Positions 1 to 64,000 of a stretch of DNA of 64,000 bases are shown here, piece after piece. The notes below the pieces were generated by a model. The model did not search any database and was not told the origin of the DNA. It saw only the letters and a program-made list of their open reading frames with translations. Source of the DNA: Spirochaetaceae bacterium (GTDB taxonomy: Bacteria > Spirochaetota > Spirochaetia > Treponematales > Rectinemataceae); NCBI GenBank assembly GCA_025355995.1, contig JANXYQ010000076.1, positions 62,001 through 126,000 of the forward strand, given 5' to 3'. How positions within the stretch are numbered: position 1 is the first letter of the stretch; each line of letters begins with the position of its first letter. Both the position numbers and the translations under genes were made by a program.

Positions 1-43
1 TGATCGCCACGGGTTTTTCCGAACGCTGTTCTGGGTTGTCCAT
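1..43 (-). CDS. 5' end of an unidentified gene leaving the window
   Basis: An ATG on the minus strand opens a frame that stays open for 14 codons to the window edge (MDNPEQRSEKPVAI). An in-frame TAA two codons upstream makes this ATG the first possible start. It lies about 190 nt downstream of a near-perfect sigma-70 promoter on the same strand, with no competing gene between, which is the main support. No close Shine-Dalgarno is present: an AAGGAAAGG stretch lies about 22 nt upstream and is separated from the ATG by a small hairpin. The product cannot be recognised from 14 residues. Confidence 0.4.
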   Translation of the reverse strand, partial: MDNPEQRSEKPVAI

Positions 44-235
44 TGTTTACGGCGGGCCGTAAGGCCCTTTCCTTCTTGAAGATACGGTGTTTGTCGGGAA
101 TAGGGAGCCGTCGCGGAATAGGTTGGTTTTTCCTTCTCCTGAACGGGCGGGACCCTGAAGTCCGGCCTGGGACGATCGGTCCCGCTTTGGTCCGCGCATG
201 TTCAAGCGCGGCACCGCTCGGCTCTCTTACTCACG
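44..235 (-). promoter_or_regulatory. Structured 5' leader of the left-edge gene
   Basis: This untranslated stretch between the promoter and the ATG can form a perfect 8-bp stem (positions 147-154 with 178-185) or an overlapping alternative 5-bp stem (169-173 with 179-183). The two cannot coexist. A third hairpin (GGGCC at 54-58 with GGCCC at 63-67) sits just before the start codon. Mutually exclusive stems upstream of a gene resemble an attenuator or protein-binding leader. I do not recognise a known riboswitch class. Confidence 0.35.
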
Positions 236-264
236 ACTATAGACCGGGCAAATCGTATTGTCAA
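236..264 (-). promoter_or_regulatory. Consensus sigma-70 promoter (TTGACA-17-TATAGT)
   Basis: On the minus strand TTGACA (264-259) is followed after exactly 17 nt by TATAGT (241-236), five of six consensus bases. It points left, away from the cinA-like gene that ends just before it, so it serves the gene at the left edge. The 12 bases CGGTCTATAGTC are repeated exactly upstream of rpsT. Confidence 0.75.
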
Positions 265-274
265 TATCGACCCT

Positions 275-826
275 TCACGGGCGATGCTCCCCGGCGCCTC
301 GCCCGAGGGCGAGGTCGGTAATGCGGGACATCGCGCGCGACGCCGCGCTCTCGCGCACGCTTTCCCTGTCGCCGGAGAATACTGCGGACTCCTCGTACGC
401 CTCGCCGTCCCAGCAGCGGTATGCGAACCATACCAGGCCCACGGGCTTTCCCGCGCCGCCTCCCTCGGGTCCCGCGATGCCGGTTATCGCCAGGGCCAGG
501 TCCGCGCCCCCGCCCTTGGGGCCGCCGCTCGCCGAGATCGCGCCCTCGGCCATCGCCCTGGCGACCTCTCGGGAAACGGCTCCGAATTCGGCTATCGCAT
601 CGGGCGCCACGCCGAGCAGGCGGGTCTTGCACTCGTTCGAGTAGGCCGCGACCCCGCCCCACAGTATCGTCGAGGCTCCGGGTATCGCGGTGATGGCGGC
701 TGTGACCATGCCGCCCGTGCAGGACTCGGCGCAGACGAGCCGGAGGCGCCGATCTGACAGCGCCCGGTAGAGCCCCTCCGCGGCCTCGGCGACCGTATCC
801 TCGGGAAGGATCAAGCTAGGCGTCAT
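275..826 (-). CDS. CinA C-terminal-domain protein (NMN amidase type, PncC)
   Basis: A 183-residue stand-alone CinA C-terminal domain. The family hydrolyses nicotinamide mononucleotide to nicotinate mononucleotide and ammonia in pyridine-nucleotide salvage. The motif AESCTGG (about residue 33) carries the catalytic serine/cysteine region, and GIAGPEGGG (about 116) is the second signature. The N-terminal MoeA/competence-damage half of full-length CinA is absent, as is common for PncC. The start overlaps the bactofilin stop by 11 bp, so the gene is the last member of a minus-strand run response regulator, cyclase-tail protein, bactofilin, cinA. The family call is firm; the substrate is inferred. 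Confidence 0.88.
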   Translation of the reverse strand: MTPSLILPEDTVAEAAEGLYRALSDRRLRLVCAESCTGGMVTAAITAIPGASTILWGGVAAYSNECKTRLLGVAPDAIAEFGAVSREVARAMAEGAISASGGPKGGGADLALAITGIAGPEGGGAGKPVGLVWFAYRCWDGEAYEESAVFSGDRESVRESAASRAMSRITDLALGRGAGEHRP

Positions 827-1211
827 CCTTGGGGGAGGTGAAGGGATCGAAGGAGGAGGGGTCGCGGATCATCTCGCACTTGCCCTCGAATACCACGCCG
901 TCGGCGATCCGAAGCTTGGAGGTGCGCACGTTTCCGTAGACCTTCGCGCTCGGGAGCATCTCGAGGCGGTCCGCCGCCTCTATGTCGCCATGAACGATCC
1001 CCCCGACGACGACGCTCGACGCCCGTATGCGGCGCGCGCTGACGACCGCGTCGTCGTCTATGAAGAGCTTGCCCATGGAATCGATCTCGCCCTCGAACTT
1101 GCCCTTGATGCGCAACGAGTCCTTGAACCGCAGGGTCCCGGAGAAGCTGGTTTCCTTGCCGAGGGTGGTCGCGATGAGCGGGATGGATTCGTCCTTTCTC
1201 GGCTTCGCCAT
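816..1211 (-). CDS. Bactofilin (polymer-forming cytoskeletal protein)
   Basis: A 131-residue protein with the compact bactofilin core: repeated short beta-strand phrases such as SFSGTLRFKDSLRIKGKFEG and a later VGGIVHGDI. These form a right-handed beta-helix that self-assembles into non-nucleotide filaments, often scaffolding cell-wall or envelope enzymes. A basic N-terminus (MAKPRK) and an acidic tail flank the core. The ATG at 1211 has GAGAG 8 nt upstream. An alternative GTG at 1226 overlaps the stop of the upstream gene in a GTGA, which would couple translation. It sits in an operon after a response regulator. Confidence 0.85.
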   Translation of the reverse strand: MAKPRKDESIPLIATTLGKETSFSGTLRFKDSLRIKGKFEGEIDSMGKLFIDDDAVVSARRIRASSVVVGGIVHGDIEAADRLEMLPSAKVYGNVRTSKLRIADGVVFEGKCEMIRDPSSFDPFTSPKDDA

Positions 1212-1222
1212 TTTTCGCGCTC

Positions 1223-1447
1223 TCACTTATGGGTCATGACGAATACGCCGTCCCAATCCTCGGGAGGCGGGTTTTCGATGTAGAATTTGCAGCGCAGGTA
1301 ATATACCTTGCTAGGCCCGTCGGCCTGGTCGATCTTGAGCGCCTCGCCGAAGAACTTAAGGGCCTCCGCGAAGTTCATGAGCTTGTAGAGCTTGCGCCCC
1401 TGGGTGAAGAGTTCGACGACTTTCTTCTTGTCCTCGGTGATCGTCAT
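1223..1447 (-). CDS. Small cyclase-tail/TPR-like protein
   Basis: A 74-residue protein with one TPR-like helical hairpin (FAEALKFFGEALKI) followed by GPSKVYYLRCKFYIENPPPE and DWDGVFVMTHK. From memory, that ending closes many spirochaete adenylate/guanylate cyclases just after the catalytic domain. Here it stands alone, with no cyclase domain in the window. AAGGGGG lies 7 nt before the ATG. It is placed between a receiver-domain protein and bactofilin, suggesting a signalling or scaffolding partner role. A regulatory subunit released from a cyclase is inference. Confidence 0.7.
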   Translation of the reverse strand: MTITEDKKKVVELFTQGRKLYKLMNFAEALKFFGEALKIDQADGPSKVYYLRCKFYIENPPPEDWDGVFVMTHK

Positions 1448-1463
1448 GTGAGAGCCCCCTTCG

Positions 1464-2165
1464 CTATTCCGGTCGGCCCCGATATTTGGTCTTGATGGTA
1501 GGCAGCTCGGTCTCCGTTTTCTTCAGGCTGTCCGCCTCCGCCTTGAGGGCGGCCACCGCGGCGTCGAGCGAATCGAGCTCGGCGATGGCTCGTCCCGCCT
1601 CCAGCCGCGTGCGCTCCACGAAGGGCTTGGCCGAGCCGCATTCCGGCTCCAGCGCCACGGCGTCGCGCATCAGGTCGACCAGCGGGGAGCGGAGGCTGGT
1701 AGCGAAGCCGAGCACGCGCTGGGCGATCTCCTCGGAGATGCGGATGCGCGCCTCGCGCCGCTCGATCTGGTGTATGAGCTCGCGGGTGCGCAGCACGGCG
1801 CGGATCCGCGCCAGGACTTCCGAGAAATTGAAGGGCTTGGTGATGTAATCGTCGGCCCCGAGCTCGAGGCCCTCGACCTTGTCCTTCACGTCGTCCATCG
1901 CGGAGAACATGATGATCGGCGTGTCGGCGAACTCGCGGAAATCCTCGCTGGTCTTGATTATCTTGGTGACCTCCCACCCGGAAAGGCGGGGCATGACGTT
2001 GTCGAGGATTATAAGGTCGGGCTTGAAGCGCTTGACGAGCTCGAGGGCGTCGGCGCCGTTGTCGGTCTTCTCCGTCTCGAAGCCGAGCTTGGTGAGCATG
2101 ACTTCGAAGAACTCGAGGTTGATCTGCTCGTCGTCGACGAGGAGTATGCGCTTCTTTGTGTCCAT
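1464..2165 (-). CDS. Response regulator with C-terminal helical region
   Basis: A 233-residue protein. Residues 5-125 are a CheY-type receiver with the acidic pair D11/D12, phospho-acceptor D55 (LIILDNVMP), S88 and K110 (ITKPFNF). The remaining about 100 residues are charged, heptad-rich helix with no DNA-binding, GGDEF or HD-GYP domain that I recognise, so output is probably through protein contacts. It is the first gene of the four-gene minus-strand operon that includes bactofilin, and a TTGACA promoter lies upstream. GGGAA lies 5 nt before the ATG. No histidine kinase is in the window. Confidence 0.9.
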   Translation of the reverse strand: MDTKKRILLVDDEQINLEFFEVMLTKLGFETEKTDNGADALELVKRFKPDLIILDNVMPRLSGWEVTKIIKTSEDFREFADTPIIMFSAMDDVKDKVEGLELGADDYITKPFNFSEVLARIRAVLRTRELIHQIERREARIRISEEIAQRVLGFATSLRSPLVDLMRDAVALEPECGSAKPFVERTRLEAGRAIAELDSLDAAVAALKAEADSLKKTETELPTIKTKYRGRPE

Positions 2166-2224
2166 GTGGTTCCCGTCCTAGCTCGCGAGACCCGTCCGCG
2201 GTGTAAACGCAGGCGGTATAAGGC

Positions 2225-2253
2225 ATTCTCACACAGGGTACCGAGCTTGTCAA
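2225..2253 (-). promoter_or_regulatory. Promoter of the response-regulator/bactofilin operon
   Basis: On the minus strand TTGACA (2253-2248) is followed after 17 nt by GAGAAT (2230-2225). The -35 is perfect and the -10 is 4/6. It lies about 60 nt before the response regulator start. Confidence 0.6.
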
Positions 2254-2288
2254 TGCGACCGGCGGAGCTGCCAGCTGACCCCGCCGCG

Positions 2289-2642
2289 CTATTTCGCGTC
2301 GATGTCCACTGCCGCCAGGTCGGCGCCCGCCGTGGGGCTGGCGGTGGGATCGATCGTCCACGCCGCCTTTTTGAGCTCCCTGCCGGGCCTGAAGGACGCG
2401 ACGCCGTGGTCCTCCACCGAGACGATGGCGCCGGTCTTGGGATTGCGGGCGCGCTTGCGTCCCTTTCGTAGCTTGACCTCGAAGGTCCCGAAGCCGCGGA
2501 GCTCGACTGTCTTGCCGGAGAGTATGGCGCCCTTAATCTCGTCGAAGAGGGCGTCGATTAGGCCGTGGATTTCCTTGCGGTTGAGCGTCCTACCGGCGTG
2601 GAGGGCTTCGATGAGCTCGGCCTTCGTGACTTTACCAGCCAT
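2289..2642 (-). CDS. HU-family DNA-binding protein
   Basis: A 117-residue HU/IHF protein. The core (about residues 4-95) carries the beta-arm signature GFGTFEVKLRKGRKRARNPK, the DNA-intercalating arm of histone-like dimers. A roughly 20-residue Ala/Asp tail beyond the core is longer than typical 90-residue HU and may be a lineage feature. The ATG at 2642 is chosen because GGAGAAGG lies just upstream of it; an ATG five codons earlier would place that SD inside the gene. It follows rpsT by 72 nt on the same strand without an obvious promoter of its own, so the two are probably co-transcribed. Confidence 0.92.
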   Translation of the reverse strand: MAGKVTKAELIEALHAGRTLNRKEIHGLIDALFDEIKGAILSGKTVELRGFGTFEVKLRKGRKRARNPKTGAIVSVEDHGVASFRPGRELKKAAWTIDPTASPTAGADLAAVDIDAK

Positions 2643-2714
2643 GATTCCCTTCTCCATGCCCGTTGTATCGGTGCGCGAGGAGGCGTCTCGAGGACGTCCC
2701 CCGGCTACCGTGCT

Positions 2715-2981
2715 TTACGCAAGCGCGTTGATGAGGCGCTGCATCCGCGACTTCTTGCGGGCCGCGGCGTTCTTCTTGACGATTCCCTTGCGGGCAGCCG
2801 TATCGATCCGCTTGATCATATCCTTGAGCGCGACTTCGGCCGCTGCCTTGTCCTTGCTCTCCGCCGCCACGAGAACCTTCTTGGCGCTGCTGCGAATCGC
2901 GGTCTTCTCGGACTTGTTCTGAAGCCGCCTCTTCTCGCCCTGCCGGTTTCGCTTCTCGGCGGATTTATTCGTCTGTGCCAA
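2715..2981 (-). CDS. rpsT: 30S ribosomal protein S20
   Basis: An 88-residue basic protein beginning LAQTNKSAEKRNRQGEKRR, the typical S20 N-terminus, and ending in the QRLINALA helix. S20 binds 16S rRNA early in 30S assembly. The start is TTG: it places translation exactly at the conserved N-terminus and has GGAGG 9 nt upstream, while the next upstream possible start would add about 19 atypical residues. S20 genes in other bacteria often use rare start codons and are autoregulated through initiation. A terminator-like hairpin lies in its leader. Confidence 0.93.
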   Translation of the reverse strand: MAQTNKSAEKRNRQGEKRRLQNKSEKTAIRSSAKKVLVAAESKDKAAAEVALKDMIKRIDTAARKGIVKKNAAARKKSRMQRLINALA

Positions 2982-3005
2982 ATGAACTACCCTCCATGTA
3001 CGGAT

Positions 3006-3036
3006 AAAAACTAAAGGGGGACCGTGAAGGCCCCAC
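3006..3036 (-). promoter_or_regulatory. Terminator-like hairpin in the rpsT leader
   Basis: On the minus strand GGGGCC, a TTCAC loop and GGTCCCC (one bulged T) are followed by CTTTAGTTTTT. It lies between the rpsT promoter and its SD, so it looks like an attenuator that could be controlled by S20 or translation. No upstream gene on this strand would need a terminator here. Confidence 0.45.
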
Positions 3037-3054
3037 ATCGTTGACTATAGACCG

Positions 3055-3083
3055 AGGCTACCAGAACCGGGCGGGGTTGTCAA
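3055..3083 (-). promoter_or_regulatory. rpsT promoter
   Basis: TTGACA (3083-3078) with TAGCCT after 17 nt. A second -10-like TATAGT lies 11 nt further down, in the same CGGTCTATAGTC context as the promoter near position 240. Confidence 0.5.
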
Positions 3084-3104
3084 GGCGGACGCGCTCCTTA
3101 ACAT
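3077..3104 (+). promoter_or_regulatory. Promoter for the acyltransferase gene
   Basis: TTGTCA, 16-nt spacer, TAACAT on the plus strand, about 40 nt before the acyltransferase ATG. It overlaps the divergent rpsT promoter. Confidence 0.4.
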
Positions 3105-3146
3105 GGCCCGCGTTCCATAGTATAAAACGAATTACAGGTGGCTGGG

Positions 3147-3898
3147 ATGATCAACGCCCTCGTGATCGCTTCAATTATAGTGCTGCTCGCCTTCTACGAT
3201 ATCCTGCTGACGCTATCGAGAGGTTCCTGGAACCTTCCAGGGCTTTCGAGACTACCGAAGCCTTCGCGAAACGCTCGGTCCGGCAAATATTCAACATCAT
3301 GCGCCTCTACTGCCGCGTGGGGCTCGAGTACGAGAACCGCTCCGGCAGCGAGCTGCCCGAGCGCTTCCTCCTCGTAGCCAACCATCAGAGCCTGCTGGAT
3401 ATACCCGTGTGTTTCGCCCTCTTCCCGGGCAGGAGGCTGCGCTTTGTGGCTAAATGGGAGCTTCGCGACGGGATTCCCTTCGTTTCGCTCATCCTGCGAA
3501 TCCAGGGGCACGCCCTCATACGGCGCGACGGGGAGGCCACCCAGGCCATGCGCTCGATACGACGCTACGCAAGGCGCTGCGAGCGCGAGGGAACCTGCCC
3601 GGTCATCTTCCCCGAGGGGAAACGCTCCTTGGACGGCGAAGTGGGGGTTTTTCATACGGCCGGAGTCCGAAAGATCCTCGACGAGACTGCTTTGCCCGTG
3701 GTCGCCGCCGTCCTGGACGGGGGGTGGCGAGTCGCGAAACTCAAGGACATCCTGAAAAACCTCGGGGAAGCCCGCTTCCGGGTGCGCGTGCTCTCCGTTA
3801 CGCCGGTCTTGAGCGCAAAAAAGGAAGTACTCGTGGCACTCGCTGCGGCTAGAGAGGAAATTGCGGCTGGATTGAAGTCGATGCGTTCGAAGGCTTAG
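3147..3898 (+). CDS. 1-acyl-sn-glycerol-3-phosphate acyltransferase (PlsC-like), apparent frameshift
   Basis: PlsC-type lysophospholipid acyltransferase. The catalytic NHQSLLD (HX4D motif) and FPEGKRS (substrate-binding block) are both present. The N-terminus MINALVIASIIVLLAFYD, a membrane-anchoring helix with GGTGG 5 nt before its ATG, is in one frame. From about 3210 on, the enzyme (ERFLEPSRAFETT onward) continues in the frame that a one-base deletion would give. Corrected length is about 250 residues, normal for the family. The gene is either truncated in nature or the base is missing from the assembly. It stands alone on the plus strand and makes phosphatidate at the inner membrane. Confidence 0.8.
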
Positions 3899-3913
3899 CG
3901 ATTGCCGGAACGC

Positions 3914-3939
3914 AAAAAAGGGCCATCCATAGACGGCCC
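3914..3939 (-). terminator. Rho-independent terminator of the zinc-ribbon gene
   Basis: On the minus strand GGGCCGTC, TATG loop, GATGGCCC and six T. It lies 25 nt past the stop of the 56-aa gene. The plsC-like gene also converges on it from the other side. Confidence 0.8.
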
Positions 3940-3963
3940 CATTCTGTAGATCGGCCTAACCCT

Positions 3964-4134
3964 TCAGACGAAATCGCGAGGCCGGCGCTCGGTTCGCTTG
4001 CACTTCTCGCACTCGGCGCTGTTCTTGACCTTGCCGTTCTCGAAAAGGGTCTTCATCTTGACCTCGCCGCCGCAGGGGCAATAAAAACGCTGAGTAGCGC
4101 TCGATGTACGAGAGTTCTTCGATACAGCTGCCAT
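3964..4134 (-). CDS. 56-residue zinc-ribbon protein
   Basis: A short basic protein starting MAAVSKNSRTSSATQRFYCP with two metal-binding knuckles, CPCGGE (about residue 19) and CEKCKR (about 42), that would bind one zinc. GGAG lies 7 nt before the ATG, a TTGACA/TATCTT promoter precedes it and a perfect intrinsic terminator follows, so it is a complete monocistronic gene. A longer alternative frame over the same DNA has no SD and no recognisable protein. It resembles small conserved proteins I recall from treponemes; function is unknown, possibly ribosome- or RNA-associated from its charge. Confidence 0.85.
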   Translation of the reverse strand: MAAVSKNSRTSSATQRFYCPCGGEVKMKTLFENGKVKNSAECEKCKRTERRPRDFV

Positions 4135-4158
4135 GACTGACTCCTTCTTTGCGGTGAA

Positions 4159-4187
4159 AAGATAGCCAAATAAGGCTCAACTGTCAA
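4159..4187 (-). promoter_or_regulatory. Promoter of the zinc-ribbon gene
   Basis: TTGACA (4187-4182), 17-nt spacer, TATCTT (4164-4159) on the minus strand, about 25 nt before the ATG. Confidence 0.75.
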
Positions 4188-4194
4188 TTAGTCG

Positions 4195-4238
4195 AAAAAA
4201 GTGCTCCCGGGGCTCCGGGCAAAAAAGTGCTCCCGGGG
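4195..4238. repeat. 18-bp direct repeat at a terminator
   Basis: AAAAAAGTGCTCCCGGGG occurs at 4195-4212 and again at 4221-4238 (26-bp period). The second copy is one arm of the terminator below, so the arm plus T tract has been duplicated. Confidence 0.85.
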
Positions 4239-4259
4239 AAGGAGGAGGACCCCGGGAGC
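4221..4259 (-). terminator. Terminator of the ParB-like gene operon
   Basis: On the minus strand GCTCCCGGGG, 11-nt loop, CCCCGGGAGC (10-bp perfect stem, 4259-4250 with 4238-4229), then ACTTTTTT. It closes the TPR / phosphoesterase / ParB-like operon. Confidence 0.8.
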
Positions 4260-4347
4260 GTTGCACACCGAAGGAGCAAAGCGGATGCGGCGCCTCGTCC
4301 AGCGCCCATCTACAATGAATAACAACGCTCCCGCCCTCCGGTTACGA

Positions 4348-5292
4348 CTATTCCTCGTCGGGGCCTCGCCCGCGAAGTCGGTCGGCCGCCCTTCGAATCG
4401 CGGTCGCGACCCGCCCCCTGAGCCTTGAGAGGGGGGAGCTGCCGAACCGCTGGCCGTAGTCCCTCGCCGCCTCCCCGATGGAGAAGCCGAGGCCGTACTT
4501 GCGCTTGAGCTCGTCCCAATGCTGGACGAGGAACATGTAGAGGTCGGAGGGAGTGCGGCCAGGGAAGCGCGAGAGCAGCCCCTCCTCCTGGATCGCGGCG
4601 ATCACCGGCTTGTAGACGTTCTCGTGCCAGGACCAGAGCGCGTCGTCGAGCGAGAGCTCCCCCTTGATATCCTGGTTCAGGTAGTACTTGTGGACGAGGA
4701 CGTGCTCGAGGATCTGGTCGTACCGGCCAGGGCTCGTGAAGTCGAGCCCCGTGTCCCCCGTGATTTTCCCGTAGTTCGTCTTCTCGTAGAAGCCCTTCTT
4801 CTCGTAGGCCACGACCTCGCGCTTCAGGTCCTCCAGCGTCATGCCGGGCCTCAGGTCGATGACCGTATCGAGCCTGGACACCTCGGCGTCGATCATCGTC
4901 TGGCCCCGTATCCGCGCGACCGAGACCCGATGGTTTCCGTCCCGGACGAAATAAACCCCGCCGACCTCGTAGATCCGCACGGGGGGGAGGATCACGTCGT
5001 TGTAATGGGCCATGTCGATGCTCGTCCAGCGGGAGCGGAGGAATTCCTTGCGGGGGAGGAAGTGGCGGTTGAAGTCCCGGTACCTGCCCTCGCTGCCCAC
5101 GATCCGGTCGACTTCCACCGCCTCCAGGCCGACGTAGGTCTCGCCTCCGGGATGCAGGATGGCCTTGACCCCCTCGAAGGACAGGAGGTTCTCGCGCTCC
5201 GGGTCGAGGAGCCGCGATAGGCGCGACAGGAGCTCGCGGGTGCGCGCTCGACCGAAGTCGTCGTCCGCCATGTTCTCGAACCAGCCGCTCAT
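4348..5292 (-). CDS. ParB/sulfiredoxin-like DGNHR protein
   Basis: A 314-residue protein. The central VYFVRDGNHRVSVARIRG (about residues 113-130) is the ParB-superfamily box found in DGxHR proteins, a fold used by CTPases, nucleases and sulfiredoxins. Before it, VILPPVRIYEV matches the first ParB strand. The C-terminal half is helical, with a polybasic tail (RLRGRVATAIRRAADRLRGR) that could contact DNA or membrane. No helix-turn-helix was recognised, so a classical chromosome-segregation ParB is unlikely and there is no ParA nearby. GGAGG overlaps the end of the preceding gene and the gap is 3 nt, so translation is coupled to the phosphoesterase. Confidence 0.7.
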   Translation of the reverse strand: MSGWFENMADDDFGRARTRELLSRLSRLLDPERENLLSFEGVKAILHPGGETYVGLEAVEVDRIVGSEGRYRDFNRHFLPRKEFLRSRWTSIDMAHYNDVILPPVRIYEVGGVYFVRDGNHRVSVARIRGQTMIDAEVSRLDTVIDLRPGMTLEDLKREVVAYEKKGFYEKTNYGKITGDTGLDFTSPGRYDQILEHVLVHKYYLNQDIKGELSLDDALWSWHENVYKPVIAAIQEEGLLSRFPGRTPSDLYMFLVQHWDELKRKYGLGFSIGEAARDYGQRFGSSPLSRLRGRVATAIRRAADRLRGRGPDEE

Positions 5293-5295
5293 GGC

Positions 5296-5949
5296 CTATT
5301 CCTCCGTGTCCAGGATCCAGTGCCCGAAGGCGTTGATGACCTTCGTCTCGCCGTAGTCGCTGACCCTTACGTCCCCGAGGTCGTAGAGGTGGATATGCCC
5401 GTGAACCAGCCACTTGGGCTTGAAGGCGCGCATGAGCCAGAGGAAGCACGAGAATCCCCTATGGCAACGATCGTCCTTGTCGTGGACGCCCCGCGGCGCG
5501 GCGTGGGTCAGGATGAGGTCCACGGCCCTTCCCCGGAACAGCCTATTCATGAGGAGGCGGGGGACGAGGAGGGCGATCCTGGAGGCCATCGCGAATTCGC
5601 TGTATTGGTTCGAGCCCCCGTTGTAGAGCATCGAGCCCGGCAGGCCGAGGACGATGAGCCCCTCGGCCCGCTTTATCCTGAAGCCGGCGTCCACGGCCCC
5701 CGTCGCCGAGCCGGCGGCGCTCGTCCCCTCGGCGTTCCAGCGAGCGACGCCGTGGGCCTCGAGCTCGCTCAAATCGTGGTTGCCGGCCACGTAAAGGAGG
5801 TCCTTGTTGAGCATGGAGGTGATGAAGCCCAGGTATTCCGGGGGCAGGTCGCCCGCGCTGAGCACCAGGTCGATATCCTTGAACCTCTCGCGCATCCTCG
5901 GGGAATAGACCAACGGATCGATCTGGTCGGATACGCAGAGTATCTTCAT
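5296..5949 (-). CDS. Calcineurin-like metallophosphoesterase
   Basis: A 217-residue enzyme with the ordered binuclear-metal motifs of the family: SDQID (residue 8), LSAGDL, GNHDLSE, LTHAAP and a final HGHIH. The second motif lacks the usual GDxxD aspartate spacing only slightly. Substrates in this family range from nucleotides to phosphoproteins and cannot be set from sequence. The ATG overlaps the stop of the TPR gene in an ATGA, and the ParB-like gene follows after 3 nt, giving a tightly coupled trio. Confidence 0.85.
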   Translation of the reverse strand: MKILCVSDQIDPLVYSPRMRERFKDIDLVLSAGDLPPEYLGFITSMLNKDLLYVAGNHDLSELEAHGVARWNAEGTSAAGSATGAVDAGFRIKRAEGLIVLGLPGSMLYNGGSNQYSEFAMASRIALLVPRLLMNRLFRGRAVDLILTHAAPRGVHDKDDRCHRGFSCFLWLMRAFKPKWLVHGHIHLYDLGDVRVSDYGETKVINAFGHWILDTEE

Positions 5950-7322
5950 CGCCTCTTCGCCGGGGCCGTCTTCGCGAGCATCTCCTGGAGCCGCTCCTTG
6001 GTCAGGAGCTCGACCGATCTGTTCTCCGCGAACTCGAGCGCCGCCCGCGAGAAGCCCGAGCTCGTCACGATGGATCCCCGGACTATGCTGAGCTTCTTCA
6101 TCGAGTCGAGGAGGGAGCGCACCGCGACTTCGTCCAGGTTGTCCGAGACGCGGAGGAAGCGGACGAGGGTCGGGATCTTCTTGGCGGCCCTCCACTTGTC
6201 CGATTCCCCCTCGACCGCGATTATGTCGACCCCGTTCTGGACCTCGGCCGTATCGCGTATCGAGAGGCCCATCGAGCCCTCGACGACCGCCTTGCACATC
6301 CCGGAGAATTCCTCCTTGCCGCAGGTCAGGTAGTCCTTCATGTGGTCGTCGGTGCGGTATTCCTGGTACTGGGTGAGCTTTTCCGCGACGTCGCGGAAGC
6401 CGGGTTTTTTCGCGTAGATGCGCTCCCACTGCTCGATGGCCTGGTCGAGGCTCCGCGATTTCTCGTAGCAGAGCGCGAGGAAGTACCGGCCGTACAGGCT
6501 CTCCGGCAGGCCCTCGTCCTTGATCTGCTTGACCGCCCGCTCGAGCTCGGGAACGGCCTTGTCCATCGCGCCTTGGCTCATGTAGCAGCCGCCCCGCTCG
6601 ACGAGGCACTTGAGCCTCAAGTCCGGGTTCCGCGAGGCCTTCTCGAAGGCGAGCAGGGCCGCGGTGAAGTCGCTCATCTCCTTGAGGACCTTCCCCACGT
6701 AGTAATAGGCCTCGAAATCGTCGGGGTTCCACTTGAGGGCTGCCTCGAATTCGGCCCGGGCCTCCATTGAATGCTTGGTGCGATAGAGTATGAGGCCGAG
6801 GATGTGGTGGGCGAGGTGCAGTCGCTGGTCCATCTCGAGCGCCTTGCGCAAATAGTTCACCGCCAGGTCGGTCTTGCCCCGGGCCTCGAAGAGTCGGCCC
6901 GCGTCCAGGAAATGTTTGGCGGAGCGGGGGTCTATCTTGGTGAGGAGGATATACTCGCCGGAGGCCTGCTCGACCTGGTTAAAGCGCTCGTAGAGGGCGG
7001 AGATGCGCACGCGGAAATCGATCTCGGGCACTTCAGGCCCGAATTGGGCCAGGTCCCCAACGGCCTTCAGCTCCATCAAGGCGAGCTCGGGCTTGCCCTC
7101 GGCCTGATAGGCCTGAGCGAGGTACCAATGCGCGGCCGCGTTATGCGGGTCCTTCTGCAGGAGGGCTTTCGCCGAGCGGACCACAACCGAGGAGTGGCCC
7201 TGCTTCAGGGCCTCCGCGAGGGCCTTGGATTGCCTCGGGGCCGATACCATGCGGACGATGAACACGCTTAAGACGGCGACGCCGACGCCGAGAATCAGTA
7301 TAAGTACGATGACGAACGACAT
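5946..7322 (-). CDS. Membrane-anchored TPR protein with C-terminal Mrr-like domain
   Basis: A 458-residue protein. Residues 3-25 are one transmembrane helix (FVIVLILILGVGVAVLSVFI), followed by about six TPR units (for example AAHWYLAQAYQAEGKPELAL) to about residue 330. The last about 110 residues (NGVDIIAVEG, then IVTSSGFSRAALEFAENR) follow the pattern of the Mrr/restriction-endonuclease-like fold. The catalytic Q-x-K strand expected after the aspartate appears as LVRFLR, so nuclease activity is doubtful. First gene of a coupled trio. A scaffold or sensing role at the membrane is inferred. Confidence 0.8.
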   Translation of the reverse strand: MSFVIVLILILGVGVAVLSVFIVRMVSAPRQSKALAEALKQGHSSVVVRSAKALLQKDPHNAAAHWYLAQAYQAEGKPELALMELKAVGDLAQFGPEVPEIDFRVRISALYERFNQVEQASGEYILLTKIDPRSAKHFLDAGRLFEARGKTDLAVNYLRKALEMDQRLHLAHHILGLILYRTKHSMEARAEFEAALKWNPDDFEAYYYVGKVLKEMSDFTAALLAFEKASRNPDLRLKCLVERGGCYMSQGAMDKAVPELERAVKQIKDEGLPESLYGRYFLALCYEKSRSLDQAIEQWERIYAKKPGFRDVAEKLTQYQEYRTDDHMKDYLTCGKEEFSGMCKAVVEGSMGLSIRDTAEVQNGVDIIAVEGESDKWRAAKKIPTLVRFLRVSDNLDEVAVRSLLDSMKKLSIVRGSIVTSSGFSRAALEFAENRSVELLTKERLQEMLAKTAPAKRR

Positions 7323-7356
7323 TCTTCCTTACCGCCCCGGAAGGAGCTTCCTTACT

Positions 7357-7385
7357 TTGCTGCTCGGTCCCTTCCGTGGTATCAT
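7357..7385 (+). promoter_or_regulatory. Promoter of the TPR gene pair
   Basis: TTGCTG, 17-nt spacer, TATCAT; about 45 nt before the first TPR gene's GTG. Confidence 0.5.
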
Positions 7386-7438
7386 ACTATAAAGCATTTT
7401 ATTGCATTTTGCGACACCTCGAAAAGAGGGGAGGTCCA

Positions 7439-8143
7439 GTGAAAGTCGCCCGTTACCTTGCCGTCGCGGCCTTTTTCGCCCTCGCCTGCGCCGGGGCGGC
7501 CGCCGCTTCCTACGACGACGGCGAGAGGCTCTTTCGCGAGGACAAGCCCGCCGAGGCCGCCCCCCTCCTCGAGAAGGCCGTCCTCGAGCCGGGGGCCGAC
7601 GAGCGCGCCTGGCTCTATCTCGCCCTCTCCTACCAGCAGCTCGGCAGGCTCGACGAGGCCTCGGCCGCGCTGCGCAAGGGCCTGGGCCAGTCGAGCCGCT
7701 TCAAGTCGCTGTTCTACTACGACCTCGGCAACGTATTCGCCCTGCAGGGCAAGAACTCCTTCGCCGCCGACATGTTCACTCAGGCCGTAGCCCTGGACGG
7801 CGCCTTCGCTCCCGCCTTTCTCAACAGGGCCAACGCGCGCCTGACCGTCAAGGACCTCGCGGGCGCGGCGGAGGACTACCGCCGCTACCTCGAGCTGGAG
7901 CCGACGAGCGCCCAGAGGGGCGCCATCGAGGAGTTGCTTAAGCGCCTCTCGAAGGGGATAGCCGATACCGAGCGCGCGGCCGCCGAGGCCGAGGCGAAGA
8001 AGCTCGCCGACGAGGCCTCGCGCCAGGCCCTCCTCGACAAGATGTCCGCGTCCCTCAAGGCCTCGGCGGACGAGACGACGAGCATCTCGGCCGGCGCGGG
8101 GGACGTCCAGGGCTACGGCGACGAGATCAAGATCGACGAGTGA
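7439..8143 (+). CDS. Exported TPR-repeat protein
   Basis: A 234-residue protein. The signal peptide (KVARYLAVAAFFALACAGAA, cleavage near AAAS) is followed by four TPR units (residues about 25-165, for example LYLALSYQQLGRLDEASAAL) and an Ala/Glu-rich coiled coil ending in GYGDEIKIDE. The start is GTG because GGAGG lies 4 nt upstream and the signal peptide begins there; an upstream in-frame start adds residues that do not fit a signal peptide. A second, larger TPR gene follows 32 nt later on the same strand. Periplasmic assembly or scaffold roles are usual for such proteins; the partner is unknown. Confidence 0.85.
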   Translation: MKVARYLAVAAFFALACAGAAAASYDDGERLFREDKPAEAAPLLEKAVLEPGADERAWLYLALSYQQLGRLDEASAALRKGLGQSSRFKSLFYYDLGNVFALQGKNSFAADMFTQAVALDGAFAPAFLNRANARLTVKDLAGAAEDYRRYLELEPTSAQRGAIEELLKRLSKGIADTERAAAEAEAKKLADEASRQALLDKMSASLKASADETTSISAGAGDVQGYGDEIKIDE

Positions 8144-8175
8144 CGCTACGCTTCGCCAGTTCGTAAGGAGTTTGT

Positions 8176-10169
8176 GTGACCAAGCCTGCCAAGACCATAA
8201 TCGCCGTCGCGGCCGCAGCCGCCGTCCTCGCCGCCGTCGCCCTCGTCGTCTTGCTGGGACCGGCCAAGGCCGATAAGACGCGGAGGAACGTCCTCACCTC
8301 GGCGCAGTACTATCTCGACAAGGGCGACTACGGCAGGGCCCTCGACCTCGTGGACAAGCTCCTGATCGATAACGCCTTCGACAAGGAGGCCCGCGACCTC
8401 CGCGACAAGGCCATGCAGGCCAAGTCGGGGGAGGACGCGGCCAAGGCCCGGGAGGCGGCGCAGGCGGAAGCCTCGGGCCAGAAGGCCATAGCCCAGTCCC
8501 TCGACAAGCTCGGGCAGAAGCTGAAGACCGGTGCCTCCGCGGCCGCCTCGACGCAGGGGGCGGCGGCCGACGCATCGGCCAAGTCCAAGGCGGCCCAGGC
8601 CGCCGCTGCCGCCGCGGCGGCCGACGCGCAAAAGAAGGCCGACGCCGACGCGGCGGCCGCTCAAAAGAAGGCGGAGGCGGAGGCCGAGGCGGCCCGCAAG
8701 AAGGCCGAGGCCGATGAGCTCGCCAAGAAGGGCCGCGAGCTCCAGGACAAGATGAGGGCGGTCAACGAGCTCGTCGACAAGGGCAAGAAATCCGTCGACT
8801 CGGGCGATTTCGCGTCGGGCGACAAGGCTTTCGCCGAGGCCAGGGGCAAGCTCCCCGAGGGCGAGGACAAGTTCTCGGGGCAGAAGCTAGCCGACATGGC
8901 GGACGCGCTATACTCGGCCGCCAAGAAGAACCCGGGAGCCGGGGCGGATGCCGCCATGCAGGAGGCGATCCAGACCGCGCGCGACGCGAAGAAGCGCGAC
9001 CCCGCGAACGCCCTTCCTTTCTATACGCTGGGCAAGATCAACTCGGACCTCAACCAGACCGACAACGCCATCACGGAGCTCAAGCAGGCGGCGAGCCTCG
9101 ACCTAAGAACTACCTGTATTCCTTCGCCCTCGGCATCGCATATTTCAAGGCGCGGCGCTACGAGGACGCGCGTCAGTCCTTCGAGGCTACCGTCACCCTC
9201 AACCCGAAATTCGACCGCGGCTTCTACAACCTGGGCAGCACCTGGAAGGCCCTCGGCGACCCCGCCAAGGCCCTCGATTCCTTCCGCAAGGCGGCGGCCG
9301 CCAACCCGAACTACGGCGGGGCCTGGCAGGAGATCGGCAAGATACAGGCCATCAAGGGCGACCGGAAGGCAGCCATCGACTCCTACGCCAAGGCCATACA
9401 GCTCGAGCCTGGCAACGCCCAGGCGATGAGGGAACTGGCGGTCATCCAGGCGGGGGGCGGCGACTATAAGTCGGCCGAGGGCCTCTTCCAGCGCGCGCTC
9501 GGCGTCAGGGACGACGCGCTCACGAACTACAACATGGCGACCGTCAAGCTCGAGCTGGGCAAGTCGCAGGACGCCGTGAAGTACGCCGAAAAGGCCGTCG
9601 CTCAAGCGGCCAACGTCGCCGCCTACCAGTACACCCTCGGCCTCGCGGACGAGCAGGCCGGCAACTCCGACGGCGCCATAGCCGCCTATTCGCAGGCGGC
9701 CTCCCTCGACAAGAAGTACGCCGAGCCGAGGATCAACCTCGGCCGCATCTACCTCGACGCCGGCTTGACGGACAAGGCGCTCGCCTACCTGGACGAGGCC
9801 TACCAGGCCGATCCCAAGTCCTTCGAGGCGAACAACAACCTGGCGAACGCATACGGCAGGAAGGGCATGTTCGACAAGTCCGTCTTCCATTACGAGATCG
9901 CCCTCAACCTCGCTCCCCGCGACGCCACCGTGCGGCTCAACCTCGCCAAGGCCTACCTCTCCGCGAACAGGCTGGATTCGGCCAAGGACGCCTACGCGGC
10001 CCTGCTGAAGCTCGATCCGGCCAAATGGGACGGCTACTACGAACTCGGAAAGCTCTACGCCTCGACCGGGGACGCCGCCAACGCGAAGAAGGTCCTGGGC
10101 GAGCTCGTATCCAAGAAGCCCGACTATCCTAAGCGCGCCGAGGTGGACCAGATACTCGCGGGATTATAA
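8176..10169 (+). CDS. Large TPR/coiled-coil membrane protein, split by a frameshift
   Basis: GTG start with AAGGAG 5 nt upstream. An N-terminal transmembrane helix (residues about 8-28) precedes one TPR and a long Ala/Lys/Asp/Glu coiled coil (about 75-195, AAAAQKKAEAEAEAARKK), then some ten TPR units to the end. The reading frame runs 8176 to about 9103 (AASLD) and then stops making sense. The protein resumes in the frame expected after loss of one base: GACCTAAGAAC instead of GACCCTAAGAAC would restore DPKNYLYSFALG. Corrected length is about 664 residues. Without correction only 418 residues are made, the last about 105 being out of frame. An intact envelope-anchored TPR scaffold is likely if the indel is artefactual. 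Confidence 0.8.
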
Positions 10170-10496
10170 GGGGGAGAACATCCACCAAGTCGGAATCCGC
10201 GCTGATAACCGTCGTATGCGTGGGTCCCAGCTTCGAGAGAAACGCGGAGCTCGCTCGGTCCATCGTGCCTTTGGCGCGAGATCCGCTTGGTTCTTGGGGC
10301 GGATACGGCTTGAGGGCCCGATGGCCTGCGGAAGCGCTCGCCCCGCGTTCTCTCGGCGTCCCGCGCCCTCCCCGATAGTCATGCGCGGATTCCACCTCAG
10401 GAGGATTCGTCTCCCCCTCGCTCCGGCCTCCTCGGCAAGGCGCGTTGTGCGATATCGCGCCTTGCCTGCGGTGGCCTGCGCTCCCCCCACTCCGCG
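10170..10496. other. Convergent intergenic region, no gene seen
   Basis: 327 bp between the stop of the TPR gene and the stop of mutL. The open frames here are Arg/Pro-rich with no SD. The only structure that I can support is the long hairpin listed separately. I see no tRNA, RNase P, tmRNA or SRP RNA signature. Confidence 0.6.
10434..10466. terminator. 11-bp perfect hairpin between convergent genes
   Basis: GGCAAGGCGCG (10434-10444), 11-nt loop, CGCGCCTTGCC (10456-10466). It lies close to the mutL stop and could end transcripts from both sides, but neither side has a T tract, so intrinsic termination is uncertain. Confidence 0.4.
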
Positions 10497-12200
10497 TCAA
10501 ATCTCGCGACGGACTAGGCGATAGAGCTGCTCGCGCGTTATGCGCGACCAGATGGGGCGGCCGTGGGGGCAGCGGGGCTCGGGCAGCTCGAGCGCGCGCG
10601 CGATGAGCTCCTCCGCGGCTGCGTCGTCGAGGGAGTCGCCGTCCTTGACCGCGGAGCGACATGCGGCGAGGGCTCTGGCGGCGCGGCGCCTATCTCCCGA
10701 GCCCCTCGCCAGCTCGCGGACCGCCTCGGCCGGCGAGGCCGCCAGCTCGGGCGGCGCGGCGGCGACGAGCCAGGAGCGGCCGTCCCGCTCCAGCTTGAAC
10801 CCCGCTGCTTCCAGCTCGTCCGCCGCCGCCGCAATGCGCGCCTCCTCGGCCTCGTCCTCGATCGCTATCGGCTCGGGGATGAGCAGCGCCTGCGATTCGG
10901 CGGGGCGCGCCATGAGGCCGTCGAAGATCAGGCGCTCATGGGCCGCGTGCTGGTCCAGGAACCAGAGGGCCCCGTCCCGCTCGAACACGAGGAAGGGACC
11001 GAGGGCCGAGCCCAGGTAGCGGAAATCGCGCGCCGGGCTCGGCGAGGGCAGGGCAGGGGAGGCGCCCGATTCGGCTCTCTCGCGGACCTCGTCGAAGGCC
11101 TCCCAGCTCGGCCTTCGAGCGACATAGGCGGGAGGCGTCCCGCCCGGGATGGGCCGGAATTCGAGCTCGAGCTCCGCCGCGGGATCCGGCATGGCTTGGG
11201 CGGGATCGCGGCGGGCGAGCTCGCGGAGGAAGGATTGGGCAGCCGAGTTCATGGCGTGCCGCGGTCCGTCCGGATCCTTGAAGCGGACTTCCTTCTTCGC
11301 GGGATGGATGTTGAAGTCCGCGAGCGCGGGATCTATCTCGAGGAAGAGGAAGGCGAAGGGATGGCAGCCTCCGGGCAGGTAGCCCGAGAAGGAATAGTCC
11401 AGCGAGCCGAGCAGAGACCAATCCTGGACCCGCCTCCTGTTGACGAAGGCCTGCATGAGCCGGCGATCCGGCCGCGAGTAGGCCGGGCCCGCGAGGATCA
11501 GCTCGCCCGCGAAGCCCGAGCCCGAGAAGGCTATCGCGTGCAGGAAATCGCGCGGGACCTCGCCGTGGAGGGCGATCACGCGATCGAGCCTCGAGGAGGG
11601 ACGCAGGATCTCGCCCTTGGCCGACCCCGACTCGAAGCGGAAGCCGAGACCGGGGTGCGCGAGCGCCTTGTCCTCGAAGGCCTGGCGGCAGAGCGCGGCC
11701 TCGGCCTGCGGTCGCTTCAGGAACTGCCGCCTCGCGGGGAAGTCCTTGAACAAGCCGGTCACCGAGACGCTCGTGCCGCGCCTGCCCGAGCAGGCCTCCA
11801 GCACGGGCGGCGAGCCCGGCCGCGCGAGGAGGCGATGCGCGGAGGGCGAAGCCTGGTCCTTGGATACGATCTCCACTACGGCGGCCGCGGCTATCGAGGC
11901 GAGGGCCTCGCCGCGGAAGCCGAGGCTGCGCGCCGTCAGCAGATCGTCGGCGTTGGCTATCTTGGACGTAGCGTGGGGGAAGATCGCGAGCTCGAGGTCG
12001 TCGCGATCCATGCCCGCGCCGTCGTCCGAGACGCGGATCGAGCCGATGCCGCCCTCCTCTATGCGCGCGGAGACCTCGGCCGCCCCCGAGTCTATCGCGT
12101 TGTCCAGGAGCTCCCTCAGGGCGGAGGCGGGCCTGTCTATCACCTCGCCCGCGGCGATGAGGCGGGCGGTTTCGGGTGGAAGTACGCGGATGAATCCCAT
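10497..12200 (-). CDS. mutL: DNA mismatch repair protein MutL
   Basis: A 567-residue protein. The N-terminal GHKL ATPase has E30 and N34 in ELLDNAIDSGA, the DGAG motif (about 60) and GFRGEAL (about 94). A transducer domain follows, then a short Pro-rich linker and the C-terminal dimerisation domain. The endonuclease motifs are present but altered: DQHAAHERLIFD (about 410) ends in Asp not Glu, the ACH motif reads ACRSAV, and CPHGRP is intact. MutL couples MutS recognition to strand incision. It follows a metallo-beta-lactamase-fold gene by 11 bp in a minus-strand operon. MutS itself is not in the window; the MutS2 nearby acts elsewhere. Confidence 0.96.
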   Translation of the reverse strand: MGFIRVLPPETARLIAAGEVIDRPASALRELLDNAIDSGAAEVSARIEEGGIGSIRVSDDGAGMDRDDLELAIFPHATSKIANADDLLTARSLGFRGEALASIAAAAVVEIVSKDQASPSAHRLLARPGSPPVLEACSGRRGTSVSVTGLFKDFPARRQFLKRPQAEAALCRQAFEDKALAHPGLGFRFESGSAKGEILRPSSRLDRVIALHGEVPRDFLHAIAFSGSGFAGELILAGPAYSRPDRRLMQAFVNRRRVQDWSLLGSLDYSFSGYLPGGCHPFAFLFLEIDPALADFNIHPAKKEVRFKDPDGPRHAMNSAAQSFLRELARRDPAQAMPDPAAELELEFRPIPGGTPPAYVARRPSWEAFDEVRERAESGASPALPSPSPARDFRYLGSALGPFLVFERDGALWFLDQHAAHERLIFDGLMARPAESQALLIPEPIAIEDEAEEARIAAAADELEAAGFKLERDGRSWLVAAAPPELAASPAEAVRELARGSGDRRRAARALAACRSAVKDGDSLDDAAAEELIARALELPEPRCPHGRPIWSRITREQLYRLVRREI

Positions 12201-12211
12201 TCGGACCTGGC

Positions 12212-12817
12212 CTATACGAAGAAGTCGTAGCGCGAGGTGACCATCTTCGCGTATCCGGGCTCGAGACCGACGTTGAATTGGCGCTCGGTCCCCACGGTCG
12301 AGGGCGGGCCGTGGCCGGGGAGTATGATGTGCTCGTCCGCCTGGTCGAGTACCTTCGACTTGAGGCGGTCGGCCAGGGTGACCGCGTTGTAGCTGCTCAG
12401 GGTCTTGCCGATGAGCCCCGCGTGGAGCGCGTCGCCCGTGAAAAGCGCCCCGTCTATCTTGAACACGAGCGAATCGGGCGAGTGGCCGGGCACCGAGAAG
12501 ACCTCGACCTCGAAGCCGCAGGTCCGGATCGTCTCGCCGTCGCGGAGGGCCTTGCTGGGGAAGCCCGCCACCGACGCGTTGGCGGCGTATACCTGCGCGT
12601 CGTAGATCTTGAGCAGAGTCTTGAGGCCCCTTATGTGGTGGGGGTGGTTGTGCGTGATCAACACGGCCTTCAGCGCGTAGCCGTTTTTCTCGATGTGCCC
12701 GAGGAGGGCGGCGTTCATCTCCGCGGGGTCGATGACGAGGGCTTCTTTCATCTCGTCGTTGCCGACGAGATAGACGTTCGAAAAGCCGTAGAGGGAGTAA
12801 TGGTGGTAGATCTTCAT
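12212..12817 (-). CDS. Metallo-beta-lactamase-fold hydrolase (glyoxalase II-like)
   Basis: A 201-residue single-domain MBL protein. Motif 1 reads THNHPHHIRG, with His where HxHxDH normally has Asp. Later ligands are present: GHSPDSL, LFTGDALHAG and LPGHGPPST. The order and size fit the YcbL/hydroxyacylglutathione hydrolase-like group, which hydrolyses thioesters. The Asp-to-His change removes the usual second-metal ligand, so metal content may differ. It lies 58 nt after the pentapeptide gene and 11 nt before mutL on the same strand. Confidence 0.85.
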   Translation of the reverse strand: MKIYHHYSLYGFSNVYLVGNDEMKEALVIDPAEMNAALLGHIEKNGYALKAVLITHNHPHHIRGLKTLLKIYDAQVYAANASVAGFPSKALRDGETIRTCGFEVEVFSVPGHSPDSLVFKIDGALFTGDALHAGLIGKTLSSYNAVTLADRLKSKVLDQADEHIILPGHGPPSTVGTERQFNVGLEPGYAKMVTSRYDFFV

Positions 12818-12875
12818 CAGTCGCTCAGCTCCGCTTGCCGCGAGGGGTGGATTGTCGGGGTCGCGCGCGCCCCCG

Positions 12876-13475
12876 TCATAAATACAGGTGCTCCAGGTCC
12901 CTGATCGCTTCCATCGTGTTGGATCCCTTGAAGGAGACCCTGCCCTGCCTGGCCGGGATGAAGTAGACGCGCTTGAGGTCGCAGTTCTCGAAGTCGCAGC
13001 CGTCTATCTCGCCGCGGATGAAGCGCGAGTCGTAGAGGTTCGAGCCGTTGAAGGTCGTTTCGCGGATCTTCGAGCCGTCGAAGTTGCAATGGATGAGCTC
13101 GGCGTTCTCGAAGGATACGTTGACGAGCTCGGAACCCCCGAAGGAGCCGAATTGCACGTTGGCTCCCGAGAAGTCGCAGGCCTCGAAATACGAGCGGTCG
13201 AAGAAGCAGAGGAGGAAGGTGCTGCCCGTGAAGAGGACGTTCTTGAACGAGGAGCCGATGAAGGAGCAGCCGATGAACTTGCGCCGGGAGAGGTCCATGC
13301 CCTCGACCGATATCCCCGCGGCGCTCACGTCCTTGGCGCCGTTCTCCTCGAGGAGGACGGCCTGGACCGCGGCCAGCGCCGCGGCGGGATCGGGGTGGTG
13401 GGCCAGGCAGCGCGCCGAGCCGTGGAAGCAGAGCGAGGAGCAGCCCGGCTCGGAGCAGCGCTGGAAATCATGCAT
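12876..13475 (-). CDS. Pentapeptide-repeat protein with N-terminal Cys/His cluster
   Basis: A 199-residue protein. Residues 1-27 hold a Cys/His-rich segment (CSEPGCSSLCFHGSARCLAH) likely to bind zinc. Residues about 60-175 are tandem pentapeptides of the A(D/N)LXX type (CDFENCDLKRVYF, FNGSNLYDSRF), folding as a quadrilateral beta-helix. Some such proteins mimic DNA and shield gyrase, but most have no known role. The ATG has no SD; a TTGTGC-17-TACGCT promoter ends 6 nt before it, so the mRNA may be leaderless. First gene of the mutL operon. Confidence 0.8.
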   Translation of the reverse strand: MHDFQRCSEPGCSSLCFHGSARCLAHHPDPAAALAAVQAVLLEENGAKDVSAAGISVEGMDLSRRKFIGCSFIGSSFKNVLFTGSTFLLCFFDRSYFEACDFSGANVQFGSFGGSELVNVSFENAELIHCNFDGSKIRETTFNGSNLYDSRFIRGEIDGCDFENCDLKRVYFIPARQGRVSFKGSNTMEAIRDLEHLYL

Positions 13476-13481
13476 GGGGAC

Positions 13482-13510
13482 AGCGTACACGAAGGGAGGG
13501 GAGGGCACAA
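13482..13510 (-). promoter_or_regulatory. Promoter of the pentapeptide/mutL operon
   Basis: TTGTGC (13510-13505), 17 nt, TACGCT (13487-13482); 6 nt to the ATG, predicting a transcription start at or beside the start codon. Confidence 0.5.
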
Positions 13511-13527
13511 GCTGGGGGCCTTTAGCC

Positions 13528-13556
13528 TTGCCTACCGCGCCGGCCCCGCGTATTAT
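13528..13556 (+). promoter_or_regulatory. Promoter of the zinc protein/murI operon
   Basis: TTGCCT, 17 nt, TATTAT. The predicted +1 falls on the ATG at 13563. Confidence 0.6.
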
Positions 13557-13562
13557 ATGCCC

Positions 13563-13859
13563 ATGTGCTCGTACTGCGGTTCGCCCATGCCTCCAGATCG
13601 CTCCCCGGGCTTCAACGAGGCCTGCGAGGGTTGCGGCAAGGACCTCCACGCCTGCCTGAACTGCCGCTTCTACAAATCGGGCGCCCGATGGGACTGCGCG
13701 GAGACCATCGACGAGCCGGTCCCGGACAAGGAACGCAGGAACCGCTGCGAGTGGTTCCAGACTAATCCTCTCCTGCTCGCCGCCACCGAGGGCCGGGCCT
13801 CCGCCCGATCGGCAGCGGAGAAGGCGAGAGGGGACCTGGATAGGCTGTTCGGGGGATGA
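13563..13859 (+). CDS. Small cysteine-rich zinc-ribbon protein
   Basis: A 98-residue protein (MCSYCGS...). Cysteine pairs CSYC, CEGC and CLNC, with more at DCAE and RCEW, form one or two zinc ribbons in the first 65 residues. A helical Ala/Arg/Glu tail ends in LDRLFGG. Two starts are possible, ATG 13557 and ATG 13563; the second matches the predicted transcription start and neither has an SD. The stop overlaps the murI ATG (ATGA), so the two are co-translated. It is not a family with a function I can name. Confidence 0.78.
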   Translation: MCSYCGSPMPPDRSPGFNEACEGCGKDLHACLNCRFYKSGARWDCAETIDEPVPDKERRNRCEWFQTNPLLLAATEGRASARSAAEKARGDLDRLFGG

Positions 13860-14704
13860 GCTCGATCGCGATACTCGACTCGGGCGTCGGCGGCCTCCCC
13901 TACCTGTCATCCGCGCGCGCCTCGATGCCCAGGGAATCCTTCATATACGTGGCTGACAGGGCCGGCTTTCCCTACGGTACCAAGCCGCGCGACGAAGTCA
14001 AGGACATAGTGTTGCGCCTGGTCGCGCGGCTCGTCCGATCCTACGGACCCAAGGCCCTTGTCATCGCCTGCAATACCGCCTCCCAGGCGGCGCTCGACGC
14101 GGCGCGGAAGGCCAACCCGGGCCTGCCTATAATAGGGACAGTGCCCGCGGTGAAGCCGGCGGCAGAGCGCTCGAGGAGCGGCGTGATCGGAGTGCTCGCG
14201 ACCGCCGGCGCCGTCGAGGATCCCTACCTCGATTCCCTCGTAGCGCGCTTCGCCAAGGGCCTCTCGGTCATACGCGAAGGCGCGCAGGAGCTCGTTTCCT
14301 TCGTGGAGCGGCGCGCTGCGGTCGCGGGGCCGGCGGAGCGCCGGGACGCGGTCGAACCCTACGTGCGACGCCTCGTGGATGCGGGCGCGGACCAGATCGT
14401 GCTCGCCTGCACTCATTTCCTGCACCTGCGCGAGGATATCGCCGCGGCGGCCGGTCCCTCGGTCGAGGTCGTCGACTCGCGCGCTGGGGTAGTTAAGCGC
14501 CTGAGGCAGGTCCTTAGCGAGCGGGGCCAACTAATCGATGGAGGCCCCGTCGCTCGCGAGCGGGGCCTACTATTCGATGGAGGCCCCGCCGCTCCTGAGC
14601 GCGGGCTCTTCCTCCTCACGGGCGCTGGCGTCCCCGAGGCCGAGTATCGCGCCCTCGCCGATTCCTTCGGTCTCGGCGGCCCCGAACCGATGCCGGGGCT
14701 GTAG
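13856..14704 (+). CDS. murI: Glutamate racemase
   Basis: A 282-residue cofactor-independent racemase supplying D-glutamate for peptidoglycan. It has the N-terminal DSGVGGLPYL motif, catalytic cysteines in ACNTAS (about residue 72) and ACTHF (about 183), and FPYGTK. After about residue 220 the protein contains a 13-residue tandem repeat (ERGxLxDGGPxAx, two copies and a partial third) not expected in MurI, near the C-terminal end of the enzyme. The start is coupled to the zinc protein by ATGA; rsgA follows after 6 nt. Confidence 0.93.
   Translation: MSSIAILDSGVGGLPYLSSARASMPRESFIYVADRAGFPYGTKPRDEVKDIVLRLVARLVRSYGPKALVIACNTASQAALDAARKANPGLPIIGTVPAVKPAAERSRSGVIGVLATAGAVEDPYLDSLVARFAKGLSVIREGAQELVSFVERRAAVAGPAERRDAVEPYVRRLVDAGADQIVLACTHFLHLREDIAAAAGPSVEVVDSRAGVVKRLRQVLSERGQLIDGGPVARERGLLFDGGPAAPERGLFLLTGAGVPEAEYRALADSFGLGGPEPMPGL
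14519..14611 (+). repeat. 39-bp tandem repeat inside murI
   Basis: Units at 14519-14557 and 14558-14596 share GAGCGGGGCC, then about 33 of the following bases including GATGGAGGCCCCG; a degraded third start (GAGCGCGGGCTC) follows. The period is a multiple of three, so the frame is kept. Confidence 0.85.
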
Positions 14705-14710
14705 CGGCAT

Positions 14711-15781
14711 ATGGAAGGACTCGTCCTCTTCGGCACGAACAACCTCTTCTCGATCCTCTGCGAGGATGGGGAGAGGCGCCTGTGCGCCATCAAGGGCAAG
14801 CGCATCAAGGACATGACCGGCGAGTACAACTCCCTCGCCGCCGGCGACGAGGTGGAGCTCTCGCCGGTCATCGACGAGCGCCCCGACGGCGCTCGACCCG
14901 ACTTGGCGGGTCGAGGGATGATCACCGCCCTGAGGCCAAGGCGCAACGTCTTCGGGCGCTACAACGAGAAGGGCAGGGCGAAGCAGTCCATAGCCGCCAA
15001 CGTGGACCTCGTCGTCTGCGTAGCGTCGCCGGCGTTCCCGCCCTTCAGGCCGCGCTTCGTGGATCGGGTGGCCATACTCGCGGAGGCGGCCCACGTTCCC
15101 CTCCTCATCGCCCTCAATAAATTCGACCTCGGGACGGACGACGAGACCGAGGCGAGGCTGCAGCTCTACGAGGAGCTCGGCTACGGCATACTCAGATGCT
15201 CAGCGTCGACAGGCCTGAACGTGGATTCCCTGCTCGAGCGGCTACGGGGCAAGACCTCGGTCTTCGCCGGCCATTCGGGCGTGGGCAAGTCGAGCCTCCT
15301 CAACGCCATCGAGCCCGGGCTCGGGCGCAGGACGGGGAAGATATCCGAGAAGTACGCTCGGGGCAAGCATACGACCACGATGGCCGAGCTCGTCGTCATG
15401 GGCGGCGCCACGCGCATCATAGATACCCCAGGAGTGCGGCGCCTCGCGTTGCGCGGCATCGAGCCGGGCGAGCTCGACGCCTATTTCCCGGAGCTCAAGA
15501 ACCTGTCCCCGCTGTGCGAGTTCGGCCTCTCCTGCACGCACAGCGACGAGTCCGGGTGCCGCATCATCCGCGCCGTCGAGGAGGGGCTCGTGCACGAGGA
15601 TCGCTACGAAAGTTACTTGAGGGTCCGCTGCGAGCTCGAGGCGAACGCCGGGTACGCGGCTAAAGAGGGCCGCGGCGCGGGTCGCGGGTCCGGCGTCAGG
15701 CGAGGCGACGGGGCGCGGAAGATCGCGCGTTTCCATGGCGGGGGCAAGGGCCGCGGCGAGGATGGGGGCGAGGATGACTGA
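14711..15781 (+). CDS. rsgA: Ribosome small-subunit biogenesis GTPase RsgA
   Basis: A 356-residue circularly permuted GTPase. An OB-fold N-terminus is followed by motifs in permuted order: G4 NKFD (about 136), then G1 GHSGVGKSS (about 190), a threonine-rich switch I (KHTTTM) and G3 DTPG (about 239). The C-terminal zinc finger is CEFGLSCTHSDESGC (about 275). RsgA checks and matures the 30S decoding centre. The last about 35 residues are Gly/Arg-rich and low complexity. The 3' end overlaps mutS2 by 8 bp. Confidence 0.95.
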   Translation: MEGLVLFGTNNLFSILCEDGERRLCAIKGKRIKDMTGEYNSLAAGDEVELSPVIDERPDGARPDLAGRGMITALRPRRNVFGRYNEKGRAKQSIAANVDLVVCVASPAFPPFRPRFVDRVAILAEAAHVPLLIALNKFDLGTDDETEARLQLYEELGYGILRCSASTGLNVDSLLERLRGKTSVFAGHSGVGKSSLLNAIEPGLGRRTGKISEKYARGKHTTTMAELVVMGGATRIIDTPGVRRLALRGIEPGELDAYFPELKNLSPLCEFGLSCTHSDESGCRIIRAVEEGLVHEDRYESYLRVRCELEANAGYAAKEGRGAGRGSGVRRGDGARKIARFHGGGKGRGEDGGEDD

Positions 15782-18218
15782 CGAGCGTACGCTCAGGCTA
15801 TTGGAGTTCGCGAGGATCCGCGAGGACGTCGCCGGCTACTGCCTCTCCGAGGAAGGCCGCGGGGCCCTGCTCTCGGAGCTGCCGCGGCTCGAGGGCGAGG
15901 ACGTCGCGGCCCTCAAGTCCCGCGTCTCGGCCCTCCTCGGTCTCTTCCAGGAGAACCGGGATCCGCCGGAGATGTCCTTTCCCGAGATCTCGGGGCCGGC
16001 CAAGGCAGTCTCGAAGCGGGGCTCCGCCCTCGAGATGGCCGAGCTCTACGCCCTCGGCTCCTGGGCCCAATCCTACTCGGCCTTCGTCTCGTTCATGAAG
16101 GGAGCGGAGGAGCGTGGCCCCTCGCTCGGCCTCTCGTCGGCCCCCGACCTGCTGCCCGCCGAACGGATCGTCTTCAGGGTACTCAACAAGGACGGGACCC
16201 TGCGCGACCTGCCGGAGCTGCGGGAGGCGCGGTCGAGGATATCCCGGATCAACCGGGACATCCTCGCGATCACCGACTCCTACTACAAGGACCAGGACCT
16301 GAGGTCCATGCTCCAGGCCGACGAGCCGACTCAGCGGGATGGCCGCACCGTCCTCCCCGTCAAGGTGAATTTCAAGGGCAGGGTGAGGGGCATCGTGCAC
16401 GAGGTCTCGGCGACCGGCCAGACCGTCTTCATCGAGCCGGAGGAGCTCGTGCTGAAGAACAACGAGCTCATCCAGGAGGAGGCGCGCTACCGCCAGGAGC
16501 TCCTCCGGGTGCTCAGGGACGCGACCGAGAGGCTCTTCGAGCAGTCGGCGGCCATCGATGCGGCGAGGTCCCTCGTCGCGGCCCTGGACGGCGTCTACGC
16601 GCGCTCCCGCCACGCCCGGGTAGGGGGCCTGTGCCTGGCTCGCGACCTTCCCTCGGGCTTCGTCCTCCGGAAGGCGCGTCATCCCCTCATCGGAGCGAAG
16701 GCGGTGCCCATCGACGTCGAGCTGCCCGAGGGGACGCGGACCCTCATCGTCACCGGCCCCAACACTGGAGGCAAGACGGTCACGCTCAAGACCATCGGCC
16801 TCCTCGCGCTCATGAACCAGTTCGGCCTCGGCGTGCCGGCCGCTCCGGAGACCGGCTTCGCGACCTTCGACTCGGTATGCGCGGACATTGGCGACGAGCA
16901 GTCGATAGACCAGTCCCTCTCGACCTTCTCGGGCCACATCCGCGTGATCGGCGGCATCGTCGGCGCCGCGACCGCCCACAGCCTCGTCCTCCTCGACGAA
17001 CTCGGCTCGGGGACGGATCCCGAGGAGGGCTGCGCCGTCGCGATGAGCCTCCTCGATTGCTTCATCGAGCGCGGCTGCCTCACGGTGCTCACGACCCACC
17101 ACGGGATACTGAAGAACTACGGCTACTCGAGGCCGGCCTGCCTCAACGCTTCGATGGACTTCGACAAGAACAGCCTGTCGCCGACCTACCGCATACTGAT
17201 GGGAGTCCCGGGGGAGAGCCGGGCCCTCGAGATCGCCTCCAAGAACGGGCTGCCCGCGTCCATCGTGACGGGAGCCCGCAAGTACCTGGCCGAAGAGAGG
17301 GCGGACGTCAGCGAGCTCATCAAGGGGCTCACCGAGAAGCACCGGGAGCTGGAGGACATCGAGGCCGACAGGCGCAAGCGCCTGCGCGAAGCCAAAGAAG
17401 CCCAGAGGAAGGCTGACCTGGGATCCCTCCGCGTGAGGCAGAAGGAGCTCGAGCTTCGCGAGCGTGGCGTCTCCGACCTTCGCAAGCTCCTGAGCGAAAG
17501 CCGCAAGACCCTCGAGAATCTCGTCAAGGATATCCGAGAGGGCGAGCTGACCCCCGAGAAGACGAGGGGAGTAAAGGATTTCCTCTCCGCGCTCGCCGGC
17601 GAGGTCGGTCGGGAGGATGCCCAGCTCGAGCTCGCGAAGGCCAAACCGCCCCGGGCTTCCGGATGCGGAGAGGCGGAGGAGGAGGAAGATATCGGCCTTC
17701 CGCCCGGCGAGCGCGCATCGCGCCGCGGCGCCGACCTCCGCGCGGGAGTCGTTGCGAAGGCGCTCGAGGTCGCGGAAGGCGCCCAGGTGCTCATCGGGGC
17801 CGGGCGCAAGCGGGGGCTGGTCATTCGCAGGGCGAAGAAGGGGTATTGGGTCGTGGAGACCGAATCGGTCCGGCTGACGATCCCCGAGGGAGAACTCCAG
17901 CCCGCCCCGGACGCGCCCGCGACCAAGACCCAGGTGCAGGTGGAGCTGGCATCCCTGGGAGAGGGCGGGACGAGGGCCGTCTTCGAGCTCGACCTGCGCG
18001 GCTATCGCCTGGCTGCCGCCGTCGACGCGGTGGAAAAGCAGGTGGACGCGGCATCCCTCCAGGGCCTGTCCATGTTCCAGATCCTGCATGGCACCGGCGA
18101 GGGTGTCCTGGGCAAGGGCGTCCACGAGTACCTGCGCAATCACCCCGCCGTCGCGGATTACCACTTCGCGCGTCCGGAAGAGGGCGGCTACGGGAAAACT
18201 ATAGTTAGGCTCAAGTAA
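15774..18218 (+). CDS. mutS2: Endonuclease MutS2
   Basis: An 814-residue MutS-family ATPase lacking the mismatch-binding domain I. Core and clamp helices come first, then the ATPase with Walker A GPNTGGKTVT (about 330) and Walker B LLDELGSGTDPEEG (about 410). A long coiled coil (residues about 505-625) and a C-terminal Smr domain follow, with LDLRGY and HGTGEGVL as the nuclease signature. Smr-bearing MutS2 suppresses recombination and, in other bacteria, splits collided ribosomes. The start at 15774 is preferred over one 13 codons upstream whose extra residues are Ala/Arg filler. The stop overlaps the convergent SpsE-like gene by 8 bp. Confidence 0.96.
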   Translation: MTDERTLRLLEFARIREDVAGYCLSEEGRGALLSELPRLEGEDVAALKSRVSALLGLFQENRDPPEMSFPEISGPAKAVSKRGSALEMAELYALGSWAQSYSAFVSFMKGAEERGPSLGLSSAPDLLPAERIVFRVLNKDGTLRDLPELREARSRISRINRDILAITDSYYKDQDLRSMLQADEPTQRDGRTVLPVKVNFKGRVRGIVHEVSATGQTVFIEPEELVLKNNELIQEEARYRQELLRVLRDATERLFEQSAAIDAARSLVAALDGVYARSRHARVGGLCLARDLPSGFVLRKARHPLIGAKAVPIDVELPEGTRTLIVTGPNTGGKTVTLKTIGLLALMNQFGLGVPAAPETGFATFDSVCADIGDEQSIDQSLSTFSGHIRVIGGIVGAATAHSLVLLDELGSGTDPEEGCAVAMSLLDCFIERGCLTVLTTHHGILKNYGYSRPACLNASMDFDKNSLSPTYRILMGVPGESRALEIASKNGLPASIVTGARKYLAEERADVSELIKGLTEKHRELEDIEADRRKRLREAKEAQRKADLGSLRVRQKELELRERGVSDLRKLLSESRKTLENLVKDIREGELTPEKTRGVKDFLSALAGEVGREDAQLELAKAKPPRASGCGEAEEEEDIGLPPGERASRRGADLRAGVVAKALEVAEGAQVLIGAGRKRGLVIRRAKKGYWVVETESVRLTIPEGELQPAPDAPATKTQVQVELASLGEGGTRAVFELDLRGYRLAAAVDAVEKQVDAASLQGLSMFQILHGTGEGVLGKGVHEYLRNHPAVADYHFARPEEGGYGKTIVRLK

Positions 18219-19353
18219 CGCGGCCACCCAGGTCCGCCCACTCCACGCCCTCCCCCGAGGGGATATCCCTAGCCGCGCGGCGGCCGATCAGCCTCGGCAG
18301 GAGCTCGGGATCCAGGCCCGGTCTCAGGACCTTCTCGGTGCGGAGGATGGCCAGGTTTTCCGCGTCGAAGGCCTCGCCGGCCTCGATGTCGCGCATCGCG
18401 TGGATCGAGCGGTTCGTCCGGTGGTAATTGGCGGCCTCGCTCGGGGCGAGGCGCTTGACGCCGTCGCCGAGGGTCGACTCGACCGCGGCCATCCCGAATT
18501 CGTCGGAGAGTCCCTCGATCAGCTCCGCAGCGTCCATCGACTGGGCGAGGCGCACCCTTCGGGTCATTTCGGCGAAGTCCGCGGGAGGGAGGGCGATGGG
18601 GTCGTCGAGGCCGGGATCGTCACGCGAGAGGCAGATATGCTTCTCTACGATGGAGCCCCCCGCGGCTATCGACAGGGCGGGCACGAGGACGGGGTCCAGC
18701 GAATGGTCGGAAACGCCGACGGGAAGGCCGAGCAGGGCGCCCAGGCTCCTCAGCAGGCGGAGGTTGTAATCGGAGGCCGGGGCGGGATAGGCGGTCACGC
18801 AGTGGAGCAGCGCGACGCCGGGAGCCTTGCCACCGCGGGTTTGGCCGCCGGCGAAGCGGCGCAGGGCCCGGTCTATGTCGGACAGGGTCGACACCCCGCC
18901 GGAGAGGATGATGGGCAGCCCGTAGGATGCCATCTCGTCGAGCAGGGGGAAATGGTTGAGTTCCGGGCTGGCGACCTTCATCGCCAGGCATCCCAGCCTC
19001 CGTAAAAGGCGGGCGCTTCGAAGGCCGAAGGGCGTACAGAGGAAGAGGAGCCCCAGGGCCTCGACGCTTGCCTTGATCTCCCCGTAGAAATCCTCGTCCT
19101 CCTCGAGCTCGAGGAAACGGTCGTAGAGGGCGGTAGGCCCCCCGGGCAGAGGCACGAAGCCGGTGTTCGGATGGATTATCTCGTCGGCGAAGACGCATTG
19201 GAATTTAGCGCAGTCGGCCCCCGATTCGGCGGCGGCGGCGGCGAGCTCCTTCGCCTTCGCGAGGGATCCGCCGTGCCCCGTGCCTATCTCGGCTATGACC
19301 AACGCGTTGCCCGAGCCGTATCCCTTGCCGCCGATGGAAAGACTGCCGGACAT
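18211..19353 (-). CDS. NeuB/SpsE-type sialic-acid-like sugar synthase
   Basis: A 380-residue protein. The N-terminal TIM barrel starts VIAEIGTGHGGSLAKAKELA, typical of NeuB (PEP-dependent condensation giving N-acetylneuraminate, legionaminate or pseudaminate). It continues with AKFQ and SDHSLDP. The last about 65 residues form an SAF/antifreeze-like domain (RSIHAMRDIEAGEAF). No other nonulosonate gene is in view, so the exact sugar is unknown; glycosylation of flagellin is one known use in treponemes. The ATG at 19353 has GGAG 5 nt upstream. Divergent from the small Cys protein and convergent with mutS2. Confidence 0.85.
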   Translation of the reverse strand: MSGSLSIGGKGYGSGNALVIAEIGTGHGGSLAKAKELAAAAAESGADCAKFQCVFADEIIHPNTGFVPLPGGPTALYDRFLELEEDEDFYGEIKASVEALGLLFLCTPFGLRSARLLRRLGCLAMKVASPELNHFPLLDEMASYGLPIILSGGVSTLSDIDRALRRFAGGQTRGGKAPGVALLHCVTAYPAPASDYNLRLLRSLGALLGLPVGVSDHSLDPVLVPALSIAAGGSIVEKHICLSRDDPGLDDPIALPPADFAEMTRRVRLAQSMDAAELIEGLSDEFGMAAVESTLGDGVKRLAPSEAANYHRTNRSIHAMRDIEAGEAFDAENLAILRTEKVLRPGLDPELLPRLIGRRAARDIPSGEGVEWADLGGRVT

Positions 19354-19375
19354 ATGCGCTCCGTATCGTATCCGC

Positions 19376-19404
19376 TTGCGCGCGGGCGCGCGTTGAGATA
19401 TCAT
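19376..19404 (+). promoter_or_regulatory. Promoter of the small Cys protein gene
   Basis: TTGCGC, 17 nt, TATCAT, about 37 nt before the ATG. Confidence 0.5.
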
Positions 19405-19440
19405 AGCATTACGGTAGCGCCTAATGCAAAGGAGAACCGA

Positions 19441-19677
19441 ATGGAAGTCAATTACTGCGATGTCTGCAAGAAGGCTGTTGAGAATCCCATCCCTACGAGG
19501 ACCTTCTTCCGCGTAGCCGATATCGACATCTGCGAGTCTTGCAAGGATGATCTTGACGTGGCGATCAAGCACACCGTCCGCGGGAAGCAGCCCTTCGATT
19601 TCGGCTGGTACGACGAGTATTCGATGAAGGTCCTCAGGGAGGGCGTCCAAAAGGGCAAGATCCTGCTCAAGCGCTGA
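19441..19677 (+). CDS. 78-residue two-knuckle zinc protein
   Basis: MEVNYCDVCKKAVENPIPTR opens a protein with CDVC (residue 6) and CESC (about 37), likely one zinc site, followed by a hydrophilic C-terminus with FDFGWYDEYS. AAAGGAG lies 6 nt before the ATG, with its own promoter and a terminator, so it is a monocistronic gene. I cannot assign a function. Confidence 0.8.
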   Translation: MEVNYCDVCKKAVENPIPTRTFFRVADIDICESCKDDLDVAIKHTVRGKQPFDFGWYDEYSMKVLREGVQKGKILLKR

Positions 19678-19710
19678 AGACAACGGTCCTGCGCGTTTTT
19701 CTCTCCTGCG

Positions 19711-19738
19711 AATAGGCCCTTCACGGGCCTATTTTGCT
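19711..19738 (+). terminator. Intrinsic terminator after the Cys protein
   Basis: AATAGGCCC, TTCAC loop, GGGCCTATT, then TTGCTT. Confidence 0.75.
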
Positions 19739-19842
19739 TATCCGTCGCTTTCTCGCGGCTGCGGACCCTGCTCCGCGGGCTCTTCAAAATACCGCGAAAT
19801 CTTCTTATTCTTTCTACCGAAACGTCGTAAAGCGCCCTATAG

Positions 19843-19872
19843 TTGACAGTATTTCCGGCTCCGTGCTATCTT
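19843..19872 (+). promoter_or_regulatory. Promoter of yebC-ruvC
   Basis: TTGACA, 18 nt, TATCTT; the SD AAGGAG and ATG follow about 20-30 nt later. Confidence 0.75.
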
Positions 19873-19902
19873 TTTTCGGCACAACGAGCGCAAGGAGTTT
19901 AC

Positions 19903-20640
19903 ATGTCCGGCCACAGTAAATGGGCGACGATAAAGCACAAGAAAGGGGCATTGGACGCAAAGCGCGGCCAGATGTTCACGAAGCTGATCAAGGAAATATC
20001 CATCGCGGCCAGGATGGGCGGCGGTGATGCCGAGGGCAACCCGCGCCTCCGTACGGCCGTGCTCAAGGCCCGCGCGGCGAACATGCCCAAGGACAATATA
20101 GACCGAGCGATCAAGAAGGGAGCGGGCGAGCTCGAGGGCGTCAATTACGAGGAGCTCGTTTACGAGGCCTACGCGCCGGGGGGCGGCGCCCTCCTCATCG
20201 AGGTGCTGACCGAGAATAAGAACCGCGCGGCCGCCGAGATCCGCAACATCTTCACGAAGGCGGGATCCAATCTCGGCACTACCGGCTCGGTCGCCTATCT
20301 ATTCAAGCGCAAGGGCGTCCTTTCCTACGACGGCGAGAAGTACACGGAGGACAAGATCATGGAGGCCGCGCTCGAGGCCGGCGCCGACGACGTCCAGGAC
20401 GAGGACGGCGAGCTGGTGGTATATACCGCGCCCGACGCCTTCGAGACCGTCCTCAACGCCATGAACAAGGGCGGCTTCGAAACCGACGGCGCCGAGATCT
20501 CCATGGTTCCCGACACCTACGTCGTACCCGACAAGGACAACGCCGCCAAGGTCCAGAGGCTCATCGATAGGCTCGAGGAGTGCGAGGACGTCCAAAACGT
20601 CTATCATAATGTCGAGCTCCCCGAGGCACTCGACGAGTAA
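19903..20640 (+). CDS. yebC: YebC/PmpR family protein (TACO1 family)
   Basis: A 245-residue protein with the diagnostic start MSGHSKWATIKHKKG, the NMPKDNIDRAIKKG motif and three alpha/beta domains. Members have been described as DNA-binding regulators and, for the YebC/TACO1 group, as factors that help ribosomes through proline-rich stretches. AAGGAG lies 7 nt before the ATG. ruvC follows 45 nt later, a pairing common in many bacteria. Confidence 0.95.
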   Translation: MSGHSKWATIKHKKGALDAKRGQMFTKLIKEISIAARMGGGDAEGNPRLRTAVLKARAANMPKDNIDRAIKKGAGELEGVNYEELVYEAYAPGGGALLIEVLTENKNRAAAEIRNIFTKAGSNLGTTGSVAYLFKRKGVLSYDGEKYTEDKIMEAALEAGADDVQDEDGELVVYTAPDAFETVLNAMNKGGFETDGAEISMVPDTYVVPDKDNAAKVQRLIDRLEECEDVQNVYHNVELPEALDE

Positions 20641-20685
20641 ACGCGGCGAGAAGCCGCGCGAAGGGCCGGGCCGAGGGCGAGCCGC

Positions 20686-21201
20686 ATGAAGCGGGTCGCC
20701 TCCGGCCCGGCCCTTCGCATTCTCGGCATCGATCCCGGCCTTGCCTCGGTCGGCTACGGCGTCATCGAAAGCTCGGGCGGGAGGCTCCGCCACCTGGACC
20801 ACGGATGCATCCTGACTCGGAAGGAGGAGGATACCGGCAGGCGGCTGCTCACGATTTTCGCGGCCGTCTCGGACCTCATCGAGGAATGGGCTCCCGCCGT
20901 CGCGGCCATGGAAAGCCTCTATTTCTGGAAGAACGTCAGCTCCGCGCTGCCGGTCGCCGAGGCCAAGGGAGTGATACGCCTGGCTTTCGCGCGCGCATCG
21001 GTCGACCTGGTGGAATACAGCCCGACCGCGATCAAGCAGGCGGTATCGGGATCGGCCCGAGCGGAGAAGGACCAGGTCCAGCAGATGGTACGGCTCATCC
21101 TCGGTCTGGGGGAGATACCCAAGCCCGACCACGCCGCGGACGCCCTGGCGGCGGCGATCTGCCGCTCCAACCACGAGGGGCCGCTGGCCGGCTTGGCTTA
21201 G
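20686..21201 (+). CDS. ruvC: Holliday-junction resolvase RuvC
   Basis: A 171-residue RNase H-fold endonuclease. Catalytic acids are visible: D16 in LGIDPG, E76 in AMESLYF, D148 and D152 in KPDHAADALA. It cuts Holliday junctions as a dimer together with RuvAB, whose genes lie about 35 kb away in this same window. The N-terminal six residues before ALRILGID are an extension; a start further in is not available. Probably co-transcribed with yebC. Confidence 0.95.
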   Translation: MKRVASGPALRILGIDPGLASVGYGVIESSGGRLRHLDHGCILTRKEEDTGRRLLTIFAAVSDLIEEWAPAVAAMESLYFWKNVSSALPVAEAKGVIRLAFARASVDLVEYSPTAIKQAVSGSARAEKDQVQQMVRLILGLGEIPKPDHAADALAAAICRSNHEGPLAGLA

Positions 21202-21265
21202 CTCTTGCGTCCTGCTCCCTATGGCGGCTACACTTATGGCAAAAGTTGCGGCTCGAGGGGCGGAC

Positions 21266-22477
21266 ATGGACACGAACCCGGCTACTAAGACCGACATTTC
21301 ATCCATCGCCGAGAAAAACCGGATCGCGAAGCGGATGGCCGAAGCCTTGAACCAGCGCGACGGATTCCTCCTCATCGGCCATCGCAATCCGGACGAGGAC
21401 TGCGTCGCGGCCATGGTCGCGTTCGGTCTCCTGGCCAGCAAGCTCAACAAGGCCGTCTCGATATATATCCGCGGGAACGTGCATGAGCAGTTTTCCTATC
21501 TCCTCAACATCTGCACCTACAACGCCATCGCGATAATCCGCGACGACGATGCGATACCCGCGGGGATCCAGGCGGTGGTCGCCCTCGATACGCCCAAGCC
21601 CGAAATGCTCGAGATGAGCGAGGGCGCGCGGAAGATCGTCGCGGACCCCGAAGTGCTCAAGATGGAGGTGGATCATCACCTCGGCGCCGATTCCGCCTAC
21701 TTCGGGGACCAGGGGTATAGGCTCGTCGCCGCCTCCTCCTCGGCGAGCGAGCTCGTCGGCTATCTGGCGCTGAAGATGGACGAGGACCCGCGCTACGGCT
21801 CGGGCGAGGCGGGCGGCGGGCTGCTCGCGAGGAATTTCGTCCTGGCCGTGCTGACGGGCATCATCGCGGATTCGCGCATGGGCAAGTACCTGAAGACCAA
21901 GCGGGAGAGATGGTTCTACGAACGCTTCAGTTCGCTCTTCGACCGCCTCCTGGCGCAGAAGACCGCCGTTGGATCGGGTAACTTCACTTCCAAGGAAGAG
22001 GTGTTCGAGGCGATAGTCACCCTCTCGGCCGAGGAGGAGGAGTGCTTCCGGCGCATGATGGCGGGCCGGGCGAGGCTTCCCTCGCTCGAGTACGTGATCT
22101 TGAGCGAGGCCGAGGTCGCGGCGCTTCATGATGAATACGGCGAGGATATCCTGACTTCCATCGCGAAGGCGGTAGCCGACGCCCTGGCCGAGGACTCCGG
22201 GAGGCTCGGCCTCGTCGCCTATCCCGACCATTCCTCGGTTTCCGATCTCCTGCAATTCCGGCTCAGGCGGAGCCACGCCTTCCGCGATCTCGACCTCAGG
22301 GACGTCCTCGTCGCGCTCTCGGCCGCGAACGGGGGAGGGCATCCCGGCGCCGTTGGCTTCCGCTTCGAGAAGTCAATGGCCGCCGATTCCCGCGCCTTCG
22401 CCCTGGACATCGCCGCGCGGATAGACGCCATCGCCGGTCAGGCCCATTCGGGCCTGGCTGGGGCCATTCGGGCCTGA
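21266..22477 (+). CDS. DHH-family phosphoesterase
   Basis: A 403-residue DHH/DHHA1 protein. Metal motifs are GHRNPDED (about 38), VALDT, and VDHHLG (DHH, about 136), and the C-terminal DHHA1 signature is NGGGHPGAVGF (about 370). NrnA-type members degrade nanoRNA, pAp or cyclic dinucleotides. The central about 120-residue insertion between DHH and DHHA1 is helical. The ATG at 21266 has GAGGGG about 6 nt upstream; an ATG 15 codons earlier has no SD. Its 3' end overlaps the convergent rlmN by 105 bp. Confidence 0.88.
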   Translation: MDTNPATKTDISSIAEKNRIAKRMAEALNQRDGFLLIGHRNPDEDCVAAMVAFGLLASKLNKAVSIYIRGNVHEQFSYLLNICTYNAIAIIRDDDAIPAGIQAVVALDTPKPEMLEMSEGARKIVADPEVLKMEVDHHLGADSAYFGDQGYRLVAASSSASELVGYLALKMDEDPRYGSGEAGGGLLARNFVLAVLTGIIADSRMGKYLKTKRERWFYERFSSLFDRLLAQKTAVGSGNFTSKEEVFEAIVTLSAEEEECFRRMMAGRARLPSLEYVILSEAEVAALHDEYGEDILTSIAKAVADALAEDSGRLGLVAYPDHSSVSDLLQFRLRRSHAFRDLDLRDVLVALSAANGGGHPGAVGFRFEKSMAADSRAFALDIAARIDAIAGQAHSGLAGAIRA

Positions 22478-23524
22478 CCGGGGCGCTCCTAGCTGCCCGC
22501 AGCCGGCCATGATGCTCCCACCCCTCGACGTCCGCCTCCGCACCGCGCAGCCCTCTTCCTCGAGCCATGAAGCGAAGCGCTCTATCTCCGCCTCCTCGGG
22601 GGCGCGCGCTATCGGCGAGCTCCCCGGATTGTAGGGGATGAGGTTGACCAGGCAGCGCCCGACGCGAGCGCAGAAGGCTGCGGCCTCCCGAGCGTCCGTA
22701 CGAGAATCATTGAGGCCGGGCAGAAGGCACCAGTTGACCCCGAGGACGAAATTGCGCCGCATCGGGTAGGCTGCCAGGGATGAGGCCAGGCCCGACAGCC
22801 CGAGCCCGCGGTTTATCGGCATGAGGGCGTCCCTCTTCTCGTCGTTGCCCGCGTTGAGGCTTATCGAAAGGTTGAGCCGCTTGAGGCCCAGGGCGCGGAG
22901 GGCCTCGATGCCGCCCCCGGGCCCGCAGGTACAGAGCGTGATCCGCTCCATCGAGAAGCCCAGCCCGCGCGAGTCGCCGAGTATGCACACCGCGCGCGCC
23001 ACTTCGCTCAGATTGTCCAGGCATTCGCCCATGCCCATGAATACGACGTTGCCGCAATCCCAGCCCAACGAAACCCTCGCGGTGAGCACCTGTGCGACTA
23101 TCTCGGCGGCGGCGAGATTCCGCTTGAGCCCCGACCTGCCCGTCTCGCAGAAGGCGCAGGCCATCCTGCAGCCGAGCTGCGACGAGACGCAGATCGTGGA
23201 CTTGCCGCCGCGGCCGCCGGGCATGGGGATGCGGACGCATTCGATCTCCCCGCCGTCCGCCAGGCCGAATACGGCTTTCTCGGCGCCGTCCTCGCCTCCC
23301 TCTCTCGCTACCCGCAGGACTCGGAGGAGCCGCAGATCGAAGCGCTCGCGCCAGGCCGATTCGGAGCGGGGGGAGAGTCCCAGGCCGGCGAGGTCTAGCA
23401 GCCCCTTCTCGTAGGCCCGGGAATATATTTGCCCGGCGAGGCCCGCCCCCGAGGGCAGGATGCGGGAGGCGACATCGCCGAGCTCCTGGGAACTTAGTCC
23501 GAGCAGGTCTATCGGTTCTTCCAC
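22373..23524 (-). CDS. rlmN: 23S rRNA/tRNA adenine-C2 methyltransferase RlmN (Cfr/RlmN family)
   Basis: A 383-residue radical SAM enzyme. It has the cluster motif CRMACAFC (about 119), NVVFMGMGECLDN, and the methyl-carrying cysteine in MAGCGQL (about residue 343). It makes m2A2503 in 23S rRNA and m2A37 in some tRNAs. RlmN normally ends soon after the CGQL motif; here about 35 extra low-complexity residues (PNGPSQARMGLTGDG...) run into the convergent DHH gene. GTG start without SD; a TTGCCG-18-TAGACT promoter ends 9 nt upstream, so the leader would be about 3 nt. Confidence 0.92.
   Translation of the reverse strand: MEEPIDLLGLSSQELGDVASRILPSGAGLAGQIYSRAYEKGLLDLAGLGLSPRSESAWRERFDLRLLRVLRVAREGGEDGAEKAVFGLADGGEIECVRIPMPGGRGGKSTICVSSQLGCRMACAFCETGRSGLKRNLAAAEIVAQVLTARVSLGWDCGNVVFMGMGECLDNLSEVARAVCILGDSRGLGFSMERITLCTCGPGGGIEALRALGLKRLNLSISLNAGNDEKRDALMPINRGLGLSGLASSLAAYPMRRNFVLGVNWCLLPGLNDSRTDAREAAAFCARVGRCLVNLIPYNPGSSPIARAPEEAEIERFASWLEEEGCAVRRRTSRGGSIMAGCGQLGAPRSGPNGPSQARMGLTGDGVYPRGDVQGEGAGIGGH
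22436..22479. terminator. Nested hairpin at the convergent overlap
   Basis: GGTCAGGCCC (22436-22445) pairs with GGGCCTGACC (22470-22479). Within it an alternative CAGGCCC-ATTC-GGGCCTG stem forms. It includes the stop of the DHH gene and lies inside rlmN. There is no T tract; it may slow or end transcription from the plus strand. Confidence 0.4.
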
Positions 23525-23533
23525 GGCTCGGGC

Positions 23534-23563
23534 AGTCTAGCTTCGCCGGCCCTAGCGCGGCAA
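23534..23563 (-). promoter_or_regulatory. Promoter of rlmN
   Basis: TTGCCG (23563-23558), 18 nt, TAGACT (23539-23534). Confidence 0.5.
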
Positions 23564-23577
23564 GGATCGATTGAATA

Positions 23578-23605
23578 TTGACAGTTGCGCCATTTCCCGT
23601 ATTAT
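23578..23605 (+). promoter_or_regulatory. Promoter of the aminotransferase-aldolase-kinase operon
   Basis: TTGACA, 16 nt, TATTAT; predicted start near 23612, inside the inverted repeat that follows. Confidence 0.7.
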
Positions 23606-23608
23606 AGA

Positions 23609-23626
23609 AGTGAGCAGCCACTCACT
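23609..23626 (+). promoter_or_regulatory. Operator-like inverted repeat
   Basis: AGTGAG, six bases, CTCACT, a perfect dyad covering the predicted transcription start. The position suits a repressor. No regulator gene is adjacent. Confidence 0.5.
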
Positions 23627-23645
23627 ATTACTCCTGGAGGTTACC

Positions 23646-25106
23646 ATGGGATACGCCATTTCCGATTACCCCGATGCTCGGCCCATATATGAAAAACTCG
23701 CAGCGCTCATGGCCCGGCCCCCTCTCCCCATCAAGAAAGCCGCGATGGACGCCTACCTCCGGTTTTTCTCCGAGGATTGCCCGAAGTCCAAGGCGGTGGT
23801 GGACGAGGCCAAGAAATACATCCCCGGAGGCGTCCAGCACAATCTCGCCTTCAATTATCCCTTTCCCCTGGTCATAGACAGGAGCGAGGGCGCCTATCTA
23901 TACGACATCGACGGGCACCGCTACATCGATTTCCTGCAGGCGGGCGGGCCTACCATCCTAGGCGGCAACGACCCGGCGGTCCGCGACCAGGTCCTCGACG
24001 TGCTGAAGCGCGTAGGCCCGTCGACCGGACTTTTCCACGAGTTCGAGCTCGCCCTTTCCAAGGAAATATGCCGCCATATGCCGGCGGTTGAGATGTTCCG
24101 GATGCTCGGTTCCGGGACCGAGTCGGTCATGGCCGCGATCAGGGTCGCGCGGCTCGCGACGGGCAAGCGCAACGTGGTCAAGATCGGCGGCGCCTACCAC
24201 GGCTGGAGCGACCAGATGGTCTACAGCCTCAAGGCTCCCAAGCTGAGGCGCTTCGAGGCGCACGGGATACCGGCTTCCCTCACCAGGCTGACTCGCGAGG
24301 CGGCGCCGAACGATCTCGGCTCCCTCGACCGGGTCCTAGCCTTCAACCGGCTCCGCGGCGGCACCGCCTGCGTCCTCATCGAGCCCGTCGGCCCCGAGAG
24401 CGGCACCAGGCCAGTGGACAGGGACTACAACGAAGGCGTGCGCAGGCTCTGCGACAAGTACGGCGCCCTCCTCGTCTTCGACGAAGTCGTGACGGCCTTC
24501 AGGATCGGGCTCGAGGGGGCCCAGGGCTACTTCGGCGTGAGGCCCGATCTCACCTGCTTCGGCAAGATCGTGGCCGGCGGCTATCCCTCCGCGGGCGGCC
24601 TCGGAGGGCGGCGGGACCTCATCCTCAGGATGGCGGCGGGCCTCGAGAGCGGTAAGAAACGGGCCTACGTCGGGGGAACCATGGCGGCCAACCCCCTCTC
24701 GGCCGCGGCCGGCTATTTCACGCTGCGCGAGATTGAGCGAAGAGACGCCTGCGCGGTCGCGGGCAGGGCGGGCGACAGGCTGACGAAGGGCTTGGCGGCC
24801 CTCATCGGCAAGTACCGCCTTCCCTATGTCGCCTACAATCAGGGCTCCATCTGCCACCTGGAGACGGTCGGCGCGATGTTCATCAAGCTGGACTACCTCA
24901 AGATCGTGAAGGTGCTGAAGGAGATAAAGGTCCGGAAGTCCATGATGGAGGCCTACGGGGCGGCCTACGCCGCGGAGGGGCTCGTCACACTGGCTGGATC
25001 GAGGATGTACACGAGCGCCGCCGATACCGACGAGGTCATCGACGACGCGATCGGCCGCTTCGACAGGGTCTTCCGCCAGGCCGATGCGGAAGGGGCGGTG
25101 CTATGA
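23646..25106 (+). CDS. Class-III PLP aminotransferase (glutamate-1-semialdehyde aminomutase-like)
   Basis: A 486-residue fold-type I PLP enzyme. It has GSGTESVMAAIRVAR (phosphate cup), GGAYHGWSD, VFDEVVTAFR (cofactor-ring Asp) and the Schiff-base lysine in CFGKIVAGGYPSAGG. The nearest class resembles GSA aminomutases, but about 55 extra N-terminal residues and its setting in a sugar operon argue against haem synthesis. GGAGG lies 5 nt before the ATG. The stop overlaps the aldolase start (ATGA). It probably aminates an aldehyde or keto-sugar product; substrate not known. Confidence 0.88.
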   Translation: MGYAISDYPDARPIYEKLAALMARPPLPIKKAAMDAYLRFFSEDCPKSKAVVDEAKKYIPGGVQHNLAFNYPFPLVIDRSEGAYLYDIDGHRYIDFLQAGGPTILGGNDPAVRDQVLDVLKRVGPSTGLFHEFELALSKEICRHMPAVEMFRMLGSGTESVMAAIRVARLATGKRNVVKIGGAYHGWSDQMVYSLKAPKLRRFEAHGIPASLTRLTREAAPNDLGSLDRVLAFNRLRGGTACVLIEPVGPESGTRPVDRDYNEGVRRLCDKYGALLVFDEVVTAFRIGLEGAQGYFGVRPDLTCFGKIVAGGYPSAGGLGGRRDLILRMAAGLESGKKRAYVGGTMAANPLSAAAGYFTLREIERRDACAVAGRAGDRLTKGLAALIGKYRLPYVAYNQGSICHLETVGAMFIKLDYLKIVKVLKEIKVRKSMMEAYGAAYAAEGLVTLAGSRMYTSAADTDEVIDDAIGRFDRVFRQADAEGAVL

Positions 25107-25807
25107 TCGGGGCCGAGGCGAAGGGCCCGCTGCCGGGCGAGCGCGAGGCGCGCGAGCTGATCCGCTCGGCCGGCGTCGTCTTATCGAGCGAGGGACTGGT
25201 CCAGGGCACCTGGGGCAACCTCTCGGTCCGGCTCCCCGGCGGGTTCATGGCGATCACGCCGACCGGCACCGACTATCTCGCGATGAGCGTCGCGGACATC
25301 GTGATAGTGGATCTCGAGACCGGGGAGGCGCGCGGCGGCAAGCCTTCGAGCGAGAAGGACCTCCACGCCGAGATCTACAGGCGCAGGAGCGAGGTCGAAG
25401 CGGTGATACACACGCACTCGATGAGCGCATGCACGGTGGCGTCCGCCCGCAGGGAGGTCCCCCCGATACTCGACGACCTGGCGCAGATCGTAGGGCCTAG
25501 CCTAAGGGTGGCGGACTACGCCCTGCCCGGCACGCCGAAAATGCGCAAGACCGTACTTCGGGCGCTGCGCGGCAGGATGGCGGCCCTCATGGCCAACCAC
25601 GGGGCGGTCGCCCTCGGCCGCAGCATGGAGGAGGCCCTCGTATGCGCGCGGATAGTCGAGAAGGGCTGCAGGGCCTTCGTGGAGTCCGAGTTCCTGGGCG
25701 GGGCGAAGCCCATCAACAAAGTAGAGGCGGTCCTGATGCACGAGGTCTACCTGCGCAAGTACTCGAAGAAGAACCTGGAGCGCTCGAAGTCGAAGGAGGG
25801 CGGATGA
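25103..25807 (+). CDS. Class II aldolase (L-fuculose/L-ribulose-phosphate type)
   Basis: A 234-residue AraD/FucA-family zinc aldolase or epimerase. It has QGTWGNLSVR (phosphate site), ITPTGTDY, the catalytic Glu in SSEKDLHAEIY, the zinc pair HTHS (about 103), and the third His in ANHGAV (about 166). Family members split L-fuculose-1-phosphate and similar esters into DHAP and an aldehyde. Coupled by ATGA on both sides to the aminotransferase and the kinase, giving a compact phosphorylation, cleavage, transamination set. Confidence 0.9.
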   Translation: MIGAEAKGPLPGEREARELIRSAGVVLSSEGLVQGTWGNLSVRLPGGFMAITPTGTDYLAMSVADIVIVDLETGEARGGKPSSEKDLHAEIYRRRSEVEAVIHTHSMSACTVASARREVPPILDDLAQIVGPSLRVADYALPGTPKMRKTVLRALRGRMAALMANHGAVALGRSMEEALVCARIVEKGCRAFVESEFLGGAKPINKVEAVLMHEVYLRKYSKKNLERSKSKEGG

Positions 25808-27420
25808 GTCCCGCCGGGCGAAAGGGGCCGCTGGTCCTGTCATGCGATCTCGGCACGACGAGCGCCAAGACCTGTCTGTACCGGGTCGGCGACGGCGCCC
25901 TCGAGCTGGTCGCGAGCGCCTCCGCGGAGTATGCGCTCTCCTTCCTGCCTGGCGGCGGCGTCGAGCAGGATCCCGAGGCCTGGTGGAGGGCGATCGTCGC
26001 CACGACCAGGCTCGCGCTCGAGCGTTCCGGCGAAAGCGCCGCCTCCGTGAGGGGGATGGCCTTCTGCTGCCAGATGCAGGGCCTGGTCCTCGTAGACCGC
26101 GACGGCTCGCCGGTGCGGCCCGCCATGAGCTACATGGACCAGCGGGCCACGGAGCAGCGCAGGCGCGGAATCGGCCGGGGCGTGATGATAGCGGGCATAG
26201 AGATATCCAAGCTCCTGCCCTCCCTGGTGATCGCGGGCGGGGTCTCGGCGAGCGTCAAGGACCCCGTCTGGAAGTACCGCTGGGTGCGCGAGAACGAGAG
26301 CGAGGTCTTCGCGCGCGTCGCCACCTGGCTCGACGCCAAGGAGTACCTGGTTCTGCGCTGCACGGGCAGGGCCTGCATGACCAAGGATTCGGCCAACGCG
26401 ACCTTCCTGTACGACACCCGGGGAGGGGGCAGGGGCTGGAGCGGCCTGCTGCTCTCCCTCTTCGGGGTCGAGCCATCCCATATGCCCGAGGTCATCGGCG
26501 CCTCCGACGAGGCCGGCCCCCTGCTTCCCGCCGTGGCGGCGGAGCTCGGGCTCGAGCCGGGCATACCGGTCTTCGGGGGAGGGGGAGACCTTTCCCTCAT
26601 CGCGCTCGGCTCGGGCGCCGTGGCCCCGGGCCGGGCCCACGTCTACATGGGCACCTCGGGCTGGGTCTCCGCCGTCACCGAACGCAGGGTCGTCGATACC
26701 GACGCGTATATCGCTGCCGTGCTCGGGCCCGTGCCAGGGCGTTATAATTATATCTCAGAGCAGGAAACCTCGGGCAAGTGCCTCGAGTGGGCGCGCGACC
26801 ACCTCGCCCTCGACGAGATCGGCGTCTACCTCGAGCGTAGGACGGCGGTCGACGGCCCCGAGGGGCGCTACGCCTCCCTCTACGACCTACTTAGCGAGAA
26901 GATCGAGGAGGTTCCCCCGGGCTCCGGGGGGACTATCTTCGCGCCATGGCTCCACGGCAACCGATCGCCCTTCGAGGACAGCGCGGCGAGGGGCATGTTC
27001 TTCAATATCTCCCTCGCGACCGGGAAGCGCGCCATGTTCAGGGCTGTCGTCGAGGGCATAGCCATGCACAACCGGTGGCAGCTCGAGTCGATCCGGAGGA
27101 AGGTGAGGGTCGAGGGCCCGCTGCGCTTCGTGGGCGGCGGCGCCCTCTCCCCGGCGATCGCTGGCATCATGGCGGACGTCCTCGGCGAGACGATCGAGAC
27201 GATAGCCTCGCCCCAGAACGCCGGAGCCCTGGGCGCGGCCCTCGTCTGCGCCGCGGGCCTGGGCGCGATCGGCGGCCTCGCGGAGGCCGGCGAGCTGGTG
27301 CCGCCCAATGCGGTCTACGAGCCGAGGCAGGGGAACCGAGCCGTCTACGCCAAGGCCTTCCCCGTCTTCAAGGAGCTGTATTACTCGAACCGGAAGAGCT
27401 TCAAGGCCCTCAACGGCTAG
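25804..27420 (+). CDS. FGGY-family carbohydrate kinase
   Basis: A 538-residue sugar kinase of the xylulokinase/gluconate-kinase superfamily. It has ATP site 1 CDLGTTSAKTCLY (about 13), MSYMDQRATEQ with a catalytic-type Asp region, YMGTSGW, and the second signature RFVGGGALSPAIAGIMADVL near residue 435. It phosphorylates a keto-sugar or polyol that the adjacent aldolase would cleave. The specific sugar is not readable. Last gene of the operon; its ATG overlaps the aldolase stop. Confidence 0.9.
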   Translation: MSPAGRKGPLVLSCDLGTTSAKTCLYRVGDGALELVASASAEYALSFLPGGGVEQDPEAWWRAIVATTRLALERSGESAASVRGMAFCCQMQGLVLVDRDGSPVRPAMSYMDQRATEQRRRGIGRGVMIAGIEISKLLPSLVIAGGVSASVKDPVWKYRWVRENESEVFARVATWLDAKEYLVLRCTGRACMTKDSANATFLYDTRGGGRGWSGLLLSLFGVEPSHMPEVIGASDEAGPLLPAVAAELGLEPGIPVFGGGGDLSLIALGSGAVAPGRAHVYMGTSGWVSAVTERRVVDTDAYIAAVLGPVPGRYNYISEQETSGKCLEWARDHLALDEIGVYLERRTAVDGPEGRYASLYDLLSEKIEEVPPGSGGTIFAPWLHGNRSPFEDSAARGMFFNISLATGKRAMFRAVVEGIAMHNRWQLESIRRKVRVEGPLRFVGGGALSPAIAGIMADVLGETIETIASPQNAGALGAALVCAAGLGAIGGLAEAGELVPPNAVYEPRQGNRAVYAKAFPVFKELYYSNRKSFKALNG

Positions 27421-27465
27421 GCTTCCGACCGGCGGCGATCGAACCGCCGCGCATGATCCCCGTCC

Positions 27466-27500
27466 ATAAAAGAGGCCGCCCCGTTCGCCGGGGCGGCCTC
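27466..27500 (-). terminator. Terminator shared by convergent genes
   Basis: GAGGCCGCCCC (27472-27482), 7-nt loop, GGGGCGGCCTC (27490-27500), an 11-bp perfect stem; read on the minus strand it is followed by TTTTATG. It ends the outer-membrane protein operon and may also stop the kinase transcript. Confidence 0.75.
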
Positions 27501-27522
27501 AGTCGTCCGATCGCCTCGGGCC

Positions 27523-29763
27523 CTAGAAGTGGAAGCGGGTCTCTATTGTGATGCTGGGCTTGAGGGCGGGTATGCCCGCCGCCGCGTCCGCTCCCTTGGC
27601 CGTGTAGTCGATCGTCCCGTCGTCGTTCCTGACGGGTACGGTCTGGAAGAGTATCGCCAGGTCGAGGTTGGGCGTCTTGGGCACCGGCAGGTCGAGCTCG
27701 CCGCCGAAGGTCGTGTTCGAGTCCAGGAACTTGAAGGACTTGTCGGCGATGGAGCTCGCGAGGCCGCGCTTGTCGTAGGTGATGGCCCCGGCCAGGTCGA
27801 CGATGGGGATCAGGCCCTTCTTGATCACGAGCTTCGCGTGGAACTCGTCGGCCGACTTGACCAGCTGGTCCTGGACGCTCGTCGCGTCGAGGGACCAGGG
27901 CCACATGTAGCCGAAGGTGAAGGAGAGCTTGTCCTTGAGGAGCTTGAAGCCGCCCTCTCCGTAGATGCCCATCACGCTCGGCGTGGCGCTGTAGGTCGAA
28001 GGCTGGGTTATATAGCCGAGGTATTGGATCGCGTACTGCCCGCGCATGCGGTCGTAGGTCGTGTCGAAGAAGGAGGGCCTGAAGTTGCCGGTGAAGTAGC
28101 GGTACTCGAGGCGCCAGTCGATGAAGAGGACGTTGCCCAGGAGCCCGCCCGCGGCGCCCCAGTTCTTGAGCTTGCCGTCGCTCCAGACTATGTCCGTCTT
28201 GAGCCCGGCGCTTACGGGCACGCCATTGTAGGTGAAGGAAGCGGCGGCGTATGGCAGGGTGAGAGCGCCGTCGGCGAAGGCCCTGATGCCGAGCAGGGAG
28301 CTCTGGACGATCGGGAGATCGATGTCCACGCCGGTGCCGATAAGCTTGATGGCGTCATCGGCGACGCCGAGGCCGGGATCCACCGAGGCGGGCGCCCAGT
28401 CCACGACCGCCGAGGCCCCGATGGCGAGCTTAAAGCCGGGCACGGGCCTGAAGAAGCCGCGCAGGCCGAAGATCTCGGGATCCGTGAGGTCGTTGGCTAC
28501 GAGCTCGAAGCCGCCGCCGCCCGTGTCGAGCCCCATCTCGAAGCCGAGCCGGCGAATCGAGGGGAAGTCGGTGTCGTTGGCGTAGTTGCGCATGATGAGG
28601 CCGTGGCCGAGGGTCAGGTCCTCGAGGTTGCCTACCTTGAGGAAGAAGGGATCCTGGAGCTGCGTACCGTATTCGAAGTACTTGATCTTGAGGGCCAGGT
28701 CCTTGGCGAGGTCGATCGCGCCGTCGACGTAGGACTTGTCCTTGAACTGGGCCGAGCCGAAGGACCACTCGTCGTTCCCGGCGGGATGATACCAATCGTT
28801 GGGGTTGAAGAGGTCCTTGCTGTAGATGATAGGGAGGTAGAGGCCGAGCTTGACCTTGCCGAACGCCAGGTTGGGCTGGATGACGGCCTTGGAGTAGGTG
28901 GTCTCGTCGATGGTGACGGAGCCGATCTCGAAGCCGAGGGCCTCGCGCAGCCATTTCACGAGGCCGGACTCGGTGGCGGCCTTGTCGGGCGTCGCCGCGG
29001 CCGCTGCCTGCTCGGGAGTCAGCTGCTGAGGAGCGGTCGAGGAGCCGGGCACGGCGGCCTCCGCCGAAGCCGCCGCCGCCTCGGGCGCCATGTCCGGGAC
29101 GTCCGACTCGAGTAGCTTCGTGAAGCCGACGTCTCCGAACTGCTCGGCGAACTGATCGGCGCTGTACTGGAAGGCGGCGAAGCTGTCGGCGAAGGCGTCG
29201 GCGGCCTCGCCCATCGCGACCGGTATGGAGCCGAGGACGGCGTTGGTCGCGGGATCGACCTTATCGAACTGAACGAGCCCCTTGGCCACCATGAGGACGG
29301 CCTTGGCGCCCTCCTCCACGGCGAAGGAGAAATCGGTGCCGCGAACCGCGCAGACGGCGGTCGTCGAGCTGATCTGGTAGTTGGCGCCCTTGGACGCTAC
29401 CGCCCTGATCTTGCCAGCGACCAGGGCGAAGGCGTTCGTCTCCTTGGCGGAGCTCGCGAGGCCGGCGATCGTGAACGAGGTCGACTTGGCGAGCTTGATG
29501 ATGGTGCCGTTCGGCTTGAGCTTGAGCTCTGCCGAGGTCCCGGTACCGGTCACGATGGTCGAGCCGACGGGCACGTCGTCGCCTTCCATGATGCCGACCC
29601 CGATCTTCTTTACGCTCTTGTCGGCCGCGACGACCGAGAGGTCCGGGCCGTCGACGAATTCGAGTATGAGCTTCTGCCCGGCCGCTACGGCCGTCTTTCC
29701 CTGCGCCGCCGCTATGGCGGGCAGGAGGAAGAGGATGAGAAGCCCGACTATTATGCGTTTCAT
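27523..29763 (-). CDS. FecR-domain outer-membrane beta-barrel protein
   Basis: A 746-residue exported protein. Signal peptide (KRIIVGLLILFLLPAIAAAQ). Residues about 30-180 are a FecR-type beta domain (DVPVGSTIVTGTGTSAELKL, CAVRGTDFSF). An Ala/Pro/Gln linker (about 215-265) leads to a C-terminal region of alternating strands ending in TIETRFHF, the terminal aromatic typical of outer-membrane barrels. The last about 450 residues resemble the neighbouring 479-aa protein (shared LTLGHGLIMRNY/LSLGNGFIMSDY and IGTGVDIDLPI-like phrases). Here FecR is fused to a barrel and not to a sigma-regulator transmembrane helix. Second gene after the paralogue, 21 nt apart. Confidence 0.82.
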   Translation of the reverse strand: MKRIIVGLLILFLLPAIAAAQGKTAVAAGQKLILEFVDGPDLSVVAADKSVKKIGVGIMEGDDVPVGSTIVTGTGTSAELKLKPNGTIIKLAKSTSFTIAGLASSAKETNAFALVAGKIRAVASKGANYQISSTTAVCAVRGTDFSFAVEEGAKAVLMVAKGLVQFDKVDPATNAVLGSIPVAMGEAADAFADSFAAFQYSADQFAEQFGDVGFTKLLESDVPDMAPEAAAASAEAAVPGSSTAPQQLTPEQAAAAATPDKAATESGLVKWLREALGFEIGSVTIDETTYSKAVIQPNLAFGKVKLGLYLPIIYSKDLFNPNDWYHPAGNDEWSFGSAQFKDKSYVDGAIDLAKDLALKIKYFEYGTQLQDPFFLKVGNLEDLTLGHGLIMRNYANDTDFPSIRRLGFEMGLDTGGGGFELVANDLTDPEIFGLRGFFRPVPGFKLAIGASAVVDWAPASVDPGLGVADDAIKLIGTGVDIDLPIVQSSLLGIRAFADGALTLPYAAASFTYNGVPVSAGLKTDIVWSDGKLKNWGAAGGLLGNVLFIDWRLEYRYFTGNFRPSFFDTTYDRMRGQYAIQYLGYITQPSTYSATPSVMGIYGEGGFKLLKDKLSFTFGYMWPWSLDATSVQDQLVKSADEFHAKLVIKKGLIPIVDLAGAITYDKRGLASSIADKSFKFLDSNTTFGGELDLPVPKTPNLDLAILFQTVPVRNDDGTIDYTAKGADAAAGIPALKPSITIETRFHF

Positions 29764-29784
29764 TGAATGACCTCCTGGATGGCC

Positions 29785-31221
29785 CTAGAACTTCATCGAC
29801 GCCTGTAGGCTGGACGTCACGTTAAATGTCTTGGCGGCGGGGTCCCATTTCGCGTCGTAGGCGAGGGTGAGCACCGACGCACCTGTCTTGTAGTTGACGT
29901 TGAAACCGATCACGGCATCCGTAGGATCGACGAGATCCTTGAAGAAGCCGCTCGACGCTCCGATGAGGTACTTGTCGTATGACGCGTCGAAATAGAAGGG
30001 GAACTTCGCTATCTCGTTGAGCTTGATCACGCCGCGCAGGTGGGGGTAGTCGACCTGGTTCGCGGTCGCGGGATCGGCGACGGCGGCCGAGGCCTTGAAC
30101 GGGCCGTCGAGGGTGGCGTTGAATACGAAGATGTCGGAGAAGAGGGAGGTCCCAAGCGTCGCGTACCAGCCTTCGTAGCTGCCGGGGCTGAGCGCCAGCT
30201 TCATGTAGTCGTATTTCGCCGCGCGGAAGATATCGTAGTTGGCGTCGAAATAGGAGGGGACGAAGCCGTTCTGGAGGACGCGCAGCTGGCCGCCGTAGGT
30301 GAGGAGCCCGAGGAGGCGGCCGCCGAAGCCGAGCATCCAGCCGACGGACTGGTTGGGATCTACGGCGAGATCGGTGAAGACGGCCAGGGGGAAGGTTTTC
30401 CCGCCCAGGATCGGGACTACGACGTCGGCGCCGAAGGCCGATAACGGGTCGGCGCTCTTGTTTATGTATAGATAGGCGTTCGTATCGGCGACCACCGTCG
30501 CTCCGACCTGCATGTTCTTGATGATCGGGATCGAGGTTCCCACGAGGGGCCTAGCGAAGACTCGGCCGCCCACCACGTCGAAGTGGGCCAGGTTGCCCGT
30601 GAGGGCTTCGAAGCCTACGTAGGGGAAGTTGAACATCGAGCCGTCGATCCCGAGGTCTAGGCCGAAGATGCGCTGCTGGGGGAGGAAGTGCATGTTCGAG
30701 TAGTCGGACATGATAAAGCCGTTGCCGAGGCTGAGGTCGTTGATGGAGCCCAGCTTCGCGAAGAGGGGATCCTCTCCCTTGAGCCCGTAGCGGACATAGA
30801 GGATCTTGGGCAGGTAGACGTCGAAGAAGGTCTTGCCGTTGCCTTGGTAATCCGTCACCCAATCGCCGGGGTAGACCGTCAAGGCTTGATCCTGGGTCTT
30901 ATACAGCATGAAGTGGAGGGTCAGGTCGAAGCCGATGCCGATCTTGCCGAAGGATAGGTCGGGCTGGAACCCGAGCCGCGTCCAGGTCTCCGCCGTCGGA
31001 GCCGTGGGATCGGCCGAGGCGGGGTCGGGCTTGCCGGTAAAAAAGACGTCGGAGCCGAGATTGATGCCTCCCTTGAACGCGAAGGCGTTGGCCGGCGCTT
31101 CGGGCGCCGGGGCTTGAGTCGCAGCCTGCGCGCTCGGCGTATCCTGCGCGCTCGGCGCATCCTGCGCGAAGTTCGTGCCGATGAGGAGTAGTGCCATTAG
31201 CGCTGCGATAGCGAATCTCAT
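29785..31221 (-). CDS. Outer-membrane beta-barrel protein, paralogue of the FecR barrel
   Basis: A 478-residue exported protein. Signal peptide (RFAIAALMALLLIGTNFAQ), then a repeated Ala/Gln/Pro linker (DAPSAQDTPSAQ) and a barrel domain of amphipathic strands with final residue Phe (SLQASMKF). LSLGNGFIMSDYSNMHF and FGLDLGIDG match phrases in the downstream FecR-barrel protein, so the two arose by duplication. AAAGGAGG lies 8 nt before the ATG at 31221; a TTG two codons earlier is too near that SD. First gene of the pair. A porin or structural role is probable but not shown. Confidence 0.82.
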   Translation of the reverse strand: MRFAIAALMALLLIGTNFAQDAPSAQDTPSAQAATQAPAPEAPANAFAFKGGINLGSDVFFTGKPDPASADPTAPTAETWTRLGFQPDLSFGKIGIGFDLTLHFMLYKTQDQALTVYPGDWVTDYQGNGKTFFDVYLPKILYVRYGLKGEDPLFAKLGSINDLSLGNGFIMSDYSNMHFLPQQRIFGLDLGIDGSMFNFPYVGFEALTGNLAHFDVVGGRVFARPLVGTSIPIIKNMQVGATVVADTNAYLYINKSADPLSAFGADVVVPILGGKTFPLAVFTDLAVDPNQSVGWMLGFGGRLLGLLTYGGQLRVLQNGFVPSYFDANYDIFRAAKYDYMKLALSPGSYEGWYATLGTSLFSDIFVFNATLDGPFKASAAVADPATANQVDYPHLRGVIKLNEIAKFPFYFDASYDKYLIGASSGFFKDLVDPTDAVIGFNVNYKTGASVLTLAYDAKWDPAAKTFNVTSSLQASMKF

Positions 31222-31307
31222 ATCCAATGCCTCCTTTAGGCGGGGGAATCGATCGTATGCATTTAGTATACAGCTTCACTCAGTAAAAAACACGTGCGTC
31301 GAGGCAA

Positions 31308-31337
31308 CTGGACGGAGCCCGCGCACCGTGCTAGGCT
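31308..31337 (+). promoter_or_regulatory. Putative pyrFE promoter
   Basis: CTGGAC, 18 nt, TAGGCT, ending 7 nt before the ATG; no SD is visible. Confidence 0.35.
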
Positions 31338-31344
31338 CGCCTCC

Positions 31345-32757
31345 ATGGATTTTTTCAAGCGCCTCGAGGGAATCGTGTCGTCCAAGAAAACCTGCCTCTG
31401 CATCGGGCTCGACCCTCGCGTCGATCCGAGGGCGAGCGGCGCCGCGGCATCGGCCGTCGCCGAGAACCGCAGGATCATCGAGGCTACGGCGCCCTACGCG
31501 GCGGCCTATAAGCCCAACCTCGCCTTCTACGAGGCGCTCGGCCCGGCTGGGCTCGAGGCTTTGGAGGAGACGATATCGATAATTCCCGAGGGAATCCCTG
31601 TGATCCTCGACGCCAAGCGCTGCGATATCGACGCTACTGCCGAAGCCTACGCGACCGCCCTTTTCGGGCGCCTGCGCGGGGATGCCGTCACGCTGAGCCC
31701 CTACATGGGCCGCGATGCGATCGACCCCTTCCTGAAGTATCCCGACAAGGGCGTGTTCGTCCTCGCCCGGACCAGCAACAAGAGCGCGGCGCAGTTCCAG
31801 GACCTCGCCCTCGCCGATTCTGGCGAAGCCCTGTTCATCGCGGTCGCTCGGGAATGCGCTTCCTGGTCCGATTCGGTAGGGCTCGTCGTGGCCGGCAACG
31901 ATATCGAGGCTCTGCGCGTCGTACGCCGCGCGGCGCCGCGCGCCTGGTTCCTCGCCCCCGGTATCGGTGCGCAGGGCGGCAAGGCCGACGAGGCCTTCGC
32001 CGCTGGGTCACGGGACGACGGCATGGGCATCCTCATAGTGGCGGCGCGCTCGGTCGCCGGCGCGGCGGATCCGGGCGCGGCCGCCCGCGAGCTCAGGGAC
32101 TCCGTCGAGGCCGCGAGGGCGCGCGCCGCCTCGAGGGCGCCGGCTCCCGCACCCGCCGCCGACTCCCTGAAGGACCGCCTCCTCGGCGCCCTCGTATCCA
32201 CCGGCTGCTTCAAGTTAGGCGATTTCACTTTGAAAAGCGGCAAGAAGAGCCCCTTCTACATCGACCTCAGGCGCCTCGTCTCGGATCCCTCGGCCATGGC
32301 GCTCGCGGCGGAGGCCTACGCCCGCTGCGCCGAGGGCCTGGCCTACGATCGTATCGCGGGCATTCCCGCCGCGGGCCTGCCCCTCGCGACCGCCGCCAGC
32401 CTAAGGACGGGCCGTCCCATGGTGTGGCCGCGGATGCCGGCCAAGGAGCACGGCACCGGCAACCGAGTCGAGGGCGACTTCAAGAGCGGAGAGCGCCTCC
32501 TCCTCCTCGACGACCTCATCACGACGGGGGCCAGCAAGCTGGAGGCCGCGGAGATCCTGCGCGGGGAGGGCCTCGTCGTCGAGGACCTCGTCGTCCTCGT
32601 CGAGCGCGGCCGGCAGGGGCGCCGGGATATGGACGCCGCGGGAATAAGGCTCAAGGCCTACGTGCATGTCCGGGAGCTATTCGGGACCTGCGAGAGGCTG
32701 GGCCTCGTCGATTCGGCGCGTCGGCGCGAGCTCGAGGCCTTCGTGGACGAGGAATAG
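31345..32757 (+). CDS. pyrFE: Fused orotidine-5'-phosphate decarboxylase / orotate phosphoribosyltransferase
   Basis: A 470-residue two-domain enzyme for the last two steps of UMP synthesis. Residues 1-270 are PyrF of the type-2 group (LCIGLDPRVDP, catalytic DAKRCDI at about 90, LAPGIGAQGG). A linker of about 25 Ala/Pro residues leads to PyrE (about 290-470) with FTLKSGKKSPFYIDLRR and the PRPP loop LLLLDDLITTGASK. The order is decarboxylase first, opposite to animal UMP synthase. ATG at 31345 lacks an SD. Convergent with the Rrf2 gene. Confidence 0.95.
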   Translation: MDFFKRLEGIVSSKKTCLCIGLDPRVDPRASGAAASAVAENRRIIEATAPYAAAYKPNLAFYEALGPAGLEALEETISIIPEGIPVILDAKRCDIDATAEAYATALFGRLRGDAVTLSPYMGRDAIDPFLKYPDKGVFVLARTSNKSAAQFQDLALADSGEALFIAVARECASWSDSVGLVVAGNDIEALRVVRRAAPRAWFLAPGIGAQGGKADEAFAAGSRDDGMGILIVAARSVAGAADPGAAARELRDSVEAARARAASRAPAPAPAADSLKDRLLGALVSTGCFKLGDFTLKSGKKSPFYIDLRRLVSDPSAMALAAEAYARCAEGLAYDRIAGIPAAGLPLATAASLRTGRPMVWPRMPAKEHGTGNRVEGDFKSGERLLLLDDLITTGASKLEAAEILRGEGLVVEDLVVLVERGRQGRRDMDAAGIRLKAYVHVRELFGTCERLGLVDSARRRELEAFVDEE

Positions 32758-32763
32758 CCGGTT

Positions 32764-33189
32764 CTATCGCGCGGCGACCGCGGGCACGGGAAGCATGTCG
32801 GCGATGGTGCGGCCGCCGGCGAAGTCGCGCATGTGGCCATCCATGGCCCGCCAGATATCGGAGGCGGCGCAGTCGCCCTTGCGGGAGCAGGCGGTCTTCT
32901 TTCCGCAGACGCAGGGGGATATGCCCATGCCCTCGCCCGAGGCCTCGATGATGTCCAGGAGAGTGATCTTATCCAGGGGACGCGCGAAGAAGAATCCGCC
33001 GCCCGGCCCGCGGACCGAGCGAATGACCTCTGCCTTGCGAAGCTTGAAGAATATCTGCTCGAGGAATTCGGCGGAGATGTCCTCTTGCTCGGAGATGCTC
33101 TTGATGGATACCGGCTTGCCTTCGATGCTGATTTGAGCGAGCGCGAGCACGGCTCGTAGAGCGTAGCGACCCTTTGTTGTAATTCGCAT
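32764..33189 (-). CDS. Rrf2/IscR-type Fe-S transcription regulator
   Basis: A 141-residue Rrf2-family repressor. The N-terminal winged helix (MRITTKGRYALRAVLALAQI) has GPGGGFFFAR as wing. Cysteines C93, C95, C101 and C107 cluster in SPCVCGKKTACSRKGDC, sufficient to bind an iron-sulphur cluster, which would sense iron, cysteine or NO/oxygen. GAGGAG lies before the ATG. A symmetrical ATACCCCGTAT and a larger inverted repeat lie in its promoter, suggesting autoregulation. No isc/suf genes are in view. Confidence 0.9.
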   Translation of the reverse strand: MRITTKGRYALRAVLALAQISIEGKPVSIKSISEQEDISAEFLEQIFFKLRKAEVIRSVRGPGGGFFFARPLDKITLLDIIEASGEGMGISPCVCGKKTACSRKGDCAASDIWRAMDGHMRDFAGGRTIADMLPVPAVAAR

Positions 33190-33218
33190 TTTTATTCTCC
33201 TCTTTTATTAACCTAAGT

Positions 33219-33257
33219 AAAATACCCCGTATTAACCCTCGCCGCAAGGGGTATTTT
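33219..33257 (-). promoter_or_regulatory. Combined terminator/operator between RlmK-like and Rrf2 genes
   Basis: AAAATACCCC (33219-33228) and GGGGTATTTT (33248-33257) form a 10-bp inverted repeat. On the minus strand it can end the methyltransferase transcript (stem then TTTACTT). A TTGCGG-17-TATTTT promoter for the Rrf2 gene lies in the same bases, and ATAC-CCC-GTAT (33222-33232) is a smaller dyad. Confidence 0.5.
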
Positions 33258-33260
33258 TAT

Positions 33261-34223
33261 TCAGGCGTCCGCGGTCAGCCTCCAGCAACGATGGGACTTG
33301 GCGTCCCTGAAATCGGGGGGAATCGTGGCCGCGCTTATGTCCTCCCAAGCGCCCGGGACCGGCCCTGCCGACCACTTCAGCTTCCTGGAATTGGTCGAGA
33401 AATAAAGCCTTCCCTTCGGAGAGAGCAGCCTGGCGCAGGCTCCGACAAGTGAGGGCCAATCCTCGTTGACGTCGAAGTCCTTCTCGGCGCTTTTTGAATT
33501 GGAGAAGGTCGGCGGATCCGCGACTATCAAGTCCCAGCGTTTCCCCGAGGCCGCCGCCCCGGCGAGGAAGGCCGAGACGTCGGAACGCACAAGGGGATAG
33601 GAGGGCCCCGAGAAGCCGTTCAGGGCGAGATTCCGGGTTGCCCAGGCCAGGTACGTATTAGAAAGGTCGACGCTCGTCACCGAGGCCGCGCCGCCGGCGG
33701 CCGCGTACACGGAGAAGCTCCCGGTGTAGGCGAAAAGGTTGAGGACCGCCTTGCCTGCCGACTCCGCGCGGACCATGGACCGGGTGGGCCTGTGATCCAG
33801 GAAGAGCCCCGTGTCCAGATAATCCGACAGGTTGACGACGAAGGAGAGGCCGCCCTCGAGGATGACTCGCTCCGCCCCCTCCGATCCCAGCCGCTCGTAC
33901 TGACCCGAGCCCCTCTGATGCCGCCGCGTCTTCATGAATACCGAGCCGGGGGCCATACCCAGCGCGCCGGCGGCGGCCTGGCCCATCAGCTCGAGCCATT
34001 CCGCCTCGAGAGCCTCGTCTTTCTCGTAGGGCCGCTCGTAGAGCGCGAGGAGGAGGGCGTCGCCGTAGCGATCCAGGGCGAGGGGCACCTCGGGGATGTC
34101 GCGGTCGTAGAGGCGGAGGGCCTCGACTCCCTGGGCCCGCGCCCAGCGCCTGAGCGCCTTCTCGTTCTTGGCGACCCGATTGCGGAAATACTCGGCCTGG
34201 CGGAGATCCTTGTCCGAGGGCAT
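33261..34223 (-). CDS. Stand-alone RlmK-like 23S rRNA methyltransferase
   Basis: A 320-residue class I SAM methyltransferase. It corresponds to the C-terminal (RlmK) half of enterobacterial RlmL: FRNRVAKNEKALRRWARAQG, NLSDYLDTGLFLDHR, SAM loop LNLFAYTGSFSVYA, VDLSNTYL and catalytic-type DPPTFSNSK. That domain makes m7G2069 in 23S rRNA. The THUMP-containing m2G half (RlmL proper) is absent. It lies 6 nt after rex on the same strand, so probably co-transcribed. The specific base is inferred from the family. Confidence 0.88.
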   Translation of the reverse strand: MPSDKDLRQAEYFRNRVAKNEKALRRWARAQGVEALRLYDRDIPEVPLALDRYGDALLLALYERPYEKDEALEAEWLELMGQAAAGALGMAPGSVFMKTRRHQRGSGQYERLGSEGAERVILEGGLSFVVNLSDYLDTGLFLDHRPTRSMVRAESAGKAVLNLFAYTGSFSVYAAAGGAASVTSVDLSNTYLAWATRNLALNGFSGPSYPLVRSDVSAFLAGAAASGKRWDLIVADPPTFSNSKSAEKDFDVNEDWPSLVGACARLLSPKGRLYFSTNSRKLKWSAGPVPGAWEDISAATIPPDFRDAKSHRCWRLTADA

Positions 34224-34229
34224 GGCTCG

Positions 34230-34874
34230 CTATAAGCCGGCGCTCTTCCTCGCGAGCATCTGCACCGAGAGCAGGGCGTAGCCGGAGGAGAGGTCCTCGC
34301 GCTGGACCACGATCCTGTCGGGAACCTTGAGCTTCGTATTCGTGAAATTCCAGATCGATGTGATGCCCGCCCGCACCAGGGTCTCGGCGGTGGCCTGGGC
34401 GAAGGGCGAGGGCACGGTGAGTATCGCGATCTCCGCCTCGATGGCCCGTATGCCCTGTTCCAGGTTCTCCATCGCCCGGACCGGAACGCCGTGCACCTGC
34501 GAGCCGACCTTTTGGGGGTCCGTGTCGAAGGCCGCCACTATCCTCAGGCCATGCCGCTGGAATTCCTGGTAGCCCATCAGGGCCGAGCCCAGATTGCCTG
34601 CCCCGACGAGGACCGCCACGTGATTCTGGTCCCAGCCGAGATAGCGCTCGATGGCCTTGATGAGCTCTTCGACGGGGTAGCCCTTCTTGGGCTTGCCGAC
34701 GATACCGGTTATCGCGAGGTCCTTCCTGACTTGGATGGGTTCGAGGTTGAGCTCTTGGGCGATGACCGTCCCGGAAATATAAAAATCCTTGTTGCGCTCG
34801 GCCTGTCTGATTATATGGAGATAGGAAGGCAGCCGTCTCACCGATGGCGCGTACGAAATTTTGACTTTGGCCAT
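34230..34874 (-). CDS. rex: Redox-sensing transcriptional repressor Rex
   Basis: A 214-residue NADH/NAD+ sensor. The N-terminal winged helix (VRRLPSYLHIIRQA) is followed by GKPKKGYPVEELI, then the Rossmann domain with GAGNLGSALM and a C-terminal swap helix. Rex represses fermentation and respiration genes and lets go when NADH rises. Its promoter region is AT-rich; a TGTT-N5-AACA dyad at 34964-34976 is a loose match to Rex sites. The window also contains ackA, a plausible type of target, but no Rex site was seen there. Confidence 0.95.
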   Translation of the reverse strand: MAKVKISYAPSVRRLPSYLHIIRQAERNKDFYISGTVIAQELNLEPIQVRKDLAITGIVGKPKKGYPVEELIKAIERYLGWDQNHVAVLVGAGNLGSALMGYQEFQRHGLRIVAAFDTDPQKVGSQVHGVPVRAMENLEQGIRAIEAEIAILTVPSPFAQATAETLVRAGITSIWNFTNTKLKVPDRIVVQREDLSSGYALLSVQMLARKSAGL

Positions 34875-34894
34875 AAAAACTCCATTAGGAATTA

Positions 34895-34922
34895 ACTATA
34901 TCTCAATCGATAAAAAAGTCAA
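34895..34922 (-). promoter_or_regulatory. Promoter of rex
   Basis: TTGACT (34922-34917), 16 nt, TATAGT (34900-34895), about 20 nt before the ATG. Confidence 0.65.
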
Positions 34923-35022
34923 GATTGAAGTCTTACTGAGTATAGTTCGTAAAGCGAGATAAATGTTTATACAACATATATTAATAATTATCCATCCACT
35001 CGTTTAATACGCGGTCCATCAC

Positions 35023-35874
35023 TCAGTCTGACCAAAATCGGGCGACGAAGTCCGGCGTGTAGAAGGAACCCTGATGGCGAATCGAGCAGGCGCTCTTCGA
35101 CTCCGCGAAGAGCGGGGCCAAGCGCCGGGAAAACAGCTCGAGGGTAGTGCCCTTGGCCACATCCTCGTCGAAGAGGAGGGCTTTCCCCTCCCGCCAGGAA
35201 GACAGCCACACTTCGTCCGAGACGGAGAGGATCGGAGACTCGTCCTTCCGCTTGAACATGGAAAATCGGACGAAATAGAGGGGAAGCCTCAGATACTCGG
35301 CAAGGAGCAGGCCGGGCATGATGGCGCCGTGGGCGGCGGCGACGAGGAGGGAAGGAGCGTAGGAGCCGCCGACTTTTTTCGCCAAGGCCTCGAGCTTCTC
35401 GGGCTCTGCGCCGCGCCAGCTGTATTTGTCGCATCCTCCCGTATAGACGAAGCGGGAGATCTCCTCGGGAAGGCGAGCCTCGAAGGCGGCGGCCCTTTCG
35501 CCGAAATCGAGGTCGAGGCGGTAGGCAGACCTGGCCAGCTCTATCGACGCGAGGTAGAGGCGATTCGCGCGGTCCAGGTCGGCGATGGGGAAGTCCATCT
35601 TGTAGCGCCGCGCCTCGGCGAGCTCGTAGTAGACGGTGGGGTGCAGGGGAAGCCCGTGCTCCACGCAGATCTTGTAGTTCAGGATGACGTTGACGAGGGC
35701 GGGGGCGAGGACGTAGAGGCGCACCGCCTCCTTCGAGGCCAGACCTGCTCCCGGCCCGGCCAGCTTCGCCACGAGGGCCGTCGTTTCCTCGAGGATGGTC
35801 CCGTAGGTCGCCTCGAAGCCCATCGCCTCGGGCGGCTCGTCCCAGTCCTCTCCGCTGAGATAGGCGTCGATCAT
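35023..35874 (-). CDS. Phosphoribosyltransferase-like protein
   Basis: A 283-residue protein. The last third carries a type-I PRTase core: SLLVAAAHGAIMPGLLLAEY and the PRPP-loop pattern ALLFDEDVAKGTTLELF (about 233). The N-terminal two thirds are helical with conserved-looking RFVYTGGCDKYSW. The acidic pair reads DED and the loop AKGTT, so PRPP binding is likely. Only ATG 35874 is available as start; its SD is weak. It lies 53 nt downstream of the DUF4130 gene on the same strand, so it may be a third member of that DNA-metabolism operon. The base it handles is unknown. Confidence 0.65.
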   Translation of the reverse strand: MIDAYLSGEDWDEPPEAMGFEATYGTILEETTALVAKLAGPGAGLASKEAVRLYVLAPALVNVILNYKICVEHGLPLHPTVYYELAEARRYKMDFPIADLDRANRLYLASIELARSAYRLDLDFGERAAAFEARLPEEISRFVYTGGCDKYSWRGAEPEKLEALAKKVGGSYAPSLLVAAAHGAIMPGLLLAEYLRLPLYFVRFSMFKRKDESPILSVSDEVWLSSWREGKALLFDEDVAKGTTLELFSRRLAPLFAESKSACSIRHQGSFYTPDFVARFWSD

Positions 35875-35927
35875 TAGGCCGAGGATACCCGGAAAGGGAC
35901 CCGGAGCGCAAAGCCCGGCCGTCGACG

Positions 35928-36695
35928 CTAGAGCGTGAGCTCCGGCAGGTAGCGCCAGTACCTCCGGGGCATGAGACGGCGCTGGAGCTCGGGGTTCCGC
36001 CGCGCAGGGTTTTCCGCCGCCTTGAAATACCGCCGCCAGAGCTGGGCCTCCTCGCCGCCCTCGGCCCGCGGCAGGAAGGCGAGCGCCTCCTCGCCGGCGG
36101 CGGACTCGAAGCGGCCGCCCAGGCGCGCGAAGGCGAGCCGCCGCCCCACGTCGACGAGGGCGAAGTCCTCGATCCCGAAGCGCCGTGCGAAATGTGGCAG
36201 GAGGGCGGCGACGATATTCGCGTCGGGCTCGAGGGGCGCGCAATAGAGGCCATCTTCCCGTGGCGAGAAGCGGGCGAGCCCGGTCAGCTTGTGAATCTCG
36301 CAGACGACGCGCCTGGACGCCTTGGACAGGGCGCGCAGGTCCGGGCTGCCGTGGTCGGCGAGGACCTCCGTCCCGCGGAGACCCGCCTGGGCGCAGAGGC
36401 GGAAAAGGGGGAGCTCGAGGGCCTCCTCGCTCATCCATATGCGCAGGATCAGGTCGAAGAGCTCCCCGGAGAAGGACCTGAGCTCCGCGCCCGCGGTCTC
36501 TCCATCGAGGTCCCCCCTCTGGGACGAGCGGAGCGGTTCCGGGCCCAGCAGGGCGAAGAGTTCCCCCTCCGACGCGAGCGCGTTGGCGACGGCGTCGGGC
36601 GAGGTCGTTTCCGAATAGGCCCTGCGCGAGAGCGCGAGGAGGCCCTCGAGGGAGCCGTCGTAGCTCCAGGTTCCGCGAGGATACGCGCCGCTCAT
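35928..36695 (-). CDS. DUF4130 / TIGR03915-type DNA-metabolism protein
   Basis: A 255-residue protein. TWSYDGSLEGLLALSRRAY near the start, SKASRRVVCEIHKLTGLARF and the closing RRYWRYLPEL are hallmarks of the TIGR03915 family, annotated as a probable DNA metabolism protein always found with a radical SAM partner. FSPREDGLYCAPLEPDANI is a further conserved block. Its ATG overlaps the stop of that partner (ATGA). Distantly like uracil-DNA glycosylase-type domains by family description; activity has not been shown that I know of. Confidence 0.85.
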   Translation of the reverse strand: MSGAYPRGTWSYDGSLEGLLALSRRAYSETTSPDAVANALASEGELFALLGPEPLRSSQRGDLDGETAGAELRSFSGELFDLILRIWMSEEALELPLFRLCAQAGLRGTEVLADHGSPDLRALSKASRRVVCEIHKLTGLARFSPREDGLYCAPLEPDANIVAALLPHFARRFGIEDFALVDVGRRLAFARLGGRFESAAGEEALAFLPRAEGGEEAQLWRRYFKAAENPARRNPELQRRLMPRRYWRYLPELTL

Positions 36696-37960
36696 GCGAA
36701 GCTGAACTCGAGCTGGGGCGCCGACTCGGGCGCCCGAATCGAGGCGCTGTCGCCGTCGCAGGACGCGTCCGAGAGGAGGAGCTTGAGCCGGTCGAGCTCG
36801 GGAGCCGCTTCGAGGGGGCGGCCGTTCGATGCGAGGAACCATTTCGCGCGCTTCAGGGCTATCCCTAGCTTGGGCAGGTCTTCTGGCTTGATGCGGCGGG
36901 CGCGCCTCGTAGAGATTATGCGGCCGGCTCCCGTGACGCCGACGCCGGGCACCCTGAGGAGCTCCGAATACTCGGCCGTGGCGATGTCGACGGGGAAGAA
37001 TTCCGGGTGGCGCAGGGCCCAGGCGGATTTGGGGTCGAGGTCGCTCGGCAGGTTGGCCTCGGACTCGCCCAGTATCTCCTCGGCCTTGAAGCCGTAGAAG
37101 CGCAGGAGCCAGTCCGCCTGGTAGAGGCGATGCTCGCGCACCAGGGGCGGGCTGCGGAGGAGGGGCAACCGGGGGTCGGAGCTTACGGGGACGAAGGCCG
37201 AATAATACACGCGGCGGAGCCCCAGGCGGCCATACAGCGCGCCGGCGAGACGGATGATGGTCCTGTCGTCGTCGGGGCTCGCGCCGATGACGAGCTGGGT
37301 GCTCTGACCGGCGGGAGCGAAGCGGGGCGCGGCGTAGCGCTGCGCGCGGCGGCTATCCTCCCTGCTCTCGGCCTCGGCCTGACCCATGAAGCGCATCGCG
37401 CCTAATATTTCGGCTCCCGATTTTTCGGGCGCGAGCCTGGCTAGGGATGAGGCGGTGGGCAGCTCGATATTGGCGGAAAGTCGGTCGGCGTAGAGCCCAG
37501 CCTTCCTAAGAAGGGCGTCCCCGCAGCCGGGTATGGCCTTGAGGTGGATGTAGCCGCCGAAGCGCTCGCGCTGCCTCAGTATCCTCGCGACGTCGATGAG
37601 CCGCTCCATCACGATGTCCGGGTCGGCGAAGACTCCCGAGGAGAGGAAGAGTCCCTCGATGTAGTTCCTCTTATAGAAGCTTATAGTTAGCCGGACGAGC
37701 TCCTCGGGCACGAAGCTGGCGCGGGGGACGTCGGCAGACGAGCGGTTGGCGCAATAGGCGCAATCCTTGCGGCAGGAATTGGAATAGAGGACCTTGAGGA
37801 GGGAGACGCAGCGGCCGTCTCCGGTCCAGGAGTGGCAGACGCCGGCGGGAGATCCCGCCCCGAGCCCCCCGCTGGGGCGGCGCGAGCTTCCGCTGGACGC
37901 GCAGGATGCATCGTAGCGCGCCGAGGCTGCTAGGAGCTCCAGTTTATCTCCGAGATCCAT
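36692..37960 (-). CDS. Putative DNA modification/repair radical SAM protein (TIGR03916)
   Basis: A 422-residue radical SAM protein. Cluster motif CRKDCAYC (about 75) follows KVLYSNS; SGVFADPDIVMERL, HLKAIPGC and QLVIGASPDDD are internal blocks. A helix-hairpin-helix (LLRVPGVGVTGAGRI, about 350) suggests binding to DNA. A Cys/Ser-rich stretch near residues 20-45 is variable. It starts at MDLGDKLELLAAS: a divergent promoter ends 6 nt before this ATG and there is no SD. The family is predicted to repair or modify DNA with its DUF4130 partner. Confidence 0.88.
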   Translation of the reverse strand: MDLGDKLELLAASARYDASCASSGSSRRPSGGLGAGSPAGVCHSWTGDGRCVSLLKVLYSNSCRKDCAYCANRSSADVPRASFVPEELVRLTISFYKRNYIEGLFLSSGVFADPDIVMERLIDVARILRQRERFGGYIHLKAIPGCGDALLRKAGLYADRLSANIELPTASSLARLAPEKSGAEILGAMRFMGQAEAESREDSRRAQRYAAPRFAPAGQSTQLVIGASPDDDRTIIRLAGALYGRLGLRRVYYSAFVPVSSDPRLPLLRSPPLVREHRLYQADWLLRFYGFKAEEILGESEANLPSDLDPKSAWALRHPEFFPVDIATAEYSELLRVPGVGVTGAGRIISTRRARRIKPEDLPKLGIALKRAKWFLASNGRPLEAAPELDRLKLLLSDASCDGDSASIRAPESAPQLEFSFA

Positions 37961-37989
37961 TGAAGCACTATACGCGCGTATGCTATACA
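37960..37989 (+). promoter_or_regulatory. Promoter of the DUF5680 gene
   Basis: TTGAAG, 18 nt, TATACA; it overlaps almost completely the divergent radical-SAM promoter, so the two cannot be occupied at once. Confidence 0.5.
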
Positions 37990-37996
37990 AGCGCAA
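37967..37996 (-). promoter_or_regulatory. Promoter of the radical-SAM operon
   Basis: TTGCGC (37996-37991), 18 nt, TATAGT (37972-37967), then six bases to the ATG. Confidence 0.6.
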
Positions 37997-38033
37997 GTCT
38001 TTTGATGCGATACGCGATACGGGAGGCCCTTCG

Positions 38034-38510
38034 ATGGCTGAACTCGGAGACGATTTCGTAGATTTCTTGATTAATGCAAAGCGCGGAACCTACGCGGCCG
38101 GAGGGCCTCCGACGAGTTCGTGCAGGCGAGGCTCGAAGGACCTGGCTTTGTCGGAAGGCGACTATCAATATGTGGACAGCTATTTTGGAGGAAGCGACTT
38201 TCTCGGGGAAGAAGTTGTATATAAAGGCGGAATTCCCATCTGGGGAATGAATTATTATGGAAGGTCAGAGGCTGATGTCGATTCTGGCCTCGCTTCGGAG
38301 TCTGTCTCGATGGGAGACCTCCTCCATGCGGCCCTCATGGAAGTGCCTAGGGAGGCGCCATTTCGCGGTCCCCGGTTGCTGAAAAAAGGCGATAGCGAAT
38401 ATCGCTGCTCCTGGCAGGGCAGTCCGGAGGATTTCCATGGTGAGGAGGAAATTCTGCGCGGGGGAAAACGCGTGTATTTCCTGCGCTTTCACGGCGGGAC
38501 CCTGTCTTGA
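38034..38510 (+). CDS. DUF5680 domain protein
   Basis: A 158-residue protein spanning the whole domain: FLINAKRGTYAAGG, SKDLALSEGDYQYVDSYFGG, GGIPIWGMNYYGR and YFLRFHGG. The family is small, soluble and without known activity. GGGAGG lies 7 nt before the ATG at 38034. Codon use is less GC-rich than neighbours, which may mean recent acquisition. Monocistronic: own promoter, and a strong terminator lies downstream. Confidence 0.8.
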   Translation: MAELGDDFVDFLINAKRGTYAAGGPPTSSCRRGSKDLALSEGDYQYVDSYFGGSDFLGEEVVYKGGIPIWGMNYYGRSEADVDSGLASESVSMGDLLHAALMEVPREAPFRGPRLLKKGDSEYRCSWQGSPEDFHGEEEILRGGKRVYFLRFHGGTLS

Positions 38511-38674
38511 CCCCAGCCGTCGCCTCAGGTAGATTGAACTCGTGAACGCACTAGGACGGAAAATCGCACTACGCATCGAATCGCGCCGCGTCCAAGGCTC
38601 GGTTTCCCTCGTAGGGAGAGGTCTGTCCGACGGAGCGCTTGGAGATAATTGATATTTCCAATGTGCAATTGTCG

Positions 38675-38709
38675 CGCGGCCTTCCCCAACGAGAAGGCCG
38701 CGTTTTTTT
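38675..38709 (+). terminator. Strong intrinsic terminator
   Basis: CGCGGCCTT, 10-nt loop, AAGGCCGCG, seven T. It lies 165 nt past the DUF5680 stop. The stretch between (38511-38674) has no convincing open frame; it could be a 3' UTR or the body of a small RNA, but I find no clear promoter in it. Confidence 0.85.
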
Positions 38710-38787
38710 ATTCCGCGGGGCCGATCCCGAGGGATAGAAGCGGCGGACCCGGGGGCAAGCTCGCGCCAAGTTACGAAGGAGTCGGCG

Positions 38788-40706
38788 ATGCCGTTGATTG
38801 AGCTGACGAATGTCGAAAAGGATTGGGGCGATGAGCCGCTTTTTTCGGGGCTCAACCTCAAGATCGAGGAAGGCGAAAAGATCGGGTTGATAGGCCTGAA
38901 CGGCTCGGGAAAGACGAGCCTCCTGGGCATCCTCGCCGGAACGGACGAGGATTTCAAAGGGCGGATGACCAGGCGACCGGGCCTCGCGATAGCCCTGGTC
39001 CCGCAAAGATACGAGCCGCCCGGGGGCTCGAGCTGCGTCGAGGTCCTGCTCGAGGGCGCGGCCGCCATGAAACTGCGTCTCGCGGCCCTGGAAGAGGCGC
39101 TATCCTCCTCGCTCGAGGGCAGGGATGAGGCGCGGCGGCTGGCGGAATACGGCGAGCTCTCGGCGCGCTACGAGGCCATGGGCGGCGACCTGGCCGAGGA
39201 AGGCTCGCGGCGCCTCCTCGCGCGAGCGGGACTCGGCGCGACGGCCGATTCGCCAGCGATCTCCCTCTCAGGAGGGGAGAAGAACGTCCTCGCCCTCGCG
39301 CGCGCCCTGGCCCTCGCGCCCGACCTCCTCCTCCTCGACGAGCCGGGCAACCATCTGGACTTCGCGGGCCTCGCCTGGCTCGAGGAGTTCATCCGCGGTG
39401 AGCGACGCGCCGTTCCCTGGTCTCGCACAACCGCTCCCTGCTGGACCGCGCGGCTGGCAGGATAGTGGAGCTGGAGGCCGGGAAGGCGACCGAGTACGCC
39501 GGCGGCTACTCGGCCTATAGGATCGAGAAGCTCTCCAGGGCGGCGGGGCAGGGCAAGGAATGGCAGGCCGACCGCAAGAAGATCGAGCGCCTCGAAGCCC
39601 TCGTGCGCCGCTTCGCGGAGATCGCCGCCGCCAGGCCCGACCCGGCCTGGGGCAAGCGCCTGCGCGCGAGGCGCAGCCAGCTCGAGAGGGAGAAAGAAGC
39701 GGCGACGGGAAAGCCCTCCGGCGCCTCCCGCAGGATGAGCGTCGCCTTCTCCGCCGCCGAGAGCAGGGCCGACTACGCGCTGCTGGTCCGCGGCTATCGC
39801 AAGGCCTACGGGGAAAGGGTCCTCTTCGAGGATGCGGGCTTCGACCTCCTCGCCGGCGAGAGGGCGGCCCTGATCGGCCCGAACGGGTCGGGAAAGACCA
39901 GCTTCCTACGCGACCTCGTCGCTCGCGCCTCCGGCGCGGCAGAGAATCGCTGGGACACGGGCGAGGCCATCAGGGTCGGCCCGAGCATGGTCATCGGCTA
40001 CTGCGCGCAGGAGCAGGAGCTCTTCGCCGGCGGGAAGACGGTGGGCGAGGAGTTCCTCGATCTGGGGGCGAAGAGCGACGAGGCCTTCCGGCTCCTGCGC
40101 CGATATCTATTCGACCGCTCGATCCTCGACACCGACGTCGCCGCGCTCTCGGGCGGCGAGCGCAACCGACTGCAGATCGCGAGGGCGGTCTTTCTCGGCG
40201 CTAACTTCCTCGTGCTCGACGAGCCGACCAACCATCTCGACATAGAGTCCCGCGAGGCCCTCGAGGAGGGCTTGGCGGATTTCGCGGGGACTATACTCGC
40301 CGTCTCCCACGATCGCTGGTTCCTCGAGAAAGTGGCCGAGAGGATCATCCTCGTGGAGAGCCGCGGCTTCCTCGCCTACGAGGGCAGCTTCGGCGAGTAT
40401 TGGCGGGACGCAGGGCATCGCCCTTCGGGCGGGGGAGCCGCGGGCCGCGGCGCTCGGGGCCTGGAGGGACGCGGCAAGGCGACCGTCAAGGCCGCCGGCA
40501 AGGAGGCCGTCGCCGGCGGGAAGGAGGCGCTCGCGATCGAGAGCCGCATTACGACCCTGGAAAGGGAGAAGGAGGAGCTGGAGCGCGCCTCGGCACGCTA
40601 TAGCGAGGCGCGCGATTACGCCGCCGCGGGGAAGGCGGCCGCCAAGGCCAGATCGGCCGCCGCTGCCATCGAGAGACTCTACGAGGAATGGGAGAGGGCG
40701 GAGTAA
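38788..40706 (+). CDS. ABC-F family ATPase, split by a frameshift
   Basis: Two ABC domains, no membrane part. Domain 1 has GLNGSGKTSL, LSGGEKN and LLLLDEPGNHLD; domain 2 has GPNGSGKTSF, LSGGERN and LVLDEPTNHLD. A linker helix and a C-terminal coiled coil (RITTLEREKEELERASAR) complete a Uup/EttA-like ABC-F that acts on the ribosome. The frame breaks near 39415: GTTCCCTGGTCTCG lacks one C, and the next frame continues with LVSHNRSLLDRAAGRIVELE, including the H-loop His. Corrected length is about 639 residues. As read, domain 1 ends after a short wrong tail. SD GAAGGAG lies 6 nt before the ATG. Confidence 0.82.
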
Positions 40707-40724
40707 AGGGCTCGGGGGCTCGCT

Positions 40725-42155
40725 TTATCGCCCGAGCGCCTTCCTGATCCCGTCGAGGAAGGCTCCCGCGCCCCAATCTCCGTTCCAGGTCATGCCCAGG
40801 CGGACGGCCACGAGGTCGAGCGAGGGGCAGACGAATATATGCTGGCCCTGGTAACCGTCGGCCCAGTACAAATCGGCGGGCATGCCCGGAAAATCCCGGT
40901 CGGAGGCCTTTCCCGGGCTGCCCCTATTGAGCCAGAAGAAAGCGCCGTACTCGCCTTTTTCAGCGCCGGCGGTCGGCGTCGTCGAATATGTCATCCAGCC
41001 CTCGGGCAGGATGCGCTCGCCCTTCCAGACCCCGTCACCGAGGCAGAGCAGGCCGAAGCGGGCGTAGTCTCGGGCCGTGGCGTAAATATACGACGAGCCT
41101 ATCAAAGTTCCCGACGCGTCGATGCCGAAGACGGCGTCGCTCATGCCGATCTTGTCGAAGAGCTCTCGGCGGGGGAAGGACAGATAACCGGCCTCGTCGC
41201 GAATGACGAAGCGCAGGATGCGCGATACGATGTTCGTGCTTCCCGAGGAGTAGGACCAACGACTATCCGGGGGCGCCGCCAGGGCCTTCGATGCCGCATA
41301 GGCGGCCGCGTCGGGCTCGAGGAAGAGCATGCGGTTGACGTCCGACACCGGATGATCGGTGTAGTCCTCCTCCCAGGCGAGACCCGAGCTCATCCGCATC
41401 AGCATATCGGTCGTGATGGCGCCGCGCGGGTCTCCGGGCCCCTTCCATTCGGGGACCGGCGCGAGGGCCATGACGTCCAGCTTTCCCTGCTTGACGAGAA
41501 TCCCCGCCAAAGCGTTGGTGAAGCTCTTGGCCATGGACCAGCTGAGCAGGCGCGTATCCTTGGAGACTCCAGGGGCATAGCGCTCAGCCACGATGCGCCC
41601 GCGGTAGACGACGAGGGCCGCTCGAGTGCGCTTGAGCCGGCCCGGGTCGGTCTCGGCGAAGACGCCATCCATCGCCGCCCGTAGGGCGCCCGAATCGAGC
41701 CGTGGCGACGGGCCCGCGGGCTCCCTGTCGCCCTCGGGCCAGTCGATCGCCCGGCGGTCGACCGCGGGGTCGACCGCGGGGGCGGGCGGCGGCGCCATCG
41801 CGCGCAGGGACTTTTCGCTCCGGCCCGAGAGCAGCACCGGCCCGAGCCCCTCGACGTAGATCGCCGTCCGGGCGAAGAGCCCGAGGCCGAGGACGGAGCA
41901 GGTGACGCTTTTTCTCGTGACGTCGATCTTCGCCCGCATCAAGCCGAAGGCGGGGTCGAAGCCCGAATCCTCCCGCTCGATCGCGGCCGCGGAGAGTCCC
42001 TGGACGAATACGCCGGCGCAGAGGGCCTTGGCCTTGAAGGCGCAGCCGATGGGCAGCTCCTCGATGTACTCGCGCTTAGCCCAGGCGATAGTCACCGCTG
42101 CCGCGATCAGTAGGGCGGCCGCCCCGACGACGATCCATCGCTTCTTTTTCTCCAT
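40725..42155 (-). CDS. Membrane-anchored serine hydrolase (class C beta-lactamase fold)
   Basis: A 476-residue protein. Residues 7-26 form an N-terminal transmembrane helix. The hydrolase domain (about 165-476) has the SxxK nucleophile in LLSWSMAKSF (about 210), a Tyr motif WSYSSGST (about 300) and GYQGQHIF in the place of the KTG box. This pattern is closest to 6-aminohexanoate-dimer hydrolase/esterase-like members and not to true beta-lactamases. It acts outside the membrane. It lies 17 nt after the threonine aldolase gene on the same strand. Confidence 0.82.
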   Translation of the reverse strand: MEKKKRWIVVGAAALLIAAAVTIAWAKREYIEELPIGCAFKAKALCAGVFVQGLSAAAIEREDSGFDPAFGLMRAKIDVTRKSVTCSVLGLGLFARTAIYVEGLGPVLLSGRSEKSLRAMAPPPAPAVDPAVDRRAIDWPEGDREPAGPSPRLDSGALRAAMDGVFAETDPGRLKRTRAALVVYRGRIVAERYAPGVSKDTRLLSWSMAKSFTNALAGILVKQGKLDVMALAPVPEWKGPGDPRGAITTDMLMRMSSGLAWEEDYTDHPVSDVNRMLFLEPDAAAYAASKALAAPPDSRWSYSSGSTNIVSRILRFVIRDEAGYLSFPRRELFDKIGMSDAVFGIDASGTLIGSSYIYATARDYARFGLLCLGDGVWKGERILPEGWMTYSTTPTAGAEKGEYGAFFWLNRGSPGKASDRDFPGMPADLYWADGYQGQHIFVCPSLDLVAVRLGMTWNGDWGAGAFLDGIRKALGR

Positions 42156-42172
42156 GCAGCCTCATCCTCTCC

Positions 42173-43201
42173 CTAGCGGCCAGGCTCGAGCAGGGAATCC
42201 CTGAGTATGGCGGCGAAGGCGTCGACGTCCGCGTCCGTCGTGTCGAAGCTCGTCATCCAACGCTGGAGCCCGCCTTCCCAGTCGTAGAAGAAGGACTTCG
42301 CGCGGGCGCTCTCGGCCGCCTCGCTGGGCATCCGCGCGAAGATAGCGTTCGCCTCGACGGGGAAGGCCAGCTCGATGCCGCCCATCGAGCGGACGGCCGA
42401 TTCGAGCCTGCGCGCGGCCGCGTTGGCCGCTCTCGCGTTGCGCTCCCAGGCGCCGGAGCTCAAGTAGGCTTCGTACTGGGCGGAGATGAATCGCATCTTG
42501 GACGCGAGCTGGAGTCGGGTCTTGCGGAGGTAGGGCGCTCTCGCCGCCAAGGCGGGCTTGAGGACCACCACCGCCTCGCCGAAGGCTACCCCGTTCTTCA
42601 TGCCGCCGAAGGAGAGCAGGTCCACGCCCGCGCTGAGCTCCCTGAAGGAGAGGCCGAGGGCTACCGCGGCATTCGCGAGGCGGGCGCCGTCCACGTGCAC
42701 CGCGAGGCCGGCTGCGTGCGCCATGTCCGCGAGCTCGGCGAGCTCGGGCATGGAGTAGATTGTGCCGAGCTCGGTCGGCTGGGACAGGGAGAGGCAGCAG
42801 GGCTGGGACTGGTGGATGAAGCCCAGGCAGGCGAGGGCCTCGCGAAGTGCCCCGACCTGGACCTTCCCGTCGCGGCTTTCGAGCTGCTTGATTTTGCAGC
42901 CGATGCCCGCCTCCGGGGCTCCCGTCTCGTCGATCGCGATATGGGCGGTCTCGGAGCAGAGCACCGAGAGTCCGGGGCCGGCTACGAGGGAGAGGGCCAG
43001 CACGTTGGAGCCGGTGCCGTTGAGCACGAAGAAGGTCTCGGACTCGGGCCCGAATTCCCGCTTGAAGGAGGCGAGGGCCCTCTCGGTCCAGGGGTCGTCG
43101 CCGTAGCCCAGGGCGTGGCCGGAATTGGCGGAGGCTATAGCCTCCATGACCTCGGCGCAGGCGCCCGAGTTGTTGTCGCTGGCGAAACTCTTCATTGCCA
43201 T
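42173..43201 (-). CDS. ltaE: Low-specificity L-threonine aldolase
   Basis: A 342-residue PLP enzyme splitting L-threonine (and allo-threonine) to glycine and acetaldehyde. It has FASDNNSGACAEVMEA, HALGYGDDPWT, VHVDGARLANAAVALG and the lysine in SFGGMKNGVAFGEAVV. The length fits the LtaE family. Start at ATG 43201 or two codons later. A beta-eliminating or related PLP lyase with another substrate cannot be excluded. First of two genes with the serine hydrolase. Confidence 0.88.
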   Translation of the reverse strand: MAMKSFASDNNSGACAEVMEAIASANSGHALGYGDDPWTERALASFKREFGPESETFFVLNGTGSNVLALSLVAGPGLSVLCSETAHIAIDETGAPEAGIGCKIKQLESRDGKVQVGALREALACLGFIHQSQPCCLSLSQPTELGTIYSMPELAELADMAHAAGLAVHVDGARLANAAVALGLSFRELSAGVDLLSFGGMKNGVAFGEAVVVLKPALAARAPYLRKTRLQLASKMRFISAQYEAYLSSGAWERNARAANAAARRLESAVRSMGGIELAFPVEANAIFARMPSEAAESARAKSFFYDWEGGLQRWMTSFDTTDADVDAFAAILRDSLLEPGR

Positions 43202-43253
43202 AGTGTGGGCAAGTGTATCCGCCAGGAAGCGGGGGCGGCAAGCGGGGCTCGCT

Positions 43254-43282
43254 CTAGTACAGGGGCCGGTTTTGCACTACAA
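43254..43282 (-). promoter_or_regulatory. Promoter of ltaE
   Basis: TTGTAG (43282-43277), 17 nt, TACTAG (43259-43254). Confidence 0.45.
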
Positions 43283-43291
43283 TGAGTTACT

Positions 43292-43346
43292 AAGGATTTC
43301 GTCAAATAGGCGACACGACCGACGGGAGCGTCGCGACGAAATCCTT
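43292..43346 (+). promoter_or_regulatory. 12-bp hairpin in the helicase leader
   Basis: AAGGATTTCGTC (43292-43303) pairs perfectly with GACGAAATCCTT (43335-43346); an inner GCGAC/GTCGC stem sits in the loop. It lies about 90 nt before the DEAD-box ATG. DEAD-box genes often have long structured leaders for cold or autoregulatory control. Confidence 0.5.
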
Positions 43347-43435
43347 TACACGAAGCGTTCCATAGCATGGCATCATGCGAAGCATGTTGCACTACTATCG
43401 AAAACATTCGTATCTCTTTTTTCAACAGGAAACTC

Positions 43436-45259
43436 ATGGACAGCCAAACTTTCGAGTCTTTCGGACTCGGGCCCTCTACGCTCGCCGCCCTATCCCGCAA
43501 GGGCTTCGAAGAGCCCACTCCGATCCAAGCCCTCACCATACCTCGCCTCCTGAAGGACGGGCCGGACCTCATCGCGCGGGCGCGCACCGGCACCGGCAAG
43601 ACGGCCGCCTTCGGCATACCCTTCGCCGAGCTCCTCGCCGCCCCCGCGGACCACATACGGTCCCTCGTCCTGGTGCCCACGCGGGAGCTCGCCCTGCAGG
43701 TGACCGCCGAGCTCATCTCGCTGCGCAACGGGACCTGCCCGCGCGTGGCCGCCGTCTACGGCGGCGCCTCGATGGGCGAGCAGCTCAGGCGACTCAGGGC
43801 CGGGGTGGACGTCGTCGTCGGTACTCCCGGGAGGGTGCTCGACCACCTGGGCCGCGGGACCATGGACGTCTCGCGGATCGAGTTCCTCGTCCTGGACGAG
43901 GCGGACGAGATGCTCGACATGGGCTTCATCGAGGACATAGAGACGATAATGGAAAAATGCGGCGAGAAGCGCCGCGTGGTCCTCTTCTCGGCGACCATGC
44001 CCGCGGGCATCGTCCGCGTCGCCAAGCGCCGGCTCGGGGCCTACGAGATCGTCGAGGACTTCTCCGAGGCGGTGGCCACCGAGCTCGCCGAGCAGGTATG
44101 GCTCGAGGTGCGCGAGGGCGATCGGCTCGAGGCGCTCTGCCGTGTGATGGACGTCGAGGAGGATTTCTTCGGCATCGTGTTCACCACCACGAGGGTCGAG
44201 GCCGAGCGGGTCGCGAAGGCCCTGGAAGAGCGGGGCTACGACGCGGAGGCCCTCCACGGCGAGATACCCCAGGACCGGCGAGAGCGCATCCTGGCCAAAT
44301 TCCGCGAGAAGCGCGTCCGCGTCCTCGTCGCCACCGACGTGGCGGCGCGGGGCATCGACATCGACAACCTCTCGCACGTCGTCAACTGGTCCCTGCCCCA
44401 CGACCCCGAGGCCTACGTGCACAGGGTGGGGCGCACCGGGCGGGCCGGCAACGCGGGCACGGCTATTACCCTCGTCACTCCCGAGGAGTACCGCAAGCTC
44501 TTCAGGTTCAAGCACGTCGCGGGAGCCGGCTTCAAGAAGGCCAAGGTCCCCGACGTCGACGACGTCCTCGCGGCCAAGCGCGATCGGCTGCGCGCCAAGA
44601 TACTCTCGCGCGCGGAGTCCCTCGTCCAGGAGGCTGCGCCCGAGGCCTCGCCCGAGCCCGTCCCCGAGGCCGAGGCCGAGGCCTCGGCCGCCAAGAAGCC
44701 CGCCGCGAAGAAGACGGCCCGCTCCGTCACCGCCTCGGCGGCGAAGCTCTGGCGCGAGCTCGCTGAGGAGATACTCGAGAAGGTCGGGCCGGGCGAAGCC
44801 CTGGCGGCCGCCCTCTTCGAGGCCTTCGGGAACGAGATAGACCCCGCGCGCTATAAGCAGATCCAGGAGTCCTCGGTGGACGCGGCCGCCACGGCCCGGC
44901 TCTTCGTGGGAGTGGGCAAGAGGGACAAGGCTACGCCCAGAGGGCTCGCCGCCCTGGTCAAGCGCATATCGGGCCTGCCCGAGAGGCTCATTGGCGGGAT
45001 CGAGATCTACGAGAATTTCTCCTTCCTGACCGTGCCCTTCGAGGCCGCCGAGAAGGTCATCGCAGAGGCGCGCAGATCGGGTGGCCTGCCTCCCGTGCGC
45101 TTCGCCACGCCGAAGGGCGGAGCGGGCGAGCGCGGCGCCCCCGGGCCGAGGAACGGCCCGCCGAATTACCCGGCGCGCCCGCCCCATCCCAGGGCGGCCT
45201 ACGCCAAGCCCTCGCGGCCCGACATCAGCGCGGGGAAGAAGAGCAAGAAGCCCGAATAA
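43436..45259 (+). CDS. DEAD-box RNA helicase (DeaD/CshA type with RNA-binding tail)
   Basis: A 607-residue helicase. It has Q motif FEEPTPIQ, motif I ARTGTGKT, Ia PTRELA, II VLDEADEML, III SATMP, V ATDVAARGIDI and VI HRVGRTGRAG. An Ala/Glu/Lys low-complexity linker (about 405-450) precedes a DbpA-like RRM domain (ARLFVGVGKRDKATPRGLAA, about 500-570) and a basic Pro-rich tail. It unwinds structured RNA in ribosome assembly or mRNA decay. AGGAAACTC precedes the ATG at 43436. FTCD follows after 12 nt. Confidence 0.94.
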   Translation: MDSQTFESFGLGPSTLAALSRKGFEEPTPIQALTIPRLLKDGPDLIARARTGTGKTAAFGIPFAELLAAPADHIRSLVLVPTRELALQVTAELISLRNGTCPRVAAVYGGASMGEQLRRLRAGVDVVVGTPGRVLDHLGRGTMDVSRIEFLVLDEADEMLDMGFIEDIETIMEKCGEKRRVVLFSATMPAGIVRVAKRRLGAYEIVEDFSEAVATELAEQVWLEVREGDRLEALCRVMDVEEDFFGIVFTTTRVEAERVAKALEERGYDAEALHGEIPQDRRERILAKFREKRVRVLVATDVAARGIDIDNLSHVVNWSLPHDPEAYVHRVGRTGRAGNAGTAITLVTPEEYRKLFRFKHVAGAGFKKAKVPDVDDVLAAKRDRLRAKILSRAESLVQEAAPEASPEPVPEAEAEASAAKKPAAKKTARSVTASAAKLWRELAEEILEKVGPGEALAAALFEAFGNEIDPARYKQIQESSVDAAATARLFVGVGKRDKATPRGLAALVKRISGLPERLIGGIEIYENFSFLTVPFEAAEKVIAEARRSGGLPPVRFATPKGGAGERGAPGPRNGPPNYPARPPHPRAAYAKPSRPDISAGKKSKKPE

Positions 45260-45271
45260 CCAGGAGAGCAT

Positions 45272-46948
45272 ATGTCCGCGCAGATAGTCGAATGCGTACC
45301 GAATTTTTCTGAAGGCCGCGACAAGTCGATCATAGACGCGATCGCGCGCTCGATCTCCGGCGTCCCGGGGGTCTCCCTCCTCGACGTCGATCCCGGCGCC
45401 GACACCAATCGCACCGTATATACCTTCGTGGGCGCGCCCGGCGCCGTGGCCGCGGCCGCGCTCGCGGCCGCGAAGGCCGCCTACGCCCTCATCGACATGT
45501 CCAAGCACTCGGGCGCTCACCCGCGCATGGGCGCGATGGACGTCTGCCCCTTCGTGCCCGTCTCGGGCATAGACATGGCCGCCTGCGTCGAGCTGTCCAA
45601 GAAGGTGGGTGAGGCCATCGCCCGGGAACTCGGCGTCCCGGTCTATCTTTACGAGGCCGCCGCCACGAGAGCCGATCGCAAGAACTTGGCCGACATCCGC
45701 TCGGGAGAGTACGAGGCCCTCTCGGCCAAGCTCTCCTCGCCCCAATGGGCGCCGGACTTCGGGCCCGCGGCCTTCGATCCGCGCTGGGGCGCGACGGTCG
45801 TCGGCGCCCGCGAGTTCCTGATAGCCTACAACGTCAACCTGAACTCCCGCGACAAGAAGCTCGCGAACGAGATAGCCCTGAGCATCCGCGAGGCGGGGAG
45901 GGCGGCCAAGGACGCCGCCGGCAACCCGATCAAGGACGCCGAGGGGAAGGCCGTGAAGGCGCCGGGCCGCCTCAAGGACGTTCGCGCCATCGGCTGGTAC
46001 ATCGATTCCTACCGCTGCGCCCAGGTATCGATCAACCTCCTCGATTACAACACGAGCCCCCTCCACGTAGTTTTCGAGACGGCGAAGGAGGAGGCCGAGA
46101 AGCTAGGCCTCCTCGTCACGGGCAGCGAGATCGTCGGCCTCGTGCCGCGCGAGCCCATCCTCGCGGCGGGCAGGCACTTCCTGGCCAAGATGGGAAAGAG
46201 CCAGGGCGCGAGCGAGGCGGAGCTCGTGGAGACGGCCGTCCGCTCCATGGGCCTCTCCTCGGTGGCCCCCTTCGATCCCTCCAAGAAGATCATCGAATAC
46301 GCGTGCTCCTCTCCCACGCCCCTCGCCTCGATGCGGGTGGCCGACTTCGTCGACGAGGTCGCCTCCGATTCGCCGGCGCCGGGAGGAGGCTCGGTAGCCG
46401 CCCTCGCCGGCAGCCTGGGCGCCGCCCTCGCCGCCATGGTGGCCAACCTGACGGTTGGCAAGAAGGGCTACGAGACCGCTTGGGTAGAGCTCTCAGCCCT
46501 GGCCGCCCAGGCTCAGGGCGTCAAGGCCGCCCTCGTCGCCGCGGTGGACGCGGACACAGCCGCCTTCAACCTTATTATGGAGGCGATGAAGCTGCCCAAG
46601 TCCGACGCGGCGCAGAAGGCCGAGCGCGAGGCTGCCCTGCAGAGCGCCTTCATCAAGGCCGCCTCCGTACCGCTCGAGACCGCCGCCGCCTCGGTCCTGG
46701 CCCTGAAGGCCTGCGCGGACGCGGCAGAGCGCGGGAATCCCGCTTCGGCCTCGGACGCCGGGGTCGGCGCCTTGATGGCGCGGGCGGGGCTCGAGGGAGC
46801 CCTCCTCAACGTGCTCATCAACCTGGGCCAGGTCAAGGACTCAGGCCTCGCCGCCTCCATGCGCGAGCGCGCGCGGGAGCTTTCCGAGGAGGGGGCCCGG
46901 CTCGAGGCCCAGGCCCTGGCCAGGGTGAGGGCAGCGATAGGCGCCTAG
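45272..46948 (+). CDS. Glutamate formiminotransferase / formimidoyltetrahydrofolate cyclodeaminase
   Basis: A 558-residue bifunctional enzyme. Residues 1-330 are the formiminotransferase (IVECVPNFSEGRD, SGAHPRMGAMDVCPFVP), moving the formimino group of the histidine breakdown product to tetrahydrofolate. Residues about 350-558 are the cyclodeaminase (VASDSPAPGGGSVAALAGSL), releasing ammonia and giving methenyl-THF. No hutH/U/I are nearby. AGGAG lies 5 nt before the ATG. It follows the helicase closely and may share its transcript. Confidence 0.95.
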   Translation: MSAQIVECVPNFSEGRDKSIIDAIARSISGVPGVSLLDVDPGADTNRTVYTFVGAPGAVAAAALAAAKAAYALIDMSKHSGAHPRMGAMDVCPFVPVSGIDMAACVELSKKVGEAIARELGVPVYLYEAAATRADRKNLADIRSGEYEALSAKLSSPQWAPDFGPAAFDPRWGATVVGAREFLIAYNVNLNSRDKKLANEIALSIREAGRAAKDAAGNPIKDAEGKAVKAPGRLKDVRAIGWYIDSYRCAQVSINLLDYNTSPLHVVFETAKEEAEKLGLLVTGSEIVGLVPREPILAAGRHFLAKMGKSQGASEAELVETAVRSMGLSSVAPFDPSKKIIEYACSSPTPLASMRVADFVDEVASDSPAPGGGSVAALAGSLGAALAAMVANLTVGKKGYETAWVELSALAAQAQGVKAALVAAVDADTAAFNLIMEAMKLPKSDAAQKAEREAALQSAFIKAASVPLETAAASVLALKACADAAERGNPASASDAGVGALMARAGLEGALLNVLINLGQVKDSGLAASMRERARELSEEGARLEAQALARVRAAIGA

Positions 46949-47034
46949 GCGGCTTTTGGGTAAACATCCGTTCCACTCCCTCGGGCGGGACGGTTTTTCT
47001 TCGCGCGAAGGTGAATAAATATCCACTCGGCATA

Positions 47035-47064
47035 TTGACTTAAACGGCCTTCATTCCGTATACC
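47035..47064 (+). promoter_or_regulatory. Promoter of potABCD
   Basis: TTGACT, 18 nt, TATACC, 37 nt before the potA GTG, which has GAGGAG 9 nt upstream. Confidence 0.6.
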
Positions 47065-47101
47065 ATGCGAAGAAGATATTCAATCCGAGGAGACTGAAGC
47101 G

Positions 47102-48253
47102 GTGAAAGGATCCGACGTAACCGTTTCGGGTATTTCCAAGTCCTTCGGCGCCTTCAAGGCGCTGAAGGGCGTCTCCCTCGAGATCAAGAAGGGCGAGTTC
47201 TTCTCCCTCCTCGGTCCCTCCGGCTGTGGCAAGACCACCCTCCTCCGGGTGATCGCGGGCTTCGAGGAGCCTGATTCCGGCATCGTGGGAATAGACGGCC
47301 GCGACGTCTCCGGCCTCCCGCCGGACAAGAGGCGCTGCAACACGGTTTTCCAGAGCTACGCCCTCTTCCCCCACCTCACGGTTTTCGAGAACGTGGCCTT
47401 CCCCCTCCGCCTCAAGCGCCTGCCCAATCGCCTGGTGCGCGAGCTCGTCATGAAGCACCTCTCCCTGGTCCAGCTCGAGGGCCACGCCGAGAAGAGGCCC
47501 TCGATGCTCTCCGGCGGCCAGAAGCAGCGAGTGGCCATCGCTAGGGCCCTGATCAACGAGCCTTCCGTCCTCCTCCTCGACGAGCCACTCTCCGCCCTCG
47601 ACGCCAAGCTGCGCCAGCGCATGCTCGTAGAGCTGGATTCGATACACGACAAGGTCGGCATCACCTTCATCTACGTCACGCACGACCAACAGGAAGCCCT
47701 CTCCGTATCCGACCGCATCGCCGTCATGGACCAGGGCCTGGTCCTGCAGATCGGCTCCCCCCAGCAGATCTACGAGAATCCCGCCTCGGACTTCGTCGCC
47801 CGCTTCATCGGCGAGACCAACATCTTCGCGGGCGTCGTGGCCTCGCGGGAGGGCCCCTTCGCGACCGTCGAGTGCGAGGGCCTGGGTCCCCTCCTGGTGG
47901 AAGCCAACGGCGAGGCTCCCCTGGGAGCCCGGGTAAGCGTCGCGGTGAGGCCCGAGAAGATCCGCATCGCCGCGGAATCCCCCGGCGCCAGGCCGGAGCT
48001 CAACGTGCTCAGCGGCGTCGTCGAGGAACCCATCTACTCGGGCTTCCAGACCAAGTACATCATCCATTTGGCGGGCGGAGGCTCGGTCACCGTCTTCAGG
48101 CAGCACGCCAACTGGTCGGAGGGCGTGCCCGACCTCAAGTGGAAGGACGAGGTCTACCTCTCCTGGAGCGCGCGAGACTCCGTCGTAGTCGAGAGCGACG
48201 CAGTCGCCAACGACGAAGTCGTTAACGGCGCAGCGCGGCCGCCCGCGCCATGA
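47102..48253 (+). CDS. potA: Spermidine/putrescine ABC transporter ATPase
   Basis: A 383-residue ATPase. Walker A GPSGCGKTT (about 38), Q-loop FQSYALFP, signature LSGGQKQR, Walker B LLLDEPLSALD and switch His in THDQQE are intact. The C-terminal TOBE domain (VRPEKIRI...) regulates transport. It energises PotBC import of polyamines. Start GTG. The stop overlaps the potB ATG in ATGA. Confidence 0.95.
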   Translation: MKGSDVTVSGISKSFGAFKALKGVSLEIKKGEFFSLLGPSGCGKTTLLRVIAGFEEPDSGIVGIDGRDVSGLPPDKRRCNTVFQSYALFPHLTVFENVAFPLRLKRLPNRLVRELVMKHLSLVQLEGHAEKRPSMLSGGQKQRVAIARALINEPSVLLLDEPLSALDAKLRQRMLVELDSIHDKVGITFIYVTHDQQEALSVSDRIAVMDQGLVLQIGSPQQIYENPASDFVARFIGETNIFAGVVASREGPFATVECEGLGPLLVEANGEAPLGARVSVAVRPEKIRIAAESPGARPELNVLSGVVEEPIYSGFQTKYIIHLAGGGSVTVFRQHANWSEGVPDLKWKDEVYLSWSARDSVVVESDAVANDEVVNGAARPPAP

Positions 48254-49149
48254 CGCGCAATTACGGCAAGATCTACGCGGGGCCGCAGGCCCTGTGGCTC
48301 ACGGTCTTCTTCGCGGCTCCCCTGGCCATCATCGTCGCCTACTCCTTCATGAAGCGCGACCTCTACGGCGGCGTCTTGCCCCAAGCCAGCCTCGAGGCCT
48401 ACCGCTCCTTGGCCAACCCGACCCTCCTGAGCGTCGCCTGGCGCACGCTCTGGGTATCCTTCATCGCGACCGTCTTCACCATCCTAATAGCCCTGCCCTG
48501 CGGCTACAGCATCGCCCGGAGCGGCAATCAGGCTATGAGGCTCTTCCTGGTCATCGTGCCCTTCTGGACCAACTTCCTCATCCGGATCTACGCCTGGATA
48601 GCCATCCTCGGGAACGAGGGCTTCCTCAACGACCTGCTCAAAATCCTCGGCCTCAGGACCAACTCGGTGCAATTCCTTTATAACCAGGGGGCGGTCATCC
48701 TGGTCCTCGTCTACATGTACCTGCCCTATGCCATCCTGCCCCTCTTCTCCACCATCGACAAATTCGACTTCACCCTCCTCGAGGCGGCGCGCGACCTGGG
48801 TGCCACGAGGATGCAGGCCCTGATGAAGGTCCTCATACCCAACATACGCGGCGGACTCGTGACCGCGGTGCTCTTCACCTTCATCCCGATCTTCGGAGCC
48901 TACGCCGTCCCCCTCCTCGTCGGAGGCAAGGACGCCTACATGCTCGGCAACGTCATCGCCGACCAAGTGACCAAGACTCGCAACTGGCCGCTCGCGTCGT
49001 CCATCTCCATGGGCGTCACGGTGCTCACCGGCCTCGCCGCAGTCATCTTCGCGGCGACGAGCCGGCGCACCGCGCAGCACGTCGTCGAGGACTCCGGCAT
49101 CGGCCCCTTGAGCGCCACCGCGGGAATCCCGAGCGGGGGGCAGGCGTGA
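48250..49149 (+). CDS. potB: Spermidine/putrescine permease PotB
   Basis: A 299-residue inner-membrane permease with about six transmembrane helices, the first at residues 14-32. The EAA loop, the contact to PotA, is EAARDLGATRMQALMKVLIP (about 178). PFWTNFLIRIYAW is a family hallmark. Coupled at both ends: ATGA with potA and GTGA with potC. Confidence 0.94.
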   Translation: MTRNYGKIYAGPQALWLTVFFAAPLAIIVAYSFMKRDLYGGVLPQASLEAYRSLANPTLLSVAWRTLWVSFIATVFTILIALPCGYSIARSGNQAMRLFLVIVPFWTNFLIRIYAWIAILGNEGFLNDLLKILGLRTNSVQFLYNQGAVILVLVYMYLPYAILPLFSTIDKFDFTLLEAARDLGATRMQALMKVLIPNIRGGLVTAVLFTFIPIFGAYAVPLLVGGKDAYMLGNVIADQVTKTRNWPLASSISMGVTVLTGLAAVIFAATSRRTAQHVVEDSGIGPLSATAGIPSGGQA

Positions 49150-50051
49150 AAAAACTCCGCCTGCATGGCGCGTACCGGGCCGTCCGCGCGACCCTCAAGG
49201 GCATCAGGCCCCTGCCGCCGCGCATCTCCGGCTCAGGACCGCCCGCGACGGGCAGGAAGGGCCACGCAAAGCGCCGCAGGGGCATCGCCGTCTCCGATTT
49301 CGTGTACTGGGCGGTGATCGCCTTCCTATTCGCGCCCCTCGTCGTGCTCTTCGCGTACAGCTTCAATTCCTCGAAGAGCGGGAGCTGGACGGGTTTCTCA
49401 TTCATGTGGTATGAGAGGCTCTTCCTGGGCTCCGGCCTGCTCTGGAACGCCTTCGGCAACTCCGCGATCATCGCGCTCGGCTCGGCCTCGGCGGCCACCC
49501 TCCTCGGCTCGCTCGCGGCGGTGGGCACGAGCCGCTACTCCTTCTGGTACCGGCCCTACGTGAAGTCCATGAGCTTCATCCCGATGATATTGCCCGAGAT
49601 CATCGTCGGCGTATCCCTCCTCGTGTTCTTCGCCGGCGTCGGCCTCAAGCTCGGCCTCCTCACCGTGTGGATCGCGCACACGACCTTCAATATACCCTTC
49701 GTGTACCTCCTCGTATCGGCCCGGCTCGAGGAGTTCGACCCGAGCATCATCGAGGCCGCGAGAGACCTGGGCGCCACCGAGGTGCAGACCCTGCTTCGGA
49801 TCATACTGCCCATCACCATGCCCGGAATCGCCTCGGGCTTCCTCACGGCCGTCACCCTCTCGCTCGAGGACTTCGTCATCACCTTCTTCGTCGCCGGCCC
49901 GGGATCGACGACCCTCCCGCTCTTCATCTACTCGGCCATACGCTTCGGGGTGTCGCCGGTGATCAACGCCCTCTCCGCCGTGATGGTCGCGGGCACGGTG
50001 CTCCTAATCTACCCCGCCCGCAATTTCCTCAAGGCCTACGCCGCCCATTAG
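49146..50051 (+). CDS. potC: Spermidine/putrescine permease PotC
   Basis: A 301-residue permease partner of PotB. EAA loop EAARDLGATEVQTLLRIILP (about 201) and SFIPMILPEIIVGVSL are clear. The first about 45 residues are an extra basic cytoplasmic segment (GRKGHAKRRRG) before the first helix, longer than usual. The GTG start overlaps the potB stop; a later start would drop the extension but has no SD. A hairpin and 132 nt separate it from potD. Confidence 0.93.
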   Translation: MKKLRLHGAYRAVRATLKGIRPLPPRISGSGPPATGRKGHAKRRRGIAVSDFVYWAVIAFLFAPLVVLFAYSFNSSKSGSWTGFSFMWYERLFLGSGLLWNAFGNSAIIALGSASAATLLGSLAAVGTSRYSFWYRPYVKSMSFIPMILPEIIVGVSLLVFFAGVGLKLGLLTVWIAHTTFNIPFVYLLVSARLEEFDPSIIEAARDLGATEVQTLLRIILPITMPGIASGFLTAVTLSLEDFVITFFVAGPGSTTLPLFIYSAIRFGVSPVINALSAVMVAGTVLLIYPARNFLKAYAAH

Positions 50052-50076
50052 CGGTCGGGTTCGAAAATAAGTTGAT

Positions 50077-50107
50077 TGCAGTTGCCGGCGAAGGAATTGG
50101 GCAACTG
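50077..50107 (+). promoter_or_regulatory. Intercistronic hairpin between potC and potD
   Basis: GCAGTTGCC, 13-nt loop, GGCAACTGC, a 9-bp perfect stem without a T tract. Hairpins at this position often stabilise the binding-protein mRNA so that more PotD than permease is made. Confidence 0.5.
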
Positions 50108-50183
50108 CGGGCGTGGCCATGGTAGTGCCGCGCCGCGGACGGCCCTCGGCTGCCCGAACCCACATGGTAAAAGGGAGGACGAC

Positions 50184-51248
50184 ATGAAACGTCTTCTCCG
50201 CGCGGCTGCCGTCCTGGCTGCCCTGTCTCTCTTCCTGGGTCTCTCTCTCGGCCTCGGCTCCTGCTCGAAGAAGGGCGATGAGCCGAAGAAGCTGTACATC
50301 TTCAATTGGACGTACTATACGCCTGACTCGGTGATAGCCAAGTTCGAGAAGGAGTACAACTGCAAGGTTGTCTACGATTCGTTCGATTCCAACGAGACCA
50401 TGTTCGCCAAGCTCAAGGCGGGCGGCTCCAACTACGATATCGTGTTCCCTTCCGCCGATTACGTGTCCATCATGATCAACCAGAAGATGCTTGCCCCCAT
50501 CGACAGGACTAAGCTCGCGAATTTCAGGAACATCGATCCGCTGGTGCTCGCCCGATCCAAGGACTACGACCCGGACAACAAGTTCTCGGTACCCTATTAC
50601 ATGGGCGCGGCGGGCGTGGCGGTCAACAAGACCAAGGTCAAGAAGTACGAGCGCAGCTGGTCCATCTTCTCCCGCAAGGACCTCAAGGAGAAGATGACGA
50701 TGCTCGACGACATGCGCGAGGTGATGGGCGACGCCTTGGCCTTCCAGGGCAAGTCCGTCAACTCCGTGAGCGACGCCGACGTCAAGGCGGCCGAGGAGCT
50801 CGTCAACAAGACCTGGAAGCCCAACCTGTTGAAGTTCGACGCGGAAGCCTTCGCCAAGGGCTTCGCCGCCGGCGAGTTCTGGGTCGCCCAAGGCTACGCC
50901 GAGTCGATCTTCGCGGAGTATGACGCCGCCAAGCGCGCCGACGTCGATTTCTTCATCCCCAAGGAGGGCGGCCCGCTCTACATCGACTCCATGGTCATCC
51001 TCAAGAACTCCAAGAGCCAGGACCTGGCCCTCAAGTTCATCGACTTCATCCACAGGCCCGAGATCTACGCCGAGTTCTGCGACGCCTTCGGCTTCCCCGC
51101 GACTGCCAACGTGCCCGCGCGGGCGCTCAAGAAGGGTGACATGTGGTACAAGGCCGAGGACCTCGCCAAGTGCGAGCTCAAGCTCGACCTCGGGGCGGAC
51201 CTCGAGAAGTACAACGCCGCCTGGCAGGAGATCAAGGTCGGGAAGTAA
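50184..51248 (+). CDS. potD: Spermidine/putrescine-binding lipoprotein PotD
   Basis: A 354-residue solute-binding protein. The signal peptide ends in the lipobox LGLGSC (Cys at about 26), so it is membrane-anchored. LYIFNWTYYTPDSVIAKFEK is the typical PotD/PotF start, and SNYDIVFPSADYV and VPYYMGAAGVAVN line the polyamine cleft. GGGAGG lies 7 nt before the ATG. Last gene of potABCD. Confidence 0.94.
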   Translation: MKRLLRAAAVLAALSLFLGLSLGLGSCSKKGDEPKKLYIFNWTYYTPDSVIAKFEKEYNCKVVYDSFDSNETMFAKLKAGGSNYDIVFPSADYVSIMINQKMLAPIDRTKLANFRNIDPLVLARSKDYDPDNKFSVPYYMGAAGVAVNKTKVKKYERSWSIFSRKDLKEKMTMLDDMREVMGDALAFQGKSVNSVSDADVKAAEELVNKTWKPNLLKFDAEAFAKGFAAGEFWVAQGYAESIFAEYDAAKRADVDFFIPKEGGPLYIDSMVILKNSKSQDLALKFIDFIHRPEIYAEFCDAFGFPATANVPARALKKGDMWYKAEDLAKCELKLDLGADLEKYNAAWQEIKVGK

Positions 51249-51637
51249 GGGGGGAGAAAGGGATCGTCCTTGAGACAGCACTCCCCGCTGTCGATCGATA
51301 GCATGGCGGAAGAACCTTTCCATGGCTGCCCGAGGTGAGGCCTGTCTCGCGAATCCGCGTACCTCGCTTCGCCTCGATTCATTGGGGCTCCGCGAGGCCC
51401 GTGGTTCGCGAGACACCCACCGCCCTACGGCAGTCCTTAACAGTGTCGCTGCGTCTACCCGTTCACGCCTCATTCAGTTTCGAGGACGGGGCCAGTGTTC
51501 CTTCCCAACGGGGAGTCCTGCTGGTCCTCGCTGGACATTGACGGAATTTTCCGCGTCTCCCCCACGCTTCGAAGTCCTCGCGAAGGCGAATCAGTTGTGC
51601 GCCTTCGCTCCGGTCTTCTCCGCTTCCCCCACACCGG
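51249..51637. other. Hairpin-rich intergenic region beside the recombinase
   Basis: 389 bp between the potD and recombinase stops with no supportable gene. It contains GTCTCGCGAA (51344-51353) pairing with TTCGCGAGAC (51405-51414), enclosing a second stem GCCTCG/CGAGGC (51371-51376 with 51393-51398), and GCGAAGGCG/CGCCTTCGC (51580-51588 with 51600-51608). A further 8-bp dyad lies at 51647-51670 inside the recombinase 3' end. The folded arms resemble recombination substrates or a structured RNA. I found no integron attC core (GTTRRRY / RYYYAAC). Confidence 0.5.
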
Positions 51638-52525
51638 TTACGACGCGGTGGGCAGCAAGTATTGCCCACCCTCGCACTCCAATCCCTGGTCCACCGATAT
51701 CGAGCTCGAGTCCAGGGGGCTCACGATGCTCAGCATGTCGAGCCTCTGCATATGAAGATAGATCATCGTCGAGCCGATCGAGCTGTGTCCCAAAAGCTTC
51801 ATGATGTAGAACAGATTGGTGTTGCCCTCGAGGAGATGAGTCGCGAAGGAATGGCGCAGGGTGTGGACATGGGCGTCTTTCCTGTTCGCCTCCGAGGCGA
51901 GCATCTGGAAGGTGCGCTGGATCTGGCGGATTGGGATGGGCCGATCGATGTTCCGTTGGGAATAGAATAGATAGTTTTTTGGCTTGTAGCGGTTGAGATA
52001 CCTTTCGAGCAGGTCCGCCGTCTTGCTGCCGAGGATGGTAAATCGATCCTTTCGGTTCTTCGAGTCACGGACGTGGATGACGCGCCTATTGAAGTCGATG
52101 TCCGAGCAGGCCAGGTTGGCGGCCTCCGATACGCGCAGGCCCGCGGAATATATGAGCGCGAAGATAGTCTTGTATCGCAGGGTCCTGCAATGGCTGAGGA
52201 TGGACTGGATCTCCGACTGATCCAGGACGGCGGGAAGCTTGAACGGAATCCGCGGGGCGGGGACGCGGTCGAGGAAATGCTCGCGATCGTGAAAGCGATA
52301 GAAGAGCTTGATCGCGCTGTAATAATTGTGAAGGCTCGTCGGGCTGGTTCCCTTCGCGATCAAGCCGAGGAAGAAAGCCTTCGCCTCCGAAGGGGATGCG
52401 GCCAGGGGCGACTTGCCCAGGTATGCGGCGAAGCGGGCCATATACTTGATATACATCGCTTGAGTTTTCGCGCTGTAGCCGCGCAATTTCATTTCATCGA
52501 TCATCGATTCTCGCAAGGCGCCCAT
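51638..52525 (-). CDS. Tyrosine recombinase/integrase (XerC/D-like)
   Basis: A 295-residue recombinase. A SAM-like N-terminal core-binding domain (MIDEMKLRGYSAKTQAMYIK) is followed by the catalytic domain with Arg in SAGLRVSEAANL (about 130), HTLRHSFATHLL (His/Arg pair, about 223), GHSSIGSTMIY (His and Tyr, about 250). All catalytic residues are present, so it should be active. Base composition is lower in GC than neighbours, suggesting transfer. It is not at a Xer locus; resembles transposon-borne integrases. GAGGGGG lies 7 nt before the ATG, with its own promoter. Confidence 0.88.
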   Translation of the reverse strand: MGALRESMIDEMKLRGYSAKTQAMYIKYMARFAAYLGKSPLAASPSEAKAFFLGLIAKGTSPTSLHNYYSAIKLFYRFHDREHFLDRVPAPRIPFKLPAVLDQSEIQSILSHCRTLRYKTIFALIYSAGLRVSEAANLACSDIDFNRRVIHVRDSKNRKDRFTILGSKTADLLERYLNRYKPKNYLFYSQRNIDRPIPIRQIQRTFQMLASEANRKDAHVHTLRHSFATHLLEGNTNLFYIMKLLGHSSIGSTMIYLHMQRLDMLSIVSPLDSSSISVDQGLECEGGQYLLPTAS

Positions 52526-52556
52526 CCGTACCCCCTCAGGAAAACATAGTTAGTAT

Positions 52557-52585
52557 ATTATAATGGACGCGCGGAGCGCGGGCAA
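52557..52585 (-). promoter_or_regulatory. Promoter of the recombinase
   Basis: TTGCCC (52585-52580), 17 nt, TATAAT (52562-52557), a perfect -10. Confidence 0.65.
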
Positions 52586-52700
52586 CGGCGGCGTTGACTG
52601 CGGGTTCGGGCGTAAGGGCTCAGGGAAAGGATCGGGATGGTCCTCCCTTTTCTTCTCCCGACAGTAGCGCCTCGACTTCCGATCACGTAGAATACATCCC

Positions 52701-53957
52701 ATGGAAACTCAAGCACCCTCCTGGAATATCCTCGTAGTCAATTGCGGCAGCTCCTCGCTCAAGTACGAGGTCTATCAGATGCCCCAGCGCCGAAGCCTGG
52801 GCAAGGGCCTCGTGGAGAGGATAGGGGAGGCGACTGGCAGCCTTTCCCAGCAGGGCTCCAAGGGCGAGCTCAAGCGCGAGCTCCCCATCCCCGACCACGC
52901 CGCCGCCTTCGCCCTCGTCAAGGAGGCGCTGACCGAGGCCGCCGCGGGCCTGATAGCCGGCATCGGCGAGATAGCCGCGGTGGGTCACCGCGTCGTGCAC
53001 GGGGGCGAGCGCTACGCCGCCTCGGTTGTAATCGACGCCGAGGTGATAGCCGCGATTGAGGAGAGCGCCGAGCTGGCTCCTCTGCACAACCCGCCCAATC
53101 TCACTGGCATCGCCCAGGCGCGGGCGATGTTGCCCGACGTGTGCCAGGTCGCGGTTTTCGATACGGCCTTCCATCAGACCATGCCGCCGACCGCGTACCT
53201 CTACGCCCTGCCTTACGAGTTCTACGAGAAGTACCGCATCCGACGCTACGGCTTCCACGGCACCAGCCACCGGTTCATCTCGGGCAGGGCCATGACCCTC
53301 CTCCAGCGCTCGCCCGAGAACACCAACGTGATCAGCTGCCACCTGGGGAACGGCGCCTCGATCACGGCGGTCGAGCACGGGAGGTCCATCGACACCTCCA
53401 TGGGCTTCACTCCGCTCGAGGGGCTCGTGATGGGCACGCGCTGCGGGGACATCGACCCGGCGATCCTGAGCTTCCTCGAGGCTAGGGGCCTGTCCTCCGC
53501 CGAACTCAACTCCATCATGAACAAGAAGAGCGGCCTCCTCGGCCTCTCCGGCATCTCCAACGACCTGCGGGACCTCGAGCGAGAGGCCGAGGCCGGGAAC
53601 AAGCGCGCGGTCGACGCCCTCGAGGTCTACGCCTACCGGGTGAGGAAGTACATCGGCGCCTATATCGCCAACTTGGTGAAGGTGGACGCGATAATCTTCT
53701 CGGGCGGGATCGGCCAGTACGGGGTCAAGATGCGCGAGCGGATCTGCCACCGGCTCGAGAACCTCGGCGTCTTCATGGACTACGAGCTCAATCGCTCTCG
53801 GGGCTCCCAGGAGGGCCTGGTTTCGGCCGCCTTCTCGCCCATATCGATACTGGTCGTTCCGACCAACGAGGAGCTCCAGATCGCCATCGACGCCTATGAA
53901 CTCGCCTTTTCCGGGGAGGCGGGCTTCCGCAAGCGCCAGGGAGACATCACGTTATAG
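52701..53957 (+). CDS. ackA: Acetate kinase
   Basis: A 418-residue kinase converting acetyl phosphate plus ADP to acetate plus ATP, the energy step of fermentation. It has LVVNCGSSSLKYEV (N-site), GHRVVHGGERY, RYGFHGTSHRF, HLGNGAS and the ATP-site FSGGIGQYG. No pta is adjacent. No SD is present; TAGAAT lies 7 nt before the ATG, though a -35 is poor. Two-to-three-residue insertions apart, length is normal. Confidence 0.95.
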   Translation: METQAPSWNILVVNCGSSSLKYEVYQMPQRRSLGKGLVERIGEATGSLSQQGSKGELKRELPIPDHAAAFALVKEALTEAAAGLIAGIGEIAAVGHRVVHGGERYAASVVIDAEVIAAIEESAELAPLHNPPNLTGIAQARAMLPDVCQVAVFDTAFHQTMPPTAYLYALPYEFYEKYRIRRYGFHGTSHRFISGRAMTLLQRSPENTNVISCHLGNGASITAVEHGRSIDTSMGFTPLEGLVMGTRCGDIDPAILSFLEARGLSSAELNSIMNKKSGLLGLSGISNDLRDLEREAEAGNKRAVDALEVYAYRVRKYIGAYIANLVKVDAIIFSGGIGQYGVKMRERICHRLENLGVFMDYELNRSRGSQEGLVSAAFSPISILVVPTNEELQIAIDAYELAFSGEAGFRKRQGDITL

Positions 53958-54009
53958 GGGGAATCGACGGCGGGGCCGGCATATTATGGCTGCCCTACCG
54001 TCTTTGCCG

Positions 54010-55035
54010 CTATTGGCTTACCCATACCTCATTGGTGGCATTGCTGCCGCTCCCGATGATGCCGCCCATTAAATAAAGCTTGCCGTTGAGGAACTCGGCG
54101 CGCATGCCGAATCGCGGGGTGAAGGGGGGATTGATCGTAAGCTGCGTCCAGTTTGTGCCGTCCGTCGTGATCCAGACATCGTTGAGGGCCGTTCCCGAGG
54201 CGTTTTTGCCTCCGATCAAGTACATTGTAGCGCTGTTTGCCGCGAGCGCAAAATCGGTCCTGGGACCGAAAGGCGCGGCATTGACCAGCTGGGTGAATGC
54301 CCCGCCGGTGCTGGTTGACACCTTGGCGTTGACCGTAGTCCCATCCGTTCCGCCGATGACAAAGATTTTATTGAGGAAGACAACCGCCTGATGTCCGTCG
54401 ATCTGCCCTAATCCGTCGTTGGTAACCATATTGATCGTGGGTATGCCATCCGTGAAATAATCCATATCGCTCGTATACAGCGGCGTTATCGACGAGACCT
54501 GCCCTCCTATGAGATAAACGCTCGTCCCGTACCGCAGGCCCGCGGAAGTCGATCGAACCGTCGAAGTTATGGGAGAAGGACTCCAAATCATCGCCGAATA
54601 TTGTTCGGTATTCGCGATGGGAATCATGGCGGCCGTACCGCCGAAGGCGTTGAGGAAGGTCCCGTACATGGCGAGGACGACACCCTTTCCTCCCGCCGCG
54701 CCGGGATTGCCCAGCGGCGTCCACGTCGTGCCGTCGAAAGACGAGAAATCCTTATACGAGGCTACGCCGGTCGGGTCTCCCGATCCGCCCAGGACGAAGA
54801 TCGCGGGCGGGCTGCCAAATACTGTTGAACCGAAATACGCGCGGGCTTGCGTCATGGGCGCGCTCGTAGTAGTCCAGACCCTTCCGAGCGTCACGGGGTT
54901 TGTTCCGCCCGGATCGAGGCTGTTGCTGCGCGTGGCCGATTTCAGATCGCCCAGGCCGGGCATCGGAGAGCAGGCCTCGAGCGCAACGACGATCGCGGCG
55001 ACGAAGGTAAGCGATATTCCTGTCAAGGGTTTCAT
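54010..55035 (-). CDS. Kelch-repeat lipoprotein
   Basis: A 341-residue protein. Signal peptide with lipobox VALEAC (Cys about 22). Six or so kelch-type blades follow, marked by FVLGGSGD, YLIGGQVSS, FVIGGTDGT, YLIGGKNASG and LYLMGGIIG with intervening W motifs, so a beta-propeller exposed outside the membrane. Composition is lower in GC and Thr/Ser-rich relative to neighbours. It lies 12 nt after the CsgG-like gene on the same strand and is probably co-transcribed with it. Confidence 0.85.
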   Translation of the reverse strand: MKPLTGISLTFVAAIVVALEACSPMPGLGDLKSATRSNSLDPGGTNPVTLGRVWTTTSAPMTQARAYFGSTVFGSPPAIFVLGGSGDPTGVASYKDFSSFDGTTWTPLGNPGAAGGKGVVLAMYGTFLNAFGGTAAMIPIANTEQYSAMIWSPSPITSTVRSTSAGLRYGTSVYLIGGQVSSITPLYTSDMDYFTDGIPTINMVTNDGLGQIDGHQAVVFLNKIFVIGGTDGTTVNAKVSTSTGGAFTQLVNAAPFGPRTDFALAANSATMYLIGGKNASGTALNDVWITTDGTNWTQLTINPPFTPRFGMRAEFLNGKLYLMGGIIGSGSNATNEVWVSQ

Positions 55036-55047
55036 GCTGGCCTCCTC

Positions 55048-56004
55048 TCAGTAGCTCAGGGAAACGAGAAGGCCCGACGGCAGGGCAGCGATTTGCCATC
55101 CGGCCGCCTTGCCCGCCTGAGCGCGCGCGGGCGAGGGGAATCTCAGGATCGCCAGCACCGCTCCGCTCGCGGCCAGGACGCCGCCTCCGATGTAGCAATA
55201 TAGGCGCGCATCAGTCAGCGGCTTGATTTTCCCATAATCGTTCGTGTAGGCAGTCCAGAGGGCAGCGAAGTCGGCTCCCGCGCCTGCGTTCGCATAGGCC
55301 GCATTGGCGGCGACGGCATCGTCGTAGGCCTTTGCGGCCTTCGCGTCGAAGTAGAAGTATCCCGTCGCGACCGCGCCGAGCCCGATCGCCATCGAGCCGT
55401 AGCCTACCCAGTTGAGCGCGGCCGGGCGGCCGCGCGGCGGCGCGTTCGAGGGCGGAGGGGCCGCCGCCGGTTTTTTCGGTTGCGGCGCCGAGGCGTCGGC
55501 CGCGGCTCCGCCCTGCGCCGAACCGCCCTCGAGGCGATACGACGCGTCGGCCAGGATGCCGACGGTGGCCTTCATCCTGGATACGATGTCCTTCATGGTC
55601 GGGGCCTGCATGTCCTCCGCGGTCACGAAGCGCCCGGTCTCGAGGTCGAAGAGCTGCACGGTGACGAATACGGTCCCGCCGAGGGTGCCGACGGACCCGA
55701 CGATAGCCCGCTTGACGTTGAGCAGCTTCCCTACCTGTATGGCATCGTTGGCGGTGGTGAAGCCATTGGTCTGGAATTCGGTTTCGGACATGATTTTCGT
55801 GGTCTGCTCGCGGGAGACGACCTCGAATCGACCGGTCTTTATGAACTCGTTGCGCAGCATCTCGCTCAGCATCGAGCTGTCCGCTTGGACATCGGGTGAC
55901 TTGGCCGTGAGGTCGAAAACGACGATCCTGATCGCTTGGTTTTGAGCGAAAAGCGGGAAGAGAGAACACATAAGAATGAAGATCGCCGCTATCTTCCTGG
56001 CCAT
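55048..56004 (-). CDS. CsgG-domain envelope protein
   Basis: A 318-residue protein. Signal peptide (KIAAIFILMCSLFPLFAQ). Residues about 22-155 are a CsgG-like domain (IRIVVFDLTAKSPDVQ, SEMLRNEFIKTGRFEVVSRE, KRAIVGSVGTLGGTVFVTVQ). An Ala/Pro linker precedes two hydrophobic segments (LNWVGYGSMAIGLGAVATGY and YCYIGGGVLAASGAVLAIL) that would anchor it in the membrane. GGAGG lies 4 nt before the ATG at 56004. CsgG proper forms a secretion pore; here the domain probably assembles or senses in the periplasm. Paired with the kelch lipoprotein. Confidence 0.8.
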   Translation of the reverse strand: MARKIAAIFILMCSLFPLFAQNQAIRIVVFDLTAKSPDVQADSSMLSEMLRNEFIKTGRFEVVSREQTTKIMSETEFQTNGFTTANDAIQVGKLLNVKRAIVGSVGTLGGTVFVTVQLFDLETGRFVTAEDMQAPTMKDIVSRMKATVGILADASYRLEGGSAQGGAAADASAPQPKKPAAAPPPSNAPPRGRPAALNWVGYGSMAIGLGAVATGYFYFDAKAAKAYDDAVAANAAYANAGAGADFAALWTAYTNDYGKIKPLTDARLYCYIGGGVLAASGAVLAILRFPSPARAQAGKAAGWQIAALPSGLLVSLSY

Positions 56005-56097
56005 ACAACCTCCGGTTCTCATAAAAACAATAATCGACCCGTTTCGATAGTCCTCGCCAAGCCACATCGTTTATGGAAATCTATGCGTTCATAAATC

Positions 56098-56126
56098 AGG
56101 TTAGTTGCACGGGTTCCATCTGTCAA
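56098..56126 (-). promoter_or_regulatory. Promoter of the CsgG-like/kelch pair
   Basis: TTGACA (56126-56121), 17 nt, TAACCT (56103-56098). The leader is about 90 nt. Confidence 0.6.
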
Positions 56127-56188
56127 ATGCGGCTCCTTTATGAGGGGAAATATATCCATACCGGAGGCTGGGCCTTCCTTTCCCGATC

Positions 56189-56218
56189 TTGCCGCTCCGG
56201 AGGGATGCGCTCTATACT
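56189..56218 (+). promoter_or_regulatory. Promoter of ruvAB-queA
   Basis: TTGCCG, 18 nt, TATACT, ending 8 nt before the ruvA ATG; predicted leader of 2 nt and no SD next to the ATG. Confidence 0.55.
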
Positions 56219-56226
56219 CCCTGGCT

Positions 56227-56835
56227 ATGTTCAACAGCATAACCGGCAGGCTCAGCGAGAAGCGGGCCGATACCATCTGCATAGAGACGGGCGGGGTCGA
56301 ATGGGAGCTCGCCGTGCCCGCGCGCTCCGTCGACGATTTCGGCCGAATCGGGGACGAGGCCAGGGTCTTCTCCTGGCTCCACCACTATGAGGACGGCATG
56401 AGGCTCTACGGCTTCGCAGCGGAGTCCGACCGGGCCCTGTTCCGCGAGCTCATGAAGGTCGAGGGCATAGGCCCGAAGCAGGCCCTGCGAATCCTCTCCG
56501 GGATCAGGACCGAGGCCCTCGGCGCCGCCCTCGACTCGGGCGACCTGGCCGCCCTGCAGAAGATACCGGGCGTGGGACCGAAGCTGGCGCAGAAGATGAT
56601 GCTCGCCCTCAAGGGGAAGCTCGTCGGCGCGACGGAGCCGGGCTCCAAGGGCGGGAGCGGCCAAGGCGGCGAATGGGCAGACGTGGTCCGGGCCCTCGTC
56701 GACATGGGCTTCGACCGCAAGTCCGCCGAGAAGGCCGTCGCCACGGCGGGCAAGAAGGCCGCGGCCGCGCCCTCGGCGGAGCGGGAGCGCGAGGTATTCC
56801 GCGCCGCCCTGCTAGACCTGTCGGCAGGGGCCTAG
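56227..56835 (+). CDS. ruvA: Holliday-junction branch-migration protein RuvA
   Basis: A 202-residue protein: OB domain ([17 protein letters not shown]), two helix-hairpin-helix motifs ([15 protein letters not shown] and [14 protein letters not shown]) and the C-terminal RuvB-binding domain ([20 protein letters not shown]). The tetramer holds the junction while RuvB pumps DNA. ruvB follows after 16 nt. Confidence 0.96.
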
Positions 56836-56851
56836 GAGCGTGGAGCGCGCG

Positions 56852-57856
56852 ATGGACCCGGCCTTCGAGGCGGGGGAGGACGAGCGAGAGCTGACGCTGC
56901 GGCCCAAGCTGCTCTCGGAATTCCAGGGCCAGGCCGCGCTGAAGAAGAATCTCGAGATCTTCATCCGCGCTGCCCGCGAGCGCGAGGAGGCCCTCGACCA
57001 TCTCTTCCTGATGGGGCCGCCCGGCCTGGGCAAGACGACCCTGGCCCTCGTGGTGGCGAACGAGCTCGGCGCCGACTTCAAGCCGACGAGCGCGCCCGCC
57101 CTCGACAAGCCCAAGGACCTCGCCGGCATACTCACCACCCTCCGCGAGCGCTCGGTGCTCTTCATCGACGAGATACACAGGCTCAAGCCCGCGATCGAGG
57201 AGATGCTATACATCGCGATGGAGGACTTCGAGTTGGACTGGGTGATCGGGCAGGGGCCTGCGGCCAGGACGGTCCGCATCCCGGTGCCGCCCTTCACCCT
57301 CGTGGGAGCGACCACCAAGGCGGGAACCGTCTCGGCCCCCCTCGCGAGCCGCTTTGGTATAAGCCTGCGCTTCGGGTATTACGACGCGATCGAGCTCGAG
57401 GCCATAGTCCACCGCTCCTCGGCGATAATGGGCGTCGAGGTGGACGAGGACGCCGCGACCCTCCTGGCGGCCTCGAGCAGGGGCACGCCGAGGATAGTGA
57501 ACAGGCTCTTGCGCAGAATGCGCGATTTCGCCCAGGTCGAGGGGACGGGCCGCATCACCAAAGCCGTCGTCCGCGGCGGCCTCGACCGGCTCGAGATAGA
57601 CGAGTTGGGCCTCGAGCGCCTCGACCGCGAGATCTTGCGCGCCATCATCCAGAAGTACGCCGGCGGGCCGGTCGGCGCCGAGACTCTCGCGATCACGGTC
57701 AGCGAGGGCGTGGACAGCCTCGAGGACTTCTACGAGCCCTACCTCATCCAGGCCGGCCTCCTCGCGCGAACCTCCCGCGGGCGCGTCGCCACAGCCGCCG
57801 CCTACCGCCATCTCGACATGGAGCCGCCAAGTGAGGACGGAAGATTTCTCTTTTAG
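56852..57856 (+). CDS. ruvB: Holliday-junction helicase RuvB
   Basis: A 334-residue AAA+ motor. Walker [10 protein letters not shown] (about 57), Walker [10 protein letters not shown] (about 105), sensor [17 protein letters not shown] and a winged-helix C-terminus ([16 protein letters not shown]-type). ATG 56852 has GGAG 6 nt upstream; a GTG four codons earlier is only one base from its SD. The end overlaps queA by 26 bp. Confidence 0.96.
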
Positions 57857-58874
57857 CCTGCCCGAGGACCTGATCGCCCAGCAACCAGCCGAGCGCCGCG
57901 GCGAGTCCCGCCTCATGGTCCTGGACAGGGCCTCCGGGCTCCTGTCCCACTCCTCGGTCGCGCGCTTGGCGGACTGCCTGGAGCAGGGCACCCTCATGGT
58001 GTTCAACGACTCCCGCGTGCGCAAGGCCCGTATCTACGGGCAGGCCCTCGACACCGGCGCGCGGACCGAGTTCCTCCTGTTGAAGCGCTCGCCTTCCGGA
58101 GCCTGGGAGGCGGTCTGCACGAAGCTCAAGCGGCAGCGCCGGGGCAGGCGCTACGCCTTTCCCGAGGGGATGTCGGCGGAGGTTCTCGGCTACGGCGACA
58201 GCGAGGGGGGCGAGAGGCCGGATACCGTGCTTCTTACCTTCAGCCCGCCCATTACCGAGGACTATCTGGAACGATTCGGCCACGTGCCCCTGCCCCCGTA
58301 TATCAAGCGCGCCGATGGGCCCGAGGACGATGAGCGATACCAGACCGTCTATTCGCGCGAGGTGGGATCGGCGGCCTGCCCGACCGCGGGCCTCCATTTC
58401 ACTGACGATATATTCGCGTCCCTCGACGCGAAGGGCGTACGCCGGACGAGCGTGACCCTCCACGTAGGGCTCGGGACCTTCCTGCCGGTGCGGACCGAGA
58501 ATATCGAGGGCCACGCCATGCACGAGGAGGAGTATTCCGTCCCCGAGGCGACGGCCGCCGCCGTGACGGACGCCAAGGCCGAGGGACGGCCGGTCCTCGC
58601 GGTGGGGACCACCAGCCTGCGCACCCTCGAATCGGCCTGGTCGGAGGGGGAGGGCCTCCGACCAGGGGCGGGCAGCACGCGGATATTCATCTATCCCGGC
58701 TATCGCTTCAAGGCCGTCGATAGACTCTTTACCAATTTCCACACGCCCCAATCGACCCTGCTCATGCTCGTGTCGGCCTTCGCGGGAAGGGAGGCCATAC
58801 TGGGCGCCTACGCCGAGGCGGTGCGGGAGCGCTATCGCTTCTTCAGCTACGGCGACGCCATGCTGATCAAGTGA
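57831..58874 (+). CDS. queA: S-adenosylmethionine:tRNA ribosyltransferase-isomerase
   Basis: A 347-residue enzyme adding the epoxycyclopentanediol of epoxyqueuosine to the tRNA wobble base. It has [45 protein letters not shown] and [18 protein letters not shown]. Start GTG inside ruvB by 26 bp. The ruvA-ruvB-queA order is common in bacteria. The other queuosine genes are not in view. Confidence 0.95.
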
Positions 58875-58881
58875 GGAGAGC

Positions 58882-58944
58882 ATGGCGAGCGATGCTGATG
58901 AGATAGGCGGAGCCGCGCGACGCGTCGCAGATCGACTAAGCTAG
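58882..58944 (+). CDS. Possible 20-residue small protein after queA
   Basis: ATG with GAGGAGAGC just upstream opens MASDADEIGGAARRVADRLS, 7 nt after the queA stop. It ends inside the stop of the convergent hypothetical gene. The SD and spacing fit translation, but so short a frame may be chance. Confidence 0.3.
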   Translation: MASDADEIGGAARRVADRLS

Positions 58945-59543
58945 TAGGTGTTGGCGTCCATCCTCTCGAAATCGGCGCGGACCTTCCGCAGGCGCGTTAG
59001 CTGATTCCCGATGATCTCGGCGTAATCCAGCTCTCCCTGGTCGATGCGGTAGGCTTCGCCCGTCCAGTTCTCGGCGTCGTCGAGCAGGACCCAGCGCATG
59101 GCCATGGCCTTCCTCGCCAGGTCCTTCGCCTCGTCCCAGTAGAGGAGGGCGGCCTGGTAGGCAGTCTCGGCGGTCTTGAGGCTCTCGAGGTTCTGTTCCT
59201 TCCACGGGGCGTTGAAGAAATAGGCGACCCGTTTGTCGAACTTCGCGCCAAGGGCCAGGTGCTCCTGGATGAGCTTGAGGTCGAGGTGCATGTCGAATAG
59301 ATAGCGGTACCGCTCCCAGTGCTTCTGGTCCTCGATCTTGGCCAGGGCGTAGAGGGGATTGCAGAAATCGGCCTTTTTCGCCTTCTCGAGCCAGTAGATA
59401 TTCTCGATGGCGTCGTCGGGATACTCGATGTAATGCGTATGGAAGAGCCGGTAGAACTGCTCTTTGTAGTAGACCGGATAGGCCGAGGCGCCGTAGCTCG
59501 CGCAGAGGATGAGGATGAGGGCGAGGGCCTTGCGCCATTTCAT
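58941..59543 (-). CDS. Exported protein of unknown function
   Basis: A 200-residue protein with a signal peptide (RKALALILILCASYGASA). The mature part is rich in aromatic and charged residues (YYKEQFYRLFHTHYIEYPDD) and helical, with W motifs at HWERYRYLF and WKEQNLESL that look like TPR-like alpha hairpins. I recall similar proteins in treponemes but no function. It lies 75 nt after tmk on the same strand; its own SD is weak. Confidence 0.75.
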   Translation of the reverse strand: MKWRKALALILILCASYGASAYPVYYKEQFYRLFHTHYIEYPDDAIENIYWLEKAKKADFCNPLYALAKIEDQKHWERYRYLFDMHLDLKLIQEHLALGAKFDKRVAYFFNAPWKEQNLESLKTAETAYQAALLYWDEAKDLARKAMAMRWVLLDDAENWTGEAYRIDQGELDYAEIIGNQLTRLRKVRADFERMDANTY

Positions 59544-59618
59544 ACAGCTTCAGTATCGGCAGTCCCGGGATCGGAATGGAGCGCGAGGATGGACGAAACT
59601 TATCGGCTTCCCCGTTGT

Positions 59619-60272
59619 TTACCTGACGTCGTCCCCGAGGGACAGGCCGAGGGTCTCGCCGATCGCGCCCAGGATGTCGCGGCTCACCTCGGCGACGGAT
59701 CGGGAGGCGTCGATCCTCAGGATCCTCATCCCCGAGGAGGAGAGGAGCGCGAGGGCCTCGAGGTACGCGGATCGGACCCTCTCCTGGAAGGACAGCTCCT
59801 CGAAAATATCGAGGCGCTCCCGGTCGCCGAGCCGACCTAGGGACTGTTCGGGGGGAAGGTCGAAGTAGATGAGCAGCTCGGGAAGGGGGAAGCCCGAGTT
59901 GAGCTCGGCGGGCAGCGCCATCCCGCAGGCGACGCCCTGGTAGGCGAGGCTCGAGAGGACGTAGCGGTCGCAGACGACGGTTTCCCCGCGGCCTATGCGG
60001 TCGAGGATGCCGCCGTCCCCCCGGAGGTGCTCGTTCCTGTCCGCGGCGAAGAGCCGCGCGAGGGTGCCGGGCTCCCTGGCGAGCTCGCCCGAGAGTATGC
60101 GGCGGATGAGGAGGCCCTCGGGATTGGCGGTGGGCTCGCTGGTTATCCAATGAGCCGCGCCGGCTCGGGTGAGCGCCTCGCCTATGAGCCTCAGTTGGGT
60201 AGTCGTTCCCGCTCCGTCGCCGCCCTCGAGGACGATGAAGCGGCCTAGTATTTCTCGCGATGCTGCGGTCAT
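59619..60272 (-). CDS. tmk: Thymidylate kinase with altered P-loop
   Basis: A 217-residue dTMP kinase: FIVLEGGDGAGTTTQ (about 12-26), EPTANPEG (about 46), the DR motif VVCDRYVLSSLAYQG (about 98) and a LID-like RLGDRERLDIFE. In the P-loop the invariant GKT/S lysine is a Thr (T23). Such a change normally abolishes phosphate binding, so another residue must supply the charge if the enzyme works. ATG 60272 has no SD; a TTGCGT-18-TAATCT promoter ends 7 nt before it. Confidence 0.92.
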   Translation of the reverse strand: MTAASREILGRFIVLEGGDGAGTTTQLRLIGEALTRAGAAHWITSEPTANPEGLLIRRILSGELAREPGTLARLFAADRNEHLRGDGGILDRIGRGETVVCDRYVLSSLAYQGVACGMALPAELNSGFPLPELLIYFDLPPEQSLGRLGDRERLDIFEELSFQERVRSAYLEALALLSSSGMRILRIDASRSVAEVSRDILGAIGETLGLSLGDDVR

Positions 60273-60279
60273 GGCCTGC

Positions 60280-60309
60280 AGATTAGCCTTAGCCGGCCGG
60301 CAAACGCAA
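60280..60309 (-). promoter_or_regulatory. Promoter of tmk
   Basis: TTGCGT (60309-60304), 18 nt, TAATCT (60285-60280), then 7 nt to the ATG. Confidence 0.5.
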
Positions 60310-60379
60310 GCATGGTAGATAGGACTGCTGTCGATAATGACTATGAGAGGCGGAGCGTGGTATCGTAGTGGAAAGGAAT

Positions 60380-63300
60380 ATGGTCGTCTCGAAGCGCAGC
60401 TCGGCCGCGATGGCGGCCCTTGTCCTCACGGCCGTGGCGGCCCTGATCCTCATGCCCCGCCTGAACGAGGCGACGAGCCGAGCCATATCCCAGGGCATAC
60501 GCGATATCCGCGGCCGCTTCGAAGGCGCACTGGGGCTCACCGTATCCTTCGATTCGCTGTCGCCCTCCATACTGCGCTCGGCCTCGTTCTCGCGGCTCGC
60601 CATCTCCGCACCCGGGGGGCGGACCCTCCTCTCCGCCCGCAGGGTGAGCGCGAGCTACGACATCCTCGCCGCCATCGCAGGGAGGAGCTCGGAGATCCTG
60701 ACCGGCCTCAACCTCGAGGACGTGACGGTGGATATCCGCCTTCCCGAGGATAAGGCCGTGTGGGACCGCCTGGGCGCCCTCATCGGGGGCGGAGGGGGCG
60801 GAGGGGGCCTGCCCAAGATCGCGATCACGGGCAGCAACGTCTCCGCGAGTGTCGCTATCGAGGGCTTCGGGACAGTCTCCTTCGACGCCCGGGACGCGGG
60901 ATTCTCGACCGCCCGGGAAGAGCCGGCGGTCTCGCTCCAGGGACGCTTCTCCTTCGTGCCGTCCGCAGGCGGCCTCGGGACCATAGCCGGGCCGCTCTCC
61001 CTCTCGGGCTCGCTCACGAGGGATTTCCGGAAGGCGAGGCTGGCCCTGGCGGTGGCCGCGGATTCCCGCGAATTCTCCCTGTCGACCCAGCGCTTCGAGC
61101 TGGTGTTCGGGGACGGGCTCCTGTCGCTCACCAAGGTGAAGGACAGGGCGCCCCTGGATGCCGAGGTGCGCGTGGATTTCCTCGGAGGCGAATCCTCGGT
61201 CGACCTGCGCCTCGACGGCTTCGCACCCTCGAAGAGCCTCAGGCTTTCCGGCCGCTTCGCCTCGCTCGAGCCGTGGCTCGAGATTCCTTATAAGGGCAGC
61301 CTCGCCCTCAAGGCTCCGGGCTTCGACCTCTCGCGGCTCGGCTACGACCTCCGCCTCTCGGGATCCCTGCCCGCCTCACTGTTCCGCGGCGGGTCCCAGG
61401 CGGTGCGCGCGGAGATCCTCGCGCGAGGGGACGCGAGCGCCGTCTCGGTGGAAAGGGCGAGCGTACAGCGCGGCCCGGACCGGCTCGAGTACTCCGGCTC
61501 CTTCCGCTTCGACGATCTCTCCCCGGACGGCGTTCTCGCCGTCGACCTCTCGCTTAAGGACGGGACCCTCGGCGTGGCATCCTCGGTCAGGCTCTTCGGC
61601 CACAAGGGCGAGTATTCGGCCTCGGCCGATCAGGCGACTATCGGGGGGGTGGTCTTCAAGGACCTGGCCCTCGCCGCGGCGAGGAAGGGAGATCAGGCGG
61701 ACTTCACGCTCTCATTCCGCCCCCCGGCCTCCGCGGCCGCGGAGGCTATCGGATCGGATGCGCCCGCTCCTGACGCGATCGCCCCCGACGCCGCCGGGGC
61801 GCGGTTCTCGGGCGAGGCCGGCGCGGAGAGCGGCCTCTCGCTGCTGCGCTGCGAGGGTTCCGTAGATATGGGCGACAGCCCGAGCCTCGAGCTCTCCGTC
61901 GACCTCGAGACAATCGATCTAGGTCCCCTCAAGCCCCTCCTCGCCGTGATCGCGGATTCTCCCGAGGCCGCCTCCATCCTCGCGAGCCTCAAGCTGGGCG
62001 GCGCTTTGTTCGTGACCAGCGATTTCAAGCGCCTTTCCTGGACCGCCCCCGACCTGACCGTCGTCTCGAGCGCGGCCGCCGGGGGCTACGCCCTGCTCTC
62101 CCTCTCGGGCACCGCCAAGACCCTCGCGGTCAAGCACGCCCTCGTCTCCGCCTCGGGATATACGGTCGAGGGCTCCGGCAAGATCGATTTCTCGGAGGCC
62201 GGCAAGCTCGGCTTCGAGGCGAATCTCGCGCTCAAGGACATTCCCTATTCGATGAAGGGAGTCGTCGTGGGGCAGGGCGTCTCGATAACGGGCGACTACG
62301 GCCTCGAGCTCACCGCGAGGGCGGTCGGCGCGGATACCTACGTATCGGCCAAGTCGCGCGACCTTCCCCTGCCCCTCGGGGGAGGGCTCTTCCTCGCGAC
62401 GGTCGAGGCCGAAGGCAGGTTCGCGACGCTGGCGGATTGGGAGATGACCGTAGCCGCCCTCGACCTGGTCCCCACCGGCGAGAGCGTGGCCGTCCTGCCC
62501 AAGATCTCGCTCGCGGGCGGCTTCGGACCCGCCTCGGCGGAGCTGCGCGCCCTTCGGATCGCGGATAAATTCTCGGCGCTCGAGGGGAAGGCCTCCCTCG
62601 CCTACTCGCTCTCAAAGCCCCTGAGCGCGCGCCTCTCGGCCGCCCTGGCGGCCTCCGGAGGGGGCCCCGGTTCCGGCAAGGCGCCGGCATCGGGCGAGTC
62701 CTACGCCGTCGACGCCTCCTATACCGGGGGCAAGATCGAGGCTCGGGTCGACCTCGTCGCCTCTCCCTTGGCGCGGTTCGGCAAATCGCCCGTCGCGGGC
62801 TCGGTCGACGGCCGAGTCTCGGTCAAGGGCGACATAGGCAATCCGAGCGCGGATTTCAGCCTGAAGCTGCGCGATGGGCGCTACCTCGACCAGACTCTCG
62901 CGCTCGGCGGCTCCGGGAGCTACGGGAGCGGCGTCCTCGCCCTCCGCGACGTCGTCGCTGCGTATCAAGGCCAATCCATCTCCGACGGGACGGCTACCTT
63001 CTCCTTCGCGGACGCGTCGGGGAACGTGGCGCTTTCGTACTCGGGCGCGGTGGCGGATAGGGACGTGAAATTTTCCCTCTCCGCCCACGGCGCTTCGACC
63101 CTCTCCGCTTCGGCCGGCGCCGGCGGACCCTCCCTTCTCGAGAGATTGGGAAGCTACACGGCCAAGGGCTCGCTGAGCCGCTTTTCCTTCGGGACCGTGA
63201 GCCTCGATAGCTGGCCCTTCGAGGCCTCCGCCGATCCCGTCTCGATTCAAATCCAAGGAGGGGGCTCGGGGGAGGTCCGGCTCAAGTACTCGGCCGGCGG

Positions 63301-64000
63301 ATCACTGTCTGCGAGCCTCCGCGCCCCCTTTCCCGTGCGGGCGGAGGTCTCGGGCCTCTTCGACGGCAAGAGCATCGACCTCTCCGTGCAGGGCATGGAA
63401 TTCGACTTAGGCCTGCTCGCGCCCCTGATGCCGAGCGACCTCATCAAGATCGTCTCGGGAAAGGCGAAGGGAGGCTTCCGCGCGGTGGGGCTCGCCAACG
63501 ACCCGGAGATTTCCGGCTCGATCATGCTCGAAGACGCCTCCCTCAAGGTCCTCGGCTGGCTCGCCGACGACGTAGGCCCCTTCAAGGCGCCGATCCTGGC
63601 GTCCGGGAGGAAGGTGTCGATCTCGGTTCCCTCGGTAGGGGTGGGCAAGGCCGCGGTCGCCCTGGATTGCCAGGCTATCTTCGATCATTGGCTGCCCTCC
63701 GGACTGGTCGCCTCGGTGAGGACCCTCGAGCGATCGCGCGTCAGCCTCGACGCCTCGCTGCTGGGAATAAGCGCCTCGGGCGACGCGGCCGCCGACCTAA
63801 GGTTCGCGCTCCAGGGGGACGTCCTGTCCCTCGACTGCGACGTCACCCTGGACAAGGGCTCGATAGTGGTCAGCCCCGCGGTGCTCGCGCAGAAGGCAAA
63901 GGGGCTGGAAAAGCCCCAGCTCTTCCTCGCGGTGGCGGCCAACGTGCGTTTCGGCCGCGGAGTCCAGGTCTTCTTCCCCTCGAGCCAATTCCCCGTGATC
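60380..64000 (+). CDS. tamB: TamB-like envelope protein, partial (runs off right edge)
   Basis: ATG with GGAAAGGA just upstream opens a frame that stays open to the window end (at least 1,207 codons). An N-terminal membrane helix (AAMAALVLTAVAALILMP) is followed by a very long beta-rich, low-Cys region with repeated amphipathic strands, as in TamB/AsmA-like lipid-bridge proteins. Near the right edge, DVGPFKAPILASGRK and GVQVFFPSSQFPVI match the C-terminal DUF490 region. A run of eight glycines lies at about residues 138-145. TamB bridges inner and outer membranes, aiding lipid or barrel protein transport. A bamA-type gene may follow outside the window (inference). Confidence 0.82.
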   Translation, partial: MVVSKRSSAAMAALVLTAVAALILMPRLNEATSRAISQGIRDIRGRFEGALGLTVSFDSLSPSILRSASFSRLAISAPGGRTLLSARRVSASYDILAAIAGRSSEILTGLNLEDVTVDIRLPEDKAVWDRLGALIGGGGGGGGLPKIAITGSNVSASVAIEGFGTVSFDARDAGFSTAREEPAVSLQGRFSFVPSAGGLGTIAGPLSLSGSLTRDFRKARLALAVAADSREFSLSTQRFELVFGDGLLSLTKVKDRAPLDAEVRVDFLGGESSVDLRLDGFAPSKSLRLSGRFASLEPWLEIPYKGSLALKAPGFDLSRLGYDLRLSGSLPASLFRGGSQAVRAEILARGDASAVSVERASVQRGPDRLEYSGSFRFDDLSPDGVLAVDLSLKDGTLGVASSVRLFGHKGEYSASADQATIGGVVFKDLALAAARKGDQADFTLSFRPPASAAAEAIGSDAPAPDAIAPDAAGARFSGEAGAESGLSLLRCEGSVDMGDSPSLELSVDLETIDLGPLKPLLAVIADSPEAASILASLKLGGALFVTSDFKRLSWTAPDLTVVSSAAAGGYALLSLSGTAKTLAVKHALVSASGYTVEGSGKIDFSEAGKLGFEANLALKDIPYSMKGVVVGQGVSITGDYGLELTARAVGADTYVSAKSRDLPLPLGGGLFLATVEAEGRFATLADWEMTVAALDLVPTGESVAVLPKISLAGGFGPASAELRALRIADKFSALEGKASLAYSLSKPLSARLSAALAASGGGPGSGKAPASGESYAVDASYTGGKIEARVDLVASPLARFGKSPVAGSVDGRVSVKGDIGNPSADFSLKLRDGRYLDQTLALGGSGSYGSGVLALRDVVAAYQGQSISDGTATFSFADASGNVALSYSGAVADRDVKFSLSAHGASTLSASAGAGGPSLLERLGSYTAKGSLSRFSFGTVSLDSWPFEASADPVSIQIQGGGSGEVRLKYSAGGSLSASLRAPFPVRAEVSGLFDGKSIDLSVQGMEFDLGLLAPLMPSDLIKIVSGKAKGGFRAVGLANDPEISGSIMLEDASLKVLGWLADDVGPFKAPILASGRKVSISVPSVGVGKAAVALDCQAIFDHWLPSGLVASVRTLERSRVSLDASLLGISASGDAAADLRFALQGDVLSLDCDVTLDKGSIVVSPAVLAQKAKGLEKPQLFLAVAANVRFGRGVQVFFPSSQFPVI

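Follow-up and report, generated by a model that had tools for sequence, protein, structure and literature searches.

A gene for a tyrosine recombinase lies beside a cluster of palindromes in the window, the 64,000-nucleotide stretch of spirochaete DNA analyzed here, and this raises the question of whether the two belong together. The preliminary description suspected that the palindromes fold into single-stranded arms of the kind used by integron-type systems, and it named an RNA as the other candidate.

The recombinase gene and its surroundings

The gene product combines a SAM-like domain at its N-terminus with the catalytic domain of phage integrases. The motifs GLRVSE, SKNRKDR, HTLRHSFATH, LGHSS and MIYLH, which we take to supply the catalytic R-K-H-R-H-Y set, are all present, in agreement with the earlier assertion that every catalytic residue is there; the gene appears intact. 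The best match among solved structures is PDB 4a8e (3.8e-36), and both domain order and catalytic motifs are shared with XerA/XerC-like tyrosine recombinases (4a8e, 5hxy). Unlike these, the protein has an extra tail of about 35 residues beyond the matched part, and it is encoded by an accessory gene in a genome that also contains a second XerA-like gene and, on contig C39, a pair of more distant matches. The second XerA-like gene (C84:25329-26126) is 41% identical, and its contig also carries DUF2971 and HEPN_Swt1 genes. We use the name XerA-like only, because the protein scores 211.3 bits against NF040815 (XerA), for which the curated cut-off is 220. Against the NCBIfam model integrase_gron it falls far below the cut-off (141 versus 265 bits). 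The I2 insertion that integron integrases (IntI) carry between catalytic patches was not found in it; IntI4 (2a3v) aligned with it in two pieces, chain residues 174-246 standing opposite 32 query residues.

In a sister species (G001), the orthologue is 75% identical and occupies the same potD/ruvA locus; the stretch 52701-56067, which here places ackA and two more open reading frames between recombinase and ruvA, is absent from that place. Orthologues in other genera neighbor pheS/PPDK-like, TrkH or YgjP genes, and because these neighbors vary we regard the recombinase as a solitary accessory gene. Its GC content, 56.8%, is indeed lower than that of its surroundings: the window has 65.5%, potD 60.4% and ackA 65.1%. 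A promoter of its own had also been proposed. The perfect -10 hexamer is there, but the site as a whole, a 10/12 match to the sigma-70 consensus, is a weak call, because shuffled sequences are expected to yield 0.6 such sites and one was found.

Table 1. Positions of the features within the window
Feature	Positions	Strand	Basis or remark
potD-like polyamine-binding protein gene	50076-51248	+	stop TAA 51246-51248, abutted by element
Copy of dispersed multi-hairpin element	51249-51633	+	pieces of it recur elsewhere in this genome
Module A	51343-51415	+	11-bp stem 51343-51353/51405-51415 with nested stem 51362-51367/51392-51397; inverted-repeat search, copies, covariation
3' module R1	51555-51633	+	covariance-model match, 88.8 bits
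9-bp variable hairpin of R1	51580-51608	+	arms 51580-51588/51600-51608
8-bp dyad within the end of the recombinase CDS	51647-51670	minus	arms 51647-51654/51663-51670; outside R1 match
XerA-like tyrosine recombinase gene, 295 aa	51638-52525	minus	PF00589 and PF13495; accessory gene of the genome
Promoter-like site upstream of recombinase, TTGCCC-17-TATAAT	52557-52585	minus	consensus match only
Second element copy	10170-10496	+	between two convergent stop codons; R1 core 10409-10491, 88.3 bits

The palindromes and their dispersed copies

The palindromes occupy the interval that separates the stop codon of potD from that of the recombinase. The element that they form begins with GGGGGG directly after the potD stop; its last bases are CCCCCACA, and 4 nt lie between it and the recombinase stop. 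The inverted repeat reported as 10 bp over 71 nt, and the stem nested in it, are real, although the repeat is in fact 11 bp, perfect, and spans 73 nt. The 9-bp inverted repeat was also recovered and is the variable hairpin of module R1, which in this copy reads CTCCCCCACGCTTC-(GAAG)-T-CC-TC-[hairpin]-TCC-GG-T-(CTTC)-TCCGCTTCCCCC. The 8-bp dyad exists as described; lying outside the R1 match, it is not a member of the repeat family. Four inverted arms of at least 9 bp occur in 389 nt, a number reached by none of 200 dinucleotide shuffles. Nevertheless, because 14 of 164 equally long tiles of the same window reach it too, the palindromes taken by themselves do not stand out. What raises them above chance is the covariation across copies, described below, together with an RNA-fold z-score of -4.77 for the plus strand (the DNA fold of the minus strand gave -2.19).

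A search of the genome with 51249-52600 revealed that the intergenic part recurs at other loci. After two pattern searches, a covariance model of R1 was built from eight copies of this genome; it matched 18 times here and 147 times in 34 of 58 relatives. The R1 consensus starts with GCTCCCCC-n-CGCT-n-C, four variable bases, T, CC, TC and the variable hairpin, and continues with two or three bases, GG, T, the complementary four bases and TCCGCTnCCCCC. Whole elements are bounded by GGGGGAGC on one side and CGCTnCCCCCaC on the other. Module A has a copy on contig C30 of the same genome (78-80% identity, with compensated stem changes) and recurs in G032, G037, G038 and others. One relative, G038, carries seven near-identical long copies on one strand between large open reading frames (C1:1197773-1220036; loci L114 and L115).

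The family occurs in many Treponema-like spirochaetes. An exact-pattern scan of an 84,980-species collection returned 33 stretches, 32 of them titled Treponema or with a name beginning Spirochaet-, and one from a Tannerella MAG. Rfam gave no match to the element, either at the gathering cut-off or at E<=1, and we rejected a known RNA on this basis; a phage- or plasmid-borne repeat was likewise rejected, there being no match in viral contigs or in phage and plasmid collections. Four sequence strings from the element had no match in 5.39 million open papers, and the listings from topic searches of the literature contained no description of the element. The available part of the RepRanger paper (PMC12306157) lists three Spirochaetota genomes, with Treponema not among them.

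Where do the copies lie? In this genome, the G-run of 15 of 18 sits at a stop codon; over all copies examined, the figure is 33 of 79 (79 of the 95 aligned copies; the rest were chiefly duplicate records of one locus, plus some copies from arrays). As a control, only six of 104 open reading frames at loci of this genome have a G5 run near the stop, and four of these are element loci. Many Treponema copies have a 5' flank that is merely A-rich, and some copies in G038 lie just upstream of a start codon instead.

The sister species provides evidence of insertion. Genes upstream of copies in this genome were sought there (12 of the 14 prepared; the gene from contig C70 is interrupted by N in the sister sequence), and all 12 were found. 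The single R1 match in the sister species lies on its contig C179, which holds none of the 12 loci. At the second copy in the window, the only empty site with both flanks aligned, we see TAA, element and TCA here, and two abutting stop codons in the sister species. This is an empty orthologous site, the criterion by which insertion of a MITE is recognized; no target-site duplication is visible at this sole clean site. The family is not foreign to the sister species, since a degenerate similar sequence follows a stop codon there at a paralogous place (L205). Some copies look inherited, such as the locus that G021 and G028 have in common (L129, L126).

Placement after stop codons, together with imperfect hairpins of variable terminal stem and the direct-repeat array of seven in G038, recalls integron attC sites, whether isolated or clustered without an integrase. 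According to the available part of PMC3607928, Treponema does have chromosomal integrons. The preliminary description had argued against classical attC sites from the lack of GTTRRRY cores, and we agree: neither GTTRRRY nor RYYYAAC occurs in 51249-51637, and only four of 86 family members contain one, against a mean of 6.3 in shuffled sequences. We rejected attC sites for this want of core boxes. Furthermore, G031 and G034, which we take to be T. denticola, are without an R1 match, and the tested genes of the G038 array are large open reading frames nearly without Pfam matches rather than small cassettes. Nor does an integrase adjoin the elements, which are dispersed after ordinary genes. Overall, we consider an attC origin of the copies extremely unlikely.

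Conserved structure and the folded strand

The hairpins are conserved as structure by compensatory change. On 86 distinct copies of R1, 97.2% of 1295 cells are paired and 413 cells have a two-sided change; such changes affect 15 of 17 pairs, and the covariation score is 0.612, compared with at most 0.143 for slid partners. The four-base stem, for example, occurs as GAAG, GGCG, GGCC or GCCC, each compensated by its complementary partner. Module A behaves similarly in ten copies (99.3% of 134 cells paired, two-sided change in nine of 14 pairs, covariation 0.602). An independent MAFFT alignment of eight R1 copies gave 91.8% paired cells and a covariation of 0.616, which matters because the A2 alignment had been obtained by fitting to the covariance model.

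Strong covariation of this kind, the RNA fold of the plus strand, which is more extreme than the DNA fold of the minus strand, and the sense orientation of 15 of 18 copies directly after stop codons would all suit a structured RNA, whether a 3' UTR or an independent transcript, that copies itself or is kept for mRNA stability or termination. RNA stems tolerate G-U pairs but not A-C, whereas in DNA both are mere mismatches. The paired columns of R1 in the 86 copies contain 15 G-U and 14 A-C cells, so that the excess of G-U over A-C expected of a structured RNA was not found. The acceptor stems of 13 tRNAs from the same loci, used as a control, have nine G-U and no A-C in 70 cells (Fisher p 0.014 for element versus tRNA); any bias of the covariance-model alignment would be, if anything, towards G-U. 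Because the two mispairs are equally rare, unlike in tRNA stems, these counts, from small samples, favor DNA folding rather than RNA. Several further observations argue against RNA: the element is absent at the same genes of the sister species, Rfam is silent even at the permissive threshold, no terminator-like site was found in 51249-51637, and some G038 copies precede start codons instead. We therefore think an RNA unlikely. The interpretation given in the preliminary description is supported in part: the arms are real, their structure is conserved and their pairing is DNA-like.

Recombinase, mobilizer and related repeats

If the palindromes were the site of the adjacent recombinase, recombined as folded single strands in the manner of an integron integrase, the two should travel together. 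Beyond the adjacency itself, folded arms with internal loops are compatible with such a site, and each of the six genomes whose recombinase is of the closest, window type carries elements, compared with 28 of 52 others, a nominal p of 0.037 at a threshold chosen post hoc, for six genomes that include two congeneric pairs. Other comparisons point the opposite way. The flank of the sister recombinase, the close homologue whose alignment had been suggested as a check, is unrelated and holds a different dispersed palindromic repeat. This repeat, about 110 bp long (L070 3598-3712), follows the sister recombinase and has about ten copies in that species; it had no significant match in the genome studied here. 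In other genera, the recombinase orthologues adjoin other genes, not elements.

We also compared, by eye, two tables of results for 392 genomes of the phylum. The element is present in at least 47, the recombinase (E<=1e-40) in 59, and both in at least eight. Thus 39 of the 47 element-bearing genomes are without a close recombinase, and 51 of the 59 recombinase genomes are without an element match; the element counts are lower bounds, since at most ten candidates per genome were scored. Among the listed matches, again compared by eye, the window alone has a recombinase match and an element within 3 kb, and one such coincidence is roughly the number to expect from scattered copies. The palindromes are therefore conserved in many genomes that do not have a close recombinase, and this, with the unrelated sister flank, led us to reject a recombinase-specific site; we rate that reading as very improbable. 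Both outcomes had been named in the preliminary description as ones that would refute its proposal. Coincidence most likely explains why recombinase and element are neighbors.

We conclude that the palindrome cluster is probably a non-autonomous REP/MITE-like DNA element and the recombinase an ordinary solitary neighbor. Two features, among others, prompt this reading: on the reverse strand, 54 of 86 copies carry GTAG, the REP tag, at the matching position (GAAG in the window copy), and REP termini frequently provide stop codons, as the accessible part of PMC3733652 reports. The element consists of a single imperfect hairpin or several, in which internal-loop bases are conserved and the stems vary freely yet stay Watson-Crick-perfect. 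In the mechanism that we propose, it may have spread, or may still spread, as folded single-stranded DNA recognized by a transposase acting in trans, an enzyme of the Y1 HUH/RAYT type being our first guess. The arms would then be kept perfect by DNA-level copying or by selection, and the XerA-like recombinase would be an ordinary solitary gene that became the element's neighbor by chance.

A Y1 transposase as the demonstrated mobilizer was rejected: searches gave no match in this genome or in the sister species, and although 30 of the 58 relatives have such an enzyme, it is found in 20 of 34 with the element and ten of 24 without (p 0.29). Among Y1 loci of other genomes, five of 42 have an R1 match (E<0.01), in a set that includes some loci chosen for an adjacency already seen. 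At one locus (L194, on contig C18 of G032), a RAYT-like Y1 gene lies between GGGGACAGAGCT repeats of its own, 287 bp from an R1 element; because these flanking repeats are different, we did not count the gene as a partner. G049 has 27 Y1 transposase matches in a single 2.3-Mb genome.

The resemblance to known systems is partial. As far as the consulted portion of PMC3733652 describes them, GTAG REP elements with their RAYTs are, like our element, short imperfect hairpins that fall into sub-families, the stems of which are alternative and complementary; they lie outside genes, near stop codons or overlapping them. The element differs from them in being longer (about 60-390 bp), with several hairpin modules and GGGGG/CCCCC ends, in its low copy number, in the GTAG missing from the window copy, and in that no Y1 gene was found in its own genome. 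It shares with MITEs and small mobile intergenic repeats, as characterized in the part of PMC2229807 available to us, a non-coding and dispersed nature, inverted ends and lineage-specific insertion; it differs in its stop-codon placement and in that neither a target duplication nor an autonomous partner was found. An alternative that we consider improbable is that Treponema-group spirochaetes possess a separate class of mobile DNA element that acts as a folded single strand. Its hairpin would resemble attC without the attC cores, and it would insert at stop codons, moved by an enzyme in a new role, possibly a XerA-like recombinase acting in trans.

Taking the REP/MITE-like reading as the better one, what looked like a recombinase site becomes a repeat family that spans the order, is clearly marked by its structure, can be searched for with a working model and offers insertion sites that can be tested; a false lead on integron-like activity is removed. 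Placement at stop codons would matter for the 3' ends of numerous ordinary genes. Should the mobile form be folded DNA, this spirochaete system would join the few single-strand movers, namely attC sites, IS200/IS605 and REPs.
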